This document shows, piece after piece, positions 1 to 64,000 of a stretch of 64,000 nt of DNA. The translations under genes and the position numbers were made by a program. The notes under the pieces are model-generated. The model did not search any database, was not told the DNA's origin, and saw nothing but the letters and a program-made list of their open reading frames with translations. This stretch comes from Gemmatimonadaceae bacterium (GTDB taxonomy: Bacteria > Gemmatimonadota > Gemmatimonadetes > Gemmatimonadales > Gemmatimonadaceae). Where the stretch lies: positions 62,001-126,000 of the forward strand of contig JAUQWM010000063.1 of NCBI GenBank assembly GCA_030835125.1. Reading direction: 5' to 3'. The stretch's first letter is position 1. Each line of letters opens with the position of its first letter.

Positions 1-817
1 CGACCGGTACGATGAGGTTCCGTTGCTGGAGGTCCTTCAGGATCGCGAACGCCTCGTCGCTCCCCATGTACGACCGGTTCCGGCCGTCCTGGTCCGTCGC
101 CGTCATGAGCATCCGGTAGCTCGGCATCCCGCGCCCGCCAAATCCGCGCATCGCGTTCGTCGAGTACGTCAGCGCCGTGCCTGCCTGGAAGAACGCCGAG
201 TACACGTACCGGAGGCTGGACAGGTCGGCGCCATCGAGGTGGAACCCGTGGACCTTCGTCAGGTGGTTGACGATGGCCGCATGGTTCGCCTCGAACAGCG
301 CCGTGTCACGTGGCACCGACGCCAGCCACGAGAACAGCGTGTCGGCCTCCAGGCCCGCCGGAGGCGGCTCGGGCCAGTTCCTCGAGAAGAGCCGCGCCAG
401 AAAGTCGGCGCGATCACTCGACATCTCGATGAGCGCCTTGTACATCAGGTGCTGCAGCAGGTTCTGCCGGCGGATATCGACGATGAACGCGATCCGCGGT
501 CGCAGGGCCGTGAGGTAGGTGAAGTTCTGGTCGGGCCCAACCCCGACGTACACGCCACCCGTCCCGGTCGTGGACACCAGTTCGTCGATGACGTACTGAA
601 ACCCCAGCTCGTTCGAGACGAAATTGTCTGAATGGAAATAGCCGCCAGGTTCCGACAGGTCGTTGACCATCGCCCAGAACGTGCTGTCATCCAGGCGCTC
701 GGGGATCGTGACTGTGCTGCGCGCGCAACCGACGGTGGCCTGGGTGAGCCCGGCGACGAACGCCGTCGCCAGCAGGACGTGCGTCAGGGATCGCGAACGC
801 GGATGCAGGGCGGGCAT
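1..817 (-). CDS. Conserved exported protein of unknown function (3' end outside window)
   Basis: Reading the minus strand from an ATG at 817-815 gives an uninterrupted frame to base 1, at least 272 residues, so the C-terminus lies beyond the window. The start region has a basic n-region, a hydrophobic stretch (VLLATAFVAGL) and then VGC, which suggests a Sec signal and possibly a lipoprotein cysteine, although the lipobox is poor. The mature part contains VGVGPDQNFTYL and, shortly after, a PRIAFIVDIRR/QHLMYKAL segment. This looks like a conserved hypothetical family with a folded globular domain, but I cannot name a function or catalytic residues. Its 5' end overlaps the divergent plus-strand beta-helix gene by about 15 bases if both starts are right, so one start may be misplaced. 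Codon bias is clearly that of a real gene: several plus-strand open frames over this stretch are compositionally odd shadows. Confidence 0.75.
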   Translation of the reverse strand, partial: MPALHPRSRSLTHVLLATAFVAGLTQATVGCARSTVTIPERLDDSTFWAMVNDLSEPGGYFHSDNFVSNELGFQYVIDELVSTTGTGGVYVGVGPDQNFTYLTALRPRIAFIVDIRRQNLLQHLMYKALIEMSSDRADFLARLFSRNWPEPPPAGLEADTLFSWLASVPRDTALFEANHAAIVNHLTKVHGFHLDGADLSSLRYVYSAFFQAGTALTYSTNAMRGFGGRGMPSYRMLMTATDQDGRNRSYMGSDEAFAILKDLQQRNLIVPV

Positions 818-3037
818 GCGAGGCGGGGCTTCGGGTCCGGTCTGGCACAATCTACGCCGAGTGCGCTTCGGTCGTGGAGCGCCCTGGCGGCCACGGCATT
901 GGCGCTGAGCACCGGCCTGGCGGGTGCACAACGCCCCGCCAGCGCGCGGGCGCAGCTGGTGGAACTCCGGCCCGGCAGGATCGTGACCCGATCCGTGCGG
1001 TTCCGGCCGGGCGTGTACCGTTTGCCGGCGCCGGCGAGCCCGGATTCGGCGCTGATCACCGTGCGCGGAGACAGCCTGACGGTTGACCTCACCGGCGTCA
1101 CCCTGGAAGGCATGGATCCTGCCCTGGATCCCGACCACGCCGCCGGGATTGCGGTCCGCGTGGAGGGTGGGACCGGCATCCGGATCGTTGGCGCGCGCAT
1201 CCGCGGCTACAAGACGGCGATCCTGGTGCGCGGGACGCGAGGGATCGAGGTCCGCTCCTCAGACCTCAGCCATAACTGGAAGCCGCGCCTCTTCAGCCTC
1301 GTGGAACACGAGAGCCTGGTCGACTGGCTCTCGTTCCACAACAACGAGGGGAACGAATGGCTGCGATTCGGCGCCGCGATCTACCTCGACAACGTGAGCC
1401 ACGGCCTGCTGCAGGGCAACACCGTCACGCAGGGCATGAACGCGCTGCTGATGAACCGCACGGACCACGTCACCGTGCGCGACAACAACTTCTCGTACAA
1501 TTCCGGGCTCGGCATCGGGATGTACCGGTCGAGCGACAACACCATCGTTCGCAATGCGGTGGACTTCAACATCCGCGGGTACAGCCATGGCTTCTATCGC
1601 CGCGGCCAGGATTCGGCAGGGATCCTGATGTACGAACAGAGCAGCAACAACGTCGTCGCGCTGAACTCCGCCACCCACGGGGGCGACGGGATCTTCCTCT
1701 GGGCCGGCAACTACACCATGAACACGGGCCAGGGCGGCGCCAACGACAACGTGTTCTACGCGAACGACTTCAGCTTCGCGCCCGCCAACGGCATCGAGGC
1801 CACGTTCAGCCGGAACACGTTCGTCGCGAACATCCTCGAGGGGAACGATTACGGCGTGTGGGGCGGGTACAGCTTCGATTCGCGGATCGTCGCCAATTGC
1901 TTCGCGAACAACCGCTTCGGGGTCGCCATCGAGCACGGCCAGGCGAACACCATCGTGGGCAACCGGTTCCTCGGCGACTCGACCGCCATCCGCCTGTGGG
2001 GCGACAGCATCCAGCCGTCCGACTGGGGCTACCCGAGGCACCGCGACACACGGAGCCGCGACTACCTTATCCGGGGCAACCGCTTCGACGGGACGCCGCG
2101 CATCCTCAACCTCGCGAACTCGTCAGGCATCCGCGCCGAGGGCAACGACAGCAGCAGCGCCGTGCGGGGCGGCTGCACCGGGATCCCGGCCGTTCCCCCG
2201 CCGTACGCCGACCTGGTCCCTGCCCTGCCCGGCGTTCCCCGTGAGATCCCGGCGCCTCCCGTGGCGCGCCGCCGTCGCTCGGCGATCATCGTGGACGAGT
2301 GGGGACCATACGACTACCAGTACCCCAGGCTCTGGCCGGTCGACAGCACGCACGCGGTGCCGTTGCGGCTCGTGGTCCACGGACCACCGGGAACGTGGCG
2401 CGTCGTGGATCGCCGCGGCGTCACGGGCCCCGATTCGTCAGGCAGCGTGGGCGACACCATCACTGTCACCCCCCGCCCCGACGACAGCGGGGAGTGGCTC
2501 CTGACGATGGAATACCGGGGCGCGGCGACCACCTCGGCACGCGGCGCGCGCACCGCGGCCGGGACGCCCCTGCGATTCTCCTACGGGACCTTCGATCCGC
2601 GCATCGACTGGGCGCTGAAGGCCTGGGCATGGCCCGACTCCCTCGACCCCCGACGAGATGGCACGTGGCCGCGCCTGACCGCCACCACGCCGATCCTCCA
2701 GCGCACGGTCCCGCGACTGGACTACATGTGGTATCGGCCAACCATCCGCGAGTTGCCACAGGCCCGCTTTGCCTTCGAGGCGAGCGGCACGGTCACCCTC
2801 GCCCCGGGCGAGTATACCCTCCGCAGCCTCAGCGACGACGGAATCCGCGTCTGGGTGGACGGCCGGCTGGTGATCGACAACTGGGACCTCCACGGGACGG
2901 AGATCGACTACGCCGCGCTGGCCGGCGGCCGCCACGAGCTTCGCGTCCAGTACTTCCAGGTCGACGGCTGGATGGAACTGCGCCTCGACATCCTGCGCGG
3001 CACGCAGCGTTCCACCGGCTCCCCGGGGCCGCACTAG
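803..3037 (+). CDS. Secreted right-handed beta-helix (NosD-like) protein with C-terminal PA14 domain
   Basis: About 744 residues if started at ATG 803. The start is uncertain because this ATG lies inside the 5' end of the divergent gene, but no better in-frame ATG or GTG precedes the signal peptide (SALAATALALSTGLAGAQ). Residues of about 90-445 are repeated short beta-helix coils rich in N-x-(I/V/A)-x-x-N turns, such as GLLQGNTV, TDHVTVRDNNFSYNS and DNTIVRNAVDF, typical of NosD/CASH parallel beta-helix proteins that bind or cleave polysaccharide. Residues of about 613-736 form a PA14-like beta-barrel (LSDDGIRVWVDGRLVIDNW), usually a carbohydrate-binding module. No polysaccharide-lyase catalytic residues can be assigned by eye. 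The stop TAG directly abuts the GTG of the GH3 gene, so the two are probably co-transcribed and act on the same glycan outside the cytoplasm. Function beyond that is inference. Confidence 0.8.
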   Translation: MQGGHARRGFGSGLAQSTPSALRSWSALAATALALSTGLAGAQRPASARAQLVELRPGRIVTRSVRFRPGVYRLPAPASPDSALITVRGDSLTVDLTGVTLEGMDPALDPDHAAGIAVRVEGGTGIRIVGARIRGYKTAILVRGTRGIEVRSSDLSHNWKPRLFSLVEHESLVDWLSFHNNEGNEWLRFGAAIYLDNVSHGLLQGNTVTQGMNALLMNRTDHVTVRDNNFSYNSGLGIGMYRSSDNTIVRNAVDFNIRGYSHGFYRRGQDSAGILMYEQSSNNVVALNSATHGGDGIFLWAGNYTMNTGQGGANDNVFYANDFSFAPANGIEATFSRNTFVANILEGNDYGVWGGYSFDSRIVANCFANNRFGVAIEHGQANTIVGNRFLGDSTAIRLWGDSIQPSDWGYPRHRDTRSRDYLIRGNRFDGTPRILNLANSSGIRAEGNDSSSAVRGGCTGIPAVPPPYADLVPALPGVPREIPAPPVARRRRSAIIVDEWGPYDYQYPRLWPVDSTHAVPLRLVVHGPPGTWRVVDRRGVTGPDSSGSVGDTITVTPRPDDSGEWLLTMEYRGAATTSARGARTAAGTPLRFSYGTFDPRIDWALKAWAWPDSLDPRRDGTWPRLTATTPILQRTVPRLDYMWYRPTIRELPQARFAFEASGTVTLAPGEYTLRSLSDDGIRVWVDGRLVIDNWDLHGTEIDYAALAGGRHELRVQYFQVDGWMELRLDILRGTQRSTGSPGPH

Positions 3038-5677
3038 GTGCGACGCGCCGCCCCGGTCCTGCTGGCCGCGGCCGCCGCCATCGCCGCCGCGCAGGCGCCC
3101 CTCCCGCAGGATCGGCCGCGCTACCGCGACGCGCGCCTGGCGCCTGACGAGCGCGCGCGCGACCTGCTGGGCCGGATGACCCTCGAGGAGAAGTTCTGGC
3201 AGCTGTACATGAGCCCCGGCAGCCTGGACGACTCGACGCACGATTACTCGCACGGATCGTTCGGCCTGCAGGTCCGGCTGCCGGAAGGGACGGCGGCGCC
3301 GGGCGCCGCTCGCGCGCACGCCGGGCGCATCAACGACATCCAGCGCTACTTCGTCGAGCGCACCCGGCTCGGCATTCCCATCATCCCGTTCGAGGAAGCC
3401 CTGCACGGGCTGATGGCGCCGGGAGCGACGACGTTCCCGCAGTCGATCGCCCTCGCCGCCACCTGGGATACGTCGCTCGCACGCCGGGTGGCCGAGGCCG
3501 CGGCGCGGGAGACGCGGAGTCGCGGGATCCGGCAGGCGCTGTCGCCGGTGGTGAACATCGCCAGCGATGTCCGGTGGGGCCGGGTCGAGGAAACGTATGG
3601 CGAGGATCCGTTCCTCTCGGCGTCGTTCGGCGATGCCTTCGTCCGCGCGTTCGAGCGGGAAGGCGTGATCGCCACGCCCAAGCACTTCGTCGCCAATGTC
3701 GGGGATGGTGGCCGCGACAGCTACCCCATCGACCTCGATGCGCGCTTCCTCCACGAGCTGCACTTCCCGCCATTCCGGTCCGCCGTGCAGCAGGCCGGGG
3801 CGCGGTCGGTCATGACGTCCTACAATTCGGTCGACGGGTTGCCGGCCACGCAGAACCGCTGGTTGCTCAGCGAGGTGCTCAAGCGCGACTGGGGCTTCCG
3901 TGGATTCGTGATCTCCGATGCCGCCGCCACCGGGGGCGCGACCGTCCTGCACCGGACCGAGCCCAGTACTCCTGTCGCTGCCAGGCACGCCTGGGAGTCC
4001 GGGCTCGACGTCGTCTTCCAGTCCACGTGGGAGCAGCACCGACCCTACCTGGAGGCCGTGCGCACCGGTCTGGTGTCCGCGGGCACGGTCGACAGCGCCG
4101 TGCTGCGGGTCCTTCGCGCCAAATTCCAGCTTGGCCTCTTCGAACGGCCCTATGTCGATCCGGATTCCGCGACACGCCTCAATGGGAGCGAGGCGCACCG
4201 GGCACTGGCGCGTGAGGCGGCGGGCGCCTCGATCGTCCTGCTGAAGAACGCCGGGAACGCGCTCCCCCTGCGACGCGGCCTCCCCGGCATCGCCGTCATC
4301 GGCGCCGACGCCAGCGAGGCGCGACTTGGCGGCTACAGCGGCCCCGGTGTGGCACCGGTGTCGATCTTCGAAGGCATCCGCGCCGCTGCGGGGCCGGGCA
4401 CGATGGTCCGGTGGGCCATCGGCGCGACGCGCCTCGCGGATTCCGTCGTGCTGGTGCCTGACGAGGCGCTGCGTCTCCCGGATGGCACTGCCCGCGGCCT
4501 GCGGGGCGAATACTTCGACAACAACCGGCTGGCGGGCCCTCCCCGCCTGACGCGAACGGACCCGCGCGTCGACTTCCGCTGGACGTTCAACGCCCCCGGA
4601 CGGGGAATTCCCGTGGACTGGTATTCCGTGCGCTGGACGGGGACCCTGCTGGTGCCGGCCGGTGGGGTCCGGCGCCTTGGCATCGAGGGGAACGATGGGT
4701 ACCGGCTCTGGATCGATGACCGGCTGGTGATCGACCAGTGGCGCAAGGAGTCCTACCGCACGACCCTGGCCGACCTCGAACTCGCGGCCGGGCCCCACGC
4801 GATCCGCCTCGAGTACTTCGAGAGCACCGGGAACGCGCGCGTCAGGCTCCTCTGGGACCACGGCGTGCCTGACGAGTGGCGGGCCAGGATCACCGAGGCC
4901 GTCACCCTCGCCCGCGCGAGCGCGGTGGCGGTGGTCGTCGCCGGCATCGAGGAGGGAGAATTCCGCGATCGCGCCCGCCTCTCGCTCCCGGGACGACAGG
5001 AGGAGTTGATCGCCGCCGTGGCGGCCACCGGCACGCCGGTGGTCGTGGTGATCGTGGGTGGCAGCGCGGTCACCATGTCGCGGTGGATCGCTCGCGCCGG
5101 CGCGGTCGTCATGGCCTGGTATCCGGGCGAGCAGGGCGGGCACGCCGTCGCCGACGTGCTGTTCGGCGACGTGTCTCCCTCGGGACGCCTGCCGATCACC
5201 TTCCCCCTCGAGGAAGGACAGCTCCCGCTCGTCTACAACCACAAGCCCACCGGCCGTGGCGACGACTACCTCGACCTCACCGGCCACCCGCTGTTCCCCT
5301 TCGGGTTCGGACTCAGCTACTCGACGTTCGAGTACGACTCGCTCCGGATCGCCCCCGACACGATCTCACCACGCGACAGTGCCGTGGTGAGCTTCACGGT
5401 CCGCAACACCGGATCGCGGCCCGCGCACGAGGTCACGCAACTGTACCTCCGGGACGTCCTCGCGACGGTCGCACGGCCCGTGCAGGAGCTCAAGGGGTTC
5501 CAGCGCATCCTGCTCGCCCCCGGCGAATCACGCCGGGTGTCCTTCACGCTCGGACCCCGGCACCTCGCCATGCTCGACGCCGCGGAGCGCTGGGTCGTCG
5601 AGCCCGGCACGTTCCGCGTCACCGTTGGCGCATCGTCGCGGGACCTGCGTCTCAGGGGGATGCTCGAGGTCCGCTGA
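3038..5677 (+). CDS. Glycoside hydrolase family 3 (beta-glucosidase-like) with inserted PA14 domain
   Basis: 879 residues, GTG start immediately after the upstream TAG with no intergenic base. Signal peptide RRAAPVLLAAAAAIAAAQA, so probably periplasmic or secreted. The GH3 (beta/alpha)8 domain covers about residues 40-370, with the substrate-binding KHFVAN motif and the nucleophile Asp294 in GFVISD. The second alpha/beta domain begins near 390 and is interrupted by a PA14 module at about 487-610 (DGYRLWIDDRLVIDQW). It then carries the acid/base segment GIEEGEFRDR with LSLPGRQ near 640, and a C-terminal fibronectin-III-like domain at about 770-870 (LKGFQRI, SFTLG). The family hydrolyses terminal beta-linked sugars (glucose, xylose or others); the PA14 insertion often restricts the pocket to short oligosaccharides. 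All hallmark residues are present, so it should be active. Exact substrate cannot be read from sequence. Likely co-transcribed with the beta-helix protein. Confidence 0.93.
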   Translation: MRRAAPVLLAAAAAIAAAQAPLPQDRPRYRDARLAPDERARDLLGRMTLEEKFWQLYMSPGSLDDSTHDYSHGSFGLQVRLPEGTAAPGAARAHAGRINDIQRYFVERTRLGIPIIPFEEALHGLMAPGATTFPQSIALAATWDTSLARRVAEAAARETRSRGIRQALSPVVNIASDVRWGRVEETYGEDPFLSASFGDAFVRAFEREGVIATPKHFVANVGDGGRDSYPIDLDARFLHELHFPPFRSAVQQAGARSVMTSYNSVDGLPATQNRWLLSEVLKRDWGFRGFVISDAAATGGATVLHRTEPSTPVAARHAWESGLDVVFQSTWEQHRPYLEAVRTGLVSAGTVDSAVLRVLRAKFQLGLFERPYVDPDSATRLNGSEAHRALAREAAGASIVLLKNAGNALPLRRGLPGIAVIGADASEARLGGYSGPGVAPVSIFEGIRAAAGPGTMVRWAIGATRLADSVVLVPDEALRLPDGTARGLRGEYFDNNRLAGPPRLTRTDPRVDFRWTFNAPGRGIPVDWYSVRWTGTLLVPAGGVRRLGIEGNDGYRLWIDDRLVIDQWRKESYRTTLADLELAAGPHAIRLEYFESTGNARVRLLWDHGVPDEWRARITEAVTLARASAVAVVVAGIEEGEFRDRARLSLPGRQEELIAAVAATGTPVVVVIVGGSAVTMSRWIARAGAVVMAWYPGEQGGHAVADVLFGDVSPSGRLPITFPLEEGQLPLVYNHKPTGRGDDYLDLTGHPLFPFGFGLSYSTFEYDSLRIAPDTISPRDSAVVSFTVRNTGSRPAHEVTQLYLRDVLATVARPVQELKGFQRILLAPGESRRVSFTLGPRHLAMLDAAERWVVEPGTFRVTVGASSRDLRLRGMLEVR

Positions 5678-5757
5678 CGTTGGACGACGCGCGCCCGCGA
5701 GGCTACTCTAGGGCGTTCGCCACCCGTGTCCTGCCCGCCAACCGAGAGGACGGATTG

Positions 5758-7488
5758 ATGAGCGTTCCCCCTGAAGACCTGGACATCGTGCACGCCGACG
5801 ACGACGGCCGCACGGTCGATCGCCGCGCCTTCATGCGAACCGCGCTCGCCGGCGCCGCCACCCTCGGATTGGGCGCGCCAGCGCTCGCGCAGGGCACGGG
5901 GAGAGGGCAGCAGCAACCGCCCCCGCGCCCGCTGGGGAACGGCGAGCCGCCGGCGATGGTCTTCCAGCCGTATCCCGGCGGCACCGGCGCGTACCTGGAG
6001 AAGATCGCGCGTGAGCGGGGGCGCGAGGCATTCGATCGTGCGACGTTCACGGTGGAGCCATGGAGCGGCCCCGTGCCCGGCTCCGAGGAGGAGATCGCCT
6101 ACCTCCCCGCGCATCGCCTGTCGGCGCTGGTACAGTCGCGGCAACTGACGGCGGTGCAACTCACGGACATCTACCTCAATCGGCTGAAGCGCCTCGACCC
6201 GACGCTGCTGTGCGCGGTGAGCATTCTCGAGGGACAGGCCCGTGAGGCGGCCCAGCAGGCGGACGCCGAGATCCGCGCCGGCCGGTACCGCGGCCCGCTG
6301 CACGGGATCCCGTGGGGGATCAAGGACCTCTTCGCGGTGCGCGGCACGCGGACGACCTGGGGCTCGAAGGCGCATCAGGACCAGGTCATCGACGTGGACT
6401 CCGACGTGTACGTGCGGCTCCGCGACGCGGGCGCGATCCTCGTCGCCAAGCTCGCGACCGGTCTCTTCGCACAAGGCGACAACTGGTACCGCGGACAGAC
6501 GAAGAACCCGTGGAACCTGTCCCAGGGCTCCAGTGGTTCGTCGGCGGGCCCTGGATCCGCGACCGCGGCGGGGTGCGTTGCCTTCGCGATCGGCACCGAG
6601 ACGCAGGGATCGATCGTCTCGCCCACGATTCGCTGCGGACTGAGCGCCTTGCGTCCGACCTTCGGCCGGGTGAGCCGCTATGGCGGGATGGTGCTCGCCT
6701 GGAGCATGGACAAGGCCGGCCCGATGTGCCGCACGGTCGAGGACTGTGCGCTCGTGTTCAACACCATTCACGGCGCCGACGAGAAGGACCCCGCCACGGT
6801 GACTGCGCCCTTCCGCTTCGACCGCGAAGTCGACCTTTCACGGCTCCGGATCGGGTTCGACGACGGGTCACCCGAGCCGGTCGTCGCGAAGCTGCGCGAA
6901 CTCGGAGCGCAGCTCAAGCCGATCCCGGCGCGCCCGAACTCGGCCAACATCAGCGGACTGGGTGTCGAGTCCGCGGCCGCGTTCGACATGTACGTGTCCA
7001 CCCTCCCGCCCGCCTATGTGGACTCGGTGCTGGCGGCCACCGGTCGTGGTCGAGGCGCTGGTGCACCACCAGCAGCGGCTCCAGGCGACACCGCGGGACG
7101 CGGCCGAGCCGGTGGTGCCCGCGGCGGCGGACGCGGACCCGGCGGCGACGACAGCCCCGGTTCGGCCGTGTCGCGTTTCGCGCGCGGACGCTCGACGTCA
7201 GCGCTCGAGTACATGCAGGCGCAACGGCGTCGCCAGTTGCTGATCCATGAGATGGACGCCCTGATGAAGGACTACGACATGTACATCAGCGGCAACGGCG
7301 ACGTGGGCCTCACCAACCAGACCGGCCATCCCGCCGTGGTGTTTCCCTGGTCGATGACCGAGGGAGCGAACTCCCAGCCCCGGTGCACGACGATCATCGG
7401 CGCCCTGTTCGCCGACGACGCCATCCTGTCAGTCGCGAACGCCTACCAGTCCGCGACCGACTGGCATCAGCGACATCCGAACTTATAG
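5758..7488 (+). CDS. Tat-exported amidase (amidase signature family)
   Basis: 576 residues. The ATG at 5758 is supported by GAGAGGA upstream and by placing a twin-arginine signal near the N-terminus (DRRAFMRTALAGAATLG...ALAQ). An open frame continues far upstream but is antisense-like shadow within the GH3 gene. The amidase-signature catalytic triad is complete: Lys189 in GIKDLF, cis-Ser261 in the GSSGSSAG loop and nucleophile Ser285 in TQGSIVSP, the last two 24 residues apart as in the family. The enzyme hydrolyses a C-N amide bond; the substrate is unknown. The Tat signal places it in the periplasm after cytoplasmic folding. Residues of about 425-475 are an unusual low-complexity Gly/Arg/Ala/Pro insertion (GRGRGAGAPP, RAGGARGGGRGPGG) before the final part of the fold. 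The stop codon TAG is the edge of a heptamer repeat array. Confidence 0.9.
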   Translation: MSVPPEDLDIVHADDDGRTVDRRAFMRTALAGAATLGLGAPALAQGTGRGQQQPPPRPLGNGEPPAMVFQPYPGGTGAYLEKIARERGREAFDRATFTVEPWSGPVPGSEEEIAYLPAHRLSALVQSRQLTAVQLTDIYLNRLKRLDPTLLCAVSILEGQAREAAQQADAEIRAGRYRGPLHGIPWGIKDLFAVRGTRTTWGSKAHQDQVIDVDSDVYVRLRDAGAILVAKLATGLFAQGDNWYRGQTKNPWNLSQGSSGSSAGPGSATAAGCVAFAIGTETQGSIVSPTIRCGLSALRPTFGRVSRYGGMVLAWSMDKAGPMCRTVEDCALVFNTIHGADEKDPATVTAPFRFDREVDLSRLRIGFDDGSPEPVVAKLRELGAQLKPIPARPNSANISGLGVESAAAFDMYVSTLPPAYVDSVLAATGRGRGAGAPPAAAPGDTAGRGRAGGARGGGRGPGGDDSPGSAVSRFARGRSTSALEYMQAQRRRQLLIHEMDALMKDYDMYISGNGDVGLTNQTGHPAVVFPWSMTEGANSQPRCTTIIGALFADDAILSVANAYQSATDWHQRHPNL

Positions 7489-7519
7489 GTCAGAGGTCAG
7501 AGGTCAGAGGTCAGAGGTC
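7488..7519 (+). repeat. Tandem heptamer array (GGTCAGA)4 plus partial
   Basis: Four perfect copies of GGTCAGA at 7488-7515, followed by a partial GGTC. The first G is the last base of the amidase stop codon TAG. The array is intergenic between two convergent genes and has no spacers, so it is a short tandem repeat and not a CRISPR. It could be a slippage-prone tract or part of a transcription-termination region. Confidence 0.9.
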
Positions 7520-7543
7520 GGACGCCAGAAGCTCGAGGCGCCG

Positions 7544-7568
7544 AGGGTCCGCCCCAGCCGACCCTTTG
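7544..7568 (+). terminator. Candidate intrinsic terminator of the amidase gene
   Basis: Inverted repeat AGGGTC (7544-7549) and GACCCT (7560-7565) with a 10-base loop, followed by TTTGT. The stem is short for a GC-rich genome, but the location 55 bases after the amidase stop, between convergent genes, and the following T-run fit a weak intrinsic terminator. Confidence 0.4.
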
Positions 7569-7576
7569 TCCTTACA

Positions 7577-7618
7577 CTCTGCAATCTGCACTCTGCACTC
7601 TGCACTCTGCACTCAGCA
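7577..7618 (-). repeat. Tandem heptamer array (CTCTGCA)6 at the hypE stop codon
   Basis: Six consecutive heptamers in plus-strand reading: units 1, 3, 4 and 5 are CTCTGCA, unit 2 is ATCTGCA and unit 6 is CTCAGCA. The hypE stop codon (bases 7615-7613 on the minus strand) lies in the last unit. It is unrelated in sequence to the GGTCAGA array 60 bases away, and not its reverse complement, yet has the same 7-base period. Confidence 0.9.
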
Positions 7619-8667
7619 GATTCTCGGCAACTGGTCTCCCGGCAGCATGTCCACCACGCGGCGCGAGCCGAGCTTCGTGTGGAGCACCACCATGCGCGGG
7701 TGGTCGCCCACCGCGGCTCCGGCGATCCTCGCATTCGCCCCCAGCGGGTGGGACCGGAGGCGCGCCAGCACGTCAGCGGCGCGTCCCGGTGACACGAATG
7801 CCGCCAGCACGCCTTCATTCGCCACGTAGAGCGGATCCAGGCCGAGCATCTCGCACGCGGCCGCCACCGGGTCCGGGATCAGCAACGCGGCCTCGTCGAG
7901 CCTGACGCCGACGCCTGACGCGCTGGCGATTTCGTTCAGGGCGCTCGCCATGCCGCCCCGCGTGGGGTCGCGCATCGCCCGCACGGAAGCGCCGATCTCG
8001 CCGCGCAGCAGGTCCACCAGCGGCACCAGGCACGCGCTGTCGCTCGTGATTTCCGCCTCGAACGCCAGGCCCTCGCGTGCCGCCATGATCGCCATGCCGT
8101 GCTGCGCCAGCGGTCCGCTCACGATCAGCACGTCCCCGGGGCGCACCGCGTCCGGGAGGGGCTTCAGCGTCGGGTCGAGCACGCCGATGCCGGTCGTGTT
8201 CACGTACAGGCCATCCGCCTTGCCACGCTCCACCACCTTGGTGTCACCCGTGACGACGGCCACGTTCGCGGCGCGGGCGGCGCGCGCCATGTCGGCCACC
8301 ACGCGATCGAGGATGTCGAACGGGAGTCCTTCCTCGAGGATGAACCCCGCCGTGAGGTAGCGCGGCCGGGCGCCCATCAGGGCCAGGTCGTTCAGGGTGC
8401 CGTGCACGGCCAGCGAGCCGATCGTGCCGCCGGGGAACTCGATCGGGCTCACCACGAAGGTGTCGGTGGAGATCGCGATCTCCCCGGCTTCGACGGGCAC
8501 GACCGCGGCGTCGCCGAGGGCGGCAAGCACCGGGTTGTCCAGGTGCACCAGGAAGCGGTCGCGGAGGAGCGCGGCGCTCATCTTGCCGCCGGATCCGTGT
8601 CCGAGCTGGACGCGATCGTTCGAGACGAGAGGCACGGGGCAGGACGGCCCGGCGGCCAGGGAGGCGG

Positions 8668-8671
<4 letters not shown>
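7613..8671 (-). CDS. hypE: HypE, [NiFe]-hydrogenase maturation: carbamoyl dehydratase / CN donor
   Basis: 352 residues from ATG 8671, whose ATG overlaps the hypD stop (ATGA), which decides the start over upstream alternatives in the same frame. HypE accepts a carbamoyl group from HypF on its C-terminal cysteine, dehydrates it with ATP to a thiocyanate, and passes cyanide to iron on the HypC-HypD complex. Visible hallmarks are the N-terminal LGHGSGGKM glycine-rich segment, the PurM/AIR-synthase-like ATP-binding core ([31 protein letters not shown]) and the exact C-terminal PRIC with the essential terminal cysteine. It is the last gene of the hydrogenase operon. Full length and complete; expected to be functional. 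Confidence 0.97.
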
Positions 8672-9815
<1,144 letters not shown>

Positions 9816-9819
<4 letters not shown>

Positions 9820-10136
9820 GATGTGCCCTCCGCCGGCTGCGGCGACGCGGCACCATGGGTGGCGGCGAGCCCCTGATCCGCCACCTCGCGGATCCAGTCC
9901 AGTTCGTCGAGCAGGCTCATCTCCTTCAGCACCTCGTACGTGCGGCGCGCCTCGATCTCGTCGACCTTCGAGATCGCGAAGCCGACGTGAACGATCACGA
10001 AGTCGCCCACGGACACGTCATCGGCCACGTAGGCCAGGCAGCACTCGCGACGGACACCGCCGAAGTCCACGACGCCCATCGGCAGCCCGCGATCCTCGCG
10101 CCGCTCCACGATCCTTCCCGGGATCCCCAGGCACAT
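9816..10136 (-). CDS. hypC: HypC, small hydrogenase maturation chaperone
   Basis: 106 residues. It begins with [11 protein letters not shown], the diagnostic N-terminus in which Cys2 binds the iron centre in the HypC-HypD complex and later the large-subunit precursor. The OB-like body follows ([28 protein letters not shown]). It is about 20-25 residues longer than the common form of roughly 80-90, ending in a weakly structured Ala/Gly/Pro-rich tail that overlaps the start of hypD by four bases. Four bases separate it from the hypF stop. A single HypC in the cluster probably serves the single large subunit encoded upstream. Confidence 0.95.
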
Positions 10137-10140
10137 GCCC

Positions 10141-12513
10141 CTATCCTCCGTTTGCCGTGGCCAAGTCTCCGGTCCCCACGGCGGTGTGGAGTCCGGCCAG
10201 TCGTGCCGCCGCGACCGCGGCCTGTCCGACGCTCACCGCGCCGTCGTTCGGTCCAAGCTGCCGCGCGAGGAGCACCTCGCACCCGTCGTGCTCGAGGCGT
10301 CGCCGCAGTCCGGAGACCAGGCGCGCGTTCTGGAAGCATCCGCCGCCCAGCGCCACGGTGTGGCATCCGGTCTCGCGGACCGCGTGCCTGACGAGTTCGG
10401 CGGTGGCGTGGACGACGGTGTCATGGAACGCCGCCGCCAGGGGCCCGGTGGGCTCGCCGGCCGCGGCGCGCTCACCCAGCGTCACCAGCAGGGGCAGCGG
10501 GTCCAGCTCGCGCGGGCCATCGGCCGTCTTCGTTATGCAGAACGGCAGGACCGTCCCGGGCAGGTCGCCGGCGGCCGCCTCGAGGCGCATCGCCGCCTCG
10601 CCTTCGTACCGGGCCTCGGTGCACAGGCCCAGGATGGCGGCCGCCGCGTCGAAGAGGCGTCCCATGCTCGAGGCCAGGGGGCTGTTCACCCCGCGATCGA
10701 GCTGCCGCCTGACGAGTCCGGCGAGGAGGCCCGGCACGTCCCGCATCGTGCGGGCCAGGACCGCCTCGCCCTCCGTCGCCCACAGGTAGCCGGCCGCGAC
10801 CCGCCACGGCGACCGGGCGGCGGCATCCCCGCCGGGAAGCGGCGCATACCGCAGGTGGGCCAGCCGGTGGAAGTCCACCAGGTCGGCGTACAGGACCTCG
10901 GCGCCCCACGTGGCGCCGTCCTCGCCGTACCCGGTGCCGTCGTAGGCCACCCCGATCACCGGCTCCAGCCGGCCGTGCTCCGCCATCACCGCGGCCACGT
11001 GCGCGTGATGGTGCTGGACCGGCTGGGCCACCGGCAGGCCGCTCTCCAGCGCCAGGCGGGTGGAGAGGTAGCCGGGGTGCAGGTCGTGCACGACGACCTC
11101 GGGACGCACATGGAACAGCGACTCGAAGCGGCGCCGCGCCGCATGGAAGTGCTCGATGGTGTCGAGGGACTCCAGGTCGCCGATGTGCTGGGACACCCAG
11201 GCCCGGCGGCCGTGCAGCAGCGTGAACGTGTTCTTGAGGTGCGGTCCCATGGCCAGCAATGGCCGCGGCGATTCGACGGGCAGGTCGACCGGCAGCGGGG
11301 CGAACCCCCGCGCCCGCCGCAGGAAGACCGGGGCGCCGTCGGCCACCCGCAGGACCGAGTCGTCATACCGCGCCACGATCTCGCGGTCGTGCAGCAGGAA
11401 GCCGTCGGCGATCGACGTCAGCCGCTCGAACGCCTCCACGTTGCCGATGGCGATCGGCTCGTCGCTCTGGTTCCCGCTGGTCATCACCAGCGGCCGGCCC
11501 ACGGCCTCGAGCAGCAGGTGGTGGACCGGCGTGTACGGCAGCATCACGCCGACGTGCGCCAGGCCAGGGGCCACCATGGCAGCCAGGGCCGGCCGGTCCT
11601 GTCCCCCACCAGCGGTCCCGCGCTTCAGCAGGACGACCGGACGCGCGGCGGATTCGAGCAATCGCCGTTCGTCCGCATCGACGCGGGCGAAGGCACGCGC
11701 CTCGCCGAGGTCCCGCACCATCACCGCCAGCGGCTTGGCCTCGCGATGCTTCCGTTCGCGCAGCGTCGCGATCGCCGCGTCGCTGGTCGCGTCGGCGGCC
11801 AGGTGAAACCCGCCCAGCCCGCGGACGGCGACGATGCCGCCCGCCTTCAGCAGGGCGGCCGCCTCGGCGATCGCGGCGTCCCCCGTCACCCGACGCTCGC
11901 CGCGGCGGCGCGTGAACCAGAGCCGCGGGCCGCAATCCGGGCAGCTGTTGGTCTCGGAGTGGTAGCGGCGATCCTCCGGCGCTTGATACTCGGCCAGGCA
12001 GGCGGCGCACTGCTCGAACACCCGCATGCTCGTGCGCTCGCGGTCGTACGGCATGCCTTCGATGACGGTGAACCGCGGGCCGCAGTCGGTGCAGGTGATG
12101 AACGGGTACCGGTAGCGCCGGTTGGCCGGGTCGGCGAACTCCCGCAGGCAGGCATCGCAGGTGGCCACGTCGGGAGACACCGGCAGCCGCTCGTCCGCCG
12201 ACGGGATCGCGCTGGCCGACACCACGAAACCCGAGAGGCCCTCGGCCGCGACCGCCTCACGCGTGATGGCCTCGATCCGCGCCAGCACCGGCAGGTCGGT
12301 GCCTAACGCCGCCTCGAACGCGTCGATCGCGGCGGCGGGCCCCTCGAGCCGCACCTCCACCTGCCCGTTGGTGTTCCGCACCCAGCCCGCCAGCCCGTGA
12401 CGCGCCGCCAGGCGATGCACGAACGGCCGGAACCCGACCCCCTGCACCAGGCCGGTGATGCCCAGCCGGGCGCCCACGGCGCCGGGTCCCGATGCCGCCA
12501 TGCCCGCCGCCAT
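10141..12513 (-). CDS. hypF: HypF, carbamoyltransferase for hydrogenase cyanide ligand synthesis
   Basis: About 790 residues from ATG 12513; ATG 12501 would give 786. Both sit just after the hypB stop, and an upstream in-frame alternative inside hypB is less likely. HypF uses carbamoyl phosphate and ATP to carbamoylate HypE. Domain order is as expected: N-terminal acylphosphatase (VQGVGFRPFVHRLA), a zinc-finger region with four CxxC pairs (CDAC, CTDC, CAAC, CPDC), a YrdC-like domain (GGIVAVRGLGGFHLA, KPLAVMVRD), and a C-terminal Kae1-like domain with VQHHHAHVAAVMAEH and AYDGTGYG. The last segment contains TVALGGGCFQN. The length fits. The order hypB-hypF-hypC-hypD-hypE differs from the E. coli hypABCDE arrangement, where hypF is elsewhere. 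Confidence 0.96.
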   Translation of the reverse strand: MAAGMAASGPGAVGARLGITGLVQGVGFRPFVHRLAARHGLAGWVRNTNGQVEVRLEGPAAAIDAFEAALGTDLPVLARIEAITREAVAAEGLSGFVVSASAIPSADERLPVSPDVATCDACLREFADPANRRYRYPFITCTDCGPRFTVIEGMPYDRERTSMRVFEQCAACLAEYQAPEDRRYHSETNSCPDCGPRLWFTRRRGERRVTGDAAIAEAAALLKAGGIVAVRGLGGFHLAADATSDAAIATLRERKHREAKPLAVMVRDLGEARAFARVDADERRLLESAARPVVLLKRGTAGGGQDRPALAAMVAPGLAHVGVMLPYTPVHHLLLEAVGRPLVMTSGNQSDEPIAIGNVEAFERLTSIADGFLLHDREIVARYDDSVLRVADGAPVFLRRARGFAPLPVDLPVESPRPLLAMGPHLKNTFTLLHGRRAWVSQHIGDLESLDTIEHFHAARRRFESLFHVRPEVVVHDLHPGYLSTRLALESGLPVAQPVQHHHAHVAAVMAEHGRLEPVIGVAYDGTGYGEDGATWGAEVLYADLVDFHRLAHLRYAPLPGGDAAARSPWRVAAGYLWATEGEAVLARTMRDVPGLLAGLVRRQLDRGVNSPLASSMGRLFDAAAAILGLCTEARYEGEAAMRLEAAAGDLPGTVLPFCITKTADGPRELDPLPLLVTLGERAAAGEPTGPLAAAFHDTVVHATAELVRHAVRETGCHTVALGGGCFQNARLVSGLRRRLEHDGCEVLLARQLGPNDGAVSVGQAAVAAARLAGLHTAVGTGDLATANGG

Positions 12514-12518
12514 CCCGG

Positions 12519-13193
12519 TCAGCGGGCGACGACCGGTTGGCGGGCCTGCGCGCGGAGGAAGTCCAGCCACTCGGACATGCCGCGACCCGTGAGCGCCGAC
12601 GTCTGGAAGACCCGGAGGTCGGGGTTCACCTCCAGCGCCATCGAGATCGCGCGCTCCACGTCGAACGGCACGTACGGCAGCAGGTCGACCTTGTTCAGGA
12701 CCGCGTACCGCGCCTCCCGGAACATCTTCGGGTACTTGAGCGGCTTGTCCTCGCCCTCGGTGACCGACATGATCACGATCTTCGCCGTCTCCCCGAGGTC
12801 CCAGCTCGCCGGGCAGACGAGGTTCCCCACGTTCTCGATGAACAGCAGCTGCGTCGCGTCGAGGTCGATCGCGGCCAGCGACTCCTGCACCTGCCGCGCG
12901 TCCAGGTGGCAGGCACCGCCGGTCACGACCGCCTGCACCAGCTTCTGGGTGCGCCGCGCGAGCCGCTCGGCGTCGTTCTGGGTCTGCACGTCGCCGGTGA
13001 CGATGGCGATGTCCAGCTCCCGGCCTAACGCATCCAGCGTCCGCTCGAGCAGCGACGTCTTCCCCGCCCCCGGCGACGACACCAGGTTGAACGAGGGCAC
13101 GCCCGCCTCGGCCAGGCGCCGGCGGACGTCGGCCGCCAGCTCGTCGTTGCGGGCCATGACCCGCTCGCGCACGTCAATTGTCCGGATTGCCAT
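12519..13193 (-). CDS. hypB: HypB, GTPase for nickel delivery
   Basis: 224 residues from ATG 13193; its first 20 bases overlap the 3' end of hypA in another frame. HypB is a SIMIBI GTPase that drives nickel insertion into the hydrogenase large subunit. Visible motifs are the P-loop SSPGAGKTSL, the metal-binding GGACHLDA segment in the G domain, FIENVGNLVCP (Walker B/switch) and NKVDLLP (base recognition). It lacks the N-terminal histidine-rich nickel-storage stretch and the CxxCGC high-affinity nickel site found in some homologues, so nickel storage is not expected here. Its partner HypA, encoded just upstream, is unusually short. Confidence 0.96.
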   Translation of the reverse strand: MAIRTIDVRERVMARNDELAADVRRRLAEAGVPSFNLVSSPGAGKTSLLERTLDALGRELDIAIVTGDVQTQNDAERLARRTQKLVQAVVTGGACHLDARQVQESLAAIDLDATQLLFIENVGNLVCPASWDLGETAKIVIMSVTEGEDKPLKYPKMFREARYAVLNKVDLLPYVPFDVERAISMALEVNPDLRVFQTSALTGRGMSEWLDFLRAQARQPVVAR

Positions 13194-13434
13194 CGTCCAC
13201 CTCGAGGTAGTCCAGGCGCAGGACGTTCCCCGCGCAGCGCTCCACGCTGGCCCGTGCCTCCCCGAACGGTGGCTGCGACAGCAGCGCGTCCAGGCAGAAG
13301 GAAAGGTTCTCGGGCTCCAGCCCCGCATCGTCACCCACCTGCAGTCCCACGAGGCGCAGGCGGCCCGAGCCGTCGGGCCCGAGCCGTTCCTCCGCCATGC
13401 GGCAGACTTCCATCGCCACGCTCAACTCATGCAT
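13174..13434 (-). CDS. hypA: HypA-like nickel chaperone lacking the zinc ribbon
   Basis: 86 residues, against about 113 for typical HypA. It starts with the diagnostic nickel-binding MHE (MHELSVAMEVCRMAEERL) and keeps the beta-strand region (RLVGLQVGDDAGL) and the helix PENLSFCLDALL. Then, where HypA normally carries two CxxC motifs of the structural zinc site, the sequence goes from ASVERCAG straight to the conserved C-terminal strand NVLRLDYLEVDD. The zinc ribbon is therefore missing as if neatly deleted. I re-read the frame base by base and saw no frameshift. Its start overlaps the protease stop by eight bases and its end overlaps hypB by 20 bases, consistent with translational coupling. 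Whether nickel delivery still works is unknown. Confidence 0.88.
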   Translation of the reverse strand: MHELSVAMEVCRMAEERLGPDGSGRLRLVGLQVGDDAGLEPENLSFCLDALLSQPPFGEARASVERCAGNVLRLDYLEVDDGNPDN

Positions 13435-13939
13435 GCAGGGCCCCGGCCATCGGGAAGCAGTCCACGCCCCAGCCGGCCAGCGTGCGCGCCGCCGATTCCA
13501 CCAGCTCGCCGAGGTGGTCCTGGACGACCGGGCTGAGGTCCGTCGACATCTCGATCCTCCCCGGCTGCAGCCCGACCGCCACCAGCTCGGGCGGAAGCTT
13601 CCCGCGCAACTGCGCCAGCGCCAGCACCTCGCGCAGGTCGATCTGGTGCGGTGACAGCTTCGTCGACAGGAACCGGGGGACTTCGTCGCCGTTGAGCTGC
13701 AGCAGCGTCCCGGGTTCCCGGCCATGGTCGATCGCGTCGATCACCAGCAACCGGCCGGTGCGCTCGATGATCGGCAGGAGGTTCATCCCCCAGGTCCCGC
13801 CGTCCACCAGTTCCACGTCTGGCGGGATGAACCACTCGTCCTGCAGGCGGGTCAGCGCCGCCAGGCCGATGCCATCGTCGGCCATCAGGATGTTGCCCAG
13901 GCCGAGCACCACGATCGGTCCCGCGTCATCATTCCGCAT
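13427..13939 (-). CDS. hyaD: Hydrogenase maturation endopeptidase (HyaD/HybD family)
   Basis: 170 residues from ATG 13939. The enzyme removes the C-terminal tail of the large subunit once nickel is in place. The family signature VLGLGNILMADDGIGL is at the N-terminus, followed by ELVDGGTWG and LLVIDAIDHGREPGTL, whose acidic residues and histidine form the metal-recognition site. The substrate is encoded in the same operon: the large subunit ends in a 15-residue tail after its last metal-ligand motif. The start overlaps the cytochrome b gene by 11 bases and the end overlaps hypA by eight. Assignment to HyaD rather than another hydrogenase protease rests on context. Confidence 0.94.
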   Translation of the reverse strand: MRNDDAGPIVVLGLGNILMADDGIGLAALTRLQDEWFIPPDVELVDGGTWGMNLLPIIERTGRLLVIDAIDHGREPGTLLQLNGDEVPRFLSTKLSPHQIDLREVLALAQLRGKLPPELVAVGLQPGRIEMSTDLSPVVQDHLGELVESAARTLAGWGVDCFPMAGALHA

Positions 13940-14702
13940 CGACGAACTCCTCGGTGGACTCGACGAACCGGCCGCCGCTGATGATGGACGAGATGGTGCC
14001 CGTCCGCTCGAGCGCGTCGGCCCGCAGCGCCAGGTACACGTGAATGGGAATGAAGATCAGGAAGGCCCACGTCAGCACGTGGTGCACGAAGCGCACGATC
14101 GGCGCCCCGCCCATGGCCGGGTTGACCCAGTTGAACGCGGTGTAGATGAGGCCACCCGGGTTCGACTGCCCGTACATCGCGAAGCCCGTCACCACCATCA
14201 GGGCGGCCACCAGGTACATGCCCGTGTAGCTGAGCTGCTGGAGCGGGTTGTGCCCGAGGTACTTCGGCGCCTTCTCCGGCTCGATCATCAGGTAGAACTT
14301 CACGATCCGGAAGAGGTTCCTGAAGTCACGCTTCCGCACGGGAAAGAGCGCCGGCAGGCGCTCGAACCGGTTGCCCATGAAGAGCCAGTACACGCGCACG
14401 ATCCCGGTCATCACGAACAGCGCCGCCGCCACGAAGTGGACGAACCGGAACCAGCCCATCAGGTACGCGTCCCCGGGATCGCCGGCCGGCACGAAGTACG
14501 GCCGGCCGATGTAGAACCCGGTGAGCGCGAGGAGCACGATGCATAACGCGGCGATCCAGTGCATGAACCGGAGCGGCTTCTCCCAGAGGTAGATCCACTG
14601 GTAGTCGCCCGACGGCGGCGGCACCTTGCGGGCGTAGTCCAGCGACCCCACCTCGATCGGCGGCCGGCGGGCCCCGGGGGCCGGGTGCGAGGGCGCGGTC
14701 AT
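13929..14702 (-). CDS. hyaC: Ni/Fe-hydrogenase b-type cytochrome subunit (HyaC/HupC-like)
   Basis: 257 residues from ATG 14702, which overlaps the large-subunit stop (ATGA). It is a four-helix membrane cytochrome b that takes electrons from the hydrogenase small subunit and passes them to quinone. The hydrophobic segments are MHWIAALCIVLLALTGFYIG, then a segment around FVHFVAAALFVMTGIVRVYW, TGMYLVAALMVVTGFAMYG and VRFVHHVLTWAFLIFIPIHV. Histidines in or beside the helices (MHW, VHF, VHH, IHV) are positioned as haem ligands. The N-terminal 40 residues are Pro-rich and cytosolic. The protein anchors and wires the periplasm-facing heterodimer to the respiratory chain, which points to an uptake (H2-oxidising) role. 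Confidence 0.94.
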   Translation of the reverse strand: MTAPSHPAPGARRPPIEVGSLDYARKVPPPSGDYQWIYLWEKPLRFMHWIAALCIVLLALTGFYIGRPYFVPAGDPGDAYLMGWFRFVHFVAAALFVMTGIVRVYWLFMGNRFERLPALFPVRKRDFRNLFRIVKFYLMIEPEKAPKYLGHNPLQQLSYTGMYLVAALMVVTGFAMYGQSNPGGLIYTAFNWVNPAMGGAPIVRFVHHVLTWAFLIFIPIHVYLALRADALERTGTISSIISGGRFVESTEEFVDAE

Positions 14703-16414
14703 AGCACCTTCACCTCCGTCACGGTCTTCCCCTCGGCATCGAGGACGTGCACGCCGCAGGCAATGCACGGGTCGAACGAGTGGATCGTGCGCAGGATCTC
14801 GATCGGCCGGGCCGGGTCGAGCAGCGGGTGGTTGTCCGTCAGCGCGGCCTCGTATGGGCCGGGCTGGCCTTGCGGGTCGCGCGGGCCGGCGTTCCACGTA
14901 CTGGGGACCACGCACTGGTAGCGCGAGATCTTCCCATCGGCGATCTGCACCCAGTGTCCCAGCGCGCCGCGCGGCGCGTCGAGGAAGCCGTAGCCCTGCG
15001 CCGTCGCCGGCCAGGTCTCCGGCTCCCACTTGTCTTTCGTGAACGTCTGCGTGTCGCCGGACTTGATCCGGTCCACCAGCGCGTCGTACCACGTGCTCAT
15101 GCGGCGCGCGAGCAGCACGGTCTCGGCGCCACGCGCCGCCGTGCGTCCCAGCGTCGAGAAGAGCGCCGCCGGCCCGACCTTGAGCCGTCCGAGCGCGTCA
15201 CCGATGATCGCCTTCACGTCCTCATGGCCCGAGGCGTACGCGACCAGCATGCGCGCCAGCGGGCCAACTTCCATGGCCCGCCCCTCGTAGCGCGGCGACT
15301 TGAGCCACGAGTACTTCTTCTCGCCCTGGAGGTACGTCCATGGCGCGGGTGGGCCGCTGTAGTTCGGTTTCGTCTCCCCCTCATAGGGGTGCAGGCCCGC
15401 CTCGTCGCCCTGCGCGTAGTCGTACCACGAGCTGCTGATGTATTCGGCCACCTTCGACGAGTCGTACGGCACGACCTTGGTGAGGTCGCGGTCGAGGATG
15501 ATGCCGCGCGGCAGGTAGAACTTGTCCGGCTCGTCGATGTTGCCCTCGGGGAACTCGCCGCAGGCCAGGTAGTTCGTCACGCCGCCGCCGATGCTCGCCC
15601 ATTCCTTGTAGAACGAGGCGATCGCCTGCAGGTCGGGCCAGTACACCTGTTCCACGAAGCGCTGGGCGCGCTTGATCATGTCGTGGATGTCGGTGAGCCG
15701 CTCGGCGTTGATGGTCGCGGTGCTCTCGAGGTTGATCGCCGAGGCCATGCCGCCGACCAGGAAGTTCGGGTGCGGATTCTTGCCGCCGAAGATCGTGTGC
15801 AGGCGGATGACGTCCCGTTGCCAGTCGAGCGCCTCGAGATAGTGCGCGACCGCCATCAGGTTCGCCTCGGGCGGCATCTTGTAGGCCGGGTGTCCCCAGT
15901 AGCCGTTGGTGAAGATGCCCAGCTGTCCCGAGGACACGAACTTCGAGACGCGGTCCTTCACCTCGGCGAACCACGTCGCCGAGTTGTTCGGCCAGGGCGA
16001 GATCGACGCGGCCAGGCGGGACGTGGCCGCCGGGTCCGCCTTCAGCGCGCTGGTGATGTCCACCCAGTCCAGCGCGTGCAGGTGGTAGAAGTGGATCACG
16101 TGATCCTGCACGAACTGCATCCCGTGGATCAGGTTGCGGATGATGTTGGCGTTGGGCGGGATCCTGATCCCCAGCGCATCCTCCACCGCGCGGCAGGAGG
16201 CGACCGCATGCACCACGGTGCACACGCCGCAGATCCGCTGGGCGAACGCCCAGGCGTCTCGCGGGTCACGCCCCTGCATGACGATCTCCAGCCCCCGGAA
16301 CTGCGTGGCCGTGGTCCAGGCGTTGGTGATGCGGCCGTTCTCCTGCTGCGCCTCGATCCGCAGGTGACCCTCGATGCGGGTGATGGGATCGACGACGACT
16401 CTCGTGGCAGCCAT
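14699..16414 (-). CDS. hyaB: [NiFe]-hydrogenase large subunit, group 1 uptake type
   Basis: 571 residues, catalytic subunit carrying the Ni-Fe(CN)2CO centre. The N-terminal nickel motif is RICGVC (Cys62, Cys65), in the context GRDPRDAWAFAQRICGVC. The C-terminal motif is DPCIACGVH (Cys550, Cys553, His556), followed by a 15-residue tail (VLDAEGKTVTEVKVL) for removal by the HyaD-type protease. The start ATG 16414 has GGAGGG about eight bases upstream, inside the end of the small-subunit gene. The heterodimer oxidises H2 outside the cytoplasmic membrane after Tat export by the small subunit's signal. Length and motifs are those of membrane-bound group 1 enzymes; the exact subgroup cannot be fixed by eye. 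Confidence 0.97.
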   Translation of the reverse strand: MAATRVVVDPITRIEGHLRIEAQQENGRITNAWTTATQFRGLEIVMQGRDPRDAWAFAQRICGVCTVVHAVASCRAVEDALGIRIPPNANIIRNLIHGMQFVQDHVIHFYHLHALDWVDITSALKADPAATSRLAASISPWPNNSATWFAEVKDRVSKFVSSGQLGIFTNGYWGHPAYKMPPEANLMAVAHYLEALDWQRDVIRLHTIFGGKNPHPNFLVGGMASAINLESTATINAERLTDIHDMIKRAQRFVEQVYWPDLQAIASFYKEWASIGGGVTNYLACGEFPEGNIDEPDKFYLPRGIILDRDLTKVVPYDSSKVAEYISSSWYDYAQGDEAGLHPYEGETKPNYSGPPAPWTYLQGEKKYSWLKSPRYEGRAMEVGPLARMLVAYASGHEDVKAIIGDALGRLKVGPAALFSTLGRTAARGAETVLLARRMSTWYDALVDRIKSGDTQTFTKDKWEPETWPATAQGYGFLDAPRGALGHWVQIADGKISRYQCVVPSTWNAGPRDPQGQPGPYEAALTDNHPLLDPARPIEILRTIHSFDPCIACGVHVLDAEGKTVTEVKVL

Positions 16415-16417
16415 GAA

Positions 16418-17563
16418 CTAGCCCTCCTTCGTGGGCGTGGAGGAGCCGGCGGCAGCCTCGGCCTCGGCCTGCTTCCGGTGTCGCAACTGGTACAGGCCGG
16501 TGGCCGCGGCATGGGCGGCCACGCCGGCGGTGGCGCCCAGGGCGAGCGCGGCGCCGATCGTGTCGACCTTGCTCTCGATCCCGAACCCGGCAACGTTAGG
16601 CAGCCGCCCGTAGAACGGGGTCATCGTGTCCCAGAAGTACGGCTCGGTGCACCCGATGCAGGGGTGCCCGGCGCCGATCGGCCAGCTGGTGCGGGTGTTC
16701 CACTGGAAGATCGGGCACGGCGAGAAGACCGCGGGGCCCTTGCAGCCGACCTTGTAGAGGCACCAGCCCTTCCGGGCCGCCTCGTCGTCGAAGACCTCGA
16801 CGTACTGGCCGGCGTCGAAATGCGCGCGCCGCGTGCACTGGTCGTGGATCCGCTTGCCATACGCGAACAGCGGACGTCCCTCGCTGTCCATCTCGGGAAG
16901 GCGGCCGAAGGTCAGGAAATGCACCAGCGTCGCCGTCACCACGTCCCCGATCGGCGGGCAACCCGCGATGTTCACCACCGGCTTGTCGGTGATGATCTTG
17001 TTGATTCCCACCGCGCCGGTGGGATTGGGCCGCGCCGCCTGCACGCTGCCGAAATGGGCGCAGGCGCCCACCCCGACGATCGCGGCCGCGTCGCGCGCCG
17101 CTTCCTCGAGGATCTCGCGCCCGGTGCGCCCGCCAATGGTCAGGTACATGCCGTTGGCCTCGAGCGGGATCGACCCCGTCACCACCAGGATGTACTTGCC
17201 CTTGTTGGCGGCCATCGCGTCGGCCTTCGCACGCTCGACCGCTTCCCCGGCGCCCGCCATCAGCGTGTGCTGGTAGTCCAGCGACACCATGTCCAGCACC
17301 AGGTCACCGATGGAGGGCTCCGCCGTGCGGAGGACGCTCTCGACACACCCGGTGCACTCCTGCAGCTGGAGCCAGATGATCGAGGGTCGCTTGATGGCCT
17401 CGAGTTGCGCCGCGACCTTGGGGAGCATGGTGCTGCTGATGCCCAGGACGGCACACATGGACCCGCAGAACTCAAGGAAGTCTCGCCGGCTCACGCCGCG
17501 CTCAGCGAGGTGGTCACCGAGCGACTGGTCGGTGGACCATGGGTGGGAGGTCGGATAGAACAT
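16418..17563 (-). CDS. hyaA: [NiFe]-hydrogenase small subunit, Tat-exported, membrane-anchored
   Basis: 381 residues, first gene of the operon, with AGGAG upstream of ATG 17563. The twin-arginine signal is VSRRDFLEFCG. The proximal cluster ligands are Cys70 and Cys73 in ECTGC, then Cys168 and Cys202. The two extra cysteines that give O2-tolerant group 1d enzymes their [4Fe-3S] cluster are absent: glycine at 72 and serine at 173 (CAHFGS). Medial and distal clusters look standard (HDQC, WCLYKVGCKGP, CPIFQWN, PCIGC). A C-terminal hydrophobic helix (IGAALALGATAGVAAHAAA) anchors it next to the cytochrome b. The 176 bases upstream, to the exchanger gene, must hold the operon promoter; I see no convincing -35/-10 pair or regulator site there. 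Confidence 0.96.
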   Translation of the reverse strand: MFYPTSHPWSTDQSLGDHLAERGVSRRDFLEFCGSMCAVLGISSTMLPKVAAQLEAIKRPSIIWLQLQECTGCVESVLRTAEPSIGDLVLDMVSLDYQHTLMAGAGEAVERAKADAMAANKGKYILVVTGSIPLEANGMYLTIGGRTGREILEEAARDAAAIVGVGACAHFGSVQAARPNPTGAVGINKIITDKPVVNIAGCPPIGDVVTATLVHFLTFGRLPEMDSEGRPLFAYGKRIHDQCTRRAHFDAGQYVEVFDDEAARKGWCLYKVGCKGPAVFSPCPIFQWNTRTSWPIGAGHPCIGCTEPYFWDTMTPFYGRLPNVAGFGIESKVDTIGAALALGATAGVAAHAAATGLYQLRHRKQAEAEAAAGSSTPTKEG

Positions 17564-17739
17564 CCGCGATCGCTCCTGTTGCGAGGAAACCGTGCGCGGG
17601 GATGCGCCGGTCCTCAGGGGTCACCGGCCGCAGTTACCGCAAGTGGACGCACGTTCCGCGATTCCCTGTGCATGGGATATCGGGCAAACCCTGCGCCGGA
17701 GCAAGGGGATTCCTGACGCGGTCGGACCCCGGTTGCGGT

Positions 17740-18717
17740 TTACCGGCCGCGGAACAGCAACAGGCTCAGGTAGATGCCGTACAACGCCAGCAGAAGCGCT
17801 CCGTCGACTCGGGTGATCTTGCGCCCGATTCGCATCAACGGAAACAGGACCACGGCCGATCCCAGCATCCACCAGGCATCGCTGTGGAGGATTTCGGCCG
17901 CCACCGGAAGTGGCGTCACGAGCGACGTCAGGCCCATAATGCCGAGCATGTTGAAGATGTTTGATCCCAACAGGTTAGCCACAGCAATGTCCGCATGGTT
18001 CCTGCGCGCCGCCGCTACCGACGCCGCCAGCTCCGGGGCACTCGTCCCCGCCGCCACGATGGTCAGGCCAATCACCCGCTCCGACAACCCGGCAATCCGG
18101 GCAAGGTCGACGGCTCCGTCGACCAGGAGACGGCCGCCAACGACCAGCGCCGCCAGGCCGGTGAGCACCAGGGCGATCGACTGGCCCACCGCGCCGCGGC
18201 CCGTTCTGGTCGTCGCCGGCTCGATGCGCTCGACCGCCGGTGCCGCTTCCGCCCGGGTGACCTCACGACGGGCGACCCAGACAGAGAACGACAAGAAGGC
18301 CACCAACCCCAGCAAGAACACCCCGCCCTCGGCGCGATCGACCACGCCGTCCCGCATCACGAGTAGTCCAAGGGCGCTGACCAGGACCACAACCGGCCAG
18401 TCGACCCTGACCGCCGCGCTGTGGACGGGAATCGGTCGCACCACCGCGGCAACGCCCAGGATCACCAGCAGGTTGAACAGGTTCGATCCCACCACGTTGC
18501 CAACGGCGATATCCGGCTGCCCCTTCAGCGCCGCGAGCAGGGAGACCACGAGTTCGGGCATGGAGGTCCCGAACGCCACCACCGTGAGCCCGATGACGGC
18601 GGTGGTCAGGCCGGCCACCCGCGCGAGCGAGACGGCGCCCCGAATGAGCACGTCCCCACCGATCGCGAGCAACCCGAGCCCGGCAACGAGGAAGCCGACG
18701 GCGATGAGGAGGGTCAT
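17740..18717 (-). CDS. CaCA-family cation exchanger (YrbG-like Na+/Ca2+ antiporter)
   Basis: 325 residues, an inner-membrane antiporter with about ten transmembrane helices in two inverted halves. The two alpha-repeats are obvious: [17 protein letters not shown] with [14 protein letters not shown] in the first half and [16 protein letters not shown] with [14 protein letters not shown] in the second. These carry the ion-binding Glu and Asn residues. The family exchanges calcium (or potassium/sodium) across the membrane. A hydrophilic loop of about 30 residues ([13 protein letters not shown]) links the halves. It is read in the same direction as the hydrogenase operon, ending 176 bases upstream of it, and divergently from purE. 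No functional link to its neighbours is evident. Confidence 0.93.
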
Positions 18718-18816
18718 GAGGGTGGCGGGAGCTTAGGCCGGGTCTTCGACCAGGGGAAGGTGCTTCGCGACCGGCTCCCTCCGGGTCATATTGCTGTTCC
18801 CCTTCCGCCCTCCCTA

Positions 18817-19314
18817 GTGCCCTCCAGCAATCCCCTGCCTCTCGTCGGCGTCATCATGGGCTCGAAGACGGATCACGAGCACATGCAGCACGCCTGTGCC
18901 ACGCTCGAGGCACTCGGCGTGCCGTTCGAGACCAGGGTGGTCTCGGCGCACCGCACGCCCGACTGGATGTTCGAGTACGCCAGCGGGGCCGAAGGCCGCG
19001 GCCTCATGGTCATCATCGCCGCTGCCGGGGGGGCCGCTCACCTGCCGGGAATGACCGCGTCGAAGACGCTCCTGCCGGTCCTCGGCGTCCCGATGCCGGT
19101 CACCGCGCTGCAGGGCACGGACGCCCTGCTCTCGATCGTCCAGATGCCGGCGGGGGTCCCGGTGGGCACGCTGGCCATCGGCAAGCCGGGGGCGATCAAC
19201 GCCGCCGTCCTGGCCGCCGAGATCGTCGCCCTCAGCCATCCCGACGTGCGCGAGCGGCTGCGCGCATGGCGCGAGGCGCGCCGGGACGAGGTCCTGGGCC
19301 AGTCGCTGCCGTGA
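18817..19314 (+). CDS. purE: PurE, N5-carboxyaminoimidazole ribonucleotide mutase (class I)
   Basis: 165 residues from GTG 18817, chosen because it gives the normal length and N-terminus ([14 protein letters not shown]); the frame is open further upstream only as shadow. It converts N5-CAIR to CAIR in de novo purine synthesis. Signature segments are GSKTDHEHM (phosphate and ribose binding), VSAHRTPD with the catalytic histidine, and [12 protein letters not shown], which marks the class I mutase. The stop overlaps the purK start (GTGA), so the two are translationally coupled, as expected for a pathway in which PurK makes the substrate of PurE. Confidence 0.96.
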
Positions 19315-20447
19315 CGGTGATCCTGCCCGGGGCCACCATCGGCCTCCTTGGCGGCGGGCAGCTGGGCCGGATGACGGGGTACGCGGCCAGGTCGTTAGGC
19401 TACGACGTCCACGTGCTCGATCCCGATCCCACCTGCCCGGCCCGTGCCATCGCCAGCCGCGTCATCACGGGCTCGTTCCGCGACGCGGCCGCCGCAGCCG
19501 ACCTCGCGCGCGGCGTCGGGGTGGTGACGCTCGAGATCGAGCAGATCGGCCCCGACGCGCTGGCGGCGGTGTCGCAGTTCGCCCCCCTGCGCCCGCCGGC
19601 CGACGCCATCATCACCGTCCAGGACCGGATCCGCCAGCGCACCTGGCTCGATCGCGGCGGGTTCCCACTGGGGCCCTGGCGCGCCATCGACTCGGCGGCG
19701 TCCGCCACCGAGGCCGTGGGCGCGCTCGGGCGCTCGGTGATGAAGACCCCCGTGGGCGGCTACGACGGCCGGGGCCAGGCGCGCGTCGGCAGCGCCGGGG
19801 AGGCGGCCGGCGCCTGGGAATCGTTAGGTCGCGGCCCGCTCCTCGTCGAGCAGTTCCTCGACCTCGAGCTGGAACTCTCCGTGCTGGTGGCCCGCTGCGA
19901 GGACGGCCGCATGGCGACCTATGCCCCGGCCGTCAATCACCACGTGGCCGGCGTGCTCGACTGGTCCATCTGGCCGGCGGAGCTGCCGCCCGACGTGTCC
20001 CACCAGGCGATGCGCGTGGCCGAGGGAATTGCCGAGCGCATGGGGATCGTCGGACTGCTGGCCGTGGAGATGTTCCTGGTCACCGACGGCAGGCTCCTGG
20101 TGAACGAACTCGCGCCGCGCCCCCACAACTCGTACCACCACAGCGAGCGCGGCGCCTCCACCAGCCAGTTCGAGCAGTTCGTGCGCGCGGTGTGCGGACT
20201 GCCGCTCGGATCGGTCGATGCGCTGCGGCCCGCCGCGATCGCCAATCTGCTCGGGGACCTGTGGGAAGGCACCGACCCGGACTTCGCCAACGCGCTCACC
20301 ATTCCCGACGTCCGGCTCCACCTCTATGGAAAGGCGGCGGCCCGGCCGGGCCGGAAGATGGGGCACCTGTCCGCGGTGGGCGAGTCGACCGAGGTCGCAC
20401 TGGGCAAGGTGCTGGCGGCCCGGTCGAGAATGGTGAAGCAGGGGTGA
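19311..20447 (+). CDS. purK: PurK, N5-carboxyaminoimidazole ribonucleotide synthetase
   Basis: 378 residues from GTG 19311, overlapping the purE stop by four bases. It is an ATP-grasp enzyme that carboxylates AIR with bicarbonate and ATP to N5-CAIR. Visible are the N-terminal dinucleotide-like [13 protein letters not shown], the central [15 protein letters not shown]-grasp loop, [15 protein letters not shown] and the metal-site [13 protein letters not shown]. Three of the recurring CGTTAGG-type words in the window are nearby, and two lie in this gene, each encoding Leu-Gly. The gene ends 22 bases before the convergent uppS stop, with no visible terminator between. Confidence 0.96.
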
Positions 20448-20469
20448 GCGTCGAGGACCGGCGCGACGA

Positions 20470-21210
20470 TCAACCGGCCGCAGCTTCGATCGCGCCGAAC
20501 CGCCGATCCCGCCGCCGGTACTCGAGCAGGGCCGCGTCCAGGTCCCGCGGCGTGAACTCGGGCCACAGCCGGCGCGTGAAGACCAGTTCCGCGTAGGCGC
20601 ATTCCCAGAGCAGGAAGTCGCTCAGCCGCTGCTCCCCGCCCGTGCGCAGCAGCAGGTCCACGTCAGGCACGACGTCGAGATCGTTCGATGCCAGGGCCAG
20701 CGCGCGCACGAAACCCGATCGGGTCATCGGGACGCCGTCGGTGTTGCGCGCGGCCTCGACGATCGCGTCGCGCGCCGAGTAGTCCACCGCCAGTCGCAGC
20801 CGCAGGTCGCGGCAGTGTCGCGTCGCGGCCTCCGCCGCCTCGATCCCGCGGACCAGCGCCGGTGCCAGCCGGTCACGCCGCCCGATCACCGAGATGCGAA
20901 TGCCATTCTCCAGGCACCGCGACACCTCGGCCGCCAGGTAGCGACGGAAGAGCGACATCAACGCCGCCACTTCCGCCTCCGGACGGCGCCAGTTGTCCGC
21001 GGAGAACGCGTACAGCGTGAGGACGGGGATCCCCGTGCGCCGCGCATGCTCGACGACACTGCGCACCGTCCGCGCCCCGGCAAGGTGTCCGGTGGTGCGT
21101 GCCTTGCCCCGCTGCGTCGCCCATCGGCCATTCCCGTCCATGATGATTGCCACATGCGCGGGAATGCCGTCGTCTGACGCCGCCCTCTGTCCTCCGGCCG
21201 CGGACCTCAT
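20470..21210 (-). CDS. uppS: Isoprenyl transferase (undecaprenyl diphosphate synthase, UppS)
   Basis: 246 residues, ATG overlapping the stop of the upstream HTH gene (ATGA). It condenses isopentenyl diphosphate onto farnesyl diphosphate in cis to make the C55 lipid carrier for peptidoglycan and other envelope glycans. Motifs are [11 protein letters not shown] with the catalytic Asp, [14 protein letters not shown], and [18 protein letters not shown] plus the C-terminal WPEF. All signature regions are intact. Its position as last gene of an operon with a membrane protein and a HTH regulator, instead of with cdsA/dxr, is unusual but clear from the overlaps. Confidence 0.95.
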
Positions 21211-21596
21211 TTGTTCCGGGTCGCCTTGATGATCGCTTCCATGTGCTCGAGGTACCGCTCGAGGGCGCGCCGTCCCGGGGCCGTCAGCGAATACTCGGTC
21301 TTCGGCATCCGTCCCTCGAAGGACTTCCGGCAGGAGATGTAGCCGGCATCCTCCAGCTTGCGGGCATGCACGCTCAGGTTGCCGTCGGTCGTCTGCATGA
21401 GCGCCTTGAGCTCGTTGAACGACAGCGACTCGTTGACGGCGAGCGCGCTCACGATCCCCAGTCGCTGGCGTTCGTGGATGAGCCGGTCGAGGGATGCGGC
21501 CGACTCGCCGCCCTTCCCCTTTTCGAGCTTCGGCGCCGCCGGGGCGTCGCGATTCCCACGCCTCCGGTCATCGGCCAGTGCGCTGCGCTTACCCAC
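21207..21596 (-). CDS. Winged-helix transcriptional regulator
   Basis: 129 residues from GTG 21596, which has AGGAGG a few bases upstream and overlaps the membrane-protein stop by eight bases. A basic, disordered N-terminal 40 residues precede a winged-helix DNA-binding domain: [31 protein letters not shown] is the helix-turn-helix region and the wing follows ([22 protein letters not shown]). This matches the small single-domain regulators often found next to a multi-helix membrane protein. It is likely to act on its own operon promoter, where palindromes are present at 22216-22247. No ligand-binding domain is visible. Confidence 0.85.
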
Positions 21597-22206
21597 CGTA
21601 CCTCCTCGCAATGAAGAACCCGAATACCATGTGCAGCCCACCGAACCCGGCGAGCATCATCCAGTTCGCGGCGTCCGGCGGCAGCATGAGCGCGATGACG
21701 CCAGCCACCATGAAGGTCGCCCCCATCACCGGCACCACCGGCACCGAGAGCGCGCCGCCCGCGGTCACGCCTGCGCCATAGAGCAGGAGCCACGCGCCCA
21801 CCAGGATGTCGCGCGGCACGGTGGGCCAGAGCACCGCCGTGAGGATCGCCGCCGCCAGCAGCGTCGGCGTGAACGCCAGGGCGAACTTGCGGCCCGGCCC
21901 GGAGATCATCGGCAGGCCGAGCGCGCGCGCCTTGCGCGCCGTGAGCACGAGCTCGATCACGACCGCCGTCGCCGCCATGGCCAGCCACACGGCCATCCAG
22001 CCGTTCGCCGTCGCCTGCCGCTGGGCGAAGAACGCGCCGATGATTCCCAGTCCGCCAATCGCCACGATCCCGGCGCCGGAGACCGCCGTGAACGACCCCG
22101 CGCGCTCCATCGCCTGGCGGATGAAGTCGAGGTTGTCGATCGCGCGGTCGTGGAGCGCCGGCGGTTCGTCAGGGCTGGTTGGGGTCACGCGTCGCGCCTG
22201 GTTCAC
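21589..22206 (-). CDS. Six-helix membrane protein partnered with the winged-helix regulator
   Basis: 205 residues. After a hydrophilic N-terminal helix (LDFIRQAMERAG) come about six hydrophobic segments, including AVSGAGIVAIGGLGIIGAFF, VWLAMAATAVVIELVLTA, ALAFTPTLLAAAILTAVLW, ILVGAWLLLYGAGVTAGGAL and MLAGFGGLHMVFGFFIARR. I cannot assign a transport or enzymatic function. It is first in an operon with the winged-helix regulator and uppS, with both junctions overlapping. Such pairs of unknown membrane protein and small HTH recur in Acidobacteria and Gemmatimonadota genomes (family knowledge), and a sensing or stress role is only a guess. Confidence 0.75.
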   Translation of the reverse strand: MNQARRVTPTSPDEPPALHDRAIDNLDFIRQAMERAGSFTAVSGAGIVAIGGLGIIGAFFAQRQATANGWMAVWLAMAATAVVIELVLTARKARALGLPMISGPGRKFALAFTPTLLAAAILTAVLWPTVPRDILVGAWLLLYGAGVTAGGALSVPVVPVMGATFMVAGVIALMLPPDAANWMMLAGFGGLHMVFGFFIARRYGG

Positions 22207-22212
22207 GTCCGA

Positions 22213-22247
22213 ACTCTGCTCGAGTGAGCAGATGCTGTCAAGTACTT
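22213..22247 (-). promoter_or_regulatory. Candidate promoter and operator of the membrane protein-HTH-uppS operon
   Basis: On the minus strand a perfect TTGACA lies at 22241-22236. A 17-base spacer would put the -10 at 22218-22213 (CAGAGT, weak), only seven bases before the ATG at 22206, implying a leaderless or nearly leaderless mRNA. A perfect inverted repeat, CTGCTC(22216-22221)-GAGT-GAGCAG(22226-22231), fills the spacer, and AAGTACTT, a perfect palindrome, overlaps the -35 at 22240-22247. The placement suits repression by the operon's own winged-helix protein. Confidence 0.45.
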
Positions 22248-22358
22248 TGCCTCACCAAGTTCAAGGGCTCGGCGGACGACCTCGGGGACCTTCCGGTCGT
22301 GACCAGCGCGCGCAGATGGAGCTCACGCCGTCCTGACCGGCGCGCGAACGCGGCGCCG

Positions 22359-23381
22359 TCAGCGAAGCGGGACGAACCCGAAGACCATCGAGCTGTAGGT
22401 GTGGTGCCCGGGTCCTGTCCGGTACTCCCGCGAGCGCGTCACCGCGCGATACGTCACGCTCAGGCCCTCGTAGCGCAGCCCGGCCGCGAACTCGTACTGC
22501 CTGACGCCGGCGATGCGCTCGACCCGCCGGGACGGGTCCCGCCACGTACCGTCCAGCGACATGTCGCGCGCCACGTACTCGGCGCGGCCGCCGGCGGATA
22601 GCCACCACTCCGCCTGCCCCCTGCCCCGCCAGGCGCCCGGATGCCAGGGATGCGACAGGTTCCACCCGACCCGTGCCGTCGCGCCCAGTTCGGCGTGCGA
22701 CCGCACGTTGCCGAGGGACACCGCGCCCTCCGGGACCAGGTCCATCGCCAGTCGCCGCTCCCCGCCGACGCCGCCCGCCAGGACCGCCTGCCTCAGCTCC
22801 AGGATCGCGCCAGGCTCGAAGCCGACCTGCGTCTCCCAGCCCGTCGCCTGCTCGTTGAACCCGATCCGGTGCGCGATCCGCTGCGCCAGTTCCCCGAGGG
22901 CCGGCGGGCCGGTGACGCCCAGCGAGACGCTCGTCGTGCGCAGCGACCGCGCCGACGACACCCGCGCGCTGCCGCGCAGGTACAGCCACGCGAAGTACGG
23001 ACGCTCGTCCTCCCAGTCCTCGACGAGGAACGGGGCGCGGTCGAGGTTGGGCGTGTACAGGTCCTGGCCTAACGTGAGCATGGTCGACCGGCAGGGCGCC
23101 CCACCGCCGGACCCGGCGCAGTCGGGAATCGCCCGGGCAAACAGCCCCCCCCACCCGGGCGCCGTCAGGGACTCGAGCGAGGCCTGGACGCCGTTGGTGT
23201 ACTCCTCATCCGGCCGTTGCGTGTGCCGCGTCCAGAAGTTGTAGACGTCGTTGTCGAGCTGCAGCCGTGGCAGCCACCCGCGCTGTGCGTGCGCAACCAC
23301 GGGACCGGCGACAAGGAGCAGGCCGGCGGCGAGGATCGCGGCAACGATCGACTGGGCGCGGGGGCTGGTGGGTTGTGCCAT
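22359..23381 (-). CDS. LpxR-family outer-membrane lipid A deacylase
   Basis: 340 residues from ATG 23381. A signal peptide (IVAAILAAGLLLVAGPVVAHAQ) is followed by LQLDNDVYNFWTRH...DEEYTNGVQASLES, the family N-terminal strand pair with the conserved Asn-Asp and Tyr-Thr residues of the catalytic and calcium site. The rest is alternating beta-strands ending in an aromatic-poor but outer-membrane-like C-terminus (SSMVFGFVPLR). LpxR removes the 3'-acyloxyacyl chain of lipid A in a calcium-dependent reaction at the outer membrane. The call rests on the N-terminal motif, the barrel pattern and the length. Activity on lipid A in this organism is not demonstrated. It is transcribed divergently from the CPBP gene. 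Confidence 0.8.
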   Translation of the reverse strand: MAQPTSPRAQSIVAAILAAGLLLVAGPVVAHAQRGWLPRLQLDNDVYNFWTRHTQRPDEEYTNGVQASLESLTAPGWGGLFARAIPDCAGSGGGAPCRSTMLTLGQDLYTPNLDRAPFLVEDWEDERPYFAWLYLRGSARVSSARSLRTTSVSLGVTGPPALGELAQRIAHRIGFNEQATGWETQVGFEPGAILELRQAVLAGGVGGERRLAMDLVPEGAVSLGNVRSHAELGATARVGWNLSHPWHPGAWRGRGQAEWWLSAGGRAEYVARDMSLDGTWRDPSRRVERIAGVRQYEFAAGLRYEGLSVTYRAVTRSREYRTGPGHHTYSSMVFGFVPLR

Positions 23382-23510
23382 GTCTCCCGGGTCTGGGTCC
23401 GGCGCGTTCGCGCGTGCATGATAGCAGCGCGACGGCCATGCAGGAATTGCCGGGCGAGGAGCCTGTTCGTTAATTGGCAGCATGCCCGGCCATTGCACGT
23501 CGATCCTGTC

Positions 23511-24356
23511 GTGAACGTCCCGCGCAGTCGCCGCGACACACCGGGCGACGCGCGCGCGTCGTCGCTCACCGGACGACTGAGGCGATGGCTGCCGGAACCG
23601 CCAGCAGGCTCGACGCCGGTCGACCAGCGCACGACGCTCATCCTCGTGGCGTCGATTGTGCTCCTCGTCACATTCCAGTATTTCGGCAAGCCGGAGTCGT
23701 ATCGAGGCTCCTCGCTGGGCACGCGACTCCAGCCGCTCGCCGATGCGTGGTTCGGGTCCCATGCCGACATCGCGCCCTACGTCCATTGGGGCCTGGCGTC
23801 GATCGTCCTGCGCGTCCTCGTGCCGTTCGCGATCATCGTCTTCGCGTTCCGCGAGCCGTTGCGGAATTACGGTTGGAAGTGGCGCGGACTCGGCGCACAC
23901 CTTCCGCTCTATGCCGGGCTCTACCTGCTCATGCTGCCGCTGCTGGTGTGGGCATCGACGCAGGCATCGTTCCAGCAGAAGTACCCGTTCTATCGTGGCG
24001 CCGCAGACGGCGGGGCGGCGTTCTGGGGATACGAGCTGCTGTACGGCGCCCAGTTCATGGGGGTCGAGTTCTTCTTCCGTGGATTCCTCACCTTCGCCCT
24101 GTTCCGGAAGTTCGGCTACAACGCGCTGCTCATCATGGCGATTCCCTACGTCATGGTGCACTTCAACAAGCCGCTGCCGGAAACCTTCGGCGCGTTAGGC
24201 GCCGCCCTGGTGCTGGGCGCCCTGGCCCTGCGCGCCGGCAGTTGCGTGCCGGGAATCTTCCTCCATTGGGCCGTGGGGATGACCATGGACGTGCTGGCGA
24301 TCGGGAAGTCGCTCGGAGGACTGGGTCCGGCGCTTCGCGCGGTCTTCCAGCCCTGA
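23511..24356 (+). CDS. CPBP-family intramembrane metalloprotease-like protein
   Basis: 281 residues from GTG 23511; an ATG at 23418 in the same frame is possible but lies in the divergent promoter region. Hydrophobic segments include TLILVASIVLLVTFQYF, SIVLRVLVPFAIIVFAF, LPLYAGLYLLMLPLLVW and LLIMAIPYVMVHF. The CPBP (Abi/Rce1) motifs are present in slightly altered form: GVEFFFRGF for motif 1 (a single Glu where EExxxR is usual), MVHFNKP for motif 2 and FLHWAVGMTMD for the third. The family includes prenyl-protein and bacteriocin-immunity proteases. The missing second glutamate leaves activity uncertain. The neighbouring divergent lpxR-like gene also acts on the envelope. Confidence 0.82.
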   Translation: MNVPRSRRDTPGDARASSLTGRLRRWLPEPPAGSTPVDQRTTLILVASIVLLVTFQYFGKPESYRGSSLGTRLQPLADAWFGSHADIAPYVHWGLASIVLRVLVPFAIIVFAFREPLRNYGWKWRGLGAHLPLYAGLYLLMLPLLVWASTQASFQQKYPFYRGAADGGAAFWGYELLYGAQFMGVEFFFRGFLTFALFRKFGYNALLIMAIPYVMVHFNKPLPETFGALGAALVLGALALRAGSCVPGIFLHWAVGMTMDVLAIGKSLGGLGPALRAVFQP

Positions 24357-24486
24357 GCACTTGCCGCCATGAGCCGCCCACGCCAGGCTCACGAACCCCG
24401 TACGGGCGTCAGCGCCACCCTGTTTGTGCGGGCGGTGACCCGTTTCCCCGTGTTTTCTCGCACTGCTATCAGGTAGACCAGCCGTT

Positions 24487-24510
24487 CGGGATCCGGCCCT
24501 CCGGATCCCG
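24487..24510. repeat. Perfect 10-bp stem inverted repeat upstream of an Ig-like lipoprotein gene
   Basis: CGGGATCCGG at 24487-24496 and its exact reverse complement at 24501-24510, separated by CCCT. It lies 131 bases after the CPBP stop and 22 bases before the next ATG. There is no T-tract, so it is more likely an operator or a 5'-UTR hairpin than a terminator. Confidence 0.6.
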
Positions 24511-24532
24511 TCACCCCCTGAGGCACCCCGCC

Positions 24533-26968
24533 ATGTCGCTACGAGCATCTCTGTGTGCCGGTCTGATCGTCCTCGCCGCCTGCGGTGGGGGCGGTGACCC
24601 CCCAACAGAGCCGGGCCCGGCGCCTGTAGCGACCGTCGTCGTCTCGCCGCCAGCGACCACCCTGGCGCCCCAGCAGACCGTCCAGCTCACGGCCGCCCTC
24701 CGCGACGCCGCCGGCAACTCGCTCTCCGGTCGGTCCATCGCCTGGAGCGCATCGCCGAGCCAGGGTGCCACCGTCAGCGGCACCGGCCTGGTCACCGCCA
24801 TCGCCGCCGGCGTTGTGACCGTCACGGCGACCAGCGAGGGAAAGAGTGGGAGTGCGCAGGTCACCGTGATTGCCCCGGTCGCCAGCGTGGTCCTGTCCGC
24901 CGCGACGACGACGTTGGTCCCACAGCAGACACTCCCGTTGACCGTCGTACTGAAGGACGCCGGCGGCGCAATCCTCACCGGACGAAACGTCGGGTTTACG
25001 TCGTCGCAGACCGCGGTGGCCACCGTGAACTCGGCTGGCACCGTTACCGCGCTCGCGGAAGGCAGCACGACGATCACGGCGATCAGCGAGGGCCAGAGCG
25101 GGACCATCGACTTGACGGTCGCGACCGGCGCGGTCATTGGACCCAGTGGTGGCAGCCTGACGGCCGGCAACGGGACCATCACGGTCACGATTCCGCCGGG
25201 CGCCGTTTCAACCGCGACGCCCATCACCCTGGTCCAGGTAGCTCCCCCCACCACCGCGCCGCCGACGAACGTGCAGTTCAACGGGCCGGCGTTCGCACTC
25301 GGGCCCGCGGGCCAGGCATTCACGCAGCCGGTCACGATCGCGCTCAAGTACAGTGCCGCCACAATGCCCGCGTGGGCGATGACCGGTGACGTCGCGATCT
25401 ACCTGTCGAACGGCGCGCAGTGGACCGCACTCACCAACGTCGTCGTGGATTCGGCCGCGGGGACGGTGACTGGGCAGACGACCGCCCTGGGCGCGTCGGC
25501 GACGTCGTTGCGTCTCCGCCCCGACATGGCCGCTGCCGCCGGTGACGGGTCAACGGTCACGACGGGCGTGGCCGACCCGACCATCAACCTGACGCCGACG
25601 GTCGCGAGCGTGAACTTCCAGCAGCGGTCCGTCAGCTTCGACGTCTCGCTGTCGGGGACCGGGAACGGTATCCTGAAGCCGGCGCCGGGCCCGACACCCA
25701 CGCCGCAATGGAAGTTTCGCTGGCGCACGACGGGCGCGCACGGTGTCCTGGGTGGCGGTGGGACTACGACCGGCTGGACCACCTCGAGCCGCGAGCAGTA
25801 CATCGCCAACGACCCGAACCTGAACGGGCTCACTGGTCCGATCGACCAGGTCTTCGTGGACGTCCTCCTCAATCCCGCCGAGGAAAACAACCCGTCGGCA
25901 CAGAGGATCATCACGGCGCAACAGACGGTCGACGCGGACCTCCAGATCACGTACGAGATCTCACCTGACCTCAAGACCATCGGACCGGGAGTGGCACAGG
26001 CGTTCCAGCTCGTGATGCGCGACCGGCAGGGCAACTTCCTGCAGCCGCAACCGAACCACCGGATCAAGTGGGCGAGCTCCTCGAACCAGGGAACCCTGGC
26101 GGGCGGGAACCAGGTCACGTCGACGTATACGTCGAACAGCACGTTCACCACGCCGCCCCCGCGAGTCGATGACATCGAGGTCGAGATTGAGGGGCTCACC
26201 TTCGTTCAGGAGCGTGTCGTCACGTGGGACCTCCTGTCGGTGCCCGGTGTCCCGCAGATGATCGTGACCATGAAACCGAAGGAGGAGCGCAAGCTGGAGG
26301 GCAAGGCGAAGGCGTTCGTGACCGTCAAGGTGGACTACCAGGTGACGCTCTCACCCGGCAGCAGTACGATCAGCGCCAATGAGAACAAGCAACTGCAGGT
26401 CACGGTCACGCCGCCGTATAACGGGCCCGGATTCGAGTACAAGTACACGCTCACGGGAACGCACGGCACGCTGGACGTCACGAACGGGACGCGGACAACG
26501 AAGACCACGGTCACGTATACGGCGAAAGGCCCGCCTAACCAGGGAACGGACCAGATCGCCGTGGAAGTCGTCTCGGTTGTCGCAAACGTTCAGCTGGAAT
26601 CGGTCGCGACGGGGCAGGCGTCCGTCCAGGTGGACGGGTGGGCCCTGGCATCCTTTACAGTCGTCCAGCTCCCCAGCGGCGGCGGGGCCAGCACCTTCAC
26701 GGCCGCGCAGATCAGGATTCCCAAGGCCGCTGGTGCAACGAGCTACGAGGTCTCCGCGCCGGGCAGCCCGGACGGTCCCTATGCAACGACGTTCGGCGGA
26801 GCCACATCGACCAATCAGTTCTCCGTCTTCCAGGTGTTGGACGGCGGCTCCTATTGGGCCATCAATGTCGCTGGCGGCTTCAACACCATTCCGAGCGCTG
26901 CGGCGAGCCGGGCCGCCCTCTACCAGAGCATGTACGGGTCGGTGCAATGGAAATACCGGGCGCAGTAG
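24533..26968 (+). CDS. Ig-like (BIG2) domain surface lipoprotein
   Basis: 811 residues, ATG 24533. The lipoprotein signal ends in LAAC with Cys17, then a Gly/Pro-rich linker. Two bacterial Ig-like group 2 domains follow at about 30-110 and 112-195 (PVATVVVSPPATTLAPQQTV and PVASVVLSAATTTLVPQQTL are their starts; TATSEGKSGSAQVTV is a typical end). A ZU5/GAIN-like segment (GPSGGSLTAGNGTITVTIPP) comes next, then several less recognisable beta-rich repeats in which the HGTL/HGVL loops recur (TGAHGVLGGG, TGTHGTLDV). No enzymatic motif is visible. Likely role: cell-surface display or adhesion. A long in-frame extension upstream of the ATG is antisense-like shadow over the CPBP gene and is rejected. 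Confidence 0.82.
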   Translation: MSLRASLCAGLIVLAACGGGGDPPTEPGPAPVATVVVSPPATTLAPQQTVQLTAALRDAAGNSLSGRSIAWSASPSQGATVSGTGLVTAIAAGVVTVTATSEGKSGSAQVTVIAPVASVVLSAATTTLVPQQTLPLTVVLKDAGGAILTGRNVGFTSSQTAVATVNSAGTVTALAEGSTTITAISEGQSGTIDLTVATGAVIGPSGGSLTAGNGTITVTIPPGAVSTATPITLVQVAPPTTAPPTNVQFNGPAFALGPAGQAFTQPVTIALKYSAATMPAWAMTGDVAIYLSNGAQWTALTNVVVDSAAGTVTGQTTALGASATSLRLRPDMAAAAGDGSTVTTGVADPTINLTPTVASVNFQQRSVSFDVSLSGTGNGILKPAPGPTPTPQWKFRWRTTGAHGVLGGGGTTTGWTTSSREQYIANDPNLNGLTGPIDQVFVDVLLNPAEENNPSAQRIITAQQTVDADLQITYEISPDLKTIGPGVAQAFQLVMRDRQGNFLQPQPNHRIKWASSSNQGTLAGGNQVTSTYTSNSTFTTPPPRVDDIEVEIEGLTFVQERVVTWDLLSVPGVPQMIVTMKPKEERKLEGKAKAFVTVKVDYQVTLSPGSSTISANENKQLQVTVTPPYNGPGFEYKYTLTGTHGTLDVTNGTRTTKTTVTYTAKGPPNQGTDQIAVEVVSVVANVQLESVATGQASVQVDGWALASFTVVQLPSGGGASTFTAAQIRIPKAAGATSYEVSAPGSPDGPYATTFGGATSTNQFSVFQVLDGGSYWAINVAGGFNTIPSAAASRAALYQSMYGSVQWKYRAQ

Positions 26969-27010
26969 TCGCCGCGACTGGTGACCCGGTGACCGAAGGA
27001 CCTGGTTCGA

Positions 27011-28084
27011 TCACGGGCTGAGGCAGTCCGCCCTCGTCAGGGCGGACGCCAGCCGCCGCACGAGCCCGTCGGCGCGCGCGGCGCACGCCCGGTCATAGCG
27101 GAGACCGACCGCCGCGGCGGTGAGGAGCGCGACGTCGCCAAGGACGTTGTTGGTGCCGCGAACCTCGCCGCGCATCGACCCGCCCGGGCCTGCCGTGATG
27201 AGGAACGTCTCCTCGGCTCCCGCCACGTCAACGCCGTGATGACGCCAGTCGGTCGCGAGGCGACCGCGTCCATGGTCGGCCGTGAAGATCAGCGTGGTCC
27301 GGTCCCGGTACCGGGGATTCGACTGCACCGCGGCCCACAGGTCCGCGAGGTACCCGTCGACCGCGTGGGCCGCATCGAGGAACCGGTCGTACCGCCCCTC
27401 GTGGCCCCAGTCGTCGGTCTCGGCGAAGCCGACGAATAGCGCCCGTGGCGCCAGGCGGTCGACGTACGGCAGGACCTGCCGGTGCACCAAGTTGTCGTGC
27501 GGCTTCGACCCGTTGGTGAACACCTGAAGGCGGCTGCGCTCGACGTTGAAGATGTCCTGGAACGTGTCCCAGGTCCCGAACACGGCGACGCTCCCGGTGA
27601 ACCCGGGACGGCGATTGAGCCGCTCGAAGATCGTCACGTTCGGGTTCGGCCCGTGCTCGTTGCTGTCGATGCGCGGGTCGGGGCGACCGGTGAGCATCTC
27701 GTTGTAGCCGGGATACGAGAACTTCAGCCCGTTCGCGACCTGCACGCGACTGTCGAGGTCCCGGTTGCCGCGCAACTGGCCCTGGCGCACCAGCGTCCCC
27801 CAGACGAAAGGCATCAGCGCGGCACGCCGATCCGTGGCCGTCGGGCGCCAGTACTTCCGCCTCGCCGCGTCGGCGTCGGCGGCCGGGCCGGCCTGGTCGC
27901 TGAAGAGGATCGTGGAGTCCGCGCCCCGGAAGACCTCCTGCCACCGCATGCCATCGGACACGACCACGATGACGTGGCGCGCGTCGTCCGCGCGATTCGC
28001 GGTATCCCCGCGGTCCGAAGTCCGATGGTCGAACACGGAAGCCGCGGCACTCATGGCGACGAGGATGACCCAGTGGCGTCTCAT
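27011..28084 (-). CDS. Alkaline-phosphatase-superfamily hydrolase, exported
   Basis: 357 residues. The N-terminus (RRHWVILVAMSAAASV) is a short signal or anchor, with the mature domain beginning at HVIVVVSDGMRWQEVF, the first metal-site Asp of the superfamily. Further metal ligands are in ETDDWGHEGRYD and TADHGRG, both typical two-zinc-site motifs, and HHGVDVAGAEETF closes the core. A Thr or Ser nucleophile should lie between (perhaps the YNEMLTGRPD segment), but I cannot fix it. The superfamily includes phosphatases, phosphodiesterases, phosphonate monoester hydrolases and phosphoglycerate mutases, so the substrate is unassigned. It is convergent with the Ig-like lipoprotein gene 42 bases away, with no clear terminator. 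Confidence 0.82.
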   Translation of the reverse strand: MRRHWVILVAMSAAASVFDHRTSDRGDTANRADDARHVIVVVSDGMRWQEVFRGADSTILFSDQAGPAADADAARRKYWRPTATDRRAALMPFVWGTLVRQGQLRGNRDLDSRVQVANGLKFSYPGYNEMLTGRPDPRIDSNEHGPNPNVTIFERLNRRPGFTGSVAVFGTWDTFQDIFNVERSRLQVFTNGSKPHDNLVHRQVLPYVDRLAPRALFVGFAETDDWGHEGRYDRFLDAAHAVDGYLADLWAAVQSNPRYRDRTTLIFTADHGRGRLATDWRHHGVDVAGAEETFLITAGPGGSMRGEVRGTNNVLGDVALLTAAAVGLRYDRACAARADGLVRRLASALTRADCLSP

Positions 28085-28136
28085 GCGAAGGGCCTACGGC
28101 TCGACGATCGCGCGGGTTGCACGCATGGAGCGCGAT

Positions 28137-28382
28137 TCAGCCATTCGGCGACTGGTCAGGCGGTGGCGGCGCCTCGGTGTCGAGGATCTGCCGCGCCAGG
28201 TCGGCGTCTTCGGCCCGGACGATGAGCCGGACCGGGAAGGAGACGGCAAGGTTGGGGAGTGCGCCACCCGCCGTGTCGGCCGACACGCGCGCCGGGATGC
28301 CGTTCGCCTCGAGGCTCATGGCGGCGATCTGCGCGGACAACTCGCTGTCGAAGCTGCGGAGCACGACCAGGTCGCTCGCCAC
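28137..28382 (-). CDS. Small DUF2007-like protein
   Basis: 81 residues from GTG 28382, with GGAGG four bases before the start. The sequence DLVVLRSFDSELSAQIAAMSLEANGIPARV resembles the ferredoxin-like fold of DUF2007 (putative signal-transducing) proteins, which usually begin with a short strand, then a helix that picks up LL.../GI.../A.... The C-terminal part, VRLIVRAEDADLARQIL, completes the second half of that fold, and the end is a Pro-rich tail. It sits 20 bases downstream of the DinB gene on the same strand. No catalytic residues; function unknown. Confidence 0.65.
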   Translation of the reverse strand: MASDLVVLRSFDSELSAQIAAMSLEANGIPARVSADTAGGALPNLAVSFPVRLIVRAEDADLARQILDTEAPPPPDQSPNG

Positions 28383-28402
28383 GAATCCTCCAGGGCCGGA
28401 CG

Positions 28403-28903
28403 TCAGGTAGTGCGGAACGGTTGTTCGTCGGCTGTGGGGCCGTAGATCGACGGGACGGGGACGTCGAGGAGCCGGAGGTATACCGTGAGCTGGCCGCGAT
28501 GGTGGACCAGGTGACTGATGTGGTTCCGGATCACGACGTGGCGGGGCGCGCTCCACAGCGTCATCCCGCCTCGCGTCAGCGACCAGGTTTCACCCCACGA
28601 GGCATCGGGTGCGTCCTGCAGGGCGGCCCGTGCCGACGCGACATTCGCGTCGAACCCCCTGACGAGGTCCTCGGTCGACTCGATGCTGTACCCACCCGCC
28701 TTGCCCAGGTCGAGGGCGGACTCCCGGAGCGTGTTGGTGATCCACCCGGGCATCCACGACACCAGCTGGGCGAGGTGACCTAACGAGAACGACCTGGGAT
28801 GCGGTTTCCAGGTCGCCCGGTCGCCGGGGACGCGCTCGAGCACGCGGCGCGTCGTGGCCATCTCCAGGTCGAATTCCGGCAGCAGGGCTTCACCCGGTTT
28901 CAT
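28403..28903 (-). CDS. DinB-family four-helix metal-binding protein
   Basis: 166 residues from ATG 28903. The four-helix DinB/YfiT fold is indicated by the opening PGEALLPEFDLEMATTRRVL, the central FSLGHLAQLVSWMPGW with a metal-ligand histidine, and the final motif ISHLVHHRGQLTVYLRLLDVPVP, which is diagnostic (HxxHRGQ with two more metal-binding histidines). Members bind a divalent metal and include thiol-dependent transferases of the bacillithiol/mycothiol type, with the substrate often unknown. It may form a two-gene unit with the downstream DUF2007-like gene. Confidence 0.9.
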   Translation of the reverse strand: MKPGEALLPEFDLEMATTRRVLERVPGDRATWKPHPRSFSLGHLAQLVSWMPGWITNTLRESALDLGKAGGYSIESTEDLVRGFDANVASARAALQDAPDASWGETWSLTRGGMTLWSAPRHVVIRNHISHLVHHRGQLTVYLRLLDVPVPSIYGPTADEQPFRTT

Positions 28904-29028
28904 GTTGCGGTCCTCGCTCAGGTCAGGCGGCGTCGTGTGGCCACGGAGGGAAGGTCGATCCATGCCAAGGTACGCCGACAGAGGCCGGCAGGCGAGGTGA
29001 GCGTATATCGTCGGCGCGTCCCGACGCC

Positions 29029-29511
29029 TCAGGGACTTCCGGGGCGCGCGTACGTGCCCATCAGCACCGCGGAACCGAGCACATGCCCTTCCATGGCGGC
29101 GTCGAGGTGACTTCGCCGCGCCTTATCGCCCAGATCGGCGAGGACCGTGTCGAGCGCGTAGAGCCGGAAGTAGTACCGATGCCGGCCAATCGGGGGACAC
29201 GGTCCGCCATAGCCCAGCTCGTCGCTGTCGTTCAGGCCCTCGCGTGCGCCGGCAGCGGGGGGCGCATTGCCTGCGCCTTCGGCGAGGGAAGCCACACTGG
29301 GCGGCAGGTTGTAGAGAAGCCAGTGGACCCACGTGCGCCTGGGCGCAGCCGGGTCCGGCGCATCGGGATCGTCGACGATGAGGGCCAGTGACCTGGCTCC
29401 CTCCGGCACCGAAGTCCACGCGAGCGGGGGCGAGAGGCCGGGCCCGTCGCACGTGAACCTGGCGGGGATGGGCTCATCCGGTGCAAACGCGGTCGATGTG
29501 ATCCTGAGCAT
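29029..29511 (-). CDS. YbhB/YbcL (PEBP) family protein
   Basis: 160 residues from ATG 29511, preferred over an in-frame ATG 13 codons earlier because AAGGAG lies immediately upstream and it gives the usual N-terminus (LRITSTAFAPDEPIPARFTCDG). The phosphatidylethanolamine-binding fold is visible: LSPPLAWTSVPEGARSLALIVDDPDAP, TWVHWLLYNLP, and GYGGPCPPIGRHRYYFRLYALD, which contain the Asp, His and Gly/Pro residues of the ligand pocket. Bacterial members have no agreed role; a phospho-ligand or small-molecule binding function is inferred from the family. No signal peptide. It is read in the same direction as its neighbours, but the 125-base gap to the DinB gene suggests its own transcription unit. 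Confidence 0.93.
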   Translation of the reverse strand: MLRITSTAFAPDEPIPARFTCDGPGLSPPLAWTSVPEGARSLALIVDDPDAPDPAAPRRTWVHWLLYNLPPSVASLAEGAGNAPPAAGAREGLNDSDELGYGGPCPPIGRHRYYFRLYALDTVLADLGDKARRSHLDAAMEGHVLGSAVLMGTYARPGSP

Positions 29512-29546
29512 TTCTCCTTTCCTCCCGGCATTGGTGATCACGGCGT

Positions 29547-30116
29547 TCACCCCGGAGGCTGCGCCGGGTTCGGAGCGCGGTCGAAGGCGCGACGCTCCGG
29601 ATCCTTCCTCCGCCGGCTCAGCACGCCTGCCGAGACCAGCGCGACGACGAGCGCCACCGGGAGCGGTTCCATGAACGTGACGGCCGCGTTGAACGCCGGG
29701 TTCCGGTACCGAACCGCGAACGCGTCCATGTCCGCCTTCTTCCGGGCGATCGCCTCGTCACTGTCGCCGCTGGCTTGCGCCTTCTCGAGCGCGTACGCCT
29801 GGTACTTCGACAGGAAGTCTGGCGTGAACTTGAAATAGATGACCTGCCAGGTGGCGACATAGAAGAGGGACGCCAGGCACGCGATCAGCGCGCCAACCGA
29901 GAAGGCCCGCCCGAATCCCACGGTGCCGCCCGCGACGTTGTCCCGGTAGGAGCGGACGCCGAAGTAGATGAGCAGGAATGCGAGGATCATCGACGTGTAG
30001 CCGATGATCGCTCCCCGCTCGAACCCGATCGAGTCCATGAACGGGACGGTGGCGAGCATCATCGCCGAGAGGACGACGCCGGAGATTGCGCCGAAGGTGA
30101 GCACGGTCTTCTTCAT
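29547..30116 (-). CDS. DUF4199-like four-helix membrane protein
   Basis: 189 residues from ATG 30116 (GGAGG about 11 bases upstream). The N-terminal segment KKTVLTFGAISGVVLSAMML, the helix AIIGYTSMILAFLLIYFGVRSYRD, then a helix around VGALIACLASLFYVATW and a final helix PLPVALVVALVSAGVLSRRR fit the DUF4199 family of unknown function. Between helices 3 and 4 lies a charged amphipathic stretch (KYQAYALEKAQASGDSDE). Its first residues resemble those of the LuxR-type protein encoded upstream (KKTVLAYGLLGGVL), suggesting related membrane modules. A palindrome lies 87-100 bases upstream of the start. Confidence 0.78.
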   Translation of the reverse strand: MKKTVLTFGAISGVVLSAMMLATVPFMDSIGFERGAIIGYTSMILAFLLIYFGVRSYRDNVAGGTVGFGRAFSVGALIACLASLFYVATWQVIYFKFTPDFLSKYQAYALEKAQASGDSDEAIARKKADMDAFAVRYRNPAFNAAVTFMEPLPVALVVALVSAGVLSRRRKDPERRAFDRAPNPAQPPG

Positions 30117-30202
30117 GCGAACGAACCCCTCCTGAGGTGGATGAGCCTGAACAGGGGGCAACCTGGCCTCCCGCCGGCTTTTCCGCGTCACCCGAACGAA
30201 TG

Positions 30203-30216
30203 ATTCTCGTGAGAAT
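30203..30216. promoter_or_regulatory. Palindrome ATTCTC-GT-GAGAAT between LuxR-type and DUF4199-like genes
   Basis: A 14-base inverted repeat (ATTCTC, GT, GAGAAT) just upstream in transcription of the DUF4199-like gene and just after the LuxR-type stop. It is AT-richer than its surroundings. A looser relative (GATTCT-GGG-AGAGTC) sits near 30775-30789, upstream of the LuxR-type gene. Either a regulator operator or a small hairpin in the intercistronic mRNA. Confidence 0.35.
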
Positions 30217-30233
30217 GCAGCAGGATCACCCGT

Positions 30234-30698
30234 TCAGGGGATGATCCCCGCCTCCTTGGCGCGCTGCACCGCCTGCGTCCGGCGACGAGCCGAGAGCTTG
30301 GAGAACAGCCGGGCCGTGTGCGTCTTCACGGTATTCTCGCTGACGAACAGGCGTTCGGCGATCTCGCGGTTGCTGAACCCGGCGGCGAGGGCCTCCAGGA
30401 TCTCCAGTTCGCGCGGCGTGATACCCAGGGCTTCGAGCCGGGCCGCGTCACGGACGAAGGGACCACCGACCGGGATCCGGATCTCGACCGGGACGGGTAC
30501 TTCCCGGACGACCACGGTTTCCCGCGGCCGGGTGAGCGTGAGCCCGAGCCAGATCCCCAGGCCCGAGAACAGGAGCGCCACGATGCCACCGTAGATCTCG
30601 AGCGAGTGCTCGAGGACGAGAAAGCGATACTCGACGATCCTGAGCACGGCAATGAGCACGCCGCCGAGCAGGCCGTAGGCGAGAACGGTCTTCTTCAC
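30234..30698 (-). CDS. Membrane-anchored LuxR-type HTH regulator
   Basis: 154 residues from GTG 30698, chosen because KKTVLAYGLLGGVLIAV matches the start of the DUF4199-like neighbour; an upstream extension is arginine- and proline-rich shadow. Two hydrophobic helices (LAYGLLGGVLIAVLRIVEYRF and LEIYGGIVALLFSGLGIWLGL) come first, then a linker (REVPVPVEIRIPVGG), then a complete GerE/LuxR helix-turn-helix: LTPRELEILEAL-type segment (ITPRELEILEALAAG), FSNREIAERLFVSENTVKTH and RLFSKLSARRRTQAVQRA. There is no receiver or PAS domain. A DNA-binding domain tethered to the inner membrane, 117 bases upstream of a DUF4199-like partner, suggests a one-component membrane-associated regulatory unit. Confidence 0.85.
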   Translation of the reverse strand: MKKTVLAYGLLGGVLIAVLRIVEYRFLVLEHSLEIYGGIVALLFSGLGIWLGLTLTRPRETVVVREVPVPVEIRIPVGGPFVRDAARLEALGITPRELEILEALAAGFSNREIAERLFVSENTVKTHTARLFSKLSARRRTQAVQRAKEAGIIP

Positions 30699-31019
30699 GC
30701 CGGCTCGCGGAGAGACGTCCCGACGCGTCCGTGTGCCCGGGCAGGTTGGCCCGATGCGTTGGTTTGCCTTGGCGATTCTGGGAGAGTCACGGAGTTCGGT
30801 CCGGCCGCGATGCGGGGCCAACGGAGTTAGGTCCGGCCGCGATGCGGGGCCAACATTGGCATCAGCGTGCCAAATCAAGCCGTTTGGCGTCCGCTTGTCA
30901 CGCCTCATGTCTTCAATTGATGACAGAGCGCGATGTGCGTTGCCAGTCCTGGCCCGGGGTGACGCACGCCCGGACCTCCGTGCCACCTGCTTCCTTTTCC
31001 CTGAATCACATCCCCGCGC
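30699..31019. other. Intergenic region with tandem repeat and GCCAA/TTGGC palindromes
   Basis: About 320 bases between the LuxR-type start and the GGDEF/EAL stop, with no credible gene. It holds the 32-base tandem duplication at 30790-30853, then GCCAA-CA-TTGGC at 30849-30860 and GCCAAA-8 bases-TTTGGC at 30869-30888. The palindromes could be operators for the LuxR-type gene or a terminator-like structure for neither; the second lacks a T-tract. Confidence 0.5.
30790..30853. repeat. 32-base tandem duplication
   Basis: Two adjacent copies, 30790-30821 and 30822-30853, each beginning CGGAGTT and ending GGGGCCAA, differing at one base (CGGAGTTCGG against CGGAGTTAGG). Near-identity suggests a recent duplication. 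Each copy ends in the same GCCAA half-site that is repeated in the following palindromes. Confidence 0.92.
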
Positions 31020-33965
31020 TCAGGGCCGGGATTGCAGCAGCGCCGTCATTTCCTCAAACGGGACCGGGCGCGAGAACAGGAAACCCTGGATCTCGTCGCA
31101 ACGCAGCAGCCGCAGCACCTTCGCCTGGTCCTCGGATTCCACCCCCTCCGCGATCACCTTCAACCGCAACGAATGCGCCAGTGAGATCACCGTCTGCACG
31201 AGGGACATCGCGTTCGGGTCGTCGAGCATGGAGCTGATGAACACGCGATCGATCTTCAGCGAGGCCACTGGCAATCGCGCCAGATAAGCCAGCGACGAGT
31301 ACCCCGTTCCGAAATCGTCGATCGCGATGTTCACCCCAAGGTCCCGGATCGCCTTCAAGGTATCGATGTTCTCCTCGATACTCTCCATGACCAGGCTCTC
31401 GGTGATCTCCAGGTCGATGCCCGGCGGATCCGTGCCCCGGGCAAGCGCCTCGCGCAACTCGGCGACAAAACCTCGCTGCCGCAACTGCAGCGAGGAGATG
31501 TTCACGGCCACCCGGACGTCCGGCAGCCCCAACGCCGTCCAGCGCGCGTGGTCGGCCACGGCCTGGGACAACGCCCACCGGCCGGCCTCGAGGATCAACC
31601 CGGTCTCCTCCATCAGCGCAATGAACCTGGACGGCGGCACCAGGCCGTCGCGATGCTCCCAGCGCAACAAGGCTTCGACGCCCTTCATCTGCATGGTGCG
31701 GAGTTCGATGCGCGCCTGGTAATGCAGGACGAACTCGTGGTGCTCCAGCGCCGCGCGAAGCTGGTTCTCGAGCGCGAGGTTCTCCGCCGCCCGGGTCGTC
31801 ATTTCCCTCGTGAAGAACAGGTACCGGTCGCCGGATGCTTTCGCGTTGCTCACCGCGGCTTCGGCGTTGCGCAGCAGCACATCCGCATCGGTGCCGTCAT
31901 CCGGGTATACGGCGATCCCCATCTTGGCCGACACGCGGACGTCCGTTCCCGAGAGCGGAAACGGGGCACCGAGGAGCTGCTGCATCCGGGACTCGATCCG
32001 CCTGGCGATCACCTCCGAGGCTCCACCTGCGGCCAGCACGAACGCGAACTGGTCCGGACCGGTCCGTGCCAATGATGCGCCACCCTCGGGAGCGTCCGCG
32101 CGAGCGCGCGCGGCAACCTGGGTCAGCAATTCGTCGCCGGCTTGCCGCCCCAACGTGGCGTTGATCGCACGAAAGCGCTCGAGGTCGAAGACAATGACCG
32201 CCAGGTGGCCGCCATTTGCCCGCTCGGCGGCCGCCGCGATCGCCTGCTCGATATGACCGGCGAACTGGGTGCGGTTCGGCAACCCCGTCAACGAGTCGTG
32301 CAGGGCGAGGTAGGTCACCCGGTCGGCCTTCTCCAGGTGGTCGAGGGCAAAGGAGATGTCCCCTGCCAGCTCGAGCAGGAGCTTCAGCTCCTCGTCGTCG
32401 ACGACATCCGGCTCCCGCGAGTGGAGCGACAGGACTCCCACCGCCGCGTCGCCAACAACGAGCGGCAAGGCCACGATCGCGCGCGTCCCCAGCGCCAGGG
32501 TCGCGGCCTTCTCGACGATCGTCGATTCGTCCTCGAGGTCGTTCACGATCGCCGGCTTCCTCTCCCGGATCGCCTTCGCAACGGGCCCCTGGCCGTCAGG
32601 TGCGCTCGCCGCTCGAGCGATTCGCAGCACCAGGTCCTCGCTCACACCCTCCCACGCGACCGGCCGCAGCGCCATCGTGACCGGGTCGACCAGCGCTGCC
32701 CAGGCGAGCGAGAATCCCCCCTCGTCGACCGCGATCCGGCACGCCTCGCGCAGTAACTGCTGCCGATCGGGGGCGCGCACGATGAGCGCGTTGATGTCGC
32801 TCAGCACCGCATAGACCCGGTTGAGCCGCCGGATCCGTTCCTGTGCCGCATGCTGTTCAGTGATGTCCTCGCCGATGGTCGCGATCCCGATCACGTCGCC
32901 GTCCACCGATCGCAGGACCGAGTTGTTCCATCGGACCAGGCGTCGTTCGCCCAACCGCGTCAGGATCTCATTCTCATGGTGCCAGGCCTCGGGGATGTCG
33001 GCGAGGAGGGACTGGAACACCTCGCGCATCCCGGGCGCAGTCTCCGGCGGCAGGAAGGAGTCGAACCAGTTGCGTCCCACCACGGCCTCGCGGGACCATC
33101 CCGTCAGGTGCAGCAGGTAATCGTTGCAGTAGGTGATGCGCGCGTCGCGATCGAGCATCAGGGCGACGAGTTCCACGTTCTGCAGCAAGTGGCTGAACCG
33201 GCGCTCACTCTCCCGCCGTTCGTCCGCCGCGCGCTTCTGCGCGGAGATGTCCTGGATCACGGTGATGAAGTGCAGCGGATCCCCGGTCGTTCCCCGGACC
33301 AGCGAGGTCGTGATGTGCGTCCACAGGACATTGCCGTCCTTCCGCACGAGGCGAGCATCGCGTTCGGAGGAAGATGCGCCACCACCGGCGAACAGTTGCG
33401 ATCGTGCCTCCAGGGCTGGACCCAGGTCATCGGGATGGGCGAGGTCCTCGATCCCGAGCGTGAGGGCCTCCGCGCGGGTGTACCCCGAGATGTCGCAGAA
33501 CTTCGGGTTGACGTTCAGGAACCGGCCTTCCCGGTTGCTGTGCACGACACCGACCCCCACCTGCTCGAAGACCGCCCGGTACCTGGCTTCGCTCTGGCTG
33601 ATGTCGCGGAACGCGACGAGTGTGAACCGCCCTTCGGTCGACTCGACCGGATAGAGGCTGATCTCGACCGGGATCTCGGCCCCGTCATTGCGGAGTCCGA
33701 TGAGGTCGAGCCCCGCGCCCATCCGCCTGACAACCGGATCCCTGGAGTAGTGCGAGACGTGCCTGGCGTGTGCCTCGCGGAGCCGCTCCGGCACCAGCAA
33801 CGCCATTGGCCTGGATTGCAGCTCGCCGGGCCCGTATCCGAAGAGTTGCTCGACAAGCGAGTTGGCCTGCACGATCGTGCCATCGGTGGCGACCAGCAAC
33901 GCGCCGTCCGGCATGCACGGCAGCAACTCGCGCAGCGCTTCCCGGGGAATGCTGCGCAGCATCAC
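31020..33965 (-). CDS. PAS-PAS-PAS-GAF-GGDEF-EAL protein, likely c-di-GMP phosphodiesterase
   Basis: 981 residues, soluble (no transmembrane segment). Three PAS domains at about 12-125, 128-245 and 255-375 (ends marked by FRDISQSEARY, IQDISAQKRAA and IGEDITEQHAA), a GAF domain at about 385-545, a GGDEF domain at 550-720 and an EAL domain at about 732-975. The GGDEF active-site loop reads GPDQF near residue 637, so cyclase activity is unlikely. The EAL domain has the catalytic residues: VEALLRW, NISS, EITES, DDFGTGYSS, LKIDR and AEGVE. Predicted role: c-di-GMP hydrolysis gated by PAS/GAF signals, with the degenerate GGDEF possibly binding GTP as an allosteric site. Transcribed alone. Confidence 0.93.
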   Translation of the reverse strand: MMLRSIPREALRELLPCMPDGALLVATDGTIVQANSLVEQLFGYGPGELQSRPMALLVPERLREAHARHVSHYSRDPVVRRMGAGLDLIGLRNDGAEIPVEISLYPVESTEGRFTLVAFRDISQSEARYRAVFEQVGVGVVHSNREGRFLNVNPKFCDISGYTRAEALTLGIEDLAHPDDLGPALEARSQLFAGGGASSSERDARLVRKDGNVLWTHITTSLVRGTTGDPLHFITVIQDISAQKRAADERRESERRFSHLLQNVELVALMLDRDARITYCNDYLLHLTGWSREAVVGRNWFDSFLPPETAPGMREVFQSLLADIPEAWHHENEILTRLGERRLVRWNNSVLRSVDGDVIGIATIGEDITEQHAAQERIRRLNRVYAVLSDINALIVRAPDRQQLLREACRIAVDEGGFSLAWAALVDPVTMALRPVAWEGVSEDLVLRIARAASAPDGQGPVAKAIRERKPAIVNDLEDESTIVEKAATLALGTRAIVALPLVVGDAAVGVLSLHSREPDVVDDEELKLLLELAGDISFALDHLEKADRVTYLALHDSLTGLPNRTQFAGHIEQAIAAAAERANGGHLAVIVFDLERFRAINATLGRQAGDELLTQVAARARADAPEGGASLARTGPDQFAFVLAAGGASEVIARRIESRMQQLLGAPFPLSGTDVRVSAKMGIAVYPDDGTDADVLLRNAEAAVSNAKASGDRYLFFTREMTTRAAENLALENQLRAALEHHEFVLHYQARIELRTMQMKGVEALLRWEHRDGLVPPSRFIALMEETGLILEAGRWALSQAVADHARWTALGLPDVRVAVNISSLQLRQRGFVAELREALARGTDPPGIDLEITESLVMESIEENIDTLKAIRDLGVNIAIDDFGTGYSSLAYLARLPVASLKIDRVFISSMLDDPNAMSLVQTVISLAHSLRLKVIAEGVESEDQAKVLRLLRCDEIQGFLFSRPVPFEEMTALLQSRP

Positions 33966-34177
33966 GGTAGGGGACGATCTGCTGGGGTCGAGATGACACG
34001 ATTCCCGATGGGGCCGGCAGCCAATGTAGGGGCCGCCTGAGGTTTCGGACAGGGCGGCGATCGGCGGAGAGCCTAACGCCTCCGCGTCATCCCTCGGGTC
34101 GCCGCCTAACCCTTGCCAGAAACGGCCTCAGGAAATGGCGCGGGACACCGCGCAAACGGGCACGCGTCCCGCGTTCA

Positions 34178-37100
34178 TCAGCCCCCGGCCTCAACCGCCA
34201 CAGCGGCAGGTCCATCGGTCACGCCGCCCCGCCCAGGCGCTGCCTCTACCACCACGTCGTGTCGCTGACCATCATCGACGAGGCGGATGACGCCGTCGCC
34301 AACCCGGACGCCGTCCACACTCACCACGGCGCCGCGACGCTGCACGCCGGCGGGATCGTGCACCGCAATCGCGTACGTCGCTTCCCCGAAGCGATACGCA
34401 ACCTCGTAGTCGCCCCACGCCTCCGGCACGCGCGGCTCGATCCGCAGCGTATGTCCGACCTTCCGGAACCCGAGGATCTCCTCGATGCCCACCCGGTACA
34501 TCCAGCTCGCCGAGCCCGTGTACCACGTCCACCCTCCGCGACCGAGCTGCGACGGCGCCGTGTACACATCCGCCGCCACGACGTACGGCTCCACCTTGTA
34601 GGTCGCCATGTCCGCCGCGTTCGCGCTATGCGTGAGGGGATTGAGCATCTGGAACAGCTCGAAGGCCCGGTCGCCGTTGCCCTGGCGGGCGGTCGCCATG
34701 ACGGCCCACAAGGCGGCGTGCGTGTACTGGGCGCCATTCTCGCGCACCCCGGGCACGTATCCCATGATGTACCCCGGGTCATGCGTGCCCCGGTCGAAGG
34801 GCGGCGTCAGGAGCATGATCAGGCGCGCGTCCTCGCGCACCAGGTGCGTGTTCAGCGCGCGCATCGCGAGGTCCTGCCGCGCGGGCAGGCCCGCACCCGA
34901 GATCACGCTCCAGCTCTGCGCGATCGCGTCGATCCGGCACTCGTCGTTGCCTGCCGACCCGAGGGGCGTGCCATCGTCGTAGTACGCTCGCCGATACCAC
35001 TGGCCATCCCATCCGCTCGCCTCGACCGCCGTCACGTAATCGTCGGCCTTCCGGCGCCAGGCGGCCGCCTCGGCGTGATCGCCACGCGCGTCGGCGTGCC
35101 CGGCGAACGACCGCAACGTGTCGACCAGGAACCAGGCCAGCCATACGCTTTCACCGCGTCCCGCCGCGCCCACCCGGCTCAAGCCGTCGTTCCAGTCGCC
35201 GGTCCCGATCAGCGGCAACCCGTGCGGGCCGACCGAGCACGCCTTGTTCAGCGCGCGACGACAGTGCTCGTACAGGGATCCGTGTTCATCCGTGACCATG
35301 GGCAGGTCATACAGCTCGTGCTCCTGCTCGGCGAGCGGGCGCATGGTGAGGAACGGCACGTACTCATCGAGGATGAAGGTGTCGCCCGTCACGCGCACGT
35401 ACCGATCGACGACATACGGCAGCCAGGCGAGGTCGTCCGAGAACCTCGTGCGCACGCCACGCCCGTTGTGCGGGTGCCACCAGTGCTGCACGTCGCCCTC
35501 GACGAACTGACGCGTCGCCGCGCGCAGGATGTGGGCGCGCGCCGTTTCCGGTTCCGCGTACACGAAGGCCAGCACATCCTGCAGCTGGTCCCGGAACCCA
35601 TAGGCGCCGCTGCTCTGGTACGGCCCGACCCGCGCCCACATGCGACACGCGAGCGCCTGGTAAAGCATCCACTTGTTGAGCATGGCGTCGAACGCAGCGT
35701 CCGGGGTCCGGATCGTGATGACGCTCAGGCGTTCGGCCCATTCCGCCACGGCCTTCGTGATCGCGACACGCCCCTGACCGGCGGGTCGCAGCCGGTCCAG
35801 CGTGCGCACGGCATCGGCCTCGCTGCGGGCGGCGCCGAGCAGCACGGTGACCTCGCGGATTTCGCCCGGGGCGAGGACGAGCTTCATCTGCAGTGCCGCG
35901 CAGGGATCCAGGCCGACCCCGGTCCTGCCGTCGAGTCGTTCGTGCCGGAGCGCCGCCGGATCCGCCAGGCTCCCGTTGCGCCCCAGGAAGGTCAGGCGAT
36001 CCGCCGTGTAGCTCGTCAGCGGTTCGCTGGCGGCCAGGAACGCCGTCCACTGGGTGAACTCCGGGTCGAAGTGATTCTGGGCGAGGATGGCACTCCGGCT
36101 CGCGAGGACATTCGTGCGCACCTGGGAGTGCGTGTCCACGCGCCGTGCCCCCAGGGTCCACTCCGCATACGCGGTGAGGGTGAGCCGGCGGGGGCGGTCG
36201 GTCAGGTTGCTGACCCGGATGACGGACACCTTGACCGCGGCGTCGTCAGGCACCCCCAGCAGGAGCTCGGTATGGATGCCGTCGTGCCAATGCTCGAACG
36301 TGGTGCGACCAGGCGCGTGGCTCACGCGATACGACCCGTCGCCGTTGACCGGCGCCGGGGTCGGGCACCACAGGTCACCGCTGGCGTCGTCCTGCAGGAA
36401 CAGCACGTCGCACATCGGATCCGCGACCGGATCGTTGTGCCACGGCGTCAGCCGGTAGAAGTAGGCGTTCTCCGCCCACGTGCAGCCGGCGCCCCGCTCC
36501 GACACGATGAACCCGCCCTGGGGATTCGCGATCACGTTGACCCAGGGCGCGGGCGGGAGGCGGGTGTCGTCCACGACCATCTGGTAGTCACCCTGCGCGT
36601 CCAGCCCACCGATCCCGTTGTGGAACTGCAGCGCCTCCGGCTCCGCAGCGGAGCCGGGACCCGCACCGAGGGCACGGCGCACGCGCGGCATCAGCGGCGC
36701 GACCAACGGCAGCAACCGGTCGACGATGGACGCCAGCGCCCCATTCCGTTCAACCGGCACGCTGACGGGCGTGCTGCGCTCGAGCATCCGGCCCGCCTCG
36801 CTGGGCGATTGGTCCGGGGAGGACGCATCCCGACGCACGGCCGCACTGGCGAGGATCCGTGCCAGGGAGCGTCCATCGCACGCGACGTGCATGCGCGCCG
36901 TGGCCGATAACATCAGGTACTCGTCAGGCTGGAACACATCCCTCCGACGGACGAACACCCCGCCGGGCTGGTCGAGCAGCGCCGCGTCGTCGGCCGACTG
37001 CATGGCTTCGACAATGCCGTCGCGCAATTCCTGCAGGTAGTCGTAGGAATGCGCGTTGATCACGACCAGGTCGACCAGGAGCCCGCGACGCCGCCAGTAT

Positions 37101-40100
37101 CGGTGCGCCCGGAACAGGTCGCGGAGCGTCGGCACGCCGCTGAGCGAATCGATCGTGGCCAGCACGATCGGCAGGTCACCGGAGATGCCGTGCGGCCACA
37201 GGCGGGGCTGCGATCCCCGGTTCCGCCGCAGTTCGTCGATCGGCGGGCCGAGCGTGCCGGCGCCGTAGAGCAATTCCGCCGCCAGATCCTGGAAGACCGC
37301 GGCGCTCGCCGGCGTGATGCCCAGCTCGCGCAGCTCGATCTGCGTCGCGGTCCACGCCATGTCGAGCGCGCGCTGGGCCGCCCGCGGATCGTGGTACCGG
37401 TCGGCGAGGGTGAACGCCTCCTCCCGGCTCTTGGCGACCAGGGTGGTGAACGACACGCTGGTCGACTGCCCGGGAAGGACACGGACGCGGGTGCGCAGCG
37501 CCATGATCGGGTCGAGCACAGCGCCGGTCGTGCCGGACAGGGCACCGTGCGACGCCATCGCCGCGGGATTGCGCACGGTGCGGCCGCGGCCGACGAAGCG
37601 GGACCGGTCCGTCTCGCAGGTGACCGGGCCGACGCGATCGCGTCCCGAGTCCACCACGTGCACGAACCAGAGCCGCGTCTCCGCCTGCTCGCGCGGGCGC
37701 CGCGTGGCGGTGATCGCGGTGCACCAGGGGTGCCATTCGGTCTCGACGAACAGGTTCGAGAAGGCGGGATGCGCCTGGTCGGCGGCGGGCGGCGCCATCA
37801 CGACCTCGCCATAACTGGTCAGCTCGATCTCGGCGGGTTCCCGTCCCGTGTTGGTCAGCGTCACGCGCCGCACCTCCGCCGAATCGCCCGGGACAACCGT
37901 GACATCGGTCCGGGTCTCGATCTCGCCATCGACGCGATGCAGGGTCACCCGGTCCGTGGCGAGCCAGGCGCGACTCCAGTCGGGACGCACCCCGGTGGGC
38001 TGCAGTGCGGTGGACCAGGTGCGGCCGCTCTCCACCTGCCGCACGTAGCAGAACTGGCCGGTGTCGTCCGTGGTGCGGTCGGCACGCCACCGCGTCACCG
38101 CCAGCGAGCCGTACCGGCTGTACCCGGTGCCGTCGTGGGTGAGCATGACCGTGTACGGCACCGATCCCAGGAGCGCCACGCGCGGACCACTGGCGTCGGC
38201 GGGGTTCACCTCGCGCACGACAGGCAGGTCGCGATCGAATGCCGGCCGGGCTTCGTCGGGTCGCGCGGTCTGCGGTTTCCGCATCACCAGCCGGCGCGGG
38301 ATGCGCTCGTGCAGGAGCAGTTCGGCGGCCTTGACCAGCGGATCGGCGTGGAAGCGTTGCTGCCAGATGTCGTCAAGCAGCACGTTGGTGAGCGCAGTGA
38401 GCGTCATCCCCACGTGGTGCGCCATGTGCGTGCGCACGATCGCGAATCGATGGCCGGCCGCGGGCCGCGTGAAGTCGAGCGCGTCGTGAAATCCGTGCGC
38501 CCCCAGCGCGCCCATGGTCTCGAGCACCTGCAGGTTGGCCAGGGCGCGCACCGGCTCGATGAGCGCCGCCAGCGCGCTGGCATACGGGGCAACCACCAGG
38601 TCCCTGCCCAACCCGCGCTTGAGCGCGAGATCGGGCACCCCGAAGGCACGGTACTGGTAGGTCTGGTGGCGATCGCGATGGTTGTACGCACTTTCACTCG
38701 ACCCCCACGGCACGTCGCGCGCGCGCGCGTACGCGACCTGCCGTTCCACGACGCCCCGATACGTCTGGTCCAGCAGCGTGAAGGGCAGCGAGCGCATGAC
38801 GAGCACCGGCATCAGGTACTCGAACATGCTGCCGCTCCACGAAAGCAGTGCCGTCGCCCCTTCGACGCGGTTCAGCGCCCGTGACAACCGGAACCAGTGC
38901 TCCACCGGCACGTCGTTCCTGGCGACCGCGATGAAGCTCGCCAGTCGTGCCTCGGACGCCAGCAGGTCATAGAACGCCGCGTCCGGCGTAAACGTCGCGG
39001 GATGGTATCCGATCGTGAACAGCTTCCGGGTCTCGTCGTAGAGGAACGCGAACTCCATGCCGAGGGCGAACGCGGACGCCTGCTCTGCCAGCGCCTGCAG
39101 GCGCTCCCGCAGCGCCGGCTCCCGCGTGGCGACCTGCAGGCACGCCTGGCCCAGCGCGATCAGGTGGCCTGCGAGGTTCCCGCTGTCCACGACGCTGATG
39201 TACGGAGGGTCGAGGACCTCGAGGTCCGGCAGGCGATACCAGTTGAAGAAGTGGCCGCGATACCGGGGCATGCGTTCCATCGTGGCCAGCGTCTTCTCCA
39301 GGCGCTGGGTCATGTCCGCCGCCGTGATCAGGCCGAGGTCGTGCGCGCTCACCGTCGCCAGCAACTGGAGTCCGATGTTCGTCGGCGACGTCCGCATCGC
39401 CACCTCGACCTCCGGGTCCGACTGGACGTTGTCCGGCGCCAGCCAGCGCGTTCCCTCGTTCACGTACTCATCGAAGAACCGCCAGTGCAGCGTGGCGTAC
39501 CGCGCGGCCACCGCGCGCTGCGACTCGGACAGTCGGCGGCGGGCGGCCATCGCCGGCTGGCTCAGCCGGATCATCACCGTCGGCGCCGCCAGCCACAGGA
39601 CCACGAAGCCGAGCACCAGGGACCCCACCGGCAGGAGCTGGATCAACGGCACGCCCACCGCCAGGCGATGGAACAGGGCGACGTACAGGAGGATCACGAA
39701 GGTCGCGCCAGCGACCGCGACCGACGCGCGCATCGCCCGCCAGGTCTCGGACGGCATATCGGACACGCTGCGCTCCACCAGCGACGCCGATTGCCACTCC
39801 AGCAGGTTCCGCCGCGAGACGAACAGGCGGTGCAGCGTCCGCACGATCGCGTCGGCCGACACGAGAGCCTGGTGCGGAAGGCTCACCAGCGCGACCGCAG
39901 CCTGCTGCGCGCACACCACCGCATCCTGTCCGACCGCGGCATAATACGCGCGCCACGACTTGTCGCGCGGTGGCCGCACCAGGGCCAGCGCGATCGCAGT
40001 CGCCCAGGGGGCGACGATGGCGCCGAGCCCGATCAGCGTCCAGCGCCACGCGGAGCCGGGCAGCACCGTCCAGCCTCCCACCAGGAGGAGGAGTTGGGCG

Positions 40101-42682
40101 ATCTCGACCGTGCTGCGGCGCAGGTTGTCGATGATCTTCCAGCGGGAGATGATCGACAACCGGTTGCGTTCGGGACCGTCCGGTCCCGGCACCATGCTTC
40201 GCAGCCACGGGAGCAACTGCCAGTCGCCGCGGATCCACCGGTGCTTGCGTCGGGTGTACGCGAGGTAGCTCGTCGGGTAGTCGTCGTAGACGATCACGTC
40301 GGTGGCGAGACCGGCGCGCGCGTAATTGCCCTCGATCAGGTCGTGCGACAGCAGCGTGTTCTCGGGGAACCGTCCGTGGGTCGCCAGCTGGAAGGCATCG
40401 ACATCGTAGATCCCCTTCCCCGTGAAGCTCCCTTCGCCATAGAGGTCCTGGTAGACGTCGGACACCGCCATCGAGTACGGATCCACGCCGGGATGCCCCG
40501 AGGCAATGGCGGCAAAGCGCGACCGGTGCGCGCTCGGCAACGATACGCCCACGCGGGGCTGGAGGATTCCATAGCCCGTGACGACGCGCTTGCGATCGGC
40601 GTCGTACACGGCGCGATTGAGGGGATGGGCCAGCGCGCCAACCAGCGAGGGCGCCGCATCCGGGGGCAGCACGGTATCGGCATCGAGCGTGATCACGTAC
40701 CGGACGCCCTGCAAGGTCGCGAGGTCGCCGCTGGTGACCGGGAACGCGTCGGCGGCGCCACCGCGCAGCAGGCCATTGAAGTCCGACAGCTTGCCGCGCT
40801 TCCGCTCCCAGCCCATCCACACCCCCTGCCGCGGGTTCCAGCGTCGCGGCCGGTGCAGCAGGAGGAACTCGTCAGGCGCGTCGGACGCGTGACGCTCGTT
40901 GAGGGCCCGCACGCCCTCGACGGCGGCGGCCACGATCGCGGCGTCGCCCGGCATGACCTCCTGCGGGGCGTCGGTGAAGTCGCTGAGGATGGCGAAGTGC
41001 AGGTGCGCCTCCCGGTTGGCGAGGAACTGCACCTCCACGTTCTCCAGCGCCTCGTGGACGTCGTCGACGCTGCCGAACAGCGTCGGGATCACCACGACCG
41101 TGCGATACTCCGCCGGCACGCCGTCCTCGTGCAGGTCCAGGCGCGGCAGCACGCGCGGCGGGAGCAGCGTCGACACCAGCTGGTTCAGGACCGTCACGGC
41201 CACGTCGAGCGCCGGGAAGAAGGCCACCAGGAGCACCAGCCACCAGCTGTCGCGCATGCCGACGCCAGTCAGCAGGGTCGCCCCCAGCGTCGCCAGCACG
41301 GCCAGGACTGACAGGCCGCCGATGAAGACCGTGTTCGGGTGGTCGCGGACCAGGCGCTCGACGCGCTCACCGGTCGGCGGCGAGTATCCGGCGAGTCGCT
41401 CGAGTTCATCGAGCCCCTCATCCACGAGGTAGAAACCCACGTGGGACCGGCGCGCGTCGCGTTCGACGTGGGTCCGCGCGAGGTCGACGGCCCACTGCGC
41501 GACCGAGGCCTCCCGGTGGTCGGTGCGCTTCGCGATGCGCTCGACGACGTGACGATACCGATCGCGCGTCGCGAACGTCATGCGCGGGTAGAACCCGGAC
41601 GGGTCCTCGCGCAGCACCGCCTCCATCACGCTCTGCTTCTCGACGAACTGGCGCCAGTCCCGTCGCCCGATGTCGCGCAGGCTCGTGATGCTGTTCGCCA
41701 TCATGATCTGCGTCAGCGCCAGTCGTTGCGTCGACCGGGCCGTCACGTCCTCGGGGCTGACCCCCGCTTCACGCAGCCAGTTCTCGAGCCACGCCAGCGG
41801 CGGGAACGCGCCCTCTGCCTGGCGCAGGGACTGGAGGAAGCGCGAGACGAAATGCGGCGTCAGGGTGTGCTCGGCCGCGACGAACTCGCCCAGCGCGGCG
41901 CGCAGGCTGGTGCCGCCGGCGGACGCCACCGCCAGGATCCGTTCCGCCCAGTGCGCGGCGAGGGCGATCTCGTCCAGGTGCTGGACACTGCGCAGCGTCA
42001 TGCGCCGGACGCTCTCGATCAGCCCGATGCGCAGCATCGCCGGCATCGCCCACAACTCACCCAGGGTCAGCGGCGTGACGCCCTGGAACGCCTCCACGAA
42101 CAGGTCGACATTCTCCATGTCGATGCGCGCTTCGGTGTGCGAGATGAGCGCGATCGCCACCTCGTAGGCGCGCGGGTACCCGGTCAGCGGACCGCTGGCG
42201 AGCTCGGGCAACTCGCGGTAGTAGCGGCCGGGCAGGCTGGCGCGCACTTCCTGCAGGTGCTCCTGCACGACGTAGTAGTTGTCGAGCAGCCACTCCGCGG
42301 CCGGGCCAGCGTCGAGACCGGCAGCCGCGGCGGCATTCAGCCGCTTGTGCGCGTCCGCCAGGAGCCGGCTGGTGTCAGCGAGCCGGGCCAGGAGTCGCGC
42401 CGGACGCCATCGGACGGGGCCGGCGACCAGTCGCTGCCCTCTCGCCACCGCGCGCGCGCGAGCCGCAAGGTGATCGGCACCAAGCAGTTCACCCCGAATT
42501 GGTCCAACCAGCAACTCCTCCGAGGCCGCCACGCGCCTGCGCTCCGCCCGCGAACTCATCCGGTGCCGAAACCGGAGTCCCGGACGGCGCGCGCTCGGGG
42601 AGTCCTCGATGGCAGGTTGGGCATAGGCACCGTTGAAATGGCGGACAGCGACCGGAGAAACTCGCGGTCGTGGGGGAGTCAC
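34178..42682 (-). CDS. Cyclic beta-1,2-glucan synthase-like giant enzyme (GT84 + GH94)
   Basis: About 2,834 residues from GTG 42682; ATG 42559 (41 codons in) is an alternative. Order: N-terminal regulatory region to about 440, transmembrane helices near 447-500, a GT84 glycosyltransferase with TLDADTVLPP near 664 and RKHRWIRGDWQ, more helices at about 860-1010, a glucoamylase-like domain with SGSMFEYLMPVLVM near 1285 and HMAHHVGMTL, and C-terminal GH94 phosphorylase-like modules with FSDDLAWLPYVV and the catalytic region GTGDWNDG near 2495. Homologues such as NdvB polymerise UDP-glucose to cyclic beta-1,2-glucan, with the GH94 part setting chain length. The product is exported to the periplasm in known systems. 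All main catalytic segments look intact. The single largest gene of the window; no transporter gene (ndvA type) is next to it. Confidence 0.93.
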   Translation of the reverse strand: MTPPRPRVSPVAVRHFNGAYAQPAIEDSPSARRPGLRFRHRMSSRAERRRVAASEELLVGPIRGELLGADHLAARARAVARGQRLVAGPVRWRPARLLARLADTSRLLADAHKRLNAAAAAGLDAGPAAEWLLDNYYVVQEHLQEVRASLPGRYYRELPELASGPLTGYPRAYEVAIALISHTEARIDMENVDLFVEAFQGVTPLTLGELWAMPAMLRIGLIESVRRMTLRSVQHLDEIALAAHWAERILAVASAGGTSLRAALGEFVAAEHTLTPHFVSRFLQSLRQAEGAFPPLAWLENWLREAGVSPEDVTARSTQRLALTQIMMANSITSLRDIGRRDWRQFVEKQSVMEAVLREDPSGFYPRMTFATRDRYRHVVERIAKRTDHREASVAQWAVDLARTHVERDARRSHVGFYLVDEGLDELERLAGYSPPTGERVERLVRDHPNTVFIGGLSVLAVLATLGATLLTGVGMRDSWWLVLLVAFFPALDVAVTVLNQLVSTLLPPRVLPRLDLHEDGVPAEYRTVVVIPTLFGSVDDVHEALENVEVQFLANREAHLHFAILSDFTDAPQEVMPGDAAIVAAAVEGVRALNERHASDAPDEFLLLHRPRRWNPRQGVWMGWERKRGKLSDFNGLLRGGAADAFPVTSGDLATLQGVRYVITLDADTVLPPDAAPSLVGALAHPLNRAVYDADRKRVVTGYGILQPRVGVSLPSAHRSRFAAIASGHPGVDPYSMAVSDVYQDLYGEGSFTGKGIYDVDAFQLATHGRFPENTLLSHDLIEGNYARAGLATDVIVYDDYPTSYLAYTRRKHRWIRGDWQLLPWLRSMVPGPDGPERNRLSIISRWKIIDNLRRSTVEIAQLLLLVGGWTVLPGSAWRWTLIGLGAIVAPWATAIALALVRPPRDKSWRAYYAAVGQDAVVCAQQAAVALVSLPHQALVSADAIVRTLHRLFVSRRNLLEWQSASLVERSVSDMPSETWRAMRASVAVAGATFVILLYVALFHRLAVGVPLIQLLPVGSLVLGFVVLWLAAPTVMIRLSQPAMAARRRLSESQRAVAARYATLHWRFFDEYVNEGTRWLAPDNVQSDPEVEVAMRTSPTNIGLQLLATVSAHDLGLITAADMTQRLEKTLATMERMPRYRGHFFNWYRLPDLEVLDPPYISVVDSGNLAGHLIALGQACLQVATREPALRERLQALAEQASAFALGMEFAFLYDETRKLFTIGYHPATFTPDAAFYDLLASEARLASFIAVARNDVPVEHWFRLSRALNRVEGATALLSWSGSMFEYLMPVLVMRSLPFTLLDQTYRGVVERQVAYARARDVPWGSSESAYNHRDRHQTYQYRAFGVPDLALKRGLGRDLVVAPYASALAALIEPVRALANLQVLETMGALGAHGFHDALDFTRPAAGHRFAIVRTHMAHHVGMTLTALTNVLLDDIWQQRFHADPLVKAAELLLHERIPRRLVMRKPQTARPDEARPAFDRDLPVVREVNPADASGPRVALLGSVPYTVMLTHDGTGYSRYGSLAVTRWRADRTTDDTGQFCYVRQVESGRTWSTALQPTGVRPDWSRAWLATDRVTLHRVDGEIETRTDVTVVPGDSAEVRRVTLTNTGREPAEIELTSYGEVVMAPPAADQAHPAFSNLFVETEWHPWCTAITATRRPREQAETRLWFVHVVDSGRDRVGPVTCETDRSRFVGRGRTVRNPAAMASHGALSGTTGAVLDPIMALRTRVRVLPGQSTSVSFTTLVAKSREEAFTLADRYHDPRAAQRALDMAWTATQIELRELGITPASAAVFQDLAAELLYGAGTLGPPIDELRRNRGSQPRLWPHGISGDLPIVLATIDSLSGVPTLRDLFRAHRYWRRRGLLVDLVVINAHSYDYLQELRDGIVEAMQSADDAALLDQPGGVFVRRRDVFQPDEYLMLSATARMHVACDGRSLARILASAAVRRDASSPDQSPSEAGRMLERSTPVSVPVERNGALASIVDRLLPLVAPLMPRVRRALGAGPGSAAEPEALQFHNGIGGLDAQGDYQMVVDDTRLPPAPWVNVIANPQGGFIVSERGAGCTWAENAYFYRLTPWHNDPVADPMCDVLFLQDDASGDLWCPTPAPVNGDGSYRVSHAPGRTTFEHWHDGIHTELLLGVPDDAAVKVSVIRVSNLTDRPRRLTLTAYAEWTLGARRVDTHSQVRTNVLASRSAILAQNHFDPEFTQWTAFLAASEPLTSYTADRLTFLGRNGSLADPAALRHERLDGRTGVGLDPCAALQMKLVLAPGEIREVTVLLGAARSEADAVRTLDRLRPAGQGRVAITKAVAEWAERLSVITIRTPDAAFDAMLNKWMLYQALACRMWARVGPYQSSGAYGFRDQLQDVLAFVYAEPETARAHILRAATRQFVEGDVQHWWHPHNGRGVRTRFSDDLAWLPYVVDRYVRVTGDTFILDEYVPFLTMRPLAEQEHELYDLPMVTDEHGSLYEHCRRALNKACSVGPHGLPLIGTGDWNDGLSRVGAAGRGESVWLAWFLVDTLRSFAGHADARGDHAEAAAWRRKADDYVTAVEASGWDGQWYRRAYYDDGTPLGSAGNDECRIDAIAQSWSVISGAGLPARQDLAMRALNTHLVREDARLIMLLTPPFDRGTHDPGYIMGYVPGVRENGAQYTHAALWAVMATARQGNGDRAFELFQMLNPLTHSANAADMATYKVEPYVVAADVYTAPSQLGRGGWTWYTGSASWMYRVGIEEILGFRKVGHTLRIEPRVPEAWGDYEVAYRFGEATYAIAVHDPAGVQRRGAVVSVDGVRVGDGVIRLVDDGQRHDVVVEAAPGRGGVTDGPAAVAVEAGG

Positions 42683-43143
42683 CCACCCTCCATGCGCGCC
42701 GATGTTCCTGCATCAAACCTAACCACTGACCGCGGCCGGTGACGGATGAAGTCCGTCGATCCGGGGACAGGTTTCGCCGTCTCTGCCGGCTCACACGACC
42801 CCCGCGCTGGCGCCTCAGCGGCCTCAAGCTGCCGGATTCGGCTGCCTAACGCGACATGGCTGCGTCGGCTGGCCAGGAGCGCCCCGGCGCGTGTCCGCCA
42901 GACACGCTGGCCCATCCTCGAGGCATCCGCGCCGGCCAGCGAACGCTCTGCGGATCGGTACGCGTGAACAGCCGAGGGGGTCCGGTCCCGTCCTTCGGAC
43001 GACCCCTCCCCGTCCCCCCCGGCCGGCCGCCGCCGTCGCAACGGCCCGGAGTCGCGCCGCGTACTTGCCAAGTCAGATTCATGAATTATTCATGACGTGC
43101 CCAACAGCGGTTCCGGTCACTCACCCCTCCCCGAGACCTGAGA
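42683..43143. other. Divergent intergenic region between glucan synthase and TonB receptor
   Basis: About 460 bases without a credible gene. Inverted repeats are GGCCAG/CTGGCC (42871-42876 with 42907-42912) enclosing GCGTGTC/GACACGC (42889-42895 with 42901-42907, five-base loop). A cobalamin-riboswitch consensus, often found ahead of TonB receptors, is not present. The AT-rich island with the 17-base palindrome lies at the receptor end. Both gene promoters must be here. Confidence 0.45.
43079..43095 (+). promoter_or_regulatory. Perfect palindrome TCATGAATTATTCATGA upstream of TonB receptor
   Basis: Eight-base arms TCATGAAT and ATTCATGA around a single T, 48 bases before the receptor ATG. The same sequence also forms a direct repeat of ATTCATGA (43077-43084 and 43088-43095). 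It stands out as an AT-rich block in very GC-rich flanks. Likely a dimeric repressor operator controlling the receptor, possibly by metal or nutrient status; I cannot match it to a named regulator. Confidence 0.6.
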
Positions 43144-45444
43144 ATGCGCCGATCCCTCTGGCTGCTGCTCGCTGCACCCGCCCTTCTCACCGCCGGAATC
43201 GCCAGGGCTCAGGCCGGAGGCACCGTCCGCGGCACCATCACCGCGGCCGAGGGTCGGGCGCCGGTCAAGGGAGCGCGCGTCGCGATCGCCAGCCCGTCCC
43301 GGGTCACCACCTCGAATGACCGCGGCGAGTACACCCTCCGCGACGTCCCGGCAGGCGAGTATGAAGTCCTTGTCACCGCGGTCGGCCGTTCGCCCGCGCG
43401 CACAACCGTAAGCGTGCGCGCCGCCGAAGAGGCGCGCGCCGACGTCTCCCTGACGGTCGGGTCCATCATGCTCTCGGGAGTGCTGGTGTCCGCCACCAGC
43501 GCCCCGATCGACGCCGACAAGGTCGCCGCGACCGTCAACGTGCTCACCGCCGCGCAGGTCCACGCCAGCCCGGCGCGCGAGACCCAGGACATGCTGCGCG
43601 AGGTACCCGGCATCGAACTGCCGCGCACCAGCAGTTCGGTCGGCGGCAATGCCCAGATCGTCTCCATCCGCGGCGTCGACGAGGGGCGCACCGCGGTGCT
43701 GCTCGACGGCGTGCCGCTGACCGACGCCTGGGGTGAGTGGGTCGACTGGAGCCGCGCCCCCAAGGACCTCATCGAGCGCGTCGAGGTCCTCGAGGGCGGC
43801 GGCTCCAACCTCTACGGCAATGGAGCGATGGGTGGCGTCATCTCCCTCTTTTCACGGCCCATCGCCCCGGGGAGTTACCGTCTCTCGGCCGCCGGTGGCA
43901 GTCGCGATACGCGCTCGGTCTTCCTCTCGGCCGGCGCCCCGCTCTCGGGACCGTTCGCGCTCTCGGTGGTCGGTGACTATGCCAGCGGCGGCGGCTATCG
44001 GATGGTCGCGCCAGCCAGTGCCGGCCCGATCGACACCGCGTCGAATTCCATCCGGCGCAACGCGATCGTGCGCCTGGAATACGCCCCGAGCGCGACGTTC
44101 AACGCCTTCGTCTCCGGGCATCTCTTCGGCGACAACCGCAGCCTCGGGACGCCGCTCAGCCGCGCCGCGCGCCGCGACGGTTCGACCGAGGGCGGAATCA
44201 ACTTTGGCTCCGCGAACACCGGCATGCTCAGCGCGCGCGCCTGGGACAGCGAGATGCGTGAGGACAACTGGTCCACGAGCGTCTCCACGGTGAGCGGCGT
44301 GGCCCGTGCGCTCGAACGCGTGACCGCCTGGACGCACATCCCTTCGTACGACCGCGGCGTGGCCCTCTCGTGGAACCGCAGCCACGTGCTCGGTTTCCAG
44401 TCGGTCGGTTTCGGCGGTGACTACCGCTACATGCGCGGCTTCCTGGTCGAGCAGGACTACGCGAACAACGCCGGCAATGCACCCACCACCCACAGTGCCT
44501 ACGGCGGCAACCAGTCGTTGAGCGGCATATTCGCCACCGGCCTCCTTGCCCCATCGCCGTCGCTCTTCGTGGAACTGAGCGCCCGGTTCGATCGCTGGGG
44601 CAACAACGACGGGTTCTCGAACGACGCCAGCGGCGCCGCGAGCTATCCCAACGCCACCCGCAGCGCGTTCTCCCCGCGCGTGGGCGCCAAGTACCTCGTG
44701 ACCCCGCAATTCGCGGTACACACGGCCTACTACCAGGCCTTCCGTGCGCCCAACCTCGCCGAGTTGTACCGCAAGGCACTGGGCAACACGATCAGCCTAC
44801 CGAACCCCGCCCTCAAGCCCGAGTACGCAACGGGCTACGAGTTCGGCACCGACTGGCAGCCGGCGCACTGGTTCCAGTTGAAGGGCACCATCTATCACAC
44901 CGATTACCGCGACTTCAACACCTTCGTGACCGCCTCGGCGCCGGGGGTGACCCCGGCGACGCGCCAGCGGCAGAACGTGACGAAGGCCCGCGGCCTCGGG
45001 GGAGAGATCTACCTCGCCCTCCGGCCGACCGAACAGTTCGACTTCAGCGCCAGCGCCAACTTCAACAACACGCGGGTCAGGGATCTCGGCACCGCCGCGT
45101 CGACGGCCACGCTCCACGAAGGGGCCCGGGTGGCGCGTGTCCCCAGGGAAAAGGGCACCGTCCGGATGGCCTACAACGCGCCGGGTCTTGGCACCGTCAC
45201 GCTCCTGGGCCGCTACGAGGGAACGAACACGACCTTCGGCAACTCGTTCACGCTCCCGGGGTTCACCGTCGTCGACATGAGCTACTTCCGGAGGATCGCG
45301 AATGGACTCGACGTGATTGCCGGGATCGAGAACGTGCTCGACCGGGCGTACTGGGTGAATGCGTCCGGCAACGCCGCGTCGCCGTTCGTGTCCCTGGGCC
45401 TGCCGCGCACGGTGCGCCTCGGCTTCGAGGCATACCGCAACTAG
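43144..45444 (+). CDS. TonB-dependent outer-membrane receptor
   Basis: 766 residues. Signal peptide RRSLWLLLAAPALLTAGIARAQ, then a carboxypeptidase-regulatory-like beta-sandwich at about 27-110 (VRGTITAAEGRAPVKGARV, GEYTLRDVPAGEY), the plug at about 120-230 (VPGIELPRTSS, VSIRGVDEGRTAVLLDGVPL, ERVEVLEGGGSNLYG) and a 22-strand barrel to the C-terminus (FRAPNLAELY, LKPEYATGYEFG, IENVLDRAYWVN, final RLGFEAYRN). It imports a scarce ligand such as a siderophore, cobalamin, nickel or oligosaccharide, powered by TonB. The substrate cannot be read off. The N-terminal sandwich is common in carbohydrate- and metal-type receptors of Bacteroidetes and relatives. A palindromic operator candidate lies upstream; the gene encoding the next lipoprotein follows after 80 bases. 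Confidence 0.95.
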   Translation: MRRSLWLLLAAPALLTAGIARAQAGGTVRGTITAAEGRAPVKGARVAIASPSRVTTSNDRGEYTLRDVPAGEYEVLVTAVGRSPARTTVSVRAAEEARADVSLTVGSIMLSGVLVSATSAPIDADKVAATVNVLTAAQVHASPARETQDMLREVPGIELPRTSSSVGGNAQIVSIRGVDEGRTAVLLDGVPLTDAWGEWVDWSRAPKDLIERVEVLEGGGSNLYGNGAMGGVISLFSRPIAPGSYRLSAAGGSRDTRSVFLSAGAPLSGPFALSVVGDYASGGGYRMVAPASAGPIDTASNSIRRNAIVRLEYAPSATFNAFVSGHLFGDNRSLGTPLSRAARRDGSTEGGINFGSANTGMLSARAWDSEMREDNWSTSVSTVSGVARALERVTAWTHIPSYDRGVALSWNRSHVLGFQSVGFGGDYRYMRGFLVEQDYANNAGNAPTTHSAYGGNQSLSGIFATGLLAPSPSLFVELSARFDRWGNNDGFSNDASGAASYPNATRSAFSPRVGAKYLVTPQFAVHTAYYQAFRAPNLAELYRKALGNTISLPNPALKPEYATGYEFGTDWQPAHWFQLKGTIYHTDYRDFNTFVTASAPGVTPATRQRQNVTKARGLGGEIYLALRPTEQFDFSASANFNNTRVRDLGTAASTATLHEGARVARVPREKGTVRMAYNAPGLGTVTLLGRYEGTNTTFGNSFTLPGFTVVDMSYFRRIANGLDVIAGIENVLDRAYWVNASGNAASPFVSLGLPRTVRLGFEAYRN

Positions 45445-45524
45445 CGGTTCATCAGCGCGACGCACCACGCGGTTCGGACACCTGACGGTGGAGAGTTGAC
45501 CGACTCCTGCCGATACTTTGCGAC

Positions 45525-46499
45525 ATGGACAGGGCACCCCTCCACCTGGACCGTCTTCGGCCCATCGCGGCTCTGCTGGCCCTCGCGTGCGGCGGAGGAG
45601 CCGGCGATAAGCAACCGGTCGGCCCACCGCCGGCAGCGTCCGTCGCGCGAATCGACCTCGCCCCGGGCAATGTCACCTTGCCGACGGGCACCACCATCCA
45701 GTTCCACGCGGCTGCTCGCGACGCGGCGGGCGGGCTTCTGGCCGCCGTGGGCGTCTCCTGGTCCACCAGCGCGGCCGCCGTCGCCAGCGTATCGAGCGCA
45801 GGCCTGGTGAGCGCGCTCGCACCCGGCATCGCCACGATCACGGCAGCGGCTGGCGGAAAATCCGCCGGGGCCACCATAACGGTTCAGGCGCTCTACGACC
45901 TCGACGCGCTCGGCGTACCCCGCATCGTGACCGCCGACTACATCGAGCTGTCGAAGGTCGCGCGCATTTCGAGGTTCCGCTCCGGCATCGGCCACGACTA
46001 TGCCGATGACGTCGAGCAGTGCCGCAGCATGAAGCACTACTTCCAGCCGTCCGCGTCGGTTGACTGGGCGAGCATCGTCATCAGGTCTCCGGTTGATGGA
46101 ACGGTCGGTGCCATCATCGACGAGCAGACGTTCGGCAAGCAGGTGCGCCTGGTGCCGTCGAGCACCGCCGCCGCCACGGTGATCATCTTCCACGTGAACC
46201 CCGATCCCGGCCTGGCGGTGGGGACCGTGGTCAGCGCGGGGATGCGCCTGGGGACGCACATCGGAAGCGCCACGATGTCGGATGTCGCCATCCTGCTGGA
46301 GACGCCTCGCGGACGCCGGCTCGTGTCCTGGTTCGATGCGATGACCGACGCCGTGTTCGCGGGCTACCAGTCGCGTGGCGTTTCCTCGCGCAGTGCGGCC
46401 GTCATCACGGCGTCGGAGCGCGACGGGAGCCCGTTGACCTGCAACGGTGAGGCGTTCGCGGGATCGGGGACAATCCAGAACTGGCTGGACCTCCCGTAA
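45525..46499 (+). CDS. Lipoprotein with Ig-like domain and degenerate M23 (LytM-like) domain
   Basis: 324 residues, ATG 45525. Lipobox LALAC with Cys22. A BIG2 Ig-like domain covers about 38-120 (VARIDLAPGNVTLPTGTTI, TITAAAGGKSAGATITV). The C-terminal half resembles a LytM/M23 endopeptidase: GHDYADD gives an HxxxD first zinc motif (His157, Asp161), IRSPVDGTVGAI fits the first core strand, and VSAGMRLGTHIGSA fits the VxxGxxIGxxG segment. The second motif, normally HxH, reads FHV at 222-224, so one zinc ligand is replaced. It may bind peptidoglycan or regulate an active enzyme. It follows the TonB receptor on the same strand and converges with the glycine-rich lipoprotein gene, six bases apart. 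Confidence 0.72.
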   Translation: MDRAPLHLDRLRPIAALLALACGGGAGDKQPVGPPPAASVARIDLAPGNVTLPTGTTIQFHAAARDAAGGLLAAVGVSWSTSAAAVASVSSAGLVSALAPGIATITAAAGGKSAGATITVQALYDLDALGVPRIVTADYIELSKVARISRFRSGIGHDYADDVEQCRSMKHYFQPSASVDWASIVIRSPVDGTVGAIIDEQTFGKQVRLVPSSTAAATVIIFHVNPDPGLAVGTVVSAGMRLGTHIGSATMSDVAILLETPRGRRLVSWFDAMTDAVFAGYQSRGVSSRSAAVITASERDGSPLTCNGEAFAGSGTIQNWLDLP

Positions 46500-46505
46500 T
46501 CACGC

Positions 46506-49193
46506 TCACGGTATCCCGGCACACGCCGCAATGTCCGCGTTCTCGTCGCGGGGCACCGCCTGCTCGCGCACCCGCCACGGAATCCGCGCCACCTTGCTCG
46601 TCGGGCCAAGGGACACCTCGACCCGGATACAGTAGAAGCCGGGCGGGACGTGCCCACCGCAGATCGGCATCGCGTTCGGCCTGGGCCCAAGGCCGGTATT
46701 GACGTTGCCAACCGGGAACACCCCGGAGGTGAAGGGAGCATTCGCATTGGCGGCATCGAAGACGAAGATCGCCGCGAAGATCCCCGCCGGATCGACCCTG
46801 GTGATCGTGGCCGTGACCGGCTCCGCGCCGAAGTTGCCAACCGAGATGGGTTTCACCAGCGACGGCGAGCCGCACAGCGTATTCGGCGGATAGGGTACGT
46901 CGAGCGATCGGGGCTGCACATTCACGCACGGAAACGGCGTCCCCCGGGAGAAGCCCGCCGGGACGGCGTTCGTGCGTTGCCCGGTCCGCGTGATCTGGTC
47001 GGACACCGTCCCCGTGGCACCGTTAGGCTCGCCCTGTCCGCCGGTGCCGGCGTTTCCCGTGCTCGCCGCGACGAAGACGCCGCCGGGTTGTCCATTCGAT
47101 GACCCGGACCCTCCGACCCCGTCGTGGCCGCTGGCCACGCCGCCATTGCCGCCGTTCCCGCCCGGCACGAACCCATCGGGCAGGGTGCAGAGGTTGGTCC
47201 ACCCCGCCGCGCCCTTCGCCCCTGAGAAGGATGCCCAGCCGCCGTCGCCACCAAGCCCGAGCAGGCCGCCGTTGACGTCCCTGAGTTGCGCGTCACCACC
47301 ATCCCCACCGATGGCGTTCACCTGGCCACCGTGTCCGCCCCGTGGGAATGCCTTGTCAGGCACCCCGCCGTTCCCGGCCATCGCATCGGCCACGCCGCCG
47401 TTCCCGGCCGACCCGCCGGACACCTGGGCAAGGTGCGGATTGAGCACGTTGATCGCCCGCAGTTGCTTGTCCCGGGTCGACCCACCCTCGCCGCCCTCCG
47501 CAGTGCCATGCCCACCGTCCTGCGCGGCCTGGGCGCCGGCAGGTGATCCATTCGCGGCAAGGGCCGTCGCCGCTCCGCCGTGTCCACCCCGTCCCACCAC
47601 CAGCGGCGTCGACGCCTCGAATTGCACCTCGAGTCCCGCACGCAGGTCGAAGATCCCGCCCTCGGCGCCGTCACCCCCGCGGGCGTTTGCGTCCGTGCCC
47701 CGTGTACCGATCAACCCCACCTGACCGATCGCGGCCGCGTTGCCGCCCGAACCGCCGTTCCCGCTGCGGATGCTGGCACCGCCGATCGAGAGGACGCCGG
47801 TGGCCCGAATCCTGACGTCGCCGCCCGGGCCGCCGTCGCCGCCCGACGCGTCAGCCGGCCGGTTGGAATCATCGAGGCCGTCGCCGCCAGAGCCACCGTG
47901 TTGCGCCCTGATCGTGCCGCCCGCAATCACCAGGTCGCCGCGGCACGAGATCCGCGCATGACGACCGCTGCCCCCCGGGCTCCCGTGGCGCCCGGAGTTC
48001 CCCTTGCGCGCGGTGTCCGGCGTGATCGCGTACGTGCCGCCACCGATCACGCAGATCGGGTTGGCGACCGCCAGCGCGGGAGAGGTTCCCGGCGACGACG
48101 ACCTCACGCCCCGGCGACGTCCCGACGAAATGGCGGGAAACTCCGCGTCGGTCAGTGTGGTGTCATTCGTGATGTCGATCTCACCCGTGGACGCAATGGT
48201 TGCGTTGGTCATCGTGTAGCCGGTCCCCGCGATCACCCGGAGCGCCGGCGCGTTGTCATCGGCGGCGGCGCAGGAGTTGTCGAGGCTCCCGGTGATGGTG
48301 ATCGACTGCCGCGAAACCAGTGTGATCGGGACGCACGTTCCCCGCAGGGTTCCGGCGATCGACGCCACACTGTCGACGATGATGGTGACGGCCGCCGTCG
48401 CGGTGACGGTGCGACCCGCGGGAATCACCACGCGCGTGACCCGGATCGTGCCCGCCACCGAAGTATCCGCGGCGGGCGAGAAGAGGAGTTCGTCTCCCGT
48501 GGCCGTGAACACGACGGCCGCTGCCGCGCTGCCGGTCACCGTCGCCTCCAGGCTGTTTGCGCCGACCGCCCCCAGGGTCCAGCCACCAACCGTCGCCACG
48601 CCGTCACTGCCCGTGACCTGCGATGCGTCCGCGACGGTGCCGCCGCCCGACGAAACGGCGAACGTGACGCTGGCGCCGGCCACGGGGTTGTTGAACTGGT
48701 CAGACACCCGCACCGAGGGCCGGATGGCGACCGACGTCTGCACCACGGCTTGCTGGTGGTCGCCGGCCAGCTTCACGACCTGCGCGGGCGGGCCCGTCAT
48801 CGCCGTCGCCGTGAACGTGACGCTCGCCGGCGTCGTCCCGGCGACGCTCGCCACCAGGACGTTCGCTCCCGGCGCAGCGCCTAACGACCATGACCCGGGG
48901 GTGGCTTCCCCGGCACCGTCGGTCGTCCCGGTCGACTGTCCGACGCTCCCGCCGCCCCCGGTCACCGCAAAGGACACCTGGACGCCCGTCACCGCCGCCC
49001 CGGACGTCGTGGCCACCTTGACCCTCGGGACGATCGCGACCGCCGCACCCACCACGCCCGTCTGCTGGTCCCCCGCGGTGCGGGTGAGCACGCGGTTCTC
49101 CGGTGGTGGTGTCACGGTGCCGCCATCTCCACCGCCGCCACAGGCCGTGCACCACAGTACGCCCGCCAGCGAGCCGAATCTCCGGATGCGCAT
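46506..49193 (-). CDS. Glycine-rich surface lipoprotein with Ig-like (BIG1-type) domains
   Basis: About 895 residues from ATG 49193 (RIRRFGSLAGVLWCTACGG, likely lipid Cys18 although the lipobox is imperfect); an in-frame ATG ten codons earlier is possible. Two invasin-type Ig-like domains at about 35-130 and 135-235 share the pattern RTAGDQQTGVVGAAV / KLAGDHQQAVVQTSVA and end FTATA/FTATG. A parallel beta-helix-like stretch follows (VVIPAGRTVTATAAVTI, SQSITITGSL-type turns), then about 390 residues rich in GG-D/N-GG repeats (GGDGGPGGDV, GGSGGNA, GNGGVASG), reminiscent of PGRS-type or polymer-forming surface proteins. No catalytic motif. Probably a cell-surface structural or adhesion protein. 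Confidence 0.75.
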   Translation of the reverse strand: MRIRRFGSLAGVLWCTACGGGGDGGTVTPPPENRVLTRTAGDQQTGVVGAAVAIVPRVKVATTSGAAVTGVQVSFAVTGGGGSVGQSTGTTDGAGEATPGSWSLGAAPGANVLVASVAGTTPASVTFTATAMTGPPAQVVKLAGDHQQAVVQTSVAIRPSVRVSDQFNNPVAGASVTFAVSSGGGTVADASQVTGSDGVATVGGWTLGAVGANSLEATVTGSAAAAVVFTATGDELLFSPAADTSVAGTIRVTRVVIPAGRTVTATAAVTIIVDSVASIAGTLRGTCVPITLVSRQSITITGSLDNSCAAADDNAPALRVIAGTGYTMTNATIASTGEIDITNDTTLTDAEFPAISSGRRRGVRSSSPGTSPALAVANPICVIGGGTYAITPDTARKGNSGRHGSPGGSGRHARISCRGDLVIAGGTIRAQHGGSGGDGLDDSNRPADASGGDGGPGGDVRIRATGVLSIGGASIRSGNGGSGGNAAAIGQVGLIGTRGTDANARGGDGAEGGIFDLRAGLEVQFEASTPLVVGRGGHGGAATALAANGSPAGAQAAQDGGHGTAEGGEGGSTRDKQLRAINVLNPHLAQVSGGSAGNGGVADAMAGNGGVPDKAFPRGGHGGQVNAIGGDGGDAQLRDVNGGLLGLGGDGGWASFSGAKGAAGWTNLCTLPDGFVPGGNGGNGGVASGHDGVGGSGSSNGQPGGVFVAASTGNAGTGGQGEPNGATGTVSDQITRTGQRTNAVPAGFSRGTPFPCVNVQPRSLDVPYPPNTLCGSPSLVKPISVGNFGAEPVTATITRVDPAGIFAAIFVFDAANANAPFTSGVFPVGNVNTGLGPRPNAMPICGGHVPPGFYCIRVEVSLGPTSKVARIPWRVREQAVPRDENADIAACAGIP

Positions 49194-49293
49194 CGCGCCC
49201 TCGCCATCGAAGGTGATCCCCATGCTGTCATGGGGCCTTCCCGGGTACGCGACAAACCGGGCGAGGGGGCGGCCAACCGCCAGGGCCCGGGAG

Positions 49294-52056
49294 TCAGCGG
49301 CGCTGGCTGGCGGCCTCCCGCAGGGAATCGAGCAGCAGGCGATCCCCTCGTCCCAGGGCACCGTTCAGCGTGTCTCCCGCGGCGACCGCCATCAGCGAAT
49401 CCGCCACGCGACCGTTCCCCGCCGCGAGCTGCGCCTGGGCCAGACGGATCCGGGCCACCGTCCGCGCCCGGCGGAAACCGGCCGGCGCCGTGCGCAACGA
49501 GCGTTCGGCGGTCGCGCACAGGCGCAGTGCTTCGGCCGCGTCGCCGCCCGCCGACAGCAGGAATCCGCACAGGGCCTGCTGCCCGCTGGCGGTCTCGGCA
49601 TGCGACGCGCCGGCCGCCCGTTCGAGGCTGGCCACCACCTGTCGCTGCTGCCGGATCGCGCCCTCACGATCACCCCGCGCCCACCGGATGAGCGCCTGAC
49701 GAGCGGCGGCCCGCAAGGTGTTCAGGTTGGCTTCACCCAGCGACGCGCGCAACACGGCCAGCGCCCGTTCGCTCGTGGCCAGCGCGTCGTTCAGCCGCCC
49801 GCGATCCAGCAGGACGCCGGCGATGCGGTCCTGCGTGACGCCGACGTTCGGGTGCGACGGACCGAGGGTCCGCTCGAACCTCGCGGCCACGTCGCGGAAC
49901 AGCGACTCGGCCTCGGCGTAGACGGCCGCGTTGCCTTCCATGACGCCGCGCTCCGTCAGCACCGACGCCAGCGAACTCTCGACGTTGAGGGTGACCGGGT
50001 GCTCGGTGCCCTGGAGCCGGGCCTGGCGAGCCAGCAGGTCGCGGTAGTCGGCTTCGGCCGACGGGTAGTCGCCCTGCGCGCGCTTGAACGCCGCAAGGTT
50101 GCTGAGCGCCACCACGGTGCGCTGGTGATCCGGTCCCACCGACTGCTGGAGCGCCCGCAACGCCAGTCCCTGCGTCACGATCGCCTGATCCACGCGCCCC
50201 TGGAAGTAGAACGCCGCGGCGAGGTTGTTGGCCGTGATCCCCACCGCCCGGTGGCCGTCGCCCAGCATCGCGCGACGGATCGCGAGCGCCTCGGCCAGCA
50301 CGGTCTCCGCATCCGCGTATCGCGTCTGCGCGTTGTGGACCACCCCCAGGTCGTTCAGCGAACGCGCCAGGTCGCCGCGGTACCGCTCCCCGGCGGCGCG
50401 CCGGATCGCCGCCGCCTCGCGGATCAGCGGTTCGGCGTCGTTAGGCCTGCCGCGCTCGTGCAGGATCCATCCCAGCAACGTCAGCGCCTGCGACCCGTCC
50501 GGATGGGCCGGCCCCGAGAGGTCGCGCCGCAAGGCGAGGGCCTCCCGCGCCAGCGTCTCCGCTTCACCGTAGAGGCCGAGCCGGTCGTACCCGTCCGCCA
50601 GGACCTCCAGCATCTCCGCCTTGATGCCGGGCCGGTCCTCGTACGCCCGGCGCGCCTCGCCGACCTGCAGGTCCAGCAGCCGCCGCGCCGACACCGTGTC
50701 CCCCACCGCCTGGTTCGCGCCAGTGGCCCCGAATAACTCCATCAGGAAGCCGCGGACCTCCAGCGCCTTGTCACGCTCGGACTCGGCGCGCGCCGCCGCG
50801 CGCGCGACACGGTGCGACTGCACCAACGTCACGCCGGTGGTGACGCTCAGGGCGGCGAATACGGCCCCCGCCCCGATCACCGCGCCCGCGTTTCGCCGCA
50901 CGAACTTCCGCGTCCGGTAACCGAGCGTATCCGGGCGGGCCCGCACCGGTAGCCCGTCGAGGTGGCGCTGCAGGTCCTCGGCAAGCGCGGACGCCGACGG
51001 GTACCGACGCGACGGTTCCTTGCGCAGCGCCATCAGGACGATGGTGTCCAGGTCGCCGGCCAGCCGGCGCCGCAGGCCCGCCGGGTCGGTCGCGCGCTCG
51101 CCGGCGCCACTGGCGCGCGTGCTCGGGCGCGTCGGCGCGGCCTCGAGCACCGCCCGCTCCACCTCGGGACGCGATTCGTCACCCGCCAGGTACGGGTGCC
51201 GTCCCGCCAGCAGCTCGTACAGAAGCACCCCGAGCGCATAGACGTCCGTGGCGGTCGTGACCGCGGCGCCGGTGACCTGCTCCGGCGCCGCGTACTCGGG
51301 GGTGAGCAGCCGCATCTGCGTGCTCGTGTCCACCTCCGCGCCTAACGCGTCCGTCGCGGACAGCACCTTCCCGATGCCGAAGTCCAGCAGCTTGGGCGTG
51401 CCGTCGGCCGTGACCAGGATGTTCCGGGGCTTGATGTCCCGGTGCACGACCAGGTGCTGGTGGGCGTGCTGCACCGCCGCGCAGACCGCCTGGAAGAGGC
51501 GCACGCGCTCGGCCACCGCGAGGCGCCGGGCATCGCACCACTGCGTGATCGGCTCGCCCTCCACATACTCCATGACGAAGTACGGCCGACCGTCATCCGT
51601 CGCCCCCGCATCGAGCAACTGCGCCACGTTCGGGTGGCGCAGGTTGGCCAGGATCCGGCGCTCGAGCCGGAAGCGCGCCAGCACCTCCTCGGTGGCCATC
51701 CCGCGGCGGGTGACCTTGAGGGCCACCGCCTGCGACGCGCCATCCACATCCCGCGAGGCGAGGTACACCTCGCCCATCCCCCCGCGCCCCAGCAACCGCT
51801 GGAGGCGGTACGACCCGATCGACGTCCCCGGGGGAAGGCCGCCCCGCTCCACGGTCTGGTCCGTCGTACGCGCAAGGAGGGAACGCTCGAGAAACCCCGG
51901 CGCCGCGTCGAGCTGGGCCAGGAGCGAGAGAACCTCCTCGCATAACGCCGGATCCGTTGCGCACTCGCGATCCAGCAACGCGCGCCGCGCCGCGCCGTCC
52001 AACGGCTCGGCCGCCTCACACAGTGCCTCGATGCGCTGCCAGCGTTCCTGGTCCAC
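49294..52056 (-). CDS. Transmembrane Ser/Thr protein kinase with extracytoplasmic TPR repeats
   Basis: 920 residues from GTG 52056 with GGGGAGG just upstream, 14 bases after the sigma-factor stop. An N-terminal alpha-helical region (about 1-70) precedes a complete Hanks-type kinase domain (83-365): GRGGMGEVYLA, VALKV, HRDIKPRNIL with Asp207, DFGIGK with Asp226 and APEQ. One transmembrane helix lies at about 390-411 (AGAVIGAGAVFAALSVTTGV), and then TPR repeats to about 860 (AETLAREALALRRD, GYDRLGLYGEAE, RSLNDLGVVHNAQTRYADAETVLAEAL). The kinase is therefore cytoplasmic and the TPR region outside. The family phosphorylates Ser/Thr on target proteins; placing the gene in one operon with an ECF sigma factor suggests that factor is a substrate or effector. 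Confidence 0.92.
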   Translation of the reverse strand: MDQERWQRIEALCEAAEPLDGAARRALLDRECATDPALCEEVLSLLAQLDAAPGFLERSLLARTTDQTVERGGLPPGTSIGSYRLQRLLGRGGMGEVYLASRDVDGASQAVALKVTRRGMATEEVLARFRLERRILANLRHPNVAQLLDAGATDDGRPYFVMEYVEGEPITQWCDARRLAVAERVRLFQAVCAAVQHAHQHLVVHRDIKPRNILVTADGTPKLLDFGIGKVLSATDALGAEVDTSTQMRLLTPEYAAPEQVTGAAVTTATDVYALGVLLYELLAGRHPYLAGDESRPEVERAVLEAAPTRPSTRASGAGERATDPAGLRRRLAGDLDTIVLMALRKEPSRRYPSASALAEDLQRHLDGLPVRARPDTLGYRTRKFVRRNAGAVIGAGAVFAALSVTTGVTLVQSHRVARAAARAESERDKALEVRGFLMELFGATGANQAVGDTVSARRLLDLQVGEARRAYEDRPGIKAEMLEVLADGYDRLGLYGEAETLAREALALRRDLSGPAHPDGSQALTLLGWILHERGRPNDAEPLIREAAAIRRAAGERYRGDLARSLNDLGVVHNAQTRYADAETVLAEALAIRRAMLGDGHRAVGITANNLAAAFYFQGRVDQAIVTQGLALRALQQSVGPDHQRTVVALSNLAAFKRAQGDYPSAEADYRDLLARQARLQGTEHPVTLNVESSLASVLTERGVMEGNAAVYAEAESLFRDVAARFERTLGPSHPNVGVTQDRIAGVLLDRGRLNDALATSERALAVLRASLGEANLNTLRAAARQALIRWARGDREGAIRQQRQVVASLERAAGASHAETASGQQALCGFLLSAGGDAAEALRLCATAERSLRTAPAGFRRARTVARIRLAQAQLAAGNGRVADSLMAVAAGDTLNGALGRGDRLLLDSLREAASQRR

Positions 52057-52070
52057 GCGTCCTCCCCGGA

Positions 52071-52709
52071 CTAGTCCGGCACGTCCTCCCCGTCGAAGGC
52101 GGCCGACAGGCTGCCGTCCACGCGTCCGGACACCTCGCGTCGCAGCCACGCGCGCGATGCCGACCACGACCGGCGGACCGTCCGCTCCGATGTCTGCAGC
52201 ACCGCCGCGGCCTCGTCGTTCGTGAGCCCGCCAAAGAACCGCAACTGTACGATACGCGCCCCCTGGGGGTTGAAGGCGGCCAGTCGATCCAGGGCTTCGT
52301 CGAGCGCGAGCAGCACTTCGGCGTCGGCGTCGCCAACCAGGTCGGCGATCGGCGCATCCTCGGCCTCCTCCAGCGGGACGTGCTCGAGCCGGCCCCCCCG
52401 CTTGGCTCGGTGCCGGCGCCGCGCGTGATCCACCAGGATCCGGCGCATCGCCTCCGCCGCGATGGCGAAGAACTGCTCGCGGTTCCGCCATTCCGCGCGC
52501 GTCTGATCCACGAGCTTGAGGTATGCCTCGTGCACCAGGCCCGTGGTGTTCAGGCTCTGGCCCGGCCCCTCGGCCCGCAGACGGCGGCGCGCCAGGGCGT
52601 TCAGCTCACCGTACACCAGCGTCACCACCCGCTTGAACGCGTCCTGGTCGCCGCCTGACGCCTCGTGCAGCAGCAGGGTGATCTCGCCCTGGTCAGGCGC
52701 GTGGGTCAT
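52071..52709 (-). CDS. ECF-type RNA polymerase sigma factor
   Basis: 212 residues from ATG 52709, overlapping the upstream kinase stop (ATGA). Sigma region 2 spans about 10-105 (AFKRVVTLVYGELNALARRRL, NTTGLVHEAYLKLV, FFAIAAEAMRRILVDHARRR) and region 4 about 135-192 (LDRLAAFNPQGARIVQLRFF, LTNDEAAAVLQTSERTVRRSW), with a roughly 20-residue acidic tail (AAFDGEDVPD). The sequence belongs to the group of ECF factors typically found beside protein kinases in Planctomycetes and relatives, and no anti-sigma factor gene is adjacent. It lies between two membrane kinases in one coupled operon. Kinase phosphorylation as the switch is inferred from that arrangement. Confidence 0.95.
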   Translation of the reverse strand: MTHAPDQGEITLLLHEASGGDQDAFKRVVTLVYGELNALARRRLRAEGPGQSLNTTGLVHEAYLKLVDQTRAEWRNREQFFAIAAEAMRRILVDHARRRHRAKRGGRLEHVPLEEAEDAPIADLVGDADAEVLLALDEALDRLAAFNPQGARIVQLRFFGGLTNDEAAAVLQTSERTVRRSWSASRAWLRREVSGRVDGSLSAAFDGEDVPD

Positions 52710-55372
52710 CGCGGCACCATCCGCCGGAGTTCCTCGAAGAAATTCTCGACCACCACCAGCTGGCTCTCCGCCGCGCTCGCGCGCGTCCGGATGACAACGA
52801 ACCGATCGGGATCGCGCGTCACGTCCCAGTCGACGACGTCGGCCAGCGAAAAGAGCCGGGTCGCCGGCCCCACCGCGAACTCGGCCCCCGGGAGCACCGG
52901 GACCCGCATCAGTTCGGCCGTGTTGCTCCGGAAGATGATCTCTCTTCCGTCGACCGACCACTTCGGCTGCATGCCGCCCACGCTGGTGACCTGCACCTGC
53001 GATGCCGAGGTGTTCGGGAACGGACGCACGAAGGCTTCGTACAGTCCCGACGTGTTCGACGAATAGAGCAGCCATCGCCCATCGGGCGAGACGCTCGCCT
53101 CCGTCTCGCTGAAGTCGGTCGCCACCACGGGCACCGGTGTCGAATCCACACCCGGCCGGTACGCATAGATGTCGTCCCGGAACACCTTGAAGGTCGGGCT
53201 CCGTCCGATGAACACGAGCCACTGCCCGTCGCGCGACCACGAACCGTCGGTGATGTAGCGATCGTCGCGGATCACGGTTGGAGATCCGCTGCCGTCGGCG
53301 CGCACCGAGGCGAGGGTACTCCCGTCACGGGCGACGAGCCGCTGAAAGAGGAGCCGCTGGCCATCCGGATGCCAGCGCGGCCCGCGATTCAGCCCCTCGT
53401 GCGTCAGCTTGGTGAACGCCCCGCCGGCGCGGTCGACCTGCTTCACCCAGACCTGCTGGCCGGAGGCCTCGACGACAGAGACCGCGAGCCGCCGCCCGTC
53501 CGGCGAGAGCGCGAGCGACCCGAAGTCGGCCCGCCAACCGGCATCCACGGCGTTGAAGACGCCGCTGCGGGACACCCAGAAGACCTCCCGGTCCCCACGG
53601 GCGGCGCCCGTCGCATACCACAGCGTGCCGACCCGGGAAACCGCCAGGTCGACGCCCCCGCCGCCCGACCGCACGTTGATCCCCTCGATCAGGGCGATCG
53701 GGTCACCAGTGACCTCGAGGCGATCCTGGTCGAACGGAACGGCCATCAGCGTGCGCTCCGCCGTGACGTAGAGGAGGTGCCCCGACGCGGCGTACCGCGC
53801 GAAGATCCCGTGCACCAGCACACGGTGCAGGCCGGTCGCGAGGTCCACGACGGCGATGTCGTCCGACGCGCTGACGTTGATCCCGGGTCCGCCACGGTTG
53901 ATGGTGATCAGCACGCCGCGGCCACTCGGGAGGGCATCGGGCCAGTCATGCTGCAGCTCTCCGCCTAACGAATCGAGGGTGGAGATCGTCTCCGGCGTCC
54001 CCCCGGTCTCGCGCACGCGCCGCAACGGGCCGACACCGCTCGCGTCGAAGTAGATGTAGCCGTCGGCGCCCCAGGAGGCGCCGGGACCGCCGACGCCGGC
54101 CGATGTCACCGGGACCGCCGGACCGCCCGTCAGCGGGACATATCGCAGTTCCGCACGGCCTGCGACGCCACTCATGAACCCCACCCGCGTGCCATCGGGG
54201 GAGAAGAACGGGTTGAACGCCCCCTCGGTCCCCGGAAGCTCGACCGGATCCAGTTGGTCACGGGTGCGGACGACCAATCTCCCCGATTCTCCGCCGTACA
54301 CGAGGTGCGCACCGTCGGGCGAAACGGCCATCGGCGACCACTGCGTGTTGCCGAGGCGCTTTCCCTCGGGAAGCGAGACCTGGTACCGCGCGAGGCGTGG
54401 CTGCTCCCTGGGGCGGGTCAGCGCCCAGGTCGACAACACGGCGAGAAGACCGGCGAGCGCCAGTGCCGGAACGGCGGCGCGATCCCGCCAGCCCGGCGTG
54501 ACCCGCCCCGCCGCGCCGCTTCCGGTTGTCGCCGCGTAGGCCGGGTTCTTCAGTGCGTCCGCGAACGCCCTCGCCGACGCGAAGCGGTCGGCCGGCACCT
54601 TCTCCAGCGCCTTCATGACGGCCGCCGCCACGTTCGGCGGAACCGACCGTCGGTACCTGGTCACCGCCGGCGCGGGTTCGGCGATGATCTTCATGATGAT
54701 GGCCTGCGCCGAGCCTCCGCTGTGCGGCGGTTCCCCGGCGAGCATCTCGTAGAGGACCGACGCCAGGCTGTAGACATCCGATCGCGCCGAGATGTCCTTC
54801 TCGGCCGTCGCCTGCTCCGGACTCATGTAGTGCGGCGTACCGAGACTGAGCCCCGTCTCCGTCATGCGCCCACCAGCAGCCGCCGAGACCGCGAGCGCGA
54901 TGCCGAAGTCGGCGACCATCGGCCGACCATTGGCGAGCAGGATGTTCTCGGGCTTGATGTCGCGATGGATCACGCCGTGCTCGTGTGCGTATTGCAGCGC
55001 GTCGGCAACGTCGGTCGCGATCCGCACGGCATCCTCGACGTCGAGCTGGGTCTCCCGGTTCAGCCGGTCGCGCAGGGTCTCGCCGTCGATGAACGGCATG
55101 ACGTAGTAGAGGAACCCGTCCGCTGTGCCGGAATCGAAGAGCGGCAGGATGTGCGGATGCTGCAACGACGCCGTCGTCGTGATCTCGTGCACGAACCGCT
55201 CGGCGCCCAGCACGGCGGCGAGTTCCGGCTTCAGGACCTTCAGGGCGACCTTGCGCCGGTGCCTGACGTCCTCGGCGAGGTACACGGTCGCCATGCCGCC
55301 CTGCCCGAGCTGGCGCTCGATGCGGTAGCGGTCGGCGAGGGCAGCCGCGAGGCGGGACTGCGGGTCAGGCAC
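52706..55372 (-). CDS. Transmembrane Ser/Thr protein kinase with extracytoplasmic beta-propeller (PD40/TolB-like)
   Basis: 888 residues from GTG 55372, no obvious Shine-Dalgarno. The kinase domain covers 17-275: [31 protein letters not shown] (Asp138), DFGIA and SPEQ, all catalytic residues present. A transmembrane helix at about 300-319 (AVPALALAGLLAVLSTWAL) separates it from an extracytoplasmic propeller of WD40/PD40-like repeats to the C-terminus (SPMAVSPDGAHLVYGG, NPFFSPDGTRVGFMSG, SLALSPDGRRLAVSV, EASVSPDGRWLLYSS). The gene stop overlaps the sigma-factor start by four bases. The architecture suggests a sensor that reads an external ligand and phosphorylates cytoplasmic targets. Its first 165 residues closely match the STAND-kinase at 56006. 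Confidence 0.92.
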   Translation of the reverse strand: MPDPQSRLAAALADRYRIERQLGQGGMATVYLAEDVRHRRKVALKVLKPELAAVLGAERFVHEITTTASLQHPHILPLFDSGTADGFLYYVMPFIDGETLRDRLNRETQLDVEDAVRIATDVADALQYAHEHGVIHRDIKPENILLANGRPMVADFGIALAVSAAAGGRMTETGLSLGTPHYMSPEQATAEKDISARSDVYSLASVLYEMLAGEPPHSGGSAQAIIMKIIAEPAPAVTRYRRSVPPNVAAAVMKALEKVPADRFASARAFADALKNPAYAATTGSGAAGRVTPGWRDRAAVPALALAGLLAVLSTWALTRPREQPRLARYQVSLPEGKRLGNTQWSPMAVSPDGAHLVYGGESGRLVVRTRDQLDPVELPGTEGAFNPFFSPDGTRVGFMSGVAGRAELRYVPLTGGPAVPVTSAGVGGPGASWGADGYIYFDASGVGPLRRVRETGGTPETISTLDSLGGELQHDWPDALPSGRGVLITINRGGPGINVSASDDIAVVDLATGLHRVLVHGIFARYAASGHLLYVTAERTLMAVPFDQDRLEVTGDPIALIEGINVRSGGGGVDLAVSRVGTLWYATGAARGDREVFWVSRSGVFNAVDAGWRADFGSLALSPDGRRLAVSVVEASGQQVWVKQVDRAGGAFTKLTHEGLNRGPRWHPDGQRLLFQRLVARDGSTLASVRADGSGSPTVIRDDRYITDGSWSRDGQWLVFIGRSPTFKVFRDDIYAYRPGVDSTPVPVVATDFSETEASVSPDGRWLLYSSNTSGLYEAFVRPFPNTSASQVQVTSVGGMQPKWSVDGREIIFRSNTAELMRVPVLPGAEFAVGPATRLFSLADVVDWDVTRDPDRFVVIRTRASAAESQLVVVENFFEELRRMVPR

Positions 55373-55438
55373 CCGGGGAACGTACGGTCGGCCCCGATCC
55401 CCGGCTAGAACGAAGCCGCCCCGGGCGACCGTCCCAGC

Positions 55439-55849
55439 CTAACCAGCAGCCCGGTCGTCCTGCATCATCCCGAAGATGTTCCCCTCGGGGTCCTTGCAGT
55501 ACGCCAGCCAGCCGACGCCCTTGATGGGCATCTTCGGCAGGACGGCGGCGCCGCCCGACGCGAGGGCTTTGGCAAGGCTCTCGTCCAGCGACGCGACGCC
55601 GATCGTGCAGATGTAGGCGTTGACCGGCTGCCCGTCCGCGGGCGACCCGCCACGTCGCACCAGGATGCCGCCGTTGATTCCGGGCTCTCCGTCAGGTCCG
55701 GTGCTGACCAGCCAGTACCGGTTCTCCGGCGGCATTTCGACGCCCGGGATCACCCATTCATTGATGGACCAGCCGAAGACGTCACGATAGAACGTCGCGG
55801 CGCGCTCCGGTTGGGAGGCGTGAATCTCGAAATGAACGACACGGTTCAT
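55439..55849 (-). CDS. VOC (glyoxalase/bleomycin-resistance) superfamily protein
   Basis: 136 residues from ATG 55849, with AGGA nine bases upstream; an in-frame ATG 13 codons earlier is less likely. It opens with NRVVHFEIHASQPERAATFYRDVFGW, a classic VOC start with a metal-ligand His, and continues through INGGILVRRGG and YICTIGVASLDESLAKALASGGAA to GWLAYCKDPEGNIFGMMQDD, where the Asp-Pro-Glu-Gly-Asn ends the second beta-alpha-beta-beta-beta module. Members include glyoxalases, dioxygenases and resistance proteins, and this general form is often uncharacterised. Monocistronic; the divergent STAND kinase starts 157 bases away. Confidence 0.9.
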   Translation of the reverse strand: MNRVVHFEIHASQPERAATFYRDVFGWSINEWVIPGVEMPPENRYWLVSTGPDGEPGINGGILVRRGGSPADGQPVNAYICTIGVASLDESLAKALASGGAAVLPKMPIKGVGWLAYCKDPEGNIFGMMQDDRAAG

Positions 55850-56005
55850 GCGGGCATTCCTGCGGCCTGAGTTGACGGGATTCTGCACGCCGCGTCACTT
55901 GGCCGCCAGCCGCGATCGTCCGTCCCGACGGGTCAGGGCCCCCATTCGCGGTGCGCAGGCGGTCGCCGTTGCGGATCCACAGGCGCAGCACCAGCTTCTG
56001 CGCCC

Positions 56006-59000
56006 ATGGCGTCCCTGGATCCACGACTCGCTGCAGCCCTGTCCGACCGCTACCGTCTCGAGCGCGAACTCGGCGCCGGTGGGATGGCCACCGTCTACCT
56101 CGCCGACGATCTCCGCCATCAGCGCCAGGTCGCCGTGAAGGTCCTCCGCCCCGAGCTCACCGCCGCCGTCGGCGCTGAGCGATTCCTCCGCGAGATCACC
56201 ACCACGGCCAACCTGCGACACCCGCACATCCTGCCGCTCTTCGACTCGGGCGAGGGCGCCGGGTTCCTGTATTACGTCATGCCGTTCGTGGACGGCGAGT
56301 CCCTGCGCGATCGCTTGAAGCGGGAACCGCAGCTTCCGATCGACGAGGCGCTGCGCATCGCCGACGAAGTCGCCGATGCCCTGCAGTATGCACACAACCG
56401 GGGCGTCGTCCATCGCGACATCAAGCCCGAGAACATCCTGCTCGAGAACGGCCATGCCGTCGTCGCCGATTTCGGCATCGCCCAGGCCGTGCGTCGCACC
56501 GGCGACGAGCAACTCACCATGGACGGCACCTCGCTCGGCACCCCGCACTACATGAGCCCCGAGCAGGCGACCGCCGAGCAGGTGGACGCGCGCTCCGACC
56601 TCTACGCGCTCGGTTGCATGCTCTACGAAATGCTCGCCGGCGCGCCGCCGTTCACCGGACCGAACGCGATGGCGATCATGATGCGCCACCTCATGGACCC
56701 GGTGCCACGACTGGCGACGGTCCGGGCACATGTCCCGCCGGGAGTGACTGATGCCATCGAGCGGGCGCTGGCCAAGGCGCCTGACGATCGTTATGCGTCG
56801 GTCGCGGACTGGCGCGAAGCCATCCGGCTCGGGCTGCAGGCCGTGGCCACCGGCACGACGCCGGTCGCCGCTCCCCCTGCCCTCTTCAAGGCGCCGCCCG
56901 CGCCACCCACGCCGCTCCTCGGGCGCGATGAGATCCTCGCGGACGCGGTCGAACGACTGAAGGGTACCACGCGAATTCTCACGCTGACCGGGGTCGGCGG
57001 CACAGGGAAGACCCGGTTCGCCATCGAACTCTTCCATCGGCTGCACCGGGACTACGCGGGCGGCGCCGCATTCGTCTCGCTGGCCTCGGTCACCGACGCC
57101 ACAGAGGTGCTCCCCACCATTTCGACCACGCTGGACATCGCCGAGGCGCACGGGCGCTCGGCGCTGGACGCGATCGCGACCGTCATCGGCGACCGGCAGT
57201 TCCTCCTCGTGCTCGACAACCTCGAGCAGGTGGTGGATGCCGCCGGCGACGTGGCCGCGCTCGTGGCACGCTGTCCGGGACTCAAGGTGGTCGCGACCAG
57301 CCGCCGCCCGCTCAAGGTCGGCGCCGAGTCGGAACTCGCGCTCCCCCCGCTCGACCTCCCCGCGGCGGGCGTGATCGAGGCCGACGAATTGATGCTGTGT
57401 CCCTCGGTCGCGCTCTTCGTGCAGCGCGCGGCGAGGGTGAAGCCGGGCTTCGCGCTCTCGCCGGCCAACGCGGTGTCCGTCGCCGGGATCTGCCGCAGCC
57501 TCGATGGGTTGCCGCTCGCCCTCGAGCTGGCCGCGGCGCGGGTCCGCGTCCTGGAGCCGGCGGCACTGCTGCAGCGCCTCGACCACGCGCTCGACCTGCT
57601 CACCTCGGGCGATCGCGACCTGCCGCTGCGCCAGCGCACGCTGCGCGCGACCATCAGCTGGAGCTACTCGCTGCTCGCGCCCGAGGAACAGCGGACGCTG
57701 CGCCGCCTGTCCGTGTTCCACGAGGGCTGGACGTTCGAGGGCATGGAGGGCGTCTGTTACGCCGCGGACGAACGCGGGCGCGCGCTCGACGAGCTGGAGT
57801 CGCTCGTCGAGAAGGGCCTGGTGCGGGTGATCGGCGGCGGCGACCGCTACACGCTGCTGGAGACGATCCGCGCGTTCGCCGCCGAGCAGTTGCACGCCGG
57901 TGGCGAGGTGGCGGCCACGCGCGATGCGCACGCGGCGTACTTCACGGAGTTTGCGCGCGGCGTGGACGCCGGGATCCAGGGCGGCGACCAGCTGGCGGCC
58001 ATGGCGCGCGCGCGTGCCGAGAACGCCAACACCTTCGCGGCCATCGGGTGGCTGCTGGACCGCGCCCGCCGCGGTGACGCCCAGGCGGTCGAGCAGGGGA
58101 TGACGTTAGGCGGCCTGCTCGGGTGGTACTGGCACATTGTGGGACTGCACCTCGTGGCCGACGAGTCGGTGGGCGCCCTGCTCGGGATGGCGAAGGACCG
58201 TGCCCCGAGCCGGGCGCGCGCGCTGGCGCGCTTCACCAGTGGCATGATCGGGGCGAGCACCGGGGACCTGGCGCGAGCCGTGGCCGAGTGGTCCCTGATG
58301 GCCGAGGATGCCCATGCCGTCGGTGACGACCGCCTGGAGGCGTTCGGCCACATCGGGTCCGGCTACGCGCAACTCGGCCTGGGGCAGATGGAGTCCTGTG
58401 CCGCGTCGCTGGAACGCGGGATCGCGTGCGCCGAGCGGGGGAAGGACGAGTACAACCTCGGCATCGGGCTGACCATCAAGGGGATGCTGGTGTTCCTTGG
58501 CGGTGACCTCGAGGGCGGACGCGCGCTGGTCGAGCAGGCGCGGCGCATCCAGGTGCGGAACAACGACTACGAGAGCGGCGGGATGGCGTTGAGCTTCCTG
58601 GCGTCGATGACGTTCGCAGCCGGTGACCTGGAGGGTGCCTTGCGGCTGTATCGCGAGTCCGAGGTGGCGTTCGAGATGATAGGTGACAAGCCGGAGATCG
58701 CACGCGTGCAGTGCGAGATGGGGTATGCGGCGTTGGCGGGCGGGAACGTGCCTGAGGCGCAGCGGATGTTCCAGCGGGCGCTGCGCACGCAGGATGAGAT
58801 CGGGAGCCCGAAGGGAACCGGGGAGGCCCTGGTGGGCCTCGCAGCCGCCGAGGCGGCGGCGGGTCACACGGGGCGGGCCGTGACGATCGCGGCGGCGGCG
58901 AAGGTGTTGAGCGAGAAAGCGGGGGTGCTGGTGTCGCATCCGCTGGCGACGGGAGTGGCGGAACGGATCGAGGCGATCAAGGCGACGATCCCGTCGGGTG

Positions 59001-59095
59001 AGCTGGATGCCCTGGTGTCGTCAGGCGCCGGGCTGACGCCGGCGGCCGTGCTGGCAATGGTGGGGTCGCAGGCGGGCGACGCGCCGGTCACCTAA
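56006..59095 (+). CDS. Ser/Thr kinase fused to a STAND-type ATPase with TPR-like C-terminus
   Basis: 1,029 residues from ATG 56006, no strong Shine-Dalgarno. The kinase domain covers 15-275 ([31 protein letters not shown] with Asp138, DFGIA, SPEQ), then a Pro/Ala linker, then an NB-ARC/STAND ATPase from about 305: [11 protein letters not shown] (P-loop, 329-336), [11 protein letters not shown] (Walker B, near 400), ATSRRPLKV (sensor), [12 protein letters not shown] (GxP-type) and a winged-helix-like segment ([12 protein letters not shown]). The rest is alpha-helical with TPR-like repeats. No transmembrane segment, so cytoplasmic. This is the AfsR-like organisation in which a kinase and an oligomerising switch ATPase share a chain. 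The stop TAA overlaps the convergent nitroreductase stop. Paralogous in the kinase part to the propeller kinase nearby. Confidence 0.93.
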
Positions 59096-59787
59096 CGAAA
59101 CGTCGCGATGGACGAAAGGGGCTTCCGATTCAGGTCCGGCACCCGCACGCCAGGGGCAGGGTATCCCGCGACAACCAGCATGACGGCGCGCTCATTCGGC
59201 GGGCGCTCCAGGATCTCGTTCAGGAACCCCATCGGGTTGGGCGTGTGCGTGAGGGTCGCCAGCCCGGCGTGATGGAGGGCGGCGAGCAGGAAGCCGGTCG
59301 CGATCCCGACGGATTCCATCACGTAATAGTGCGGGATGCGACTGCCATCCGCCGCGCGCCCATAACGCTCCGCGAACACGGCAATGAGGTATGGCGCGAC
59401 CTCCAGGTACTCCTTGTTCGCGTCGGTCCCGAGCGGGGCCAGGGCGGCGAGCCACTCCGCCGGGGCCGTGGCATAGAACTCCGCCTCCGCCGTTTCCGCC
59501 GCCGCGCGAATGGCCCGCTTGATGGTGCGGTCGGTGACGACCACGAAATGCCACGGTTGCTGGTGGGCGCCGCTCGGCGCGGTGCCGGCGGCCTCGAGGC
59601 AGGCCTCGATGACTTCACGGGGAACAGGTCGATCGCTGAATTCCCGTACCGTGCGGCGGCGCTGCATGTCCGCCGCGAACTCGCGGCTCCGATGGACCAT
59701 GTCCGCGGCGGGGTACTCGCGATACGAGGTGAGGGGGACGAATCCGGGCTGGTCTGGAGTTGTGTCCACGCGTGTCCTTGTGTGCAT
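59092..59787 (-). CDS. Iodotyrosine-deiodinase-like nitroreductase-fold flavoprotein
   Basis: 231 residues from ATG 59787. Features diagnostic of the iodotyrosine deiodinase branch are [31 protein letters not shown] (FMN binding), [15 protein letters not shown] in the active-site lid, [14 protein letters not shown] and the C-terminal [17 protein letters not shown]. The lid contains a Glu-x3-Tyr pair about 20 residues before a Lys, similar to the Glu-Tyr-Lys triad that binds halotyrosine zwitterions. Such flavoenzymes perform reductive dehalogenation or related one-electron reductions. Whether the physiological substrate is a halogenated aromatic is inference. A convergent gene end overlaps its stop by four bases. 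Confidence 0.88.
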
Positions 59788-59810
59788 CGTGCGGAGGTTA
59801 ATCGTTATGC

Positions 59811-59829
59811 AGTCCAGTCGCGTTGGACT
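59811..59829. repeat. Inverted repeat AGTCCA/TGGACT in the nitroreductase-permease divergent region
   Basis: AGTCCA at 59811-59816 and TGGACT at 59824-59829 with a seven-base loop, 24 bases upstream of the nitroreductase ATG. The 240-base region to 60027 holds no other gene. A lone TTGACA at 59971-59976 lies ahead of the permease unit, but no good -10 box is at the right distance. Confidence 0.4.
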
Positions 59830-60027
59830 CCTGGCGCGCGCCGCTTGAGCCTCGGCGCCCAAGCCCAACTTAGTGGCGCCCTGGCTTCCGGCCAGTACGG
59901 GAGTCGATGGAGGCGTGCACAGGTCACGCCTGATGCGATCCGTCGCCGCCCTCGGGGGCCTGCCCACTCCTTGACAGCCTGTGGAACCGCGACGCATCGT
60001 TCTCCTAACTTGCATAGGAGACCCACG

Positions 60028-60108
60028 TTGGCTGACCAGGCCGCGCTGCTCCCCGGCACCTCGGAGGCAATCGCGCGCTCCCTCGCGGCGACGCCGCAGG
60101 AGACCTGA
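60028..60108 (+). pseudogene. Remnant of a PadR-type regulator gene (N- and C-terminal ends only)
   Basis: A 26-codon frame starting TTG at 60028, preceded by AGGAGA, ends with TGATG so that its TGA overlaps the ATG of the ADOP permease. That is exactly where padR genes normally end in padR-ADOP operons. The product reads [10 protein letters not shown], like the start of PadR proteins, and continues [14 protein letters not shown], like their last helix. The winged-helix core between them is absent. I infer an in-frame internal deletion that kept translational coupling to the permease; a leader peptide that happens to resemble both ends is the alternative. Confidence 0.6.
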
Positions 60109-62828
60109 TGCTCAGCGGCATCGGGGCCCGACTGCGCTCGCTCTGGCGCGGCGTGCGGAGCCGTGCGACGGTCGAAGCGGACATGAACGCCGAGTTCCAG
60201 CTGCACATCGACCTCCGCTCGCGCGACTTGATGCGCTCGGGGCTCTCCGCGGCGGAAGCGATTCGCCAGGCACGCGCCGAGTTTGGCGACCGGGAACTGC
60301 ACCGCGAGGACAGCCGTCGGTCGCGCGGGTTGCATCACGTTGACCTGCTCCGCTTCTCCTGGCTCGACGTCCGGCTCGGCGGTCGCATGATGATCAAGTA
60401 CCCTGGGCTCACACTCGTCGCCGGACTCGGCATGGCGGTCGCCATCGCGATCGGCACCGGATACACCAGCACCATGCGGGTCATGCTCGCGGCGTCCCTC
60501 CCGCTCCCCGAAGGCGATCGTATCGTCGCGCTCCAGAACTGGGACACCGGCCGCAACAACCGCGGCCCCACCTCGCTGCACGACTTCCTCACCTGGCGGG
60601 ACGAGCTTCGGACCGTGGACAACGCGGGAGCGTATCGCACGATTACCCGCAATTTGGTCGCCGCCGACGGCTCGGCCGATCCGCTTACCATTGCCGAGAT
60701 GAGCGCCAGTGGATTCCGCGTCGCGCGCGTGCCGCCGGCGTTAGGGCGCTTCTTCCTCGCAGCGGATGAAGCGCCGGGCGCGCCGCCGATCGTGGTAATC
60801 GGCCACGACCTCTGGACGCAGCGCTTCACCGCCGACTCCACCATCATCGGACGCGAGCTGCAACTCGGCACGCGCCGCCACATAGTCGTCGGCGTCATGC
60901 CCGAAGGCTTCGGCTTCCCGATCAACCACCACGTCTGGATTCCGTTGCAGGTCGAGCCCATTCCCGCCAGGCGTCGCGACGGGCCCTCGCTGACCGCCTT
61001 CGGTCGACTGGCACCGGGCGCCACGCTCGCGCAGGCGCGGGCCGAGCTCGACGTCATCGGCCACCGCACGGCGCTGGACTTCCCGGAGACCAACGAGCGA
61101 CTGCAGGCACAGGTCCATCCCTACGCGCGCCCCAGCGTCGGCATGGACAAGGCGGGGGATGTGCAGGGAGCGCGAATGGTGCCGCTCCTGACGACCCTGC
61201 TCCTGATCGTGATCTGCGTGAACGTCGCGGTCCTCATCTACGCGCGCACCGAGATCCGCCATGGCGAGATCGTCGTGCGCAGCGCACTCGGCGCCACCCG
61301 TCGCCGTGTCGTTGCCCAGCTGTTCGCCGAGGCGCTGGTTCTGTCACTGGCGGCCGCCGTCCTCGGGCTCGCGATGGCTGCGTTCGCGCTGAACAAGGCC
61401 AACGTGATCCTGGCGTCCATGTTCGGCGGCCAGCTCCCGTTCTGGATGGCCCTCCAGCTGTCGTTAGGGTCCTTTGTCCAAGCGGCGGGGCTGGCCGTGC
61501 TGGCGGCGCTCATCACCGGCGCGGTTCCCGCGCTCAAGGCGACCGGTGCACGACTCCACGGGAGCTTGCAGCGACTGTCCGCCGGCGGCGGCTCGGTACG
61601 ACTCGGTCGCGTGTGGACGGTGATGGTCATCGGGCAGGTCGCCGTCGCCGTCGCGCTCCTTCCGGTGGCGGTCTACCAGGGCGCCGTGATGTACCGCTAC
61701 GGCACCGTGGACGCCGGCTTCGCCGCCGACGAATACCTGTCGTTCGTCGTGAACATGGAGACGACCGACCAGGCCCCGTTCGCCGCGCGCTACACCGAAC
61801 GCGTCCGTGAGTTGATGCGCCGGGTGCGCACGGAGCCTGGCGTCGCCGAGGTGACGTACGCGTCGAGCGCCCCGGGGAAGGAACGCCAGGCGCGGCTCGA
61901 GCTCGAGCCGGCCGCCATGCGCCGCGCGCCTGACGATTCGCTGGTCGTCACCGACAACATCGCCAACTCCCGGTTCGCCCTGGTCGATGCGTCGTTCCTC
62001 GACGTATACGGCATCCCGCTCGTCGCCGGCCGTGCCTTCACCGCCGCCGACGCCGATTCGAGCGGAACCGCCATCATCGTGAACCAGTCGTTCGTTGGGG
62101 CACACTTCCCCGATGGCAACGCCCTCGGCCGCCGGCTACGCCATGTGGCGCCGCGCGAGGCGTGGGAGGATCCGGGGGACGTGCACCTGCAGCGCTGGTT
62201 CGAGGTGGTCGGCGTCATCCCGGACTTCCCGAGCGCGATGATTCCGGAGCAGGTCGAGGCGAAGGCGTACCAGGCGGCGTTCCCCGGAACCATGTACCCG
62301 GCGACACTTTCCGTTCGCCTGCGCGGGGCGAACCAGGGCGTCATCACCGCGCGGCTGCGTCAGGTTGCCGCCGCGCTCGACCCTGCCCTCCAGGTGCGCA
62401 ACGTCCGCAGGCTCGACGCCCTGTACGAAGACGACCAGTCCGCCATCCGCCTCACGGGACTCGGCATCGCCATCGCGACGTTGAGCGTCCTGCTCCTCTC
62501 GGCGGGCGGCATCTACGCGATGATGTCGCTCGCGGTGACCCGCCGCCGCCGCGAGATCGGGATCCGCGCCGCGCTCGGCGCCAACCCACGCCACATCCTG
62601 GCAAGCGTCTTCGCGCGCGCGATCGCTCAACTCGGCGTGGGCATCGGCGTGGGGCTCACGATCATCCTCCTGGTGGACGCGTACGCGCTCCGCGGTGCGC
62701 TCCGGCACAACGCCCTCCTGGTGACCGCCGTCTCAGCGATCATCCTGGCCGTGGGCGTCCTCGCCTCGCTCGGCCCTGCCCGGCGGGGACTGCGCATCCA
62801 GCCGGCGGAGGTGCTGAAGCAGGAGTAG
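60108..62828 (+). CDS. ADOP-family ABC transporter permease (MacB/FtsX-like)
   Basis: 906 residues from ATG 60108, overlapping the preceding short frame. The N-terminal 80 residues are the soluble 'ADOP' helical domain ([37 protein letters not shown]-like segment, typical E-F-HI-R-x-L pattern). Then come two MacB-type periplasmic core domains, each with flanking helices: first module [10 protein letters not shown]...[21 protein letters not shown], second [22 protein letters not shown]...[20 protein letters not shown] and the closing [19 protein letters not shown]. The family is found mainly in Acidobacteria, Gemmatimonadota and relatives; the associated ATPase gene is not adjacent. Substrate unknown (export of peptides, lipoproteins or drugs in related MacB proteins). 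Ends seven bases before a convergent paralogue. Confidence 0.93.
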
Positions 62829-62835
62829 ACGCGTT

Positions 62836-64000
62836 CTACCCTTCCTTCAGCGCCTCGGTGGGCTGAATCCGGAGCGTGCGTCGGGTTGGTCCTATGGACG
62901 CGAGCAGCCCGACGAGCAGCATGAGGACCGACACAACAACCGCGGTGACCATCTTCGCGGCCGTGAGCGGTCCCTCGAGCCGGAGGATCAGCGGAGCCAG
63001 CACGATGCCGACCCCCACGCCGATCGCGAGCTGGCCCAGCGCCCGCGCAAAGATGCCGCGCACCACGCGCGACCGGTCCGCGCCGAGTGCCATCCGGATG
63101 CCGATCTCCCGCCGCCGGCGTTCGACCGTGAACGACATCAGTGAGTAGATCCCGGCCGCCGATAACAGCAGGACACTCGCTGTGACGATCCCGATGCCGA
63201 GCGCCGTCATCCGCATCGCCTGGTGCTCCTCACGCAGCGCCACGTCGAACGGACGGATGTCATGGACGCGCAGACTGGGGTCAACCGTCGCGACGATCTC
63301 GCGCAGCCGATCGCCAAACGCCGATGGGGATGCGCCCCGCAGCCGGATCGCCATCATCTCGGTCAGTTCACCCTCGGCGAGCGGATGGTAGATCATTGAT
63401 CGCGGCCGGTCGGGATCCATCGGCTCCGACGGGTAGTCGTTCACGACGCCAACGATCTCGTACCACATCGTCGGCACCGCGCTTTGCCCTTCGCCCATGC
63501 GGTCCGGGTAGCGCAGCCGCCGTCCGAGCGCGTTGGCGCCGCCCAGTACGTCGCGAACGAAACTCCGGTTGACCATCACGGCCGTCGATGTCGCCACCGC
63601 ATCGCCGGCCCGGTACTCGGAGAATCCATCCCCATCGGCATCACGCCACTCGCCGCCAACGGCGACGCCGGCGTCGCCCGCGTTGAACATCCGGCCCGCA
63701 ACGATCGGCACATTGAGCGCATCGAAGAGCCCGACGTCCACCCGTTCCGTCCCAACGACCACAGGCGCCACCTCTTCGACTTCGACGTTCGCGCGCGGTG
63801 CAACGCCGGGAATGCCCGCCAGGTGGACCAGGCTGGCGATTTCCGGCTCCGATTCGAGGCGTCGCACGAGGTCCGCTTGCCTGGCCCGGTACCGCGCGGT
63901 GAACTCGCGATCATAGGTGGCGGCGCCCGCGCTCGCTGGCGCGTCACGATCCATCCTCAACCGGAACAGGAGGAAGTCGTTCGTCAGGTATCCGGGCTTC
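62836..64000 (-). CDS. ADOP-family ABC transporter permease, C-terminal half (5' end outside window)
   Basis: The minus-strand frame runs from the window edge to a stop at 62836, about 388 codons, and is the C-terminal half of a second ADOP permease. The part seen contains [84 protein letters not shown] and the C-terminal module EIGIRMALGADRSRVVRGIFARAL...GPTRRTLRIQPTEALKEG. Upstream codons (KPGYLTNDFLLFR) run into the window edge in the same frame, so this is truncation by the window and not a broken gene. The two permeases converge with seven bases between stop codons; their ends share the pattern RIQP(A/T)EALK. Paralogues. Confidence 0.92.
   Translation of the reverse strand, partial: KPGYLTNDFLLFRLRMDRDAPASAGAATYDREFTARYRARQADLVRRLESEPEIASLVHLAGIPGVAPRANVEVEEVAPVVVGTERVDVGLFDALNVPIVAGRMFNAGDAGVAVGGEWRDADGDGFSEYRAGDAVATSTAVMVNRSFVRDVLGGANALGRRLRYPDRMGEGQSAVPTMWYEIVGVVNDYPSEPMDPDRPRSMIYHPLAEGELTEMMAIRLRGASPSAFGDRLREIVATVDPSLRVHDIRPFDVALREEHQAMRMTALGIGIVTASVLLLSAAGIYSLMSFTVERRRREIGIRMALGADRSRVVRGIFARALGQLAIGVGVGIVLAPLILRLEGPLTAAKMVTAVVVSVLMLLVGLLASIGPTRRTLRIQPTEALKEG

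Follow-up and report, generated by a model that had tools for sequence, protein, structure and literature searches.

A conserved palindrome upstream of a TonB-dependent receptor gene of Gemmatimonadaceae as a predicted operator of a two-component response regulator

The palindrome and its second genomic copy

In the window, as we call the whole 64,000-nucleotide stretch of Gemmatimonadaceae DNA that was analysed, a short palindrome precedes the gene of a TonB-dependent receptor (43144..45444, plus strand; 766 amino acids, with Pfam plug, barrel and CarboxypepD_reg domains). Is this palindrome a control site and, if so, which regulator reads it and with what effect on the receptor, its predicted controlled gene? 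The original prediction, made from the sequence alone, took it for a strong operator candidate, and its description of the site was accurate. The 17-base perfect palindrome TCATGAATTATTCATGA occupies 43079-43095, with arms of 8 bp on each side of T43087; the direct repeat ATTCATGA is found at 43077-43084 and again at 43088-43095; 48 nt lie between the palindrome and the receptor ATG at 43144; and the surroundings are GC-rich (0.76-0.88 in 50-base windows just upstream, 0.48 over the site). The length of the palindrome is ordinary, since three palindromes of this form (8-bp arms without mismatch, 1-nt gap) occur in the window and the mean under a first-order Markov model is 3.97. It is, however, the only one of them that is AT-rich (at least 5/8 A/T per arm), and no AT-rich one appeared in any of 60 simulations. 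With as many as 3 mismatches allowed, the specific site sequence is expected 0.01 times in the window. The specific sequence, and not the palindrome length, is the real signal, and it lies well beyond chance. In the site model built from the alignment described below, the predicted operator spans 21 bp (43077..43097, plus strand) around the core palindrome. Its two half-sites, with the consensus RTTCATGA, are the two copies of the direct repeat on the plus strand, the second starting 11 bp after the first.

Homology says little about the cargo of the receptor: its matches are weak and mixed (haem, B12 and colicin I receptors), and all ligand-type matches among those listed fall below the NCBIfam cut-offs. 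The next gene on the receptor strand (45525-46499, plus) starts 80 nt downstream of the receptor; it encodes an Ig-like (Big_2) protein of 324 amino acids, a possible operon partner. No known RNA was found in the window with Rfam at the gathering threshold. The gene divergent from the receptor (34178-42682, minus) encodes a 2834-amino acid protein with glycosyltransferase, glycoamylase-like and GH94 domains, and resembles the cyclic beta-glucan synthases. Joint control of this gene by the palindrome, which had been suggested, is not supported: its ORF start lies 397 nt away, and at the other receptor orthologues no GH94 homologue was found in the flanks examined (1.5 kb, more in six genomes).

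Exact matches to TCATGAANNNTTCATGA were sought in the genome (4.48 Mb, 73 contigs), and two were found against 0.0016 expected. The second copy, for which the original prediction had asked, is likewise placed before a TonB-receptor start, at 40 nt compared with 48 nt in the window. Its coordinates are G000:C20:77237-77253 (L037 9238-9254). The receptor that follows it is a different one, starting with GTG (L037 9197..7155, minus). On its other side, at a distance of 53 nt, a histidine kinase gene ends (L037 10789..9308, minus), which is itself preceded by a response-regulator gene (L037 11515..10793, minus). The regulator has Response_reg and Trans_reg_C domains, that is, it is of the OmpR/PhoB type, and the pair is on a different contig from the window receptor. 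The best NCBIfam match of the kinase was the heavy-metal sensor family TIGR01386, from which it was left out because its 259.6 bits are below the cut-off of 292.55. Behind the C20 receptor are genes for a PepSY_TM protein and a further secreted-looking, LamG-like protein, whose homologue in genome G146 matches Pfam 3keto-disac_hyd and Laminin_G_2. The arrangement in which the regulator-kinase pair is directly upstream of a TonB receptor, with the site in between, was found at C20 and in G149, G147, G122 and G108; the window receptor joins it only via its G149 orthologue.

Co-occurrence of the site and the kinase

The family set comprised 179 genomes. A kinase orthologue was defined by at least 53% identity, the next matches having at most 50%, and 34 genomes were kinase-positive, including G068:C261 (69%, residues 244-476 only). 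Genomes with a best match of 50% or less were counted as kinase-negative, e.g. G088 (50% over residues 6-352) and G113 and G022 (50%, partial). Sites with at most one mismatch were present in 41 of the 179 genomes and a reversed control pattern in five. These sites numbered 50, including 11 exact ones; the genes around every site were inspected and classified with a profile derived from 30 TonB receptors. Other TonB-receptor genes share the site, a point that the original prediction had proposed to check: 21 of the 50 sites, including nine of the 11 exact ones, are 5′ of such genes.

The exact site was found in 9/34 kinase-positive and 0/145 kinase-negative genomes, and when one mismatch was allowed the fractions rose to 21/34 and 20/145, respectively; the counts were taken over related genomes, so that tests on them overstate independence. 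Of the 21 TonB-linked sites, 19 belong to kinase-positive genomes; the other two are in G184 (74% complete) and G112. Among 30 kinase-orthologue loci an exact site lies beside the kinase in five and a two-mismatch site in one, and at 20 kinase-paralogue loci no site was better than 3 mismatches. Of the two exact sites not linked to TonB receptors, one lies in G146 between the kinase and a homologue of the C20 LamG-like protein (34% over 208 residues); in G090 such a homologue (30.5%) likewise has a model hit in front of it, a weak one (E 0.298). The other exact site, TCATGAATAATTCATGA at L075 4056-4072 (G009:C32), is in an 8-kb locus with no TonB-receptor match. A profile search of genome contigs with the kinase alignment returned mostly distant kinases from other phyla; at the best-matching locus (L207, 49%, from a Gemmatimonadota MAG) no site was better than 5 mismatches.

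A sequence-only model was then trained on the 21 TonB-linked sites, two of which come from kinase-negative genomes, and used to scan the kinase-positive genomes and 34 kinase-negative genomes chosen from the 145 by completeness. At E<=1 it gave hits in 23/34 and 2/34 genomes, respectively, the latter two both near 0.64, a result that is partly circular because the training sites come from the same genomes. The 11 kinase-positive genomes without a hit were G077, G084, G085, G087, G091, G155, G157, G159, G167, G183 and G028; possible reasons are drift of the operator or a different set of targets. A cleaner test used genomes outside the family, three of which, in a sample of 395 genomes of the phylum, have the kinase at E<=1e-100 (G055, G305, in which kinase identity is 52%, and G319). 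The model scored strongly in all three (E 0.0016-0.0075), every hit being an exact site before a TonB receptor; in G319 the site follows the kinase match at a distance of about 50 nt. Among 20 control relatives, each without a kinase match at E<=1e-60, one had a model hit, which was at chance level (E 0.435) and had no TonB-receptor match next to it.

Relatives of the window receptor (42-60% identity) were found in 21 other family genomes, and the matrix used to score their upstream regions was built without this receptor group, more than 20 bits being taken as strong. The original prediction would have been refuted by the lack of a second genomic copy and of conservation at orthologous promoters; the second copy exists, and conservation holds for part of the orthologues: five of seven kinase-positive genomes have a strong site at the receptor orthologue (31.8 bits in the window, 40.2 in G149, 40.0 in G146, 27.8 in G009 and 24.6 in G090) compared with none of 15 kinase-negative genomes, among which the best score was 15.6 (G089). 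The G090 site is in the reverse direction and further upstream than the others. G068 (14.5) and G183 have the kinase and no strong site at the receptor orthologue. The G149 orthologue, directly behind the regulator-kinase pair, carries the identical 17-mer. In G014 and G148, of the same genus, the receptor is present without a kinase orthologue and without a site, and in G137 (L164), which has a short upstream flank, the best matrix score anywhere was 3.5. Outside the family, G048 has a partial receptor relative (46%) and neither the kinase nor a model hit.

The original view of the palindrome as an operator is supported by these results: it is operator-like, common to other TonB-receptor genes and kept at several orthologous promoters. 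Very probably it is a real, conserved control site through which a two-component system would switch outer-membrane uptake receptors. It is quite likely that the predicted binder is the OmpR/PhoB-family regulator encoded at C20. In the recognition region, 31 of 32 orthologous regulators have SNI[IL]DVY, compared with none of 17 readable paralogue rows.

Promoter position and repeat architecture

Promoters were located relative to the site at 25 loci. The best sigma-70-like match has a -10 hexamer that starts 10-16 nt before the site in 17 of them, most commonly 13 nt, and in those 17 loci the promoter ends about 7 nt upstream of the site; 15 of the 17 have a TTGC-type -35. Promoters with at least 7/12 consensus matches were found just upstream of the site in 14/25 loci, whereas four bins further up had 0/25 apiece and three downstream bins 1/25 apiece. 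The TAnnnT element alone was found just upstream in 11/21; three bins further up had 0/21 apiece, and the downstream counts were 2 and 0. For both counts the bins had been set after the site alignment had been seen. All three out-of-family sites show the promoter element. The recurring form (e.g. L288, L289 and L290), in which TTGC at -35 is followed after 16-19 nt by a -10 resembling TAnnnT, may be the usual sigma-70 promoter in these bacteria. Since the -10 starts 10-16 nt before it, the site covers the expected transcription start. In the window no promoter was called at the usual position, and a scan of 42600-43300 for consensus promoters and terminators gave no match. A possible -35, TTGCCA (43065..43070, plus strand), agrees with the TTGC-type -35 at other loci; 16 nt after it is TATTCA (43087..43092, plus strand), a weak possible -10 that is put forward with low confidence. 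This TTGCCA would place the weak -10 on the second half-site, which would be a blocking arrangement too.

Repression is the likeliest direction of control because the promoter ends just upstream and the site is at the transcription start, and we consider it fairly likely on this geometry. The same regulator could bind and activate the receptor gene, as PeuR and PfeR do, and the published pairs that adjoin TonB-receptor genes are indeed activators, as far as the accessible part of PMC4141801 describes them. Activation is nonetheless unlikely here, as a -10 that starts 10-16 nt before the site in 17/25 loci leaves the site in a poor activator position for this family.

TCATGA is its own reverse complement, so that two copies in the same orientation also form a palindrome; the site looks palindromic for this reason, and only the flanks distinguish a direct from an inverted repeat. 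Aligned in the direction of the gene, the sites have a consensus close to GTTCATGAAANATTCATGATT, and in most copies both TTCATGA are preceded by a purine, which gives RTTCATGA twice with an 11-bp pitch, the same sequence being an inverted repeat as well. When receptor groups were left out in turn, the gene direction scored higher at 18/21 sites and in 10/11 groups for columns -1..17, at 17/21 and 9/11 for columns -2..18, and at 14/21 and 8/11 for columns -6..22, weaker with wider flanks. Sites found later agreed in three of four cases, and the window copy is almost neutral in direction (31.8 vs 31.5). Known sites of OmpR/PhoB regulators are all direct repeats according to the part of a structure paper available to us (PMC4832192). 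A head-to-tail response-regulator dimer is favoured by these observations, without certainty, and given the C20 regulator the site is probably a direct repeat.

The competing model is a symmetric dimeric repressor (TetR, MarR, ArsR or similar) on an inverted repeat, with the regulator-kinase pair merely belonging to the same functional set. Symmetric dimeric repressors are often located at transcription starts. Several features fit an inverted repeat: the window copy is perfectly palindromic, strict complementarity holds between alignment columns 6 and 10, an A is conserved behind the first half-site, and the G009 copy, symmetric in its outer part, forms a longer, imperfect palindrome (pairs counted by eye). 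Against this stand the directional flanks in 18/21 sites, the self-complementary TCATGA, from whose direct repeat the palindrome follows, and the fact that the site tracks the kinase within and outside the family. We regard such a repressor as rather improbable, and the TetR-type regulator of the original prediction with it, since a symmetric dimer leaves the mostly directional flanks unexplained.

TonB-receptor genes are classic targets of Fur. A Fur-family regulator acting on a diverged Fur-type box would fit this and the overlap of Fur boxes with promoters (PMC5231390, accessible portion). This reading, Fur being among the candidates named in the original prediction, is disfavoured because the distribution of Fur does not track the site. 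PF01475 was not detected in G149 (98% complete) and G146 (79% complete), both of which have exact sites, and G147 (99% complete) has a match below the cut-off only; yet Fur is over the cut-off in 22/34 kinase-negative genomes, and 32 of these 34 have no model hit. At E<=0.001, genomes without PF01475 were G149, G146, G068, G028, G159 and nine of the 34 kinase-negative ones. Only 6 of 14 positions of the site core fit the Fur consensus, and we consider Fur very improbable. The operator of NikR, the remaining candidate named at the outset, is GTATGA-N16-TCATAC; the half-sites here are 5 bp apart instead of 16 bp, a spacing that does not fit NikR. Finally, an action in RNA as a four-codon leader ORF (ATG AAN NNT TCA TGA) is hardly credible, for although the window copy reads ATG AAT TAT TCA TGA and many copies have a similar ORF, the first ATG is lost in L090 and L104, the stop in L058, L100, L101 and L102, and the second ATG in the G009 orthologue, with the half-site spacing fixed. 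Three loci (L077, L100 and L102) have a called receptor frame that starts within the site, which would suit a leader ORF; as this start is an ATG inside the operator, the start-codon annotation at these loci is uncertain.

Proposed regulation and related systems

A tandem operator of the C20 regulator, placed at the receptor promoter and repressing it, is a likely explanation of the whole set of observations. Two regulator molecules would bind head-to-tail to RTTCATGA half-sites one helical turn apart, on a site that would overlap the receptor core promoter or transcription start, and binding would block RNA polymerase and lower the synthesis of the receptor. The signal may be of the metal or siderophore type, and the stimulus of the kinase is likely related to the cargo of the receptors. 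The orphan receptor of the window would join a small predicted regulon for which there are a candidate regulator, an operator and a promoter model, and the operator is sharp and rare enough to make the system directly testable. The case also illustrates how a self-complementary half-site can disguise a direct-repeat operator as a palindrome and misdirect the search for its regulator. That the two-component system is the main repressor of TonB metal or siderophore receptors in genomes without detectable Fur, such as G149, seems quite improbable; if true, a tandem response-regulator site at the transcription start would do the job of Fur in those members.

No paper on a TTCATGA response-regulator operator was recognizable by title among the matches listed, and the system was likewise absent by title among the matches listed from the literature of the phylum on TonB or two-component regulation, subscription papers being mostly outside both searches. 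Related systems are known from other bacteria. In Pseudomonas aeruginosa the metal-responsive pair CzcRS lowers the outer-membrane protein OprD, according to the part of PMC3362554 available; OprD, however, is a porin, and the C20 kinase is below the cut-off of the heavy-metal sensor family. PhoP of Mycobacterium tuberculosis, one of the closest relatives of the C20 regulator with a solved structure, binds two 7-bp direct repeats with a 4-bp spacer as a tandem dimer, with the same 11-bp pitch as here (PMC4832192, available part). Its half-site is TCACAGC, and it does not belong to a TonB-receptor system. PeuRS of Vibrio parahaemolyticus resembles the C20 locus in that the pair is immediately upstream of a TonB-receptor gene, peuA, which has a tandem CpxR-type box; it differs in that it activates peuA, whereas the geometry here suggests repression, and in the box itself, A-N3-GCAAA-N4-GTAAA compared with RTTCATGA repeats (PMC4141801, as far as accessible). 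The window receptor differs from both PeuRS-peuA and PfeRS-pfeA of P. aeruginosa, in the accounts accessible to us, in being on a contig apart from the pair. A parallel to the predicted repression is VgrR of Xanthomonas campestris, from another bacterial group, a response regulator that binds the tdvA promoter and represses this TonB-receptor gene; phosphorylated VgrR represses under iron limitation, and the tdvA receptor hinders iron uptake (PMC5231390, accessible portion). The predicted switch is of a kind known in bacteria, of which the operator at the receptor promoter would be a new example.
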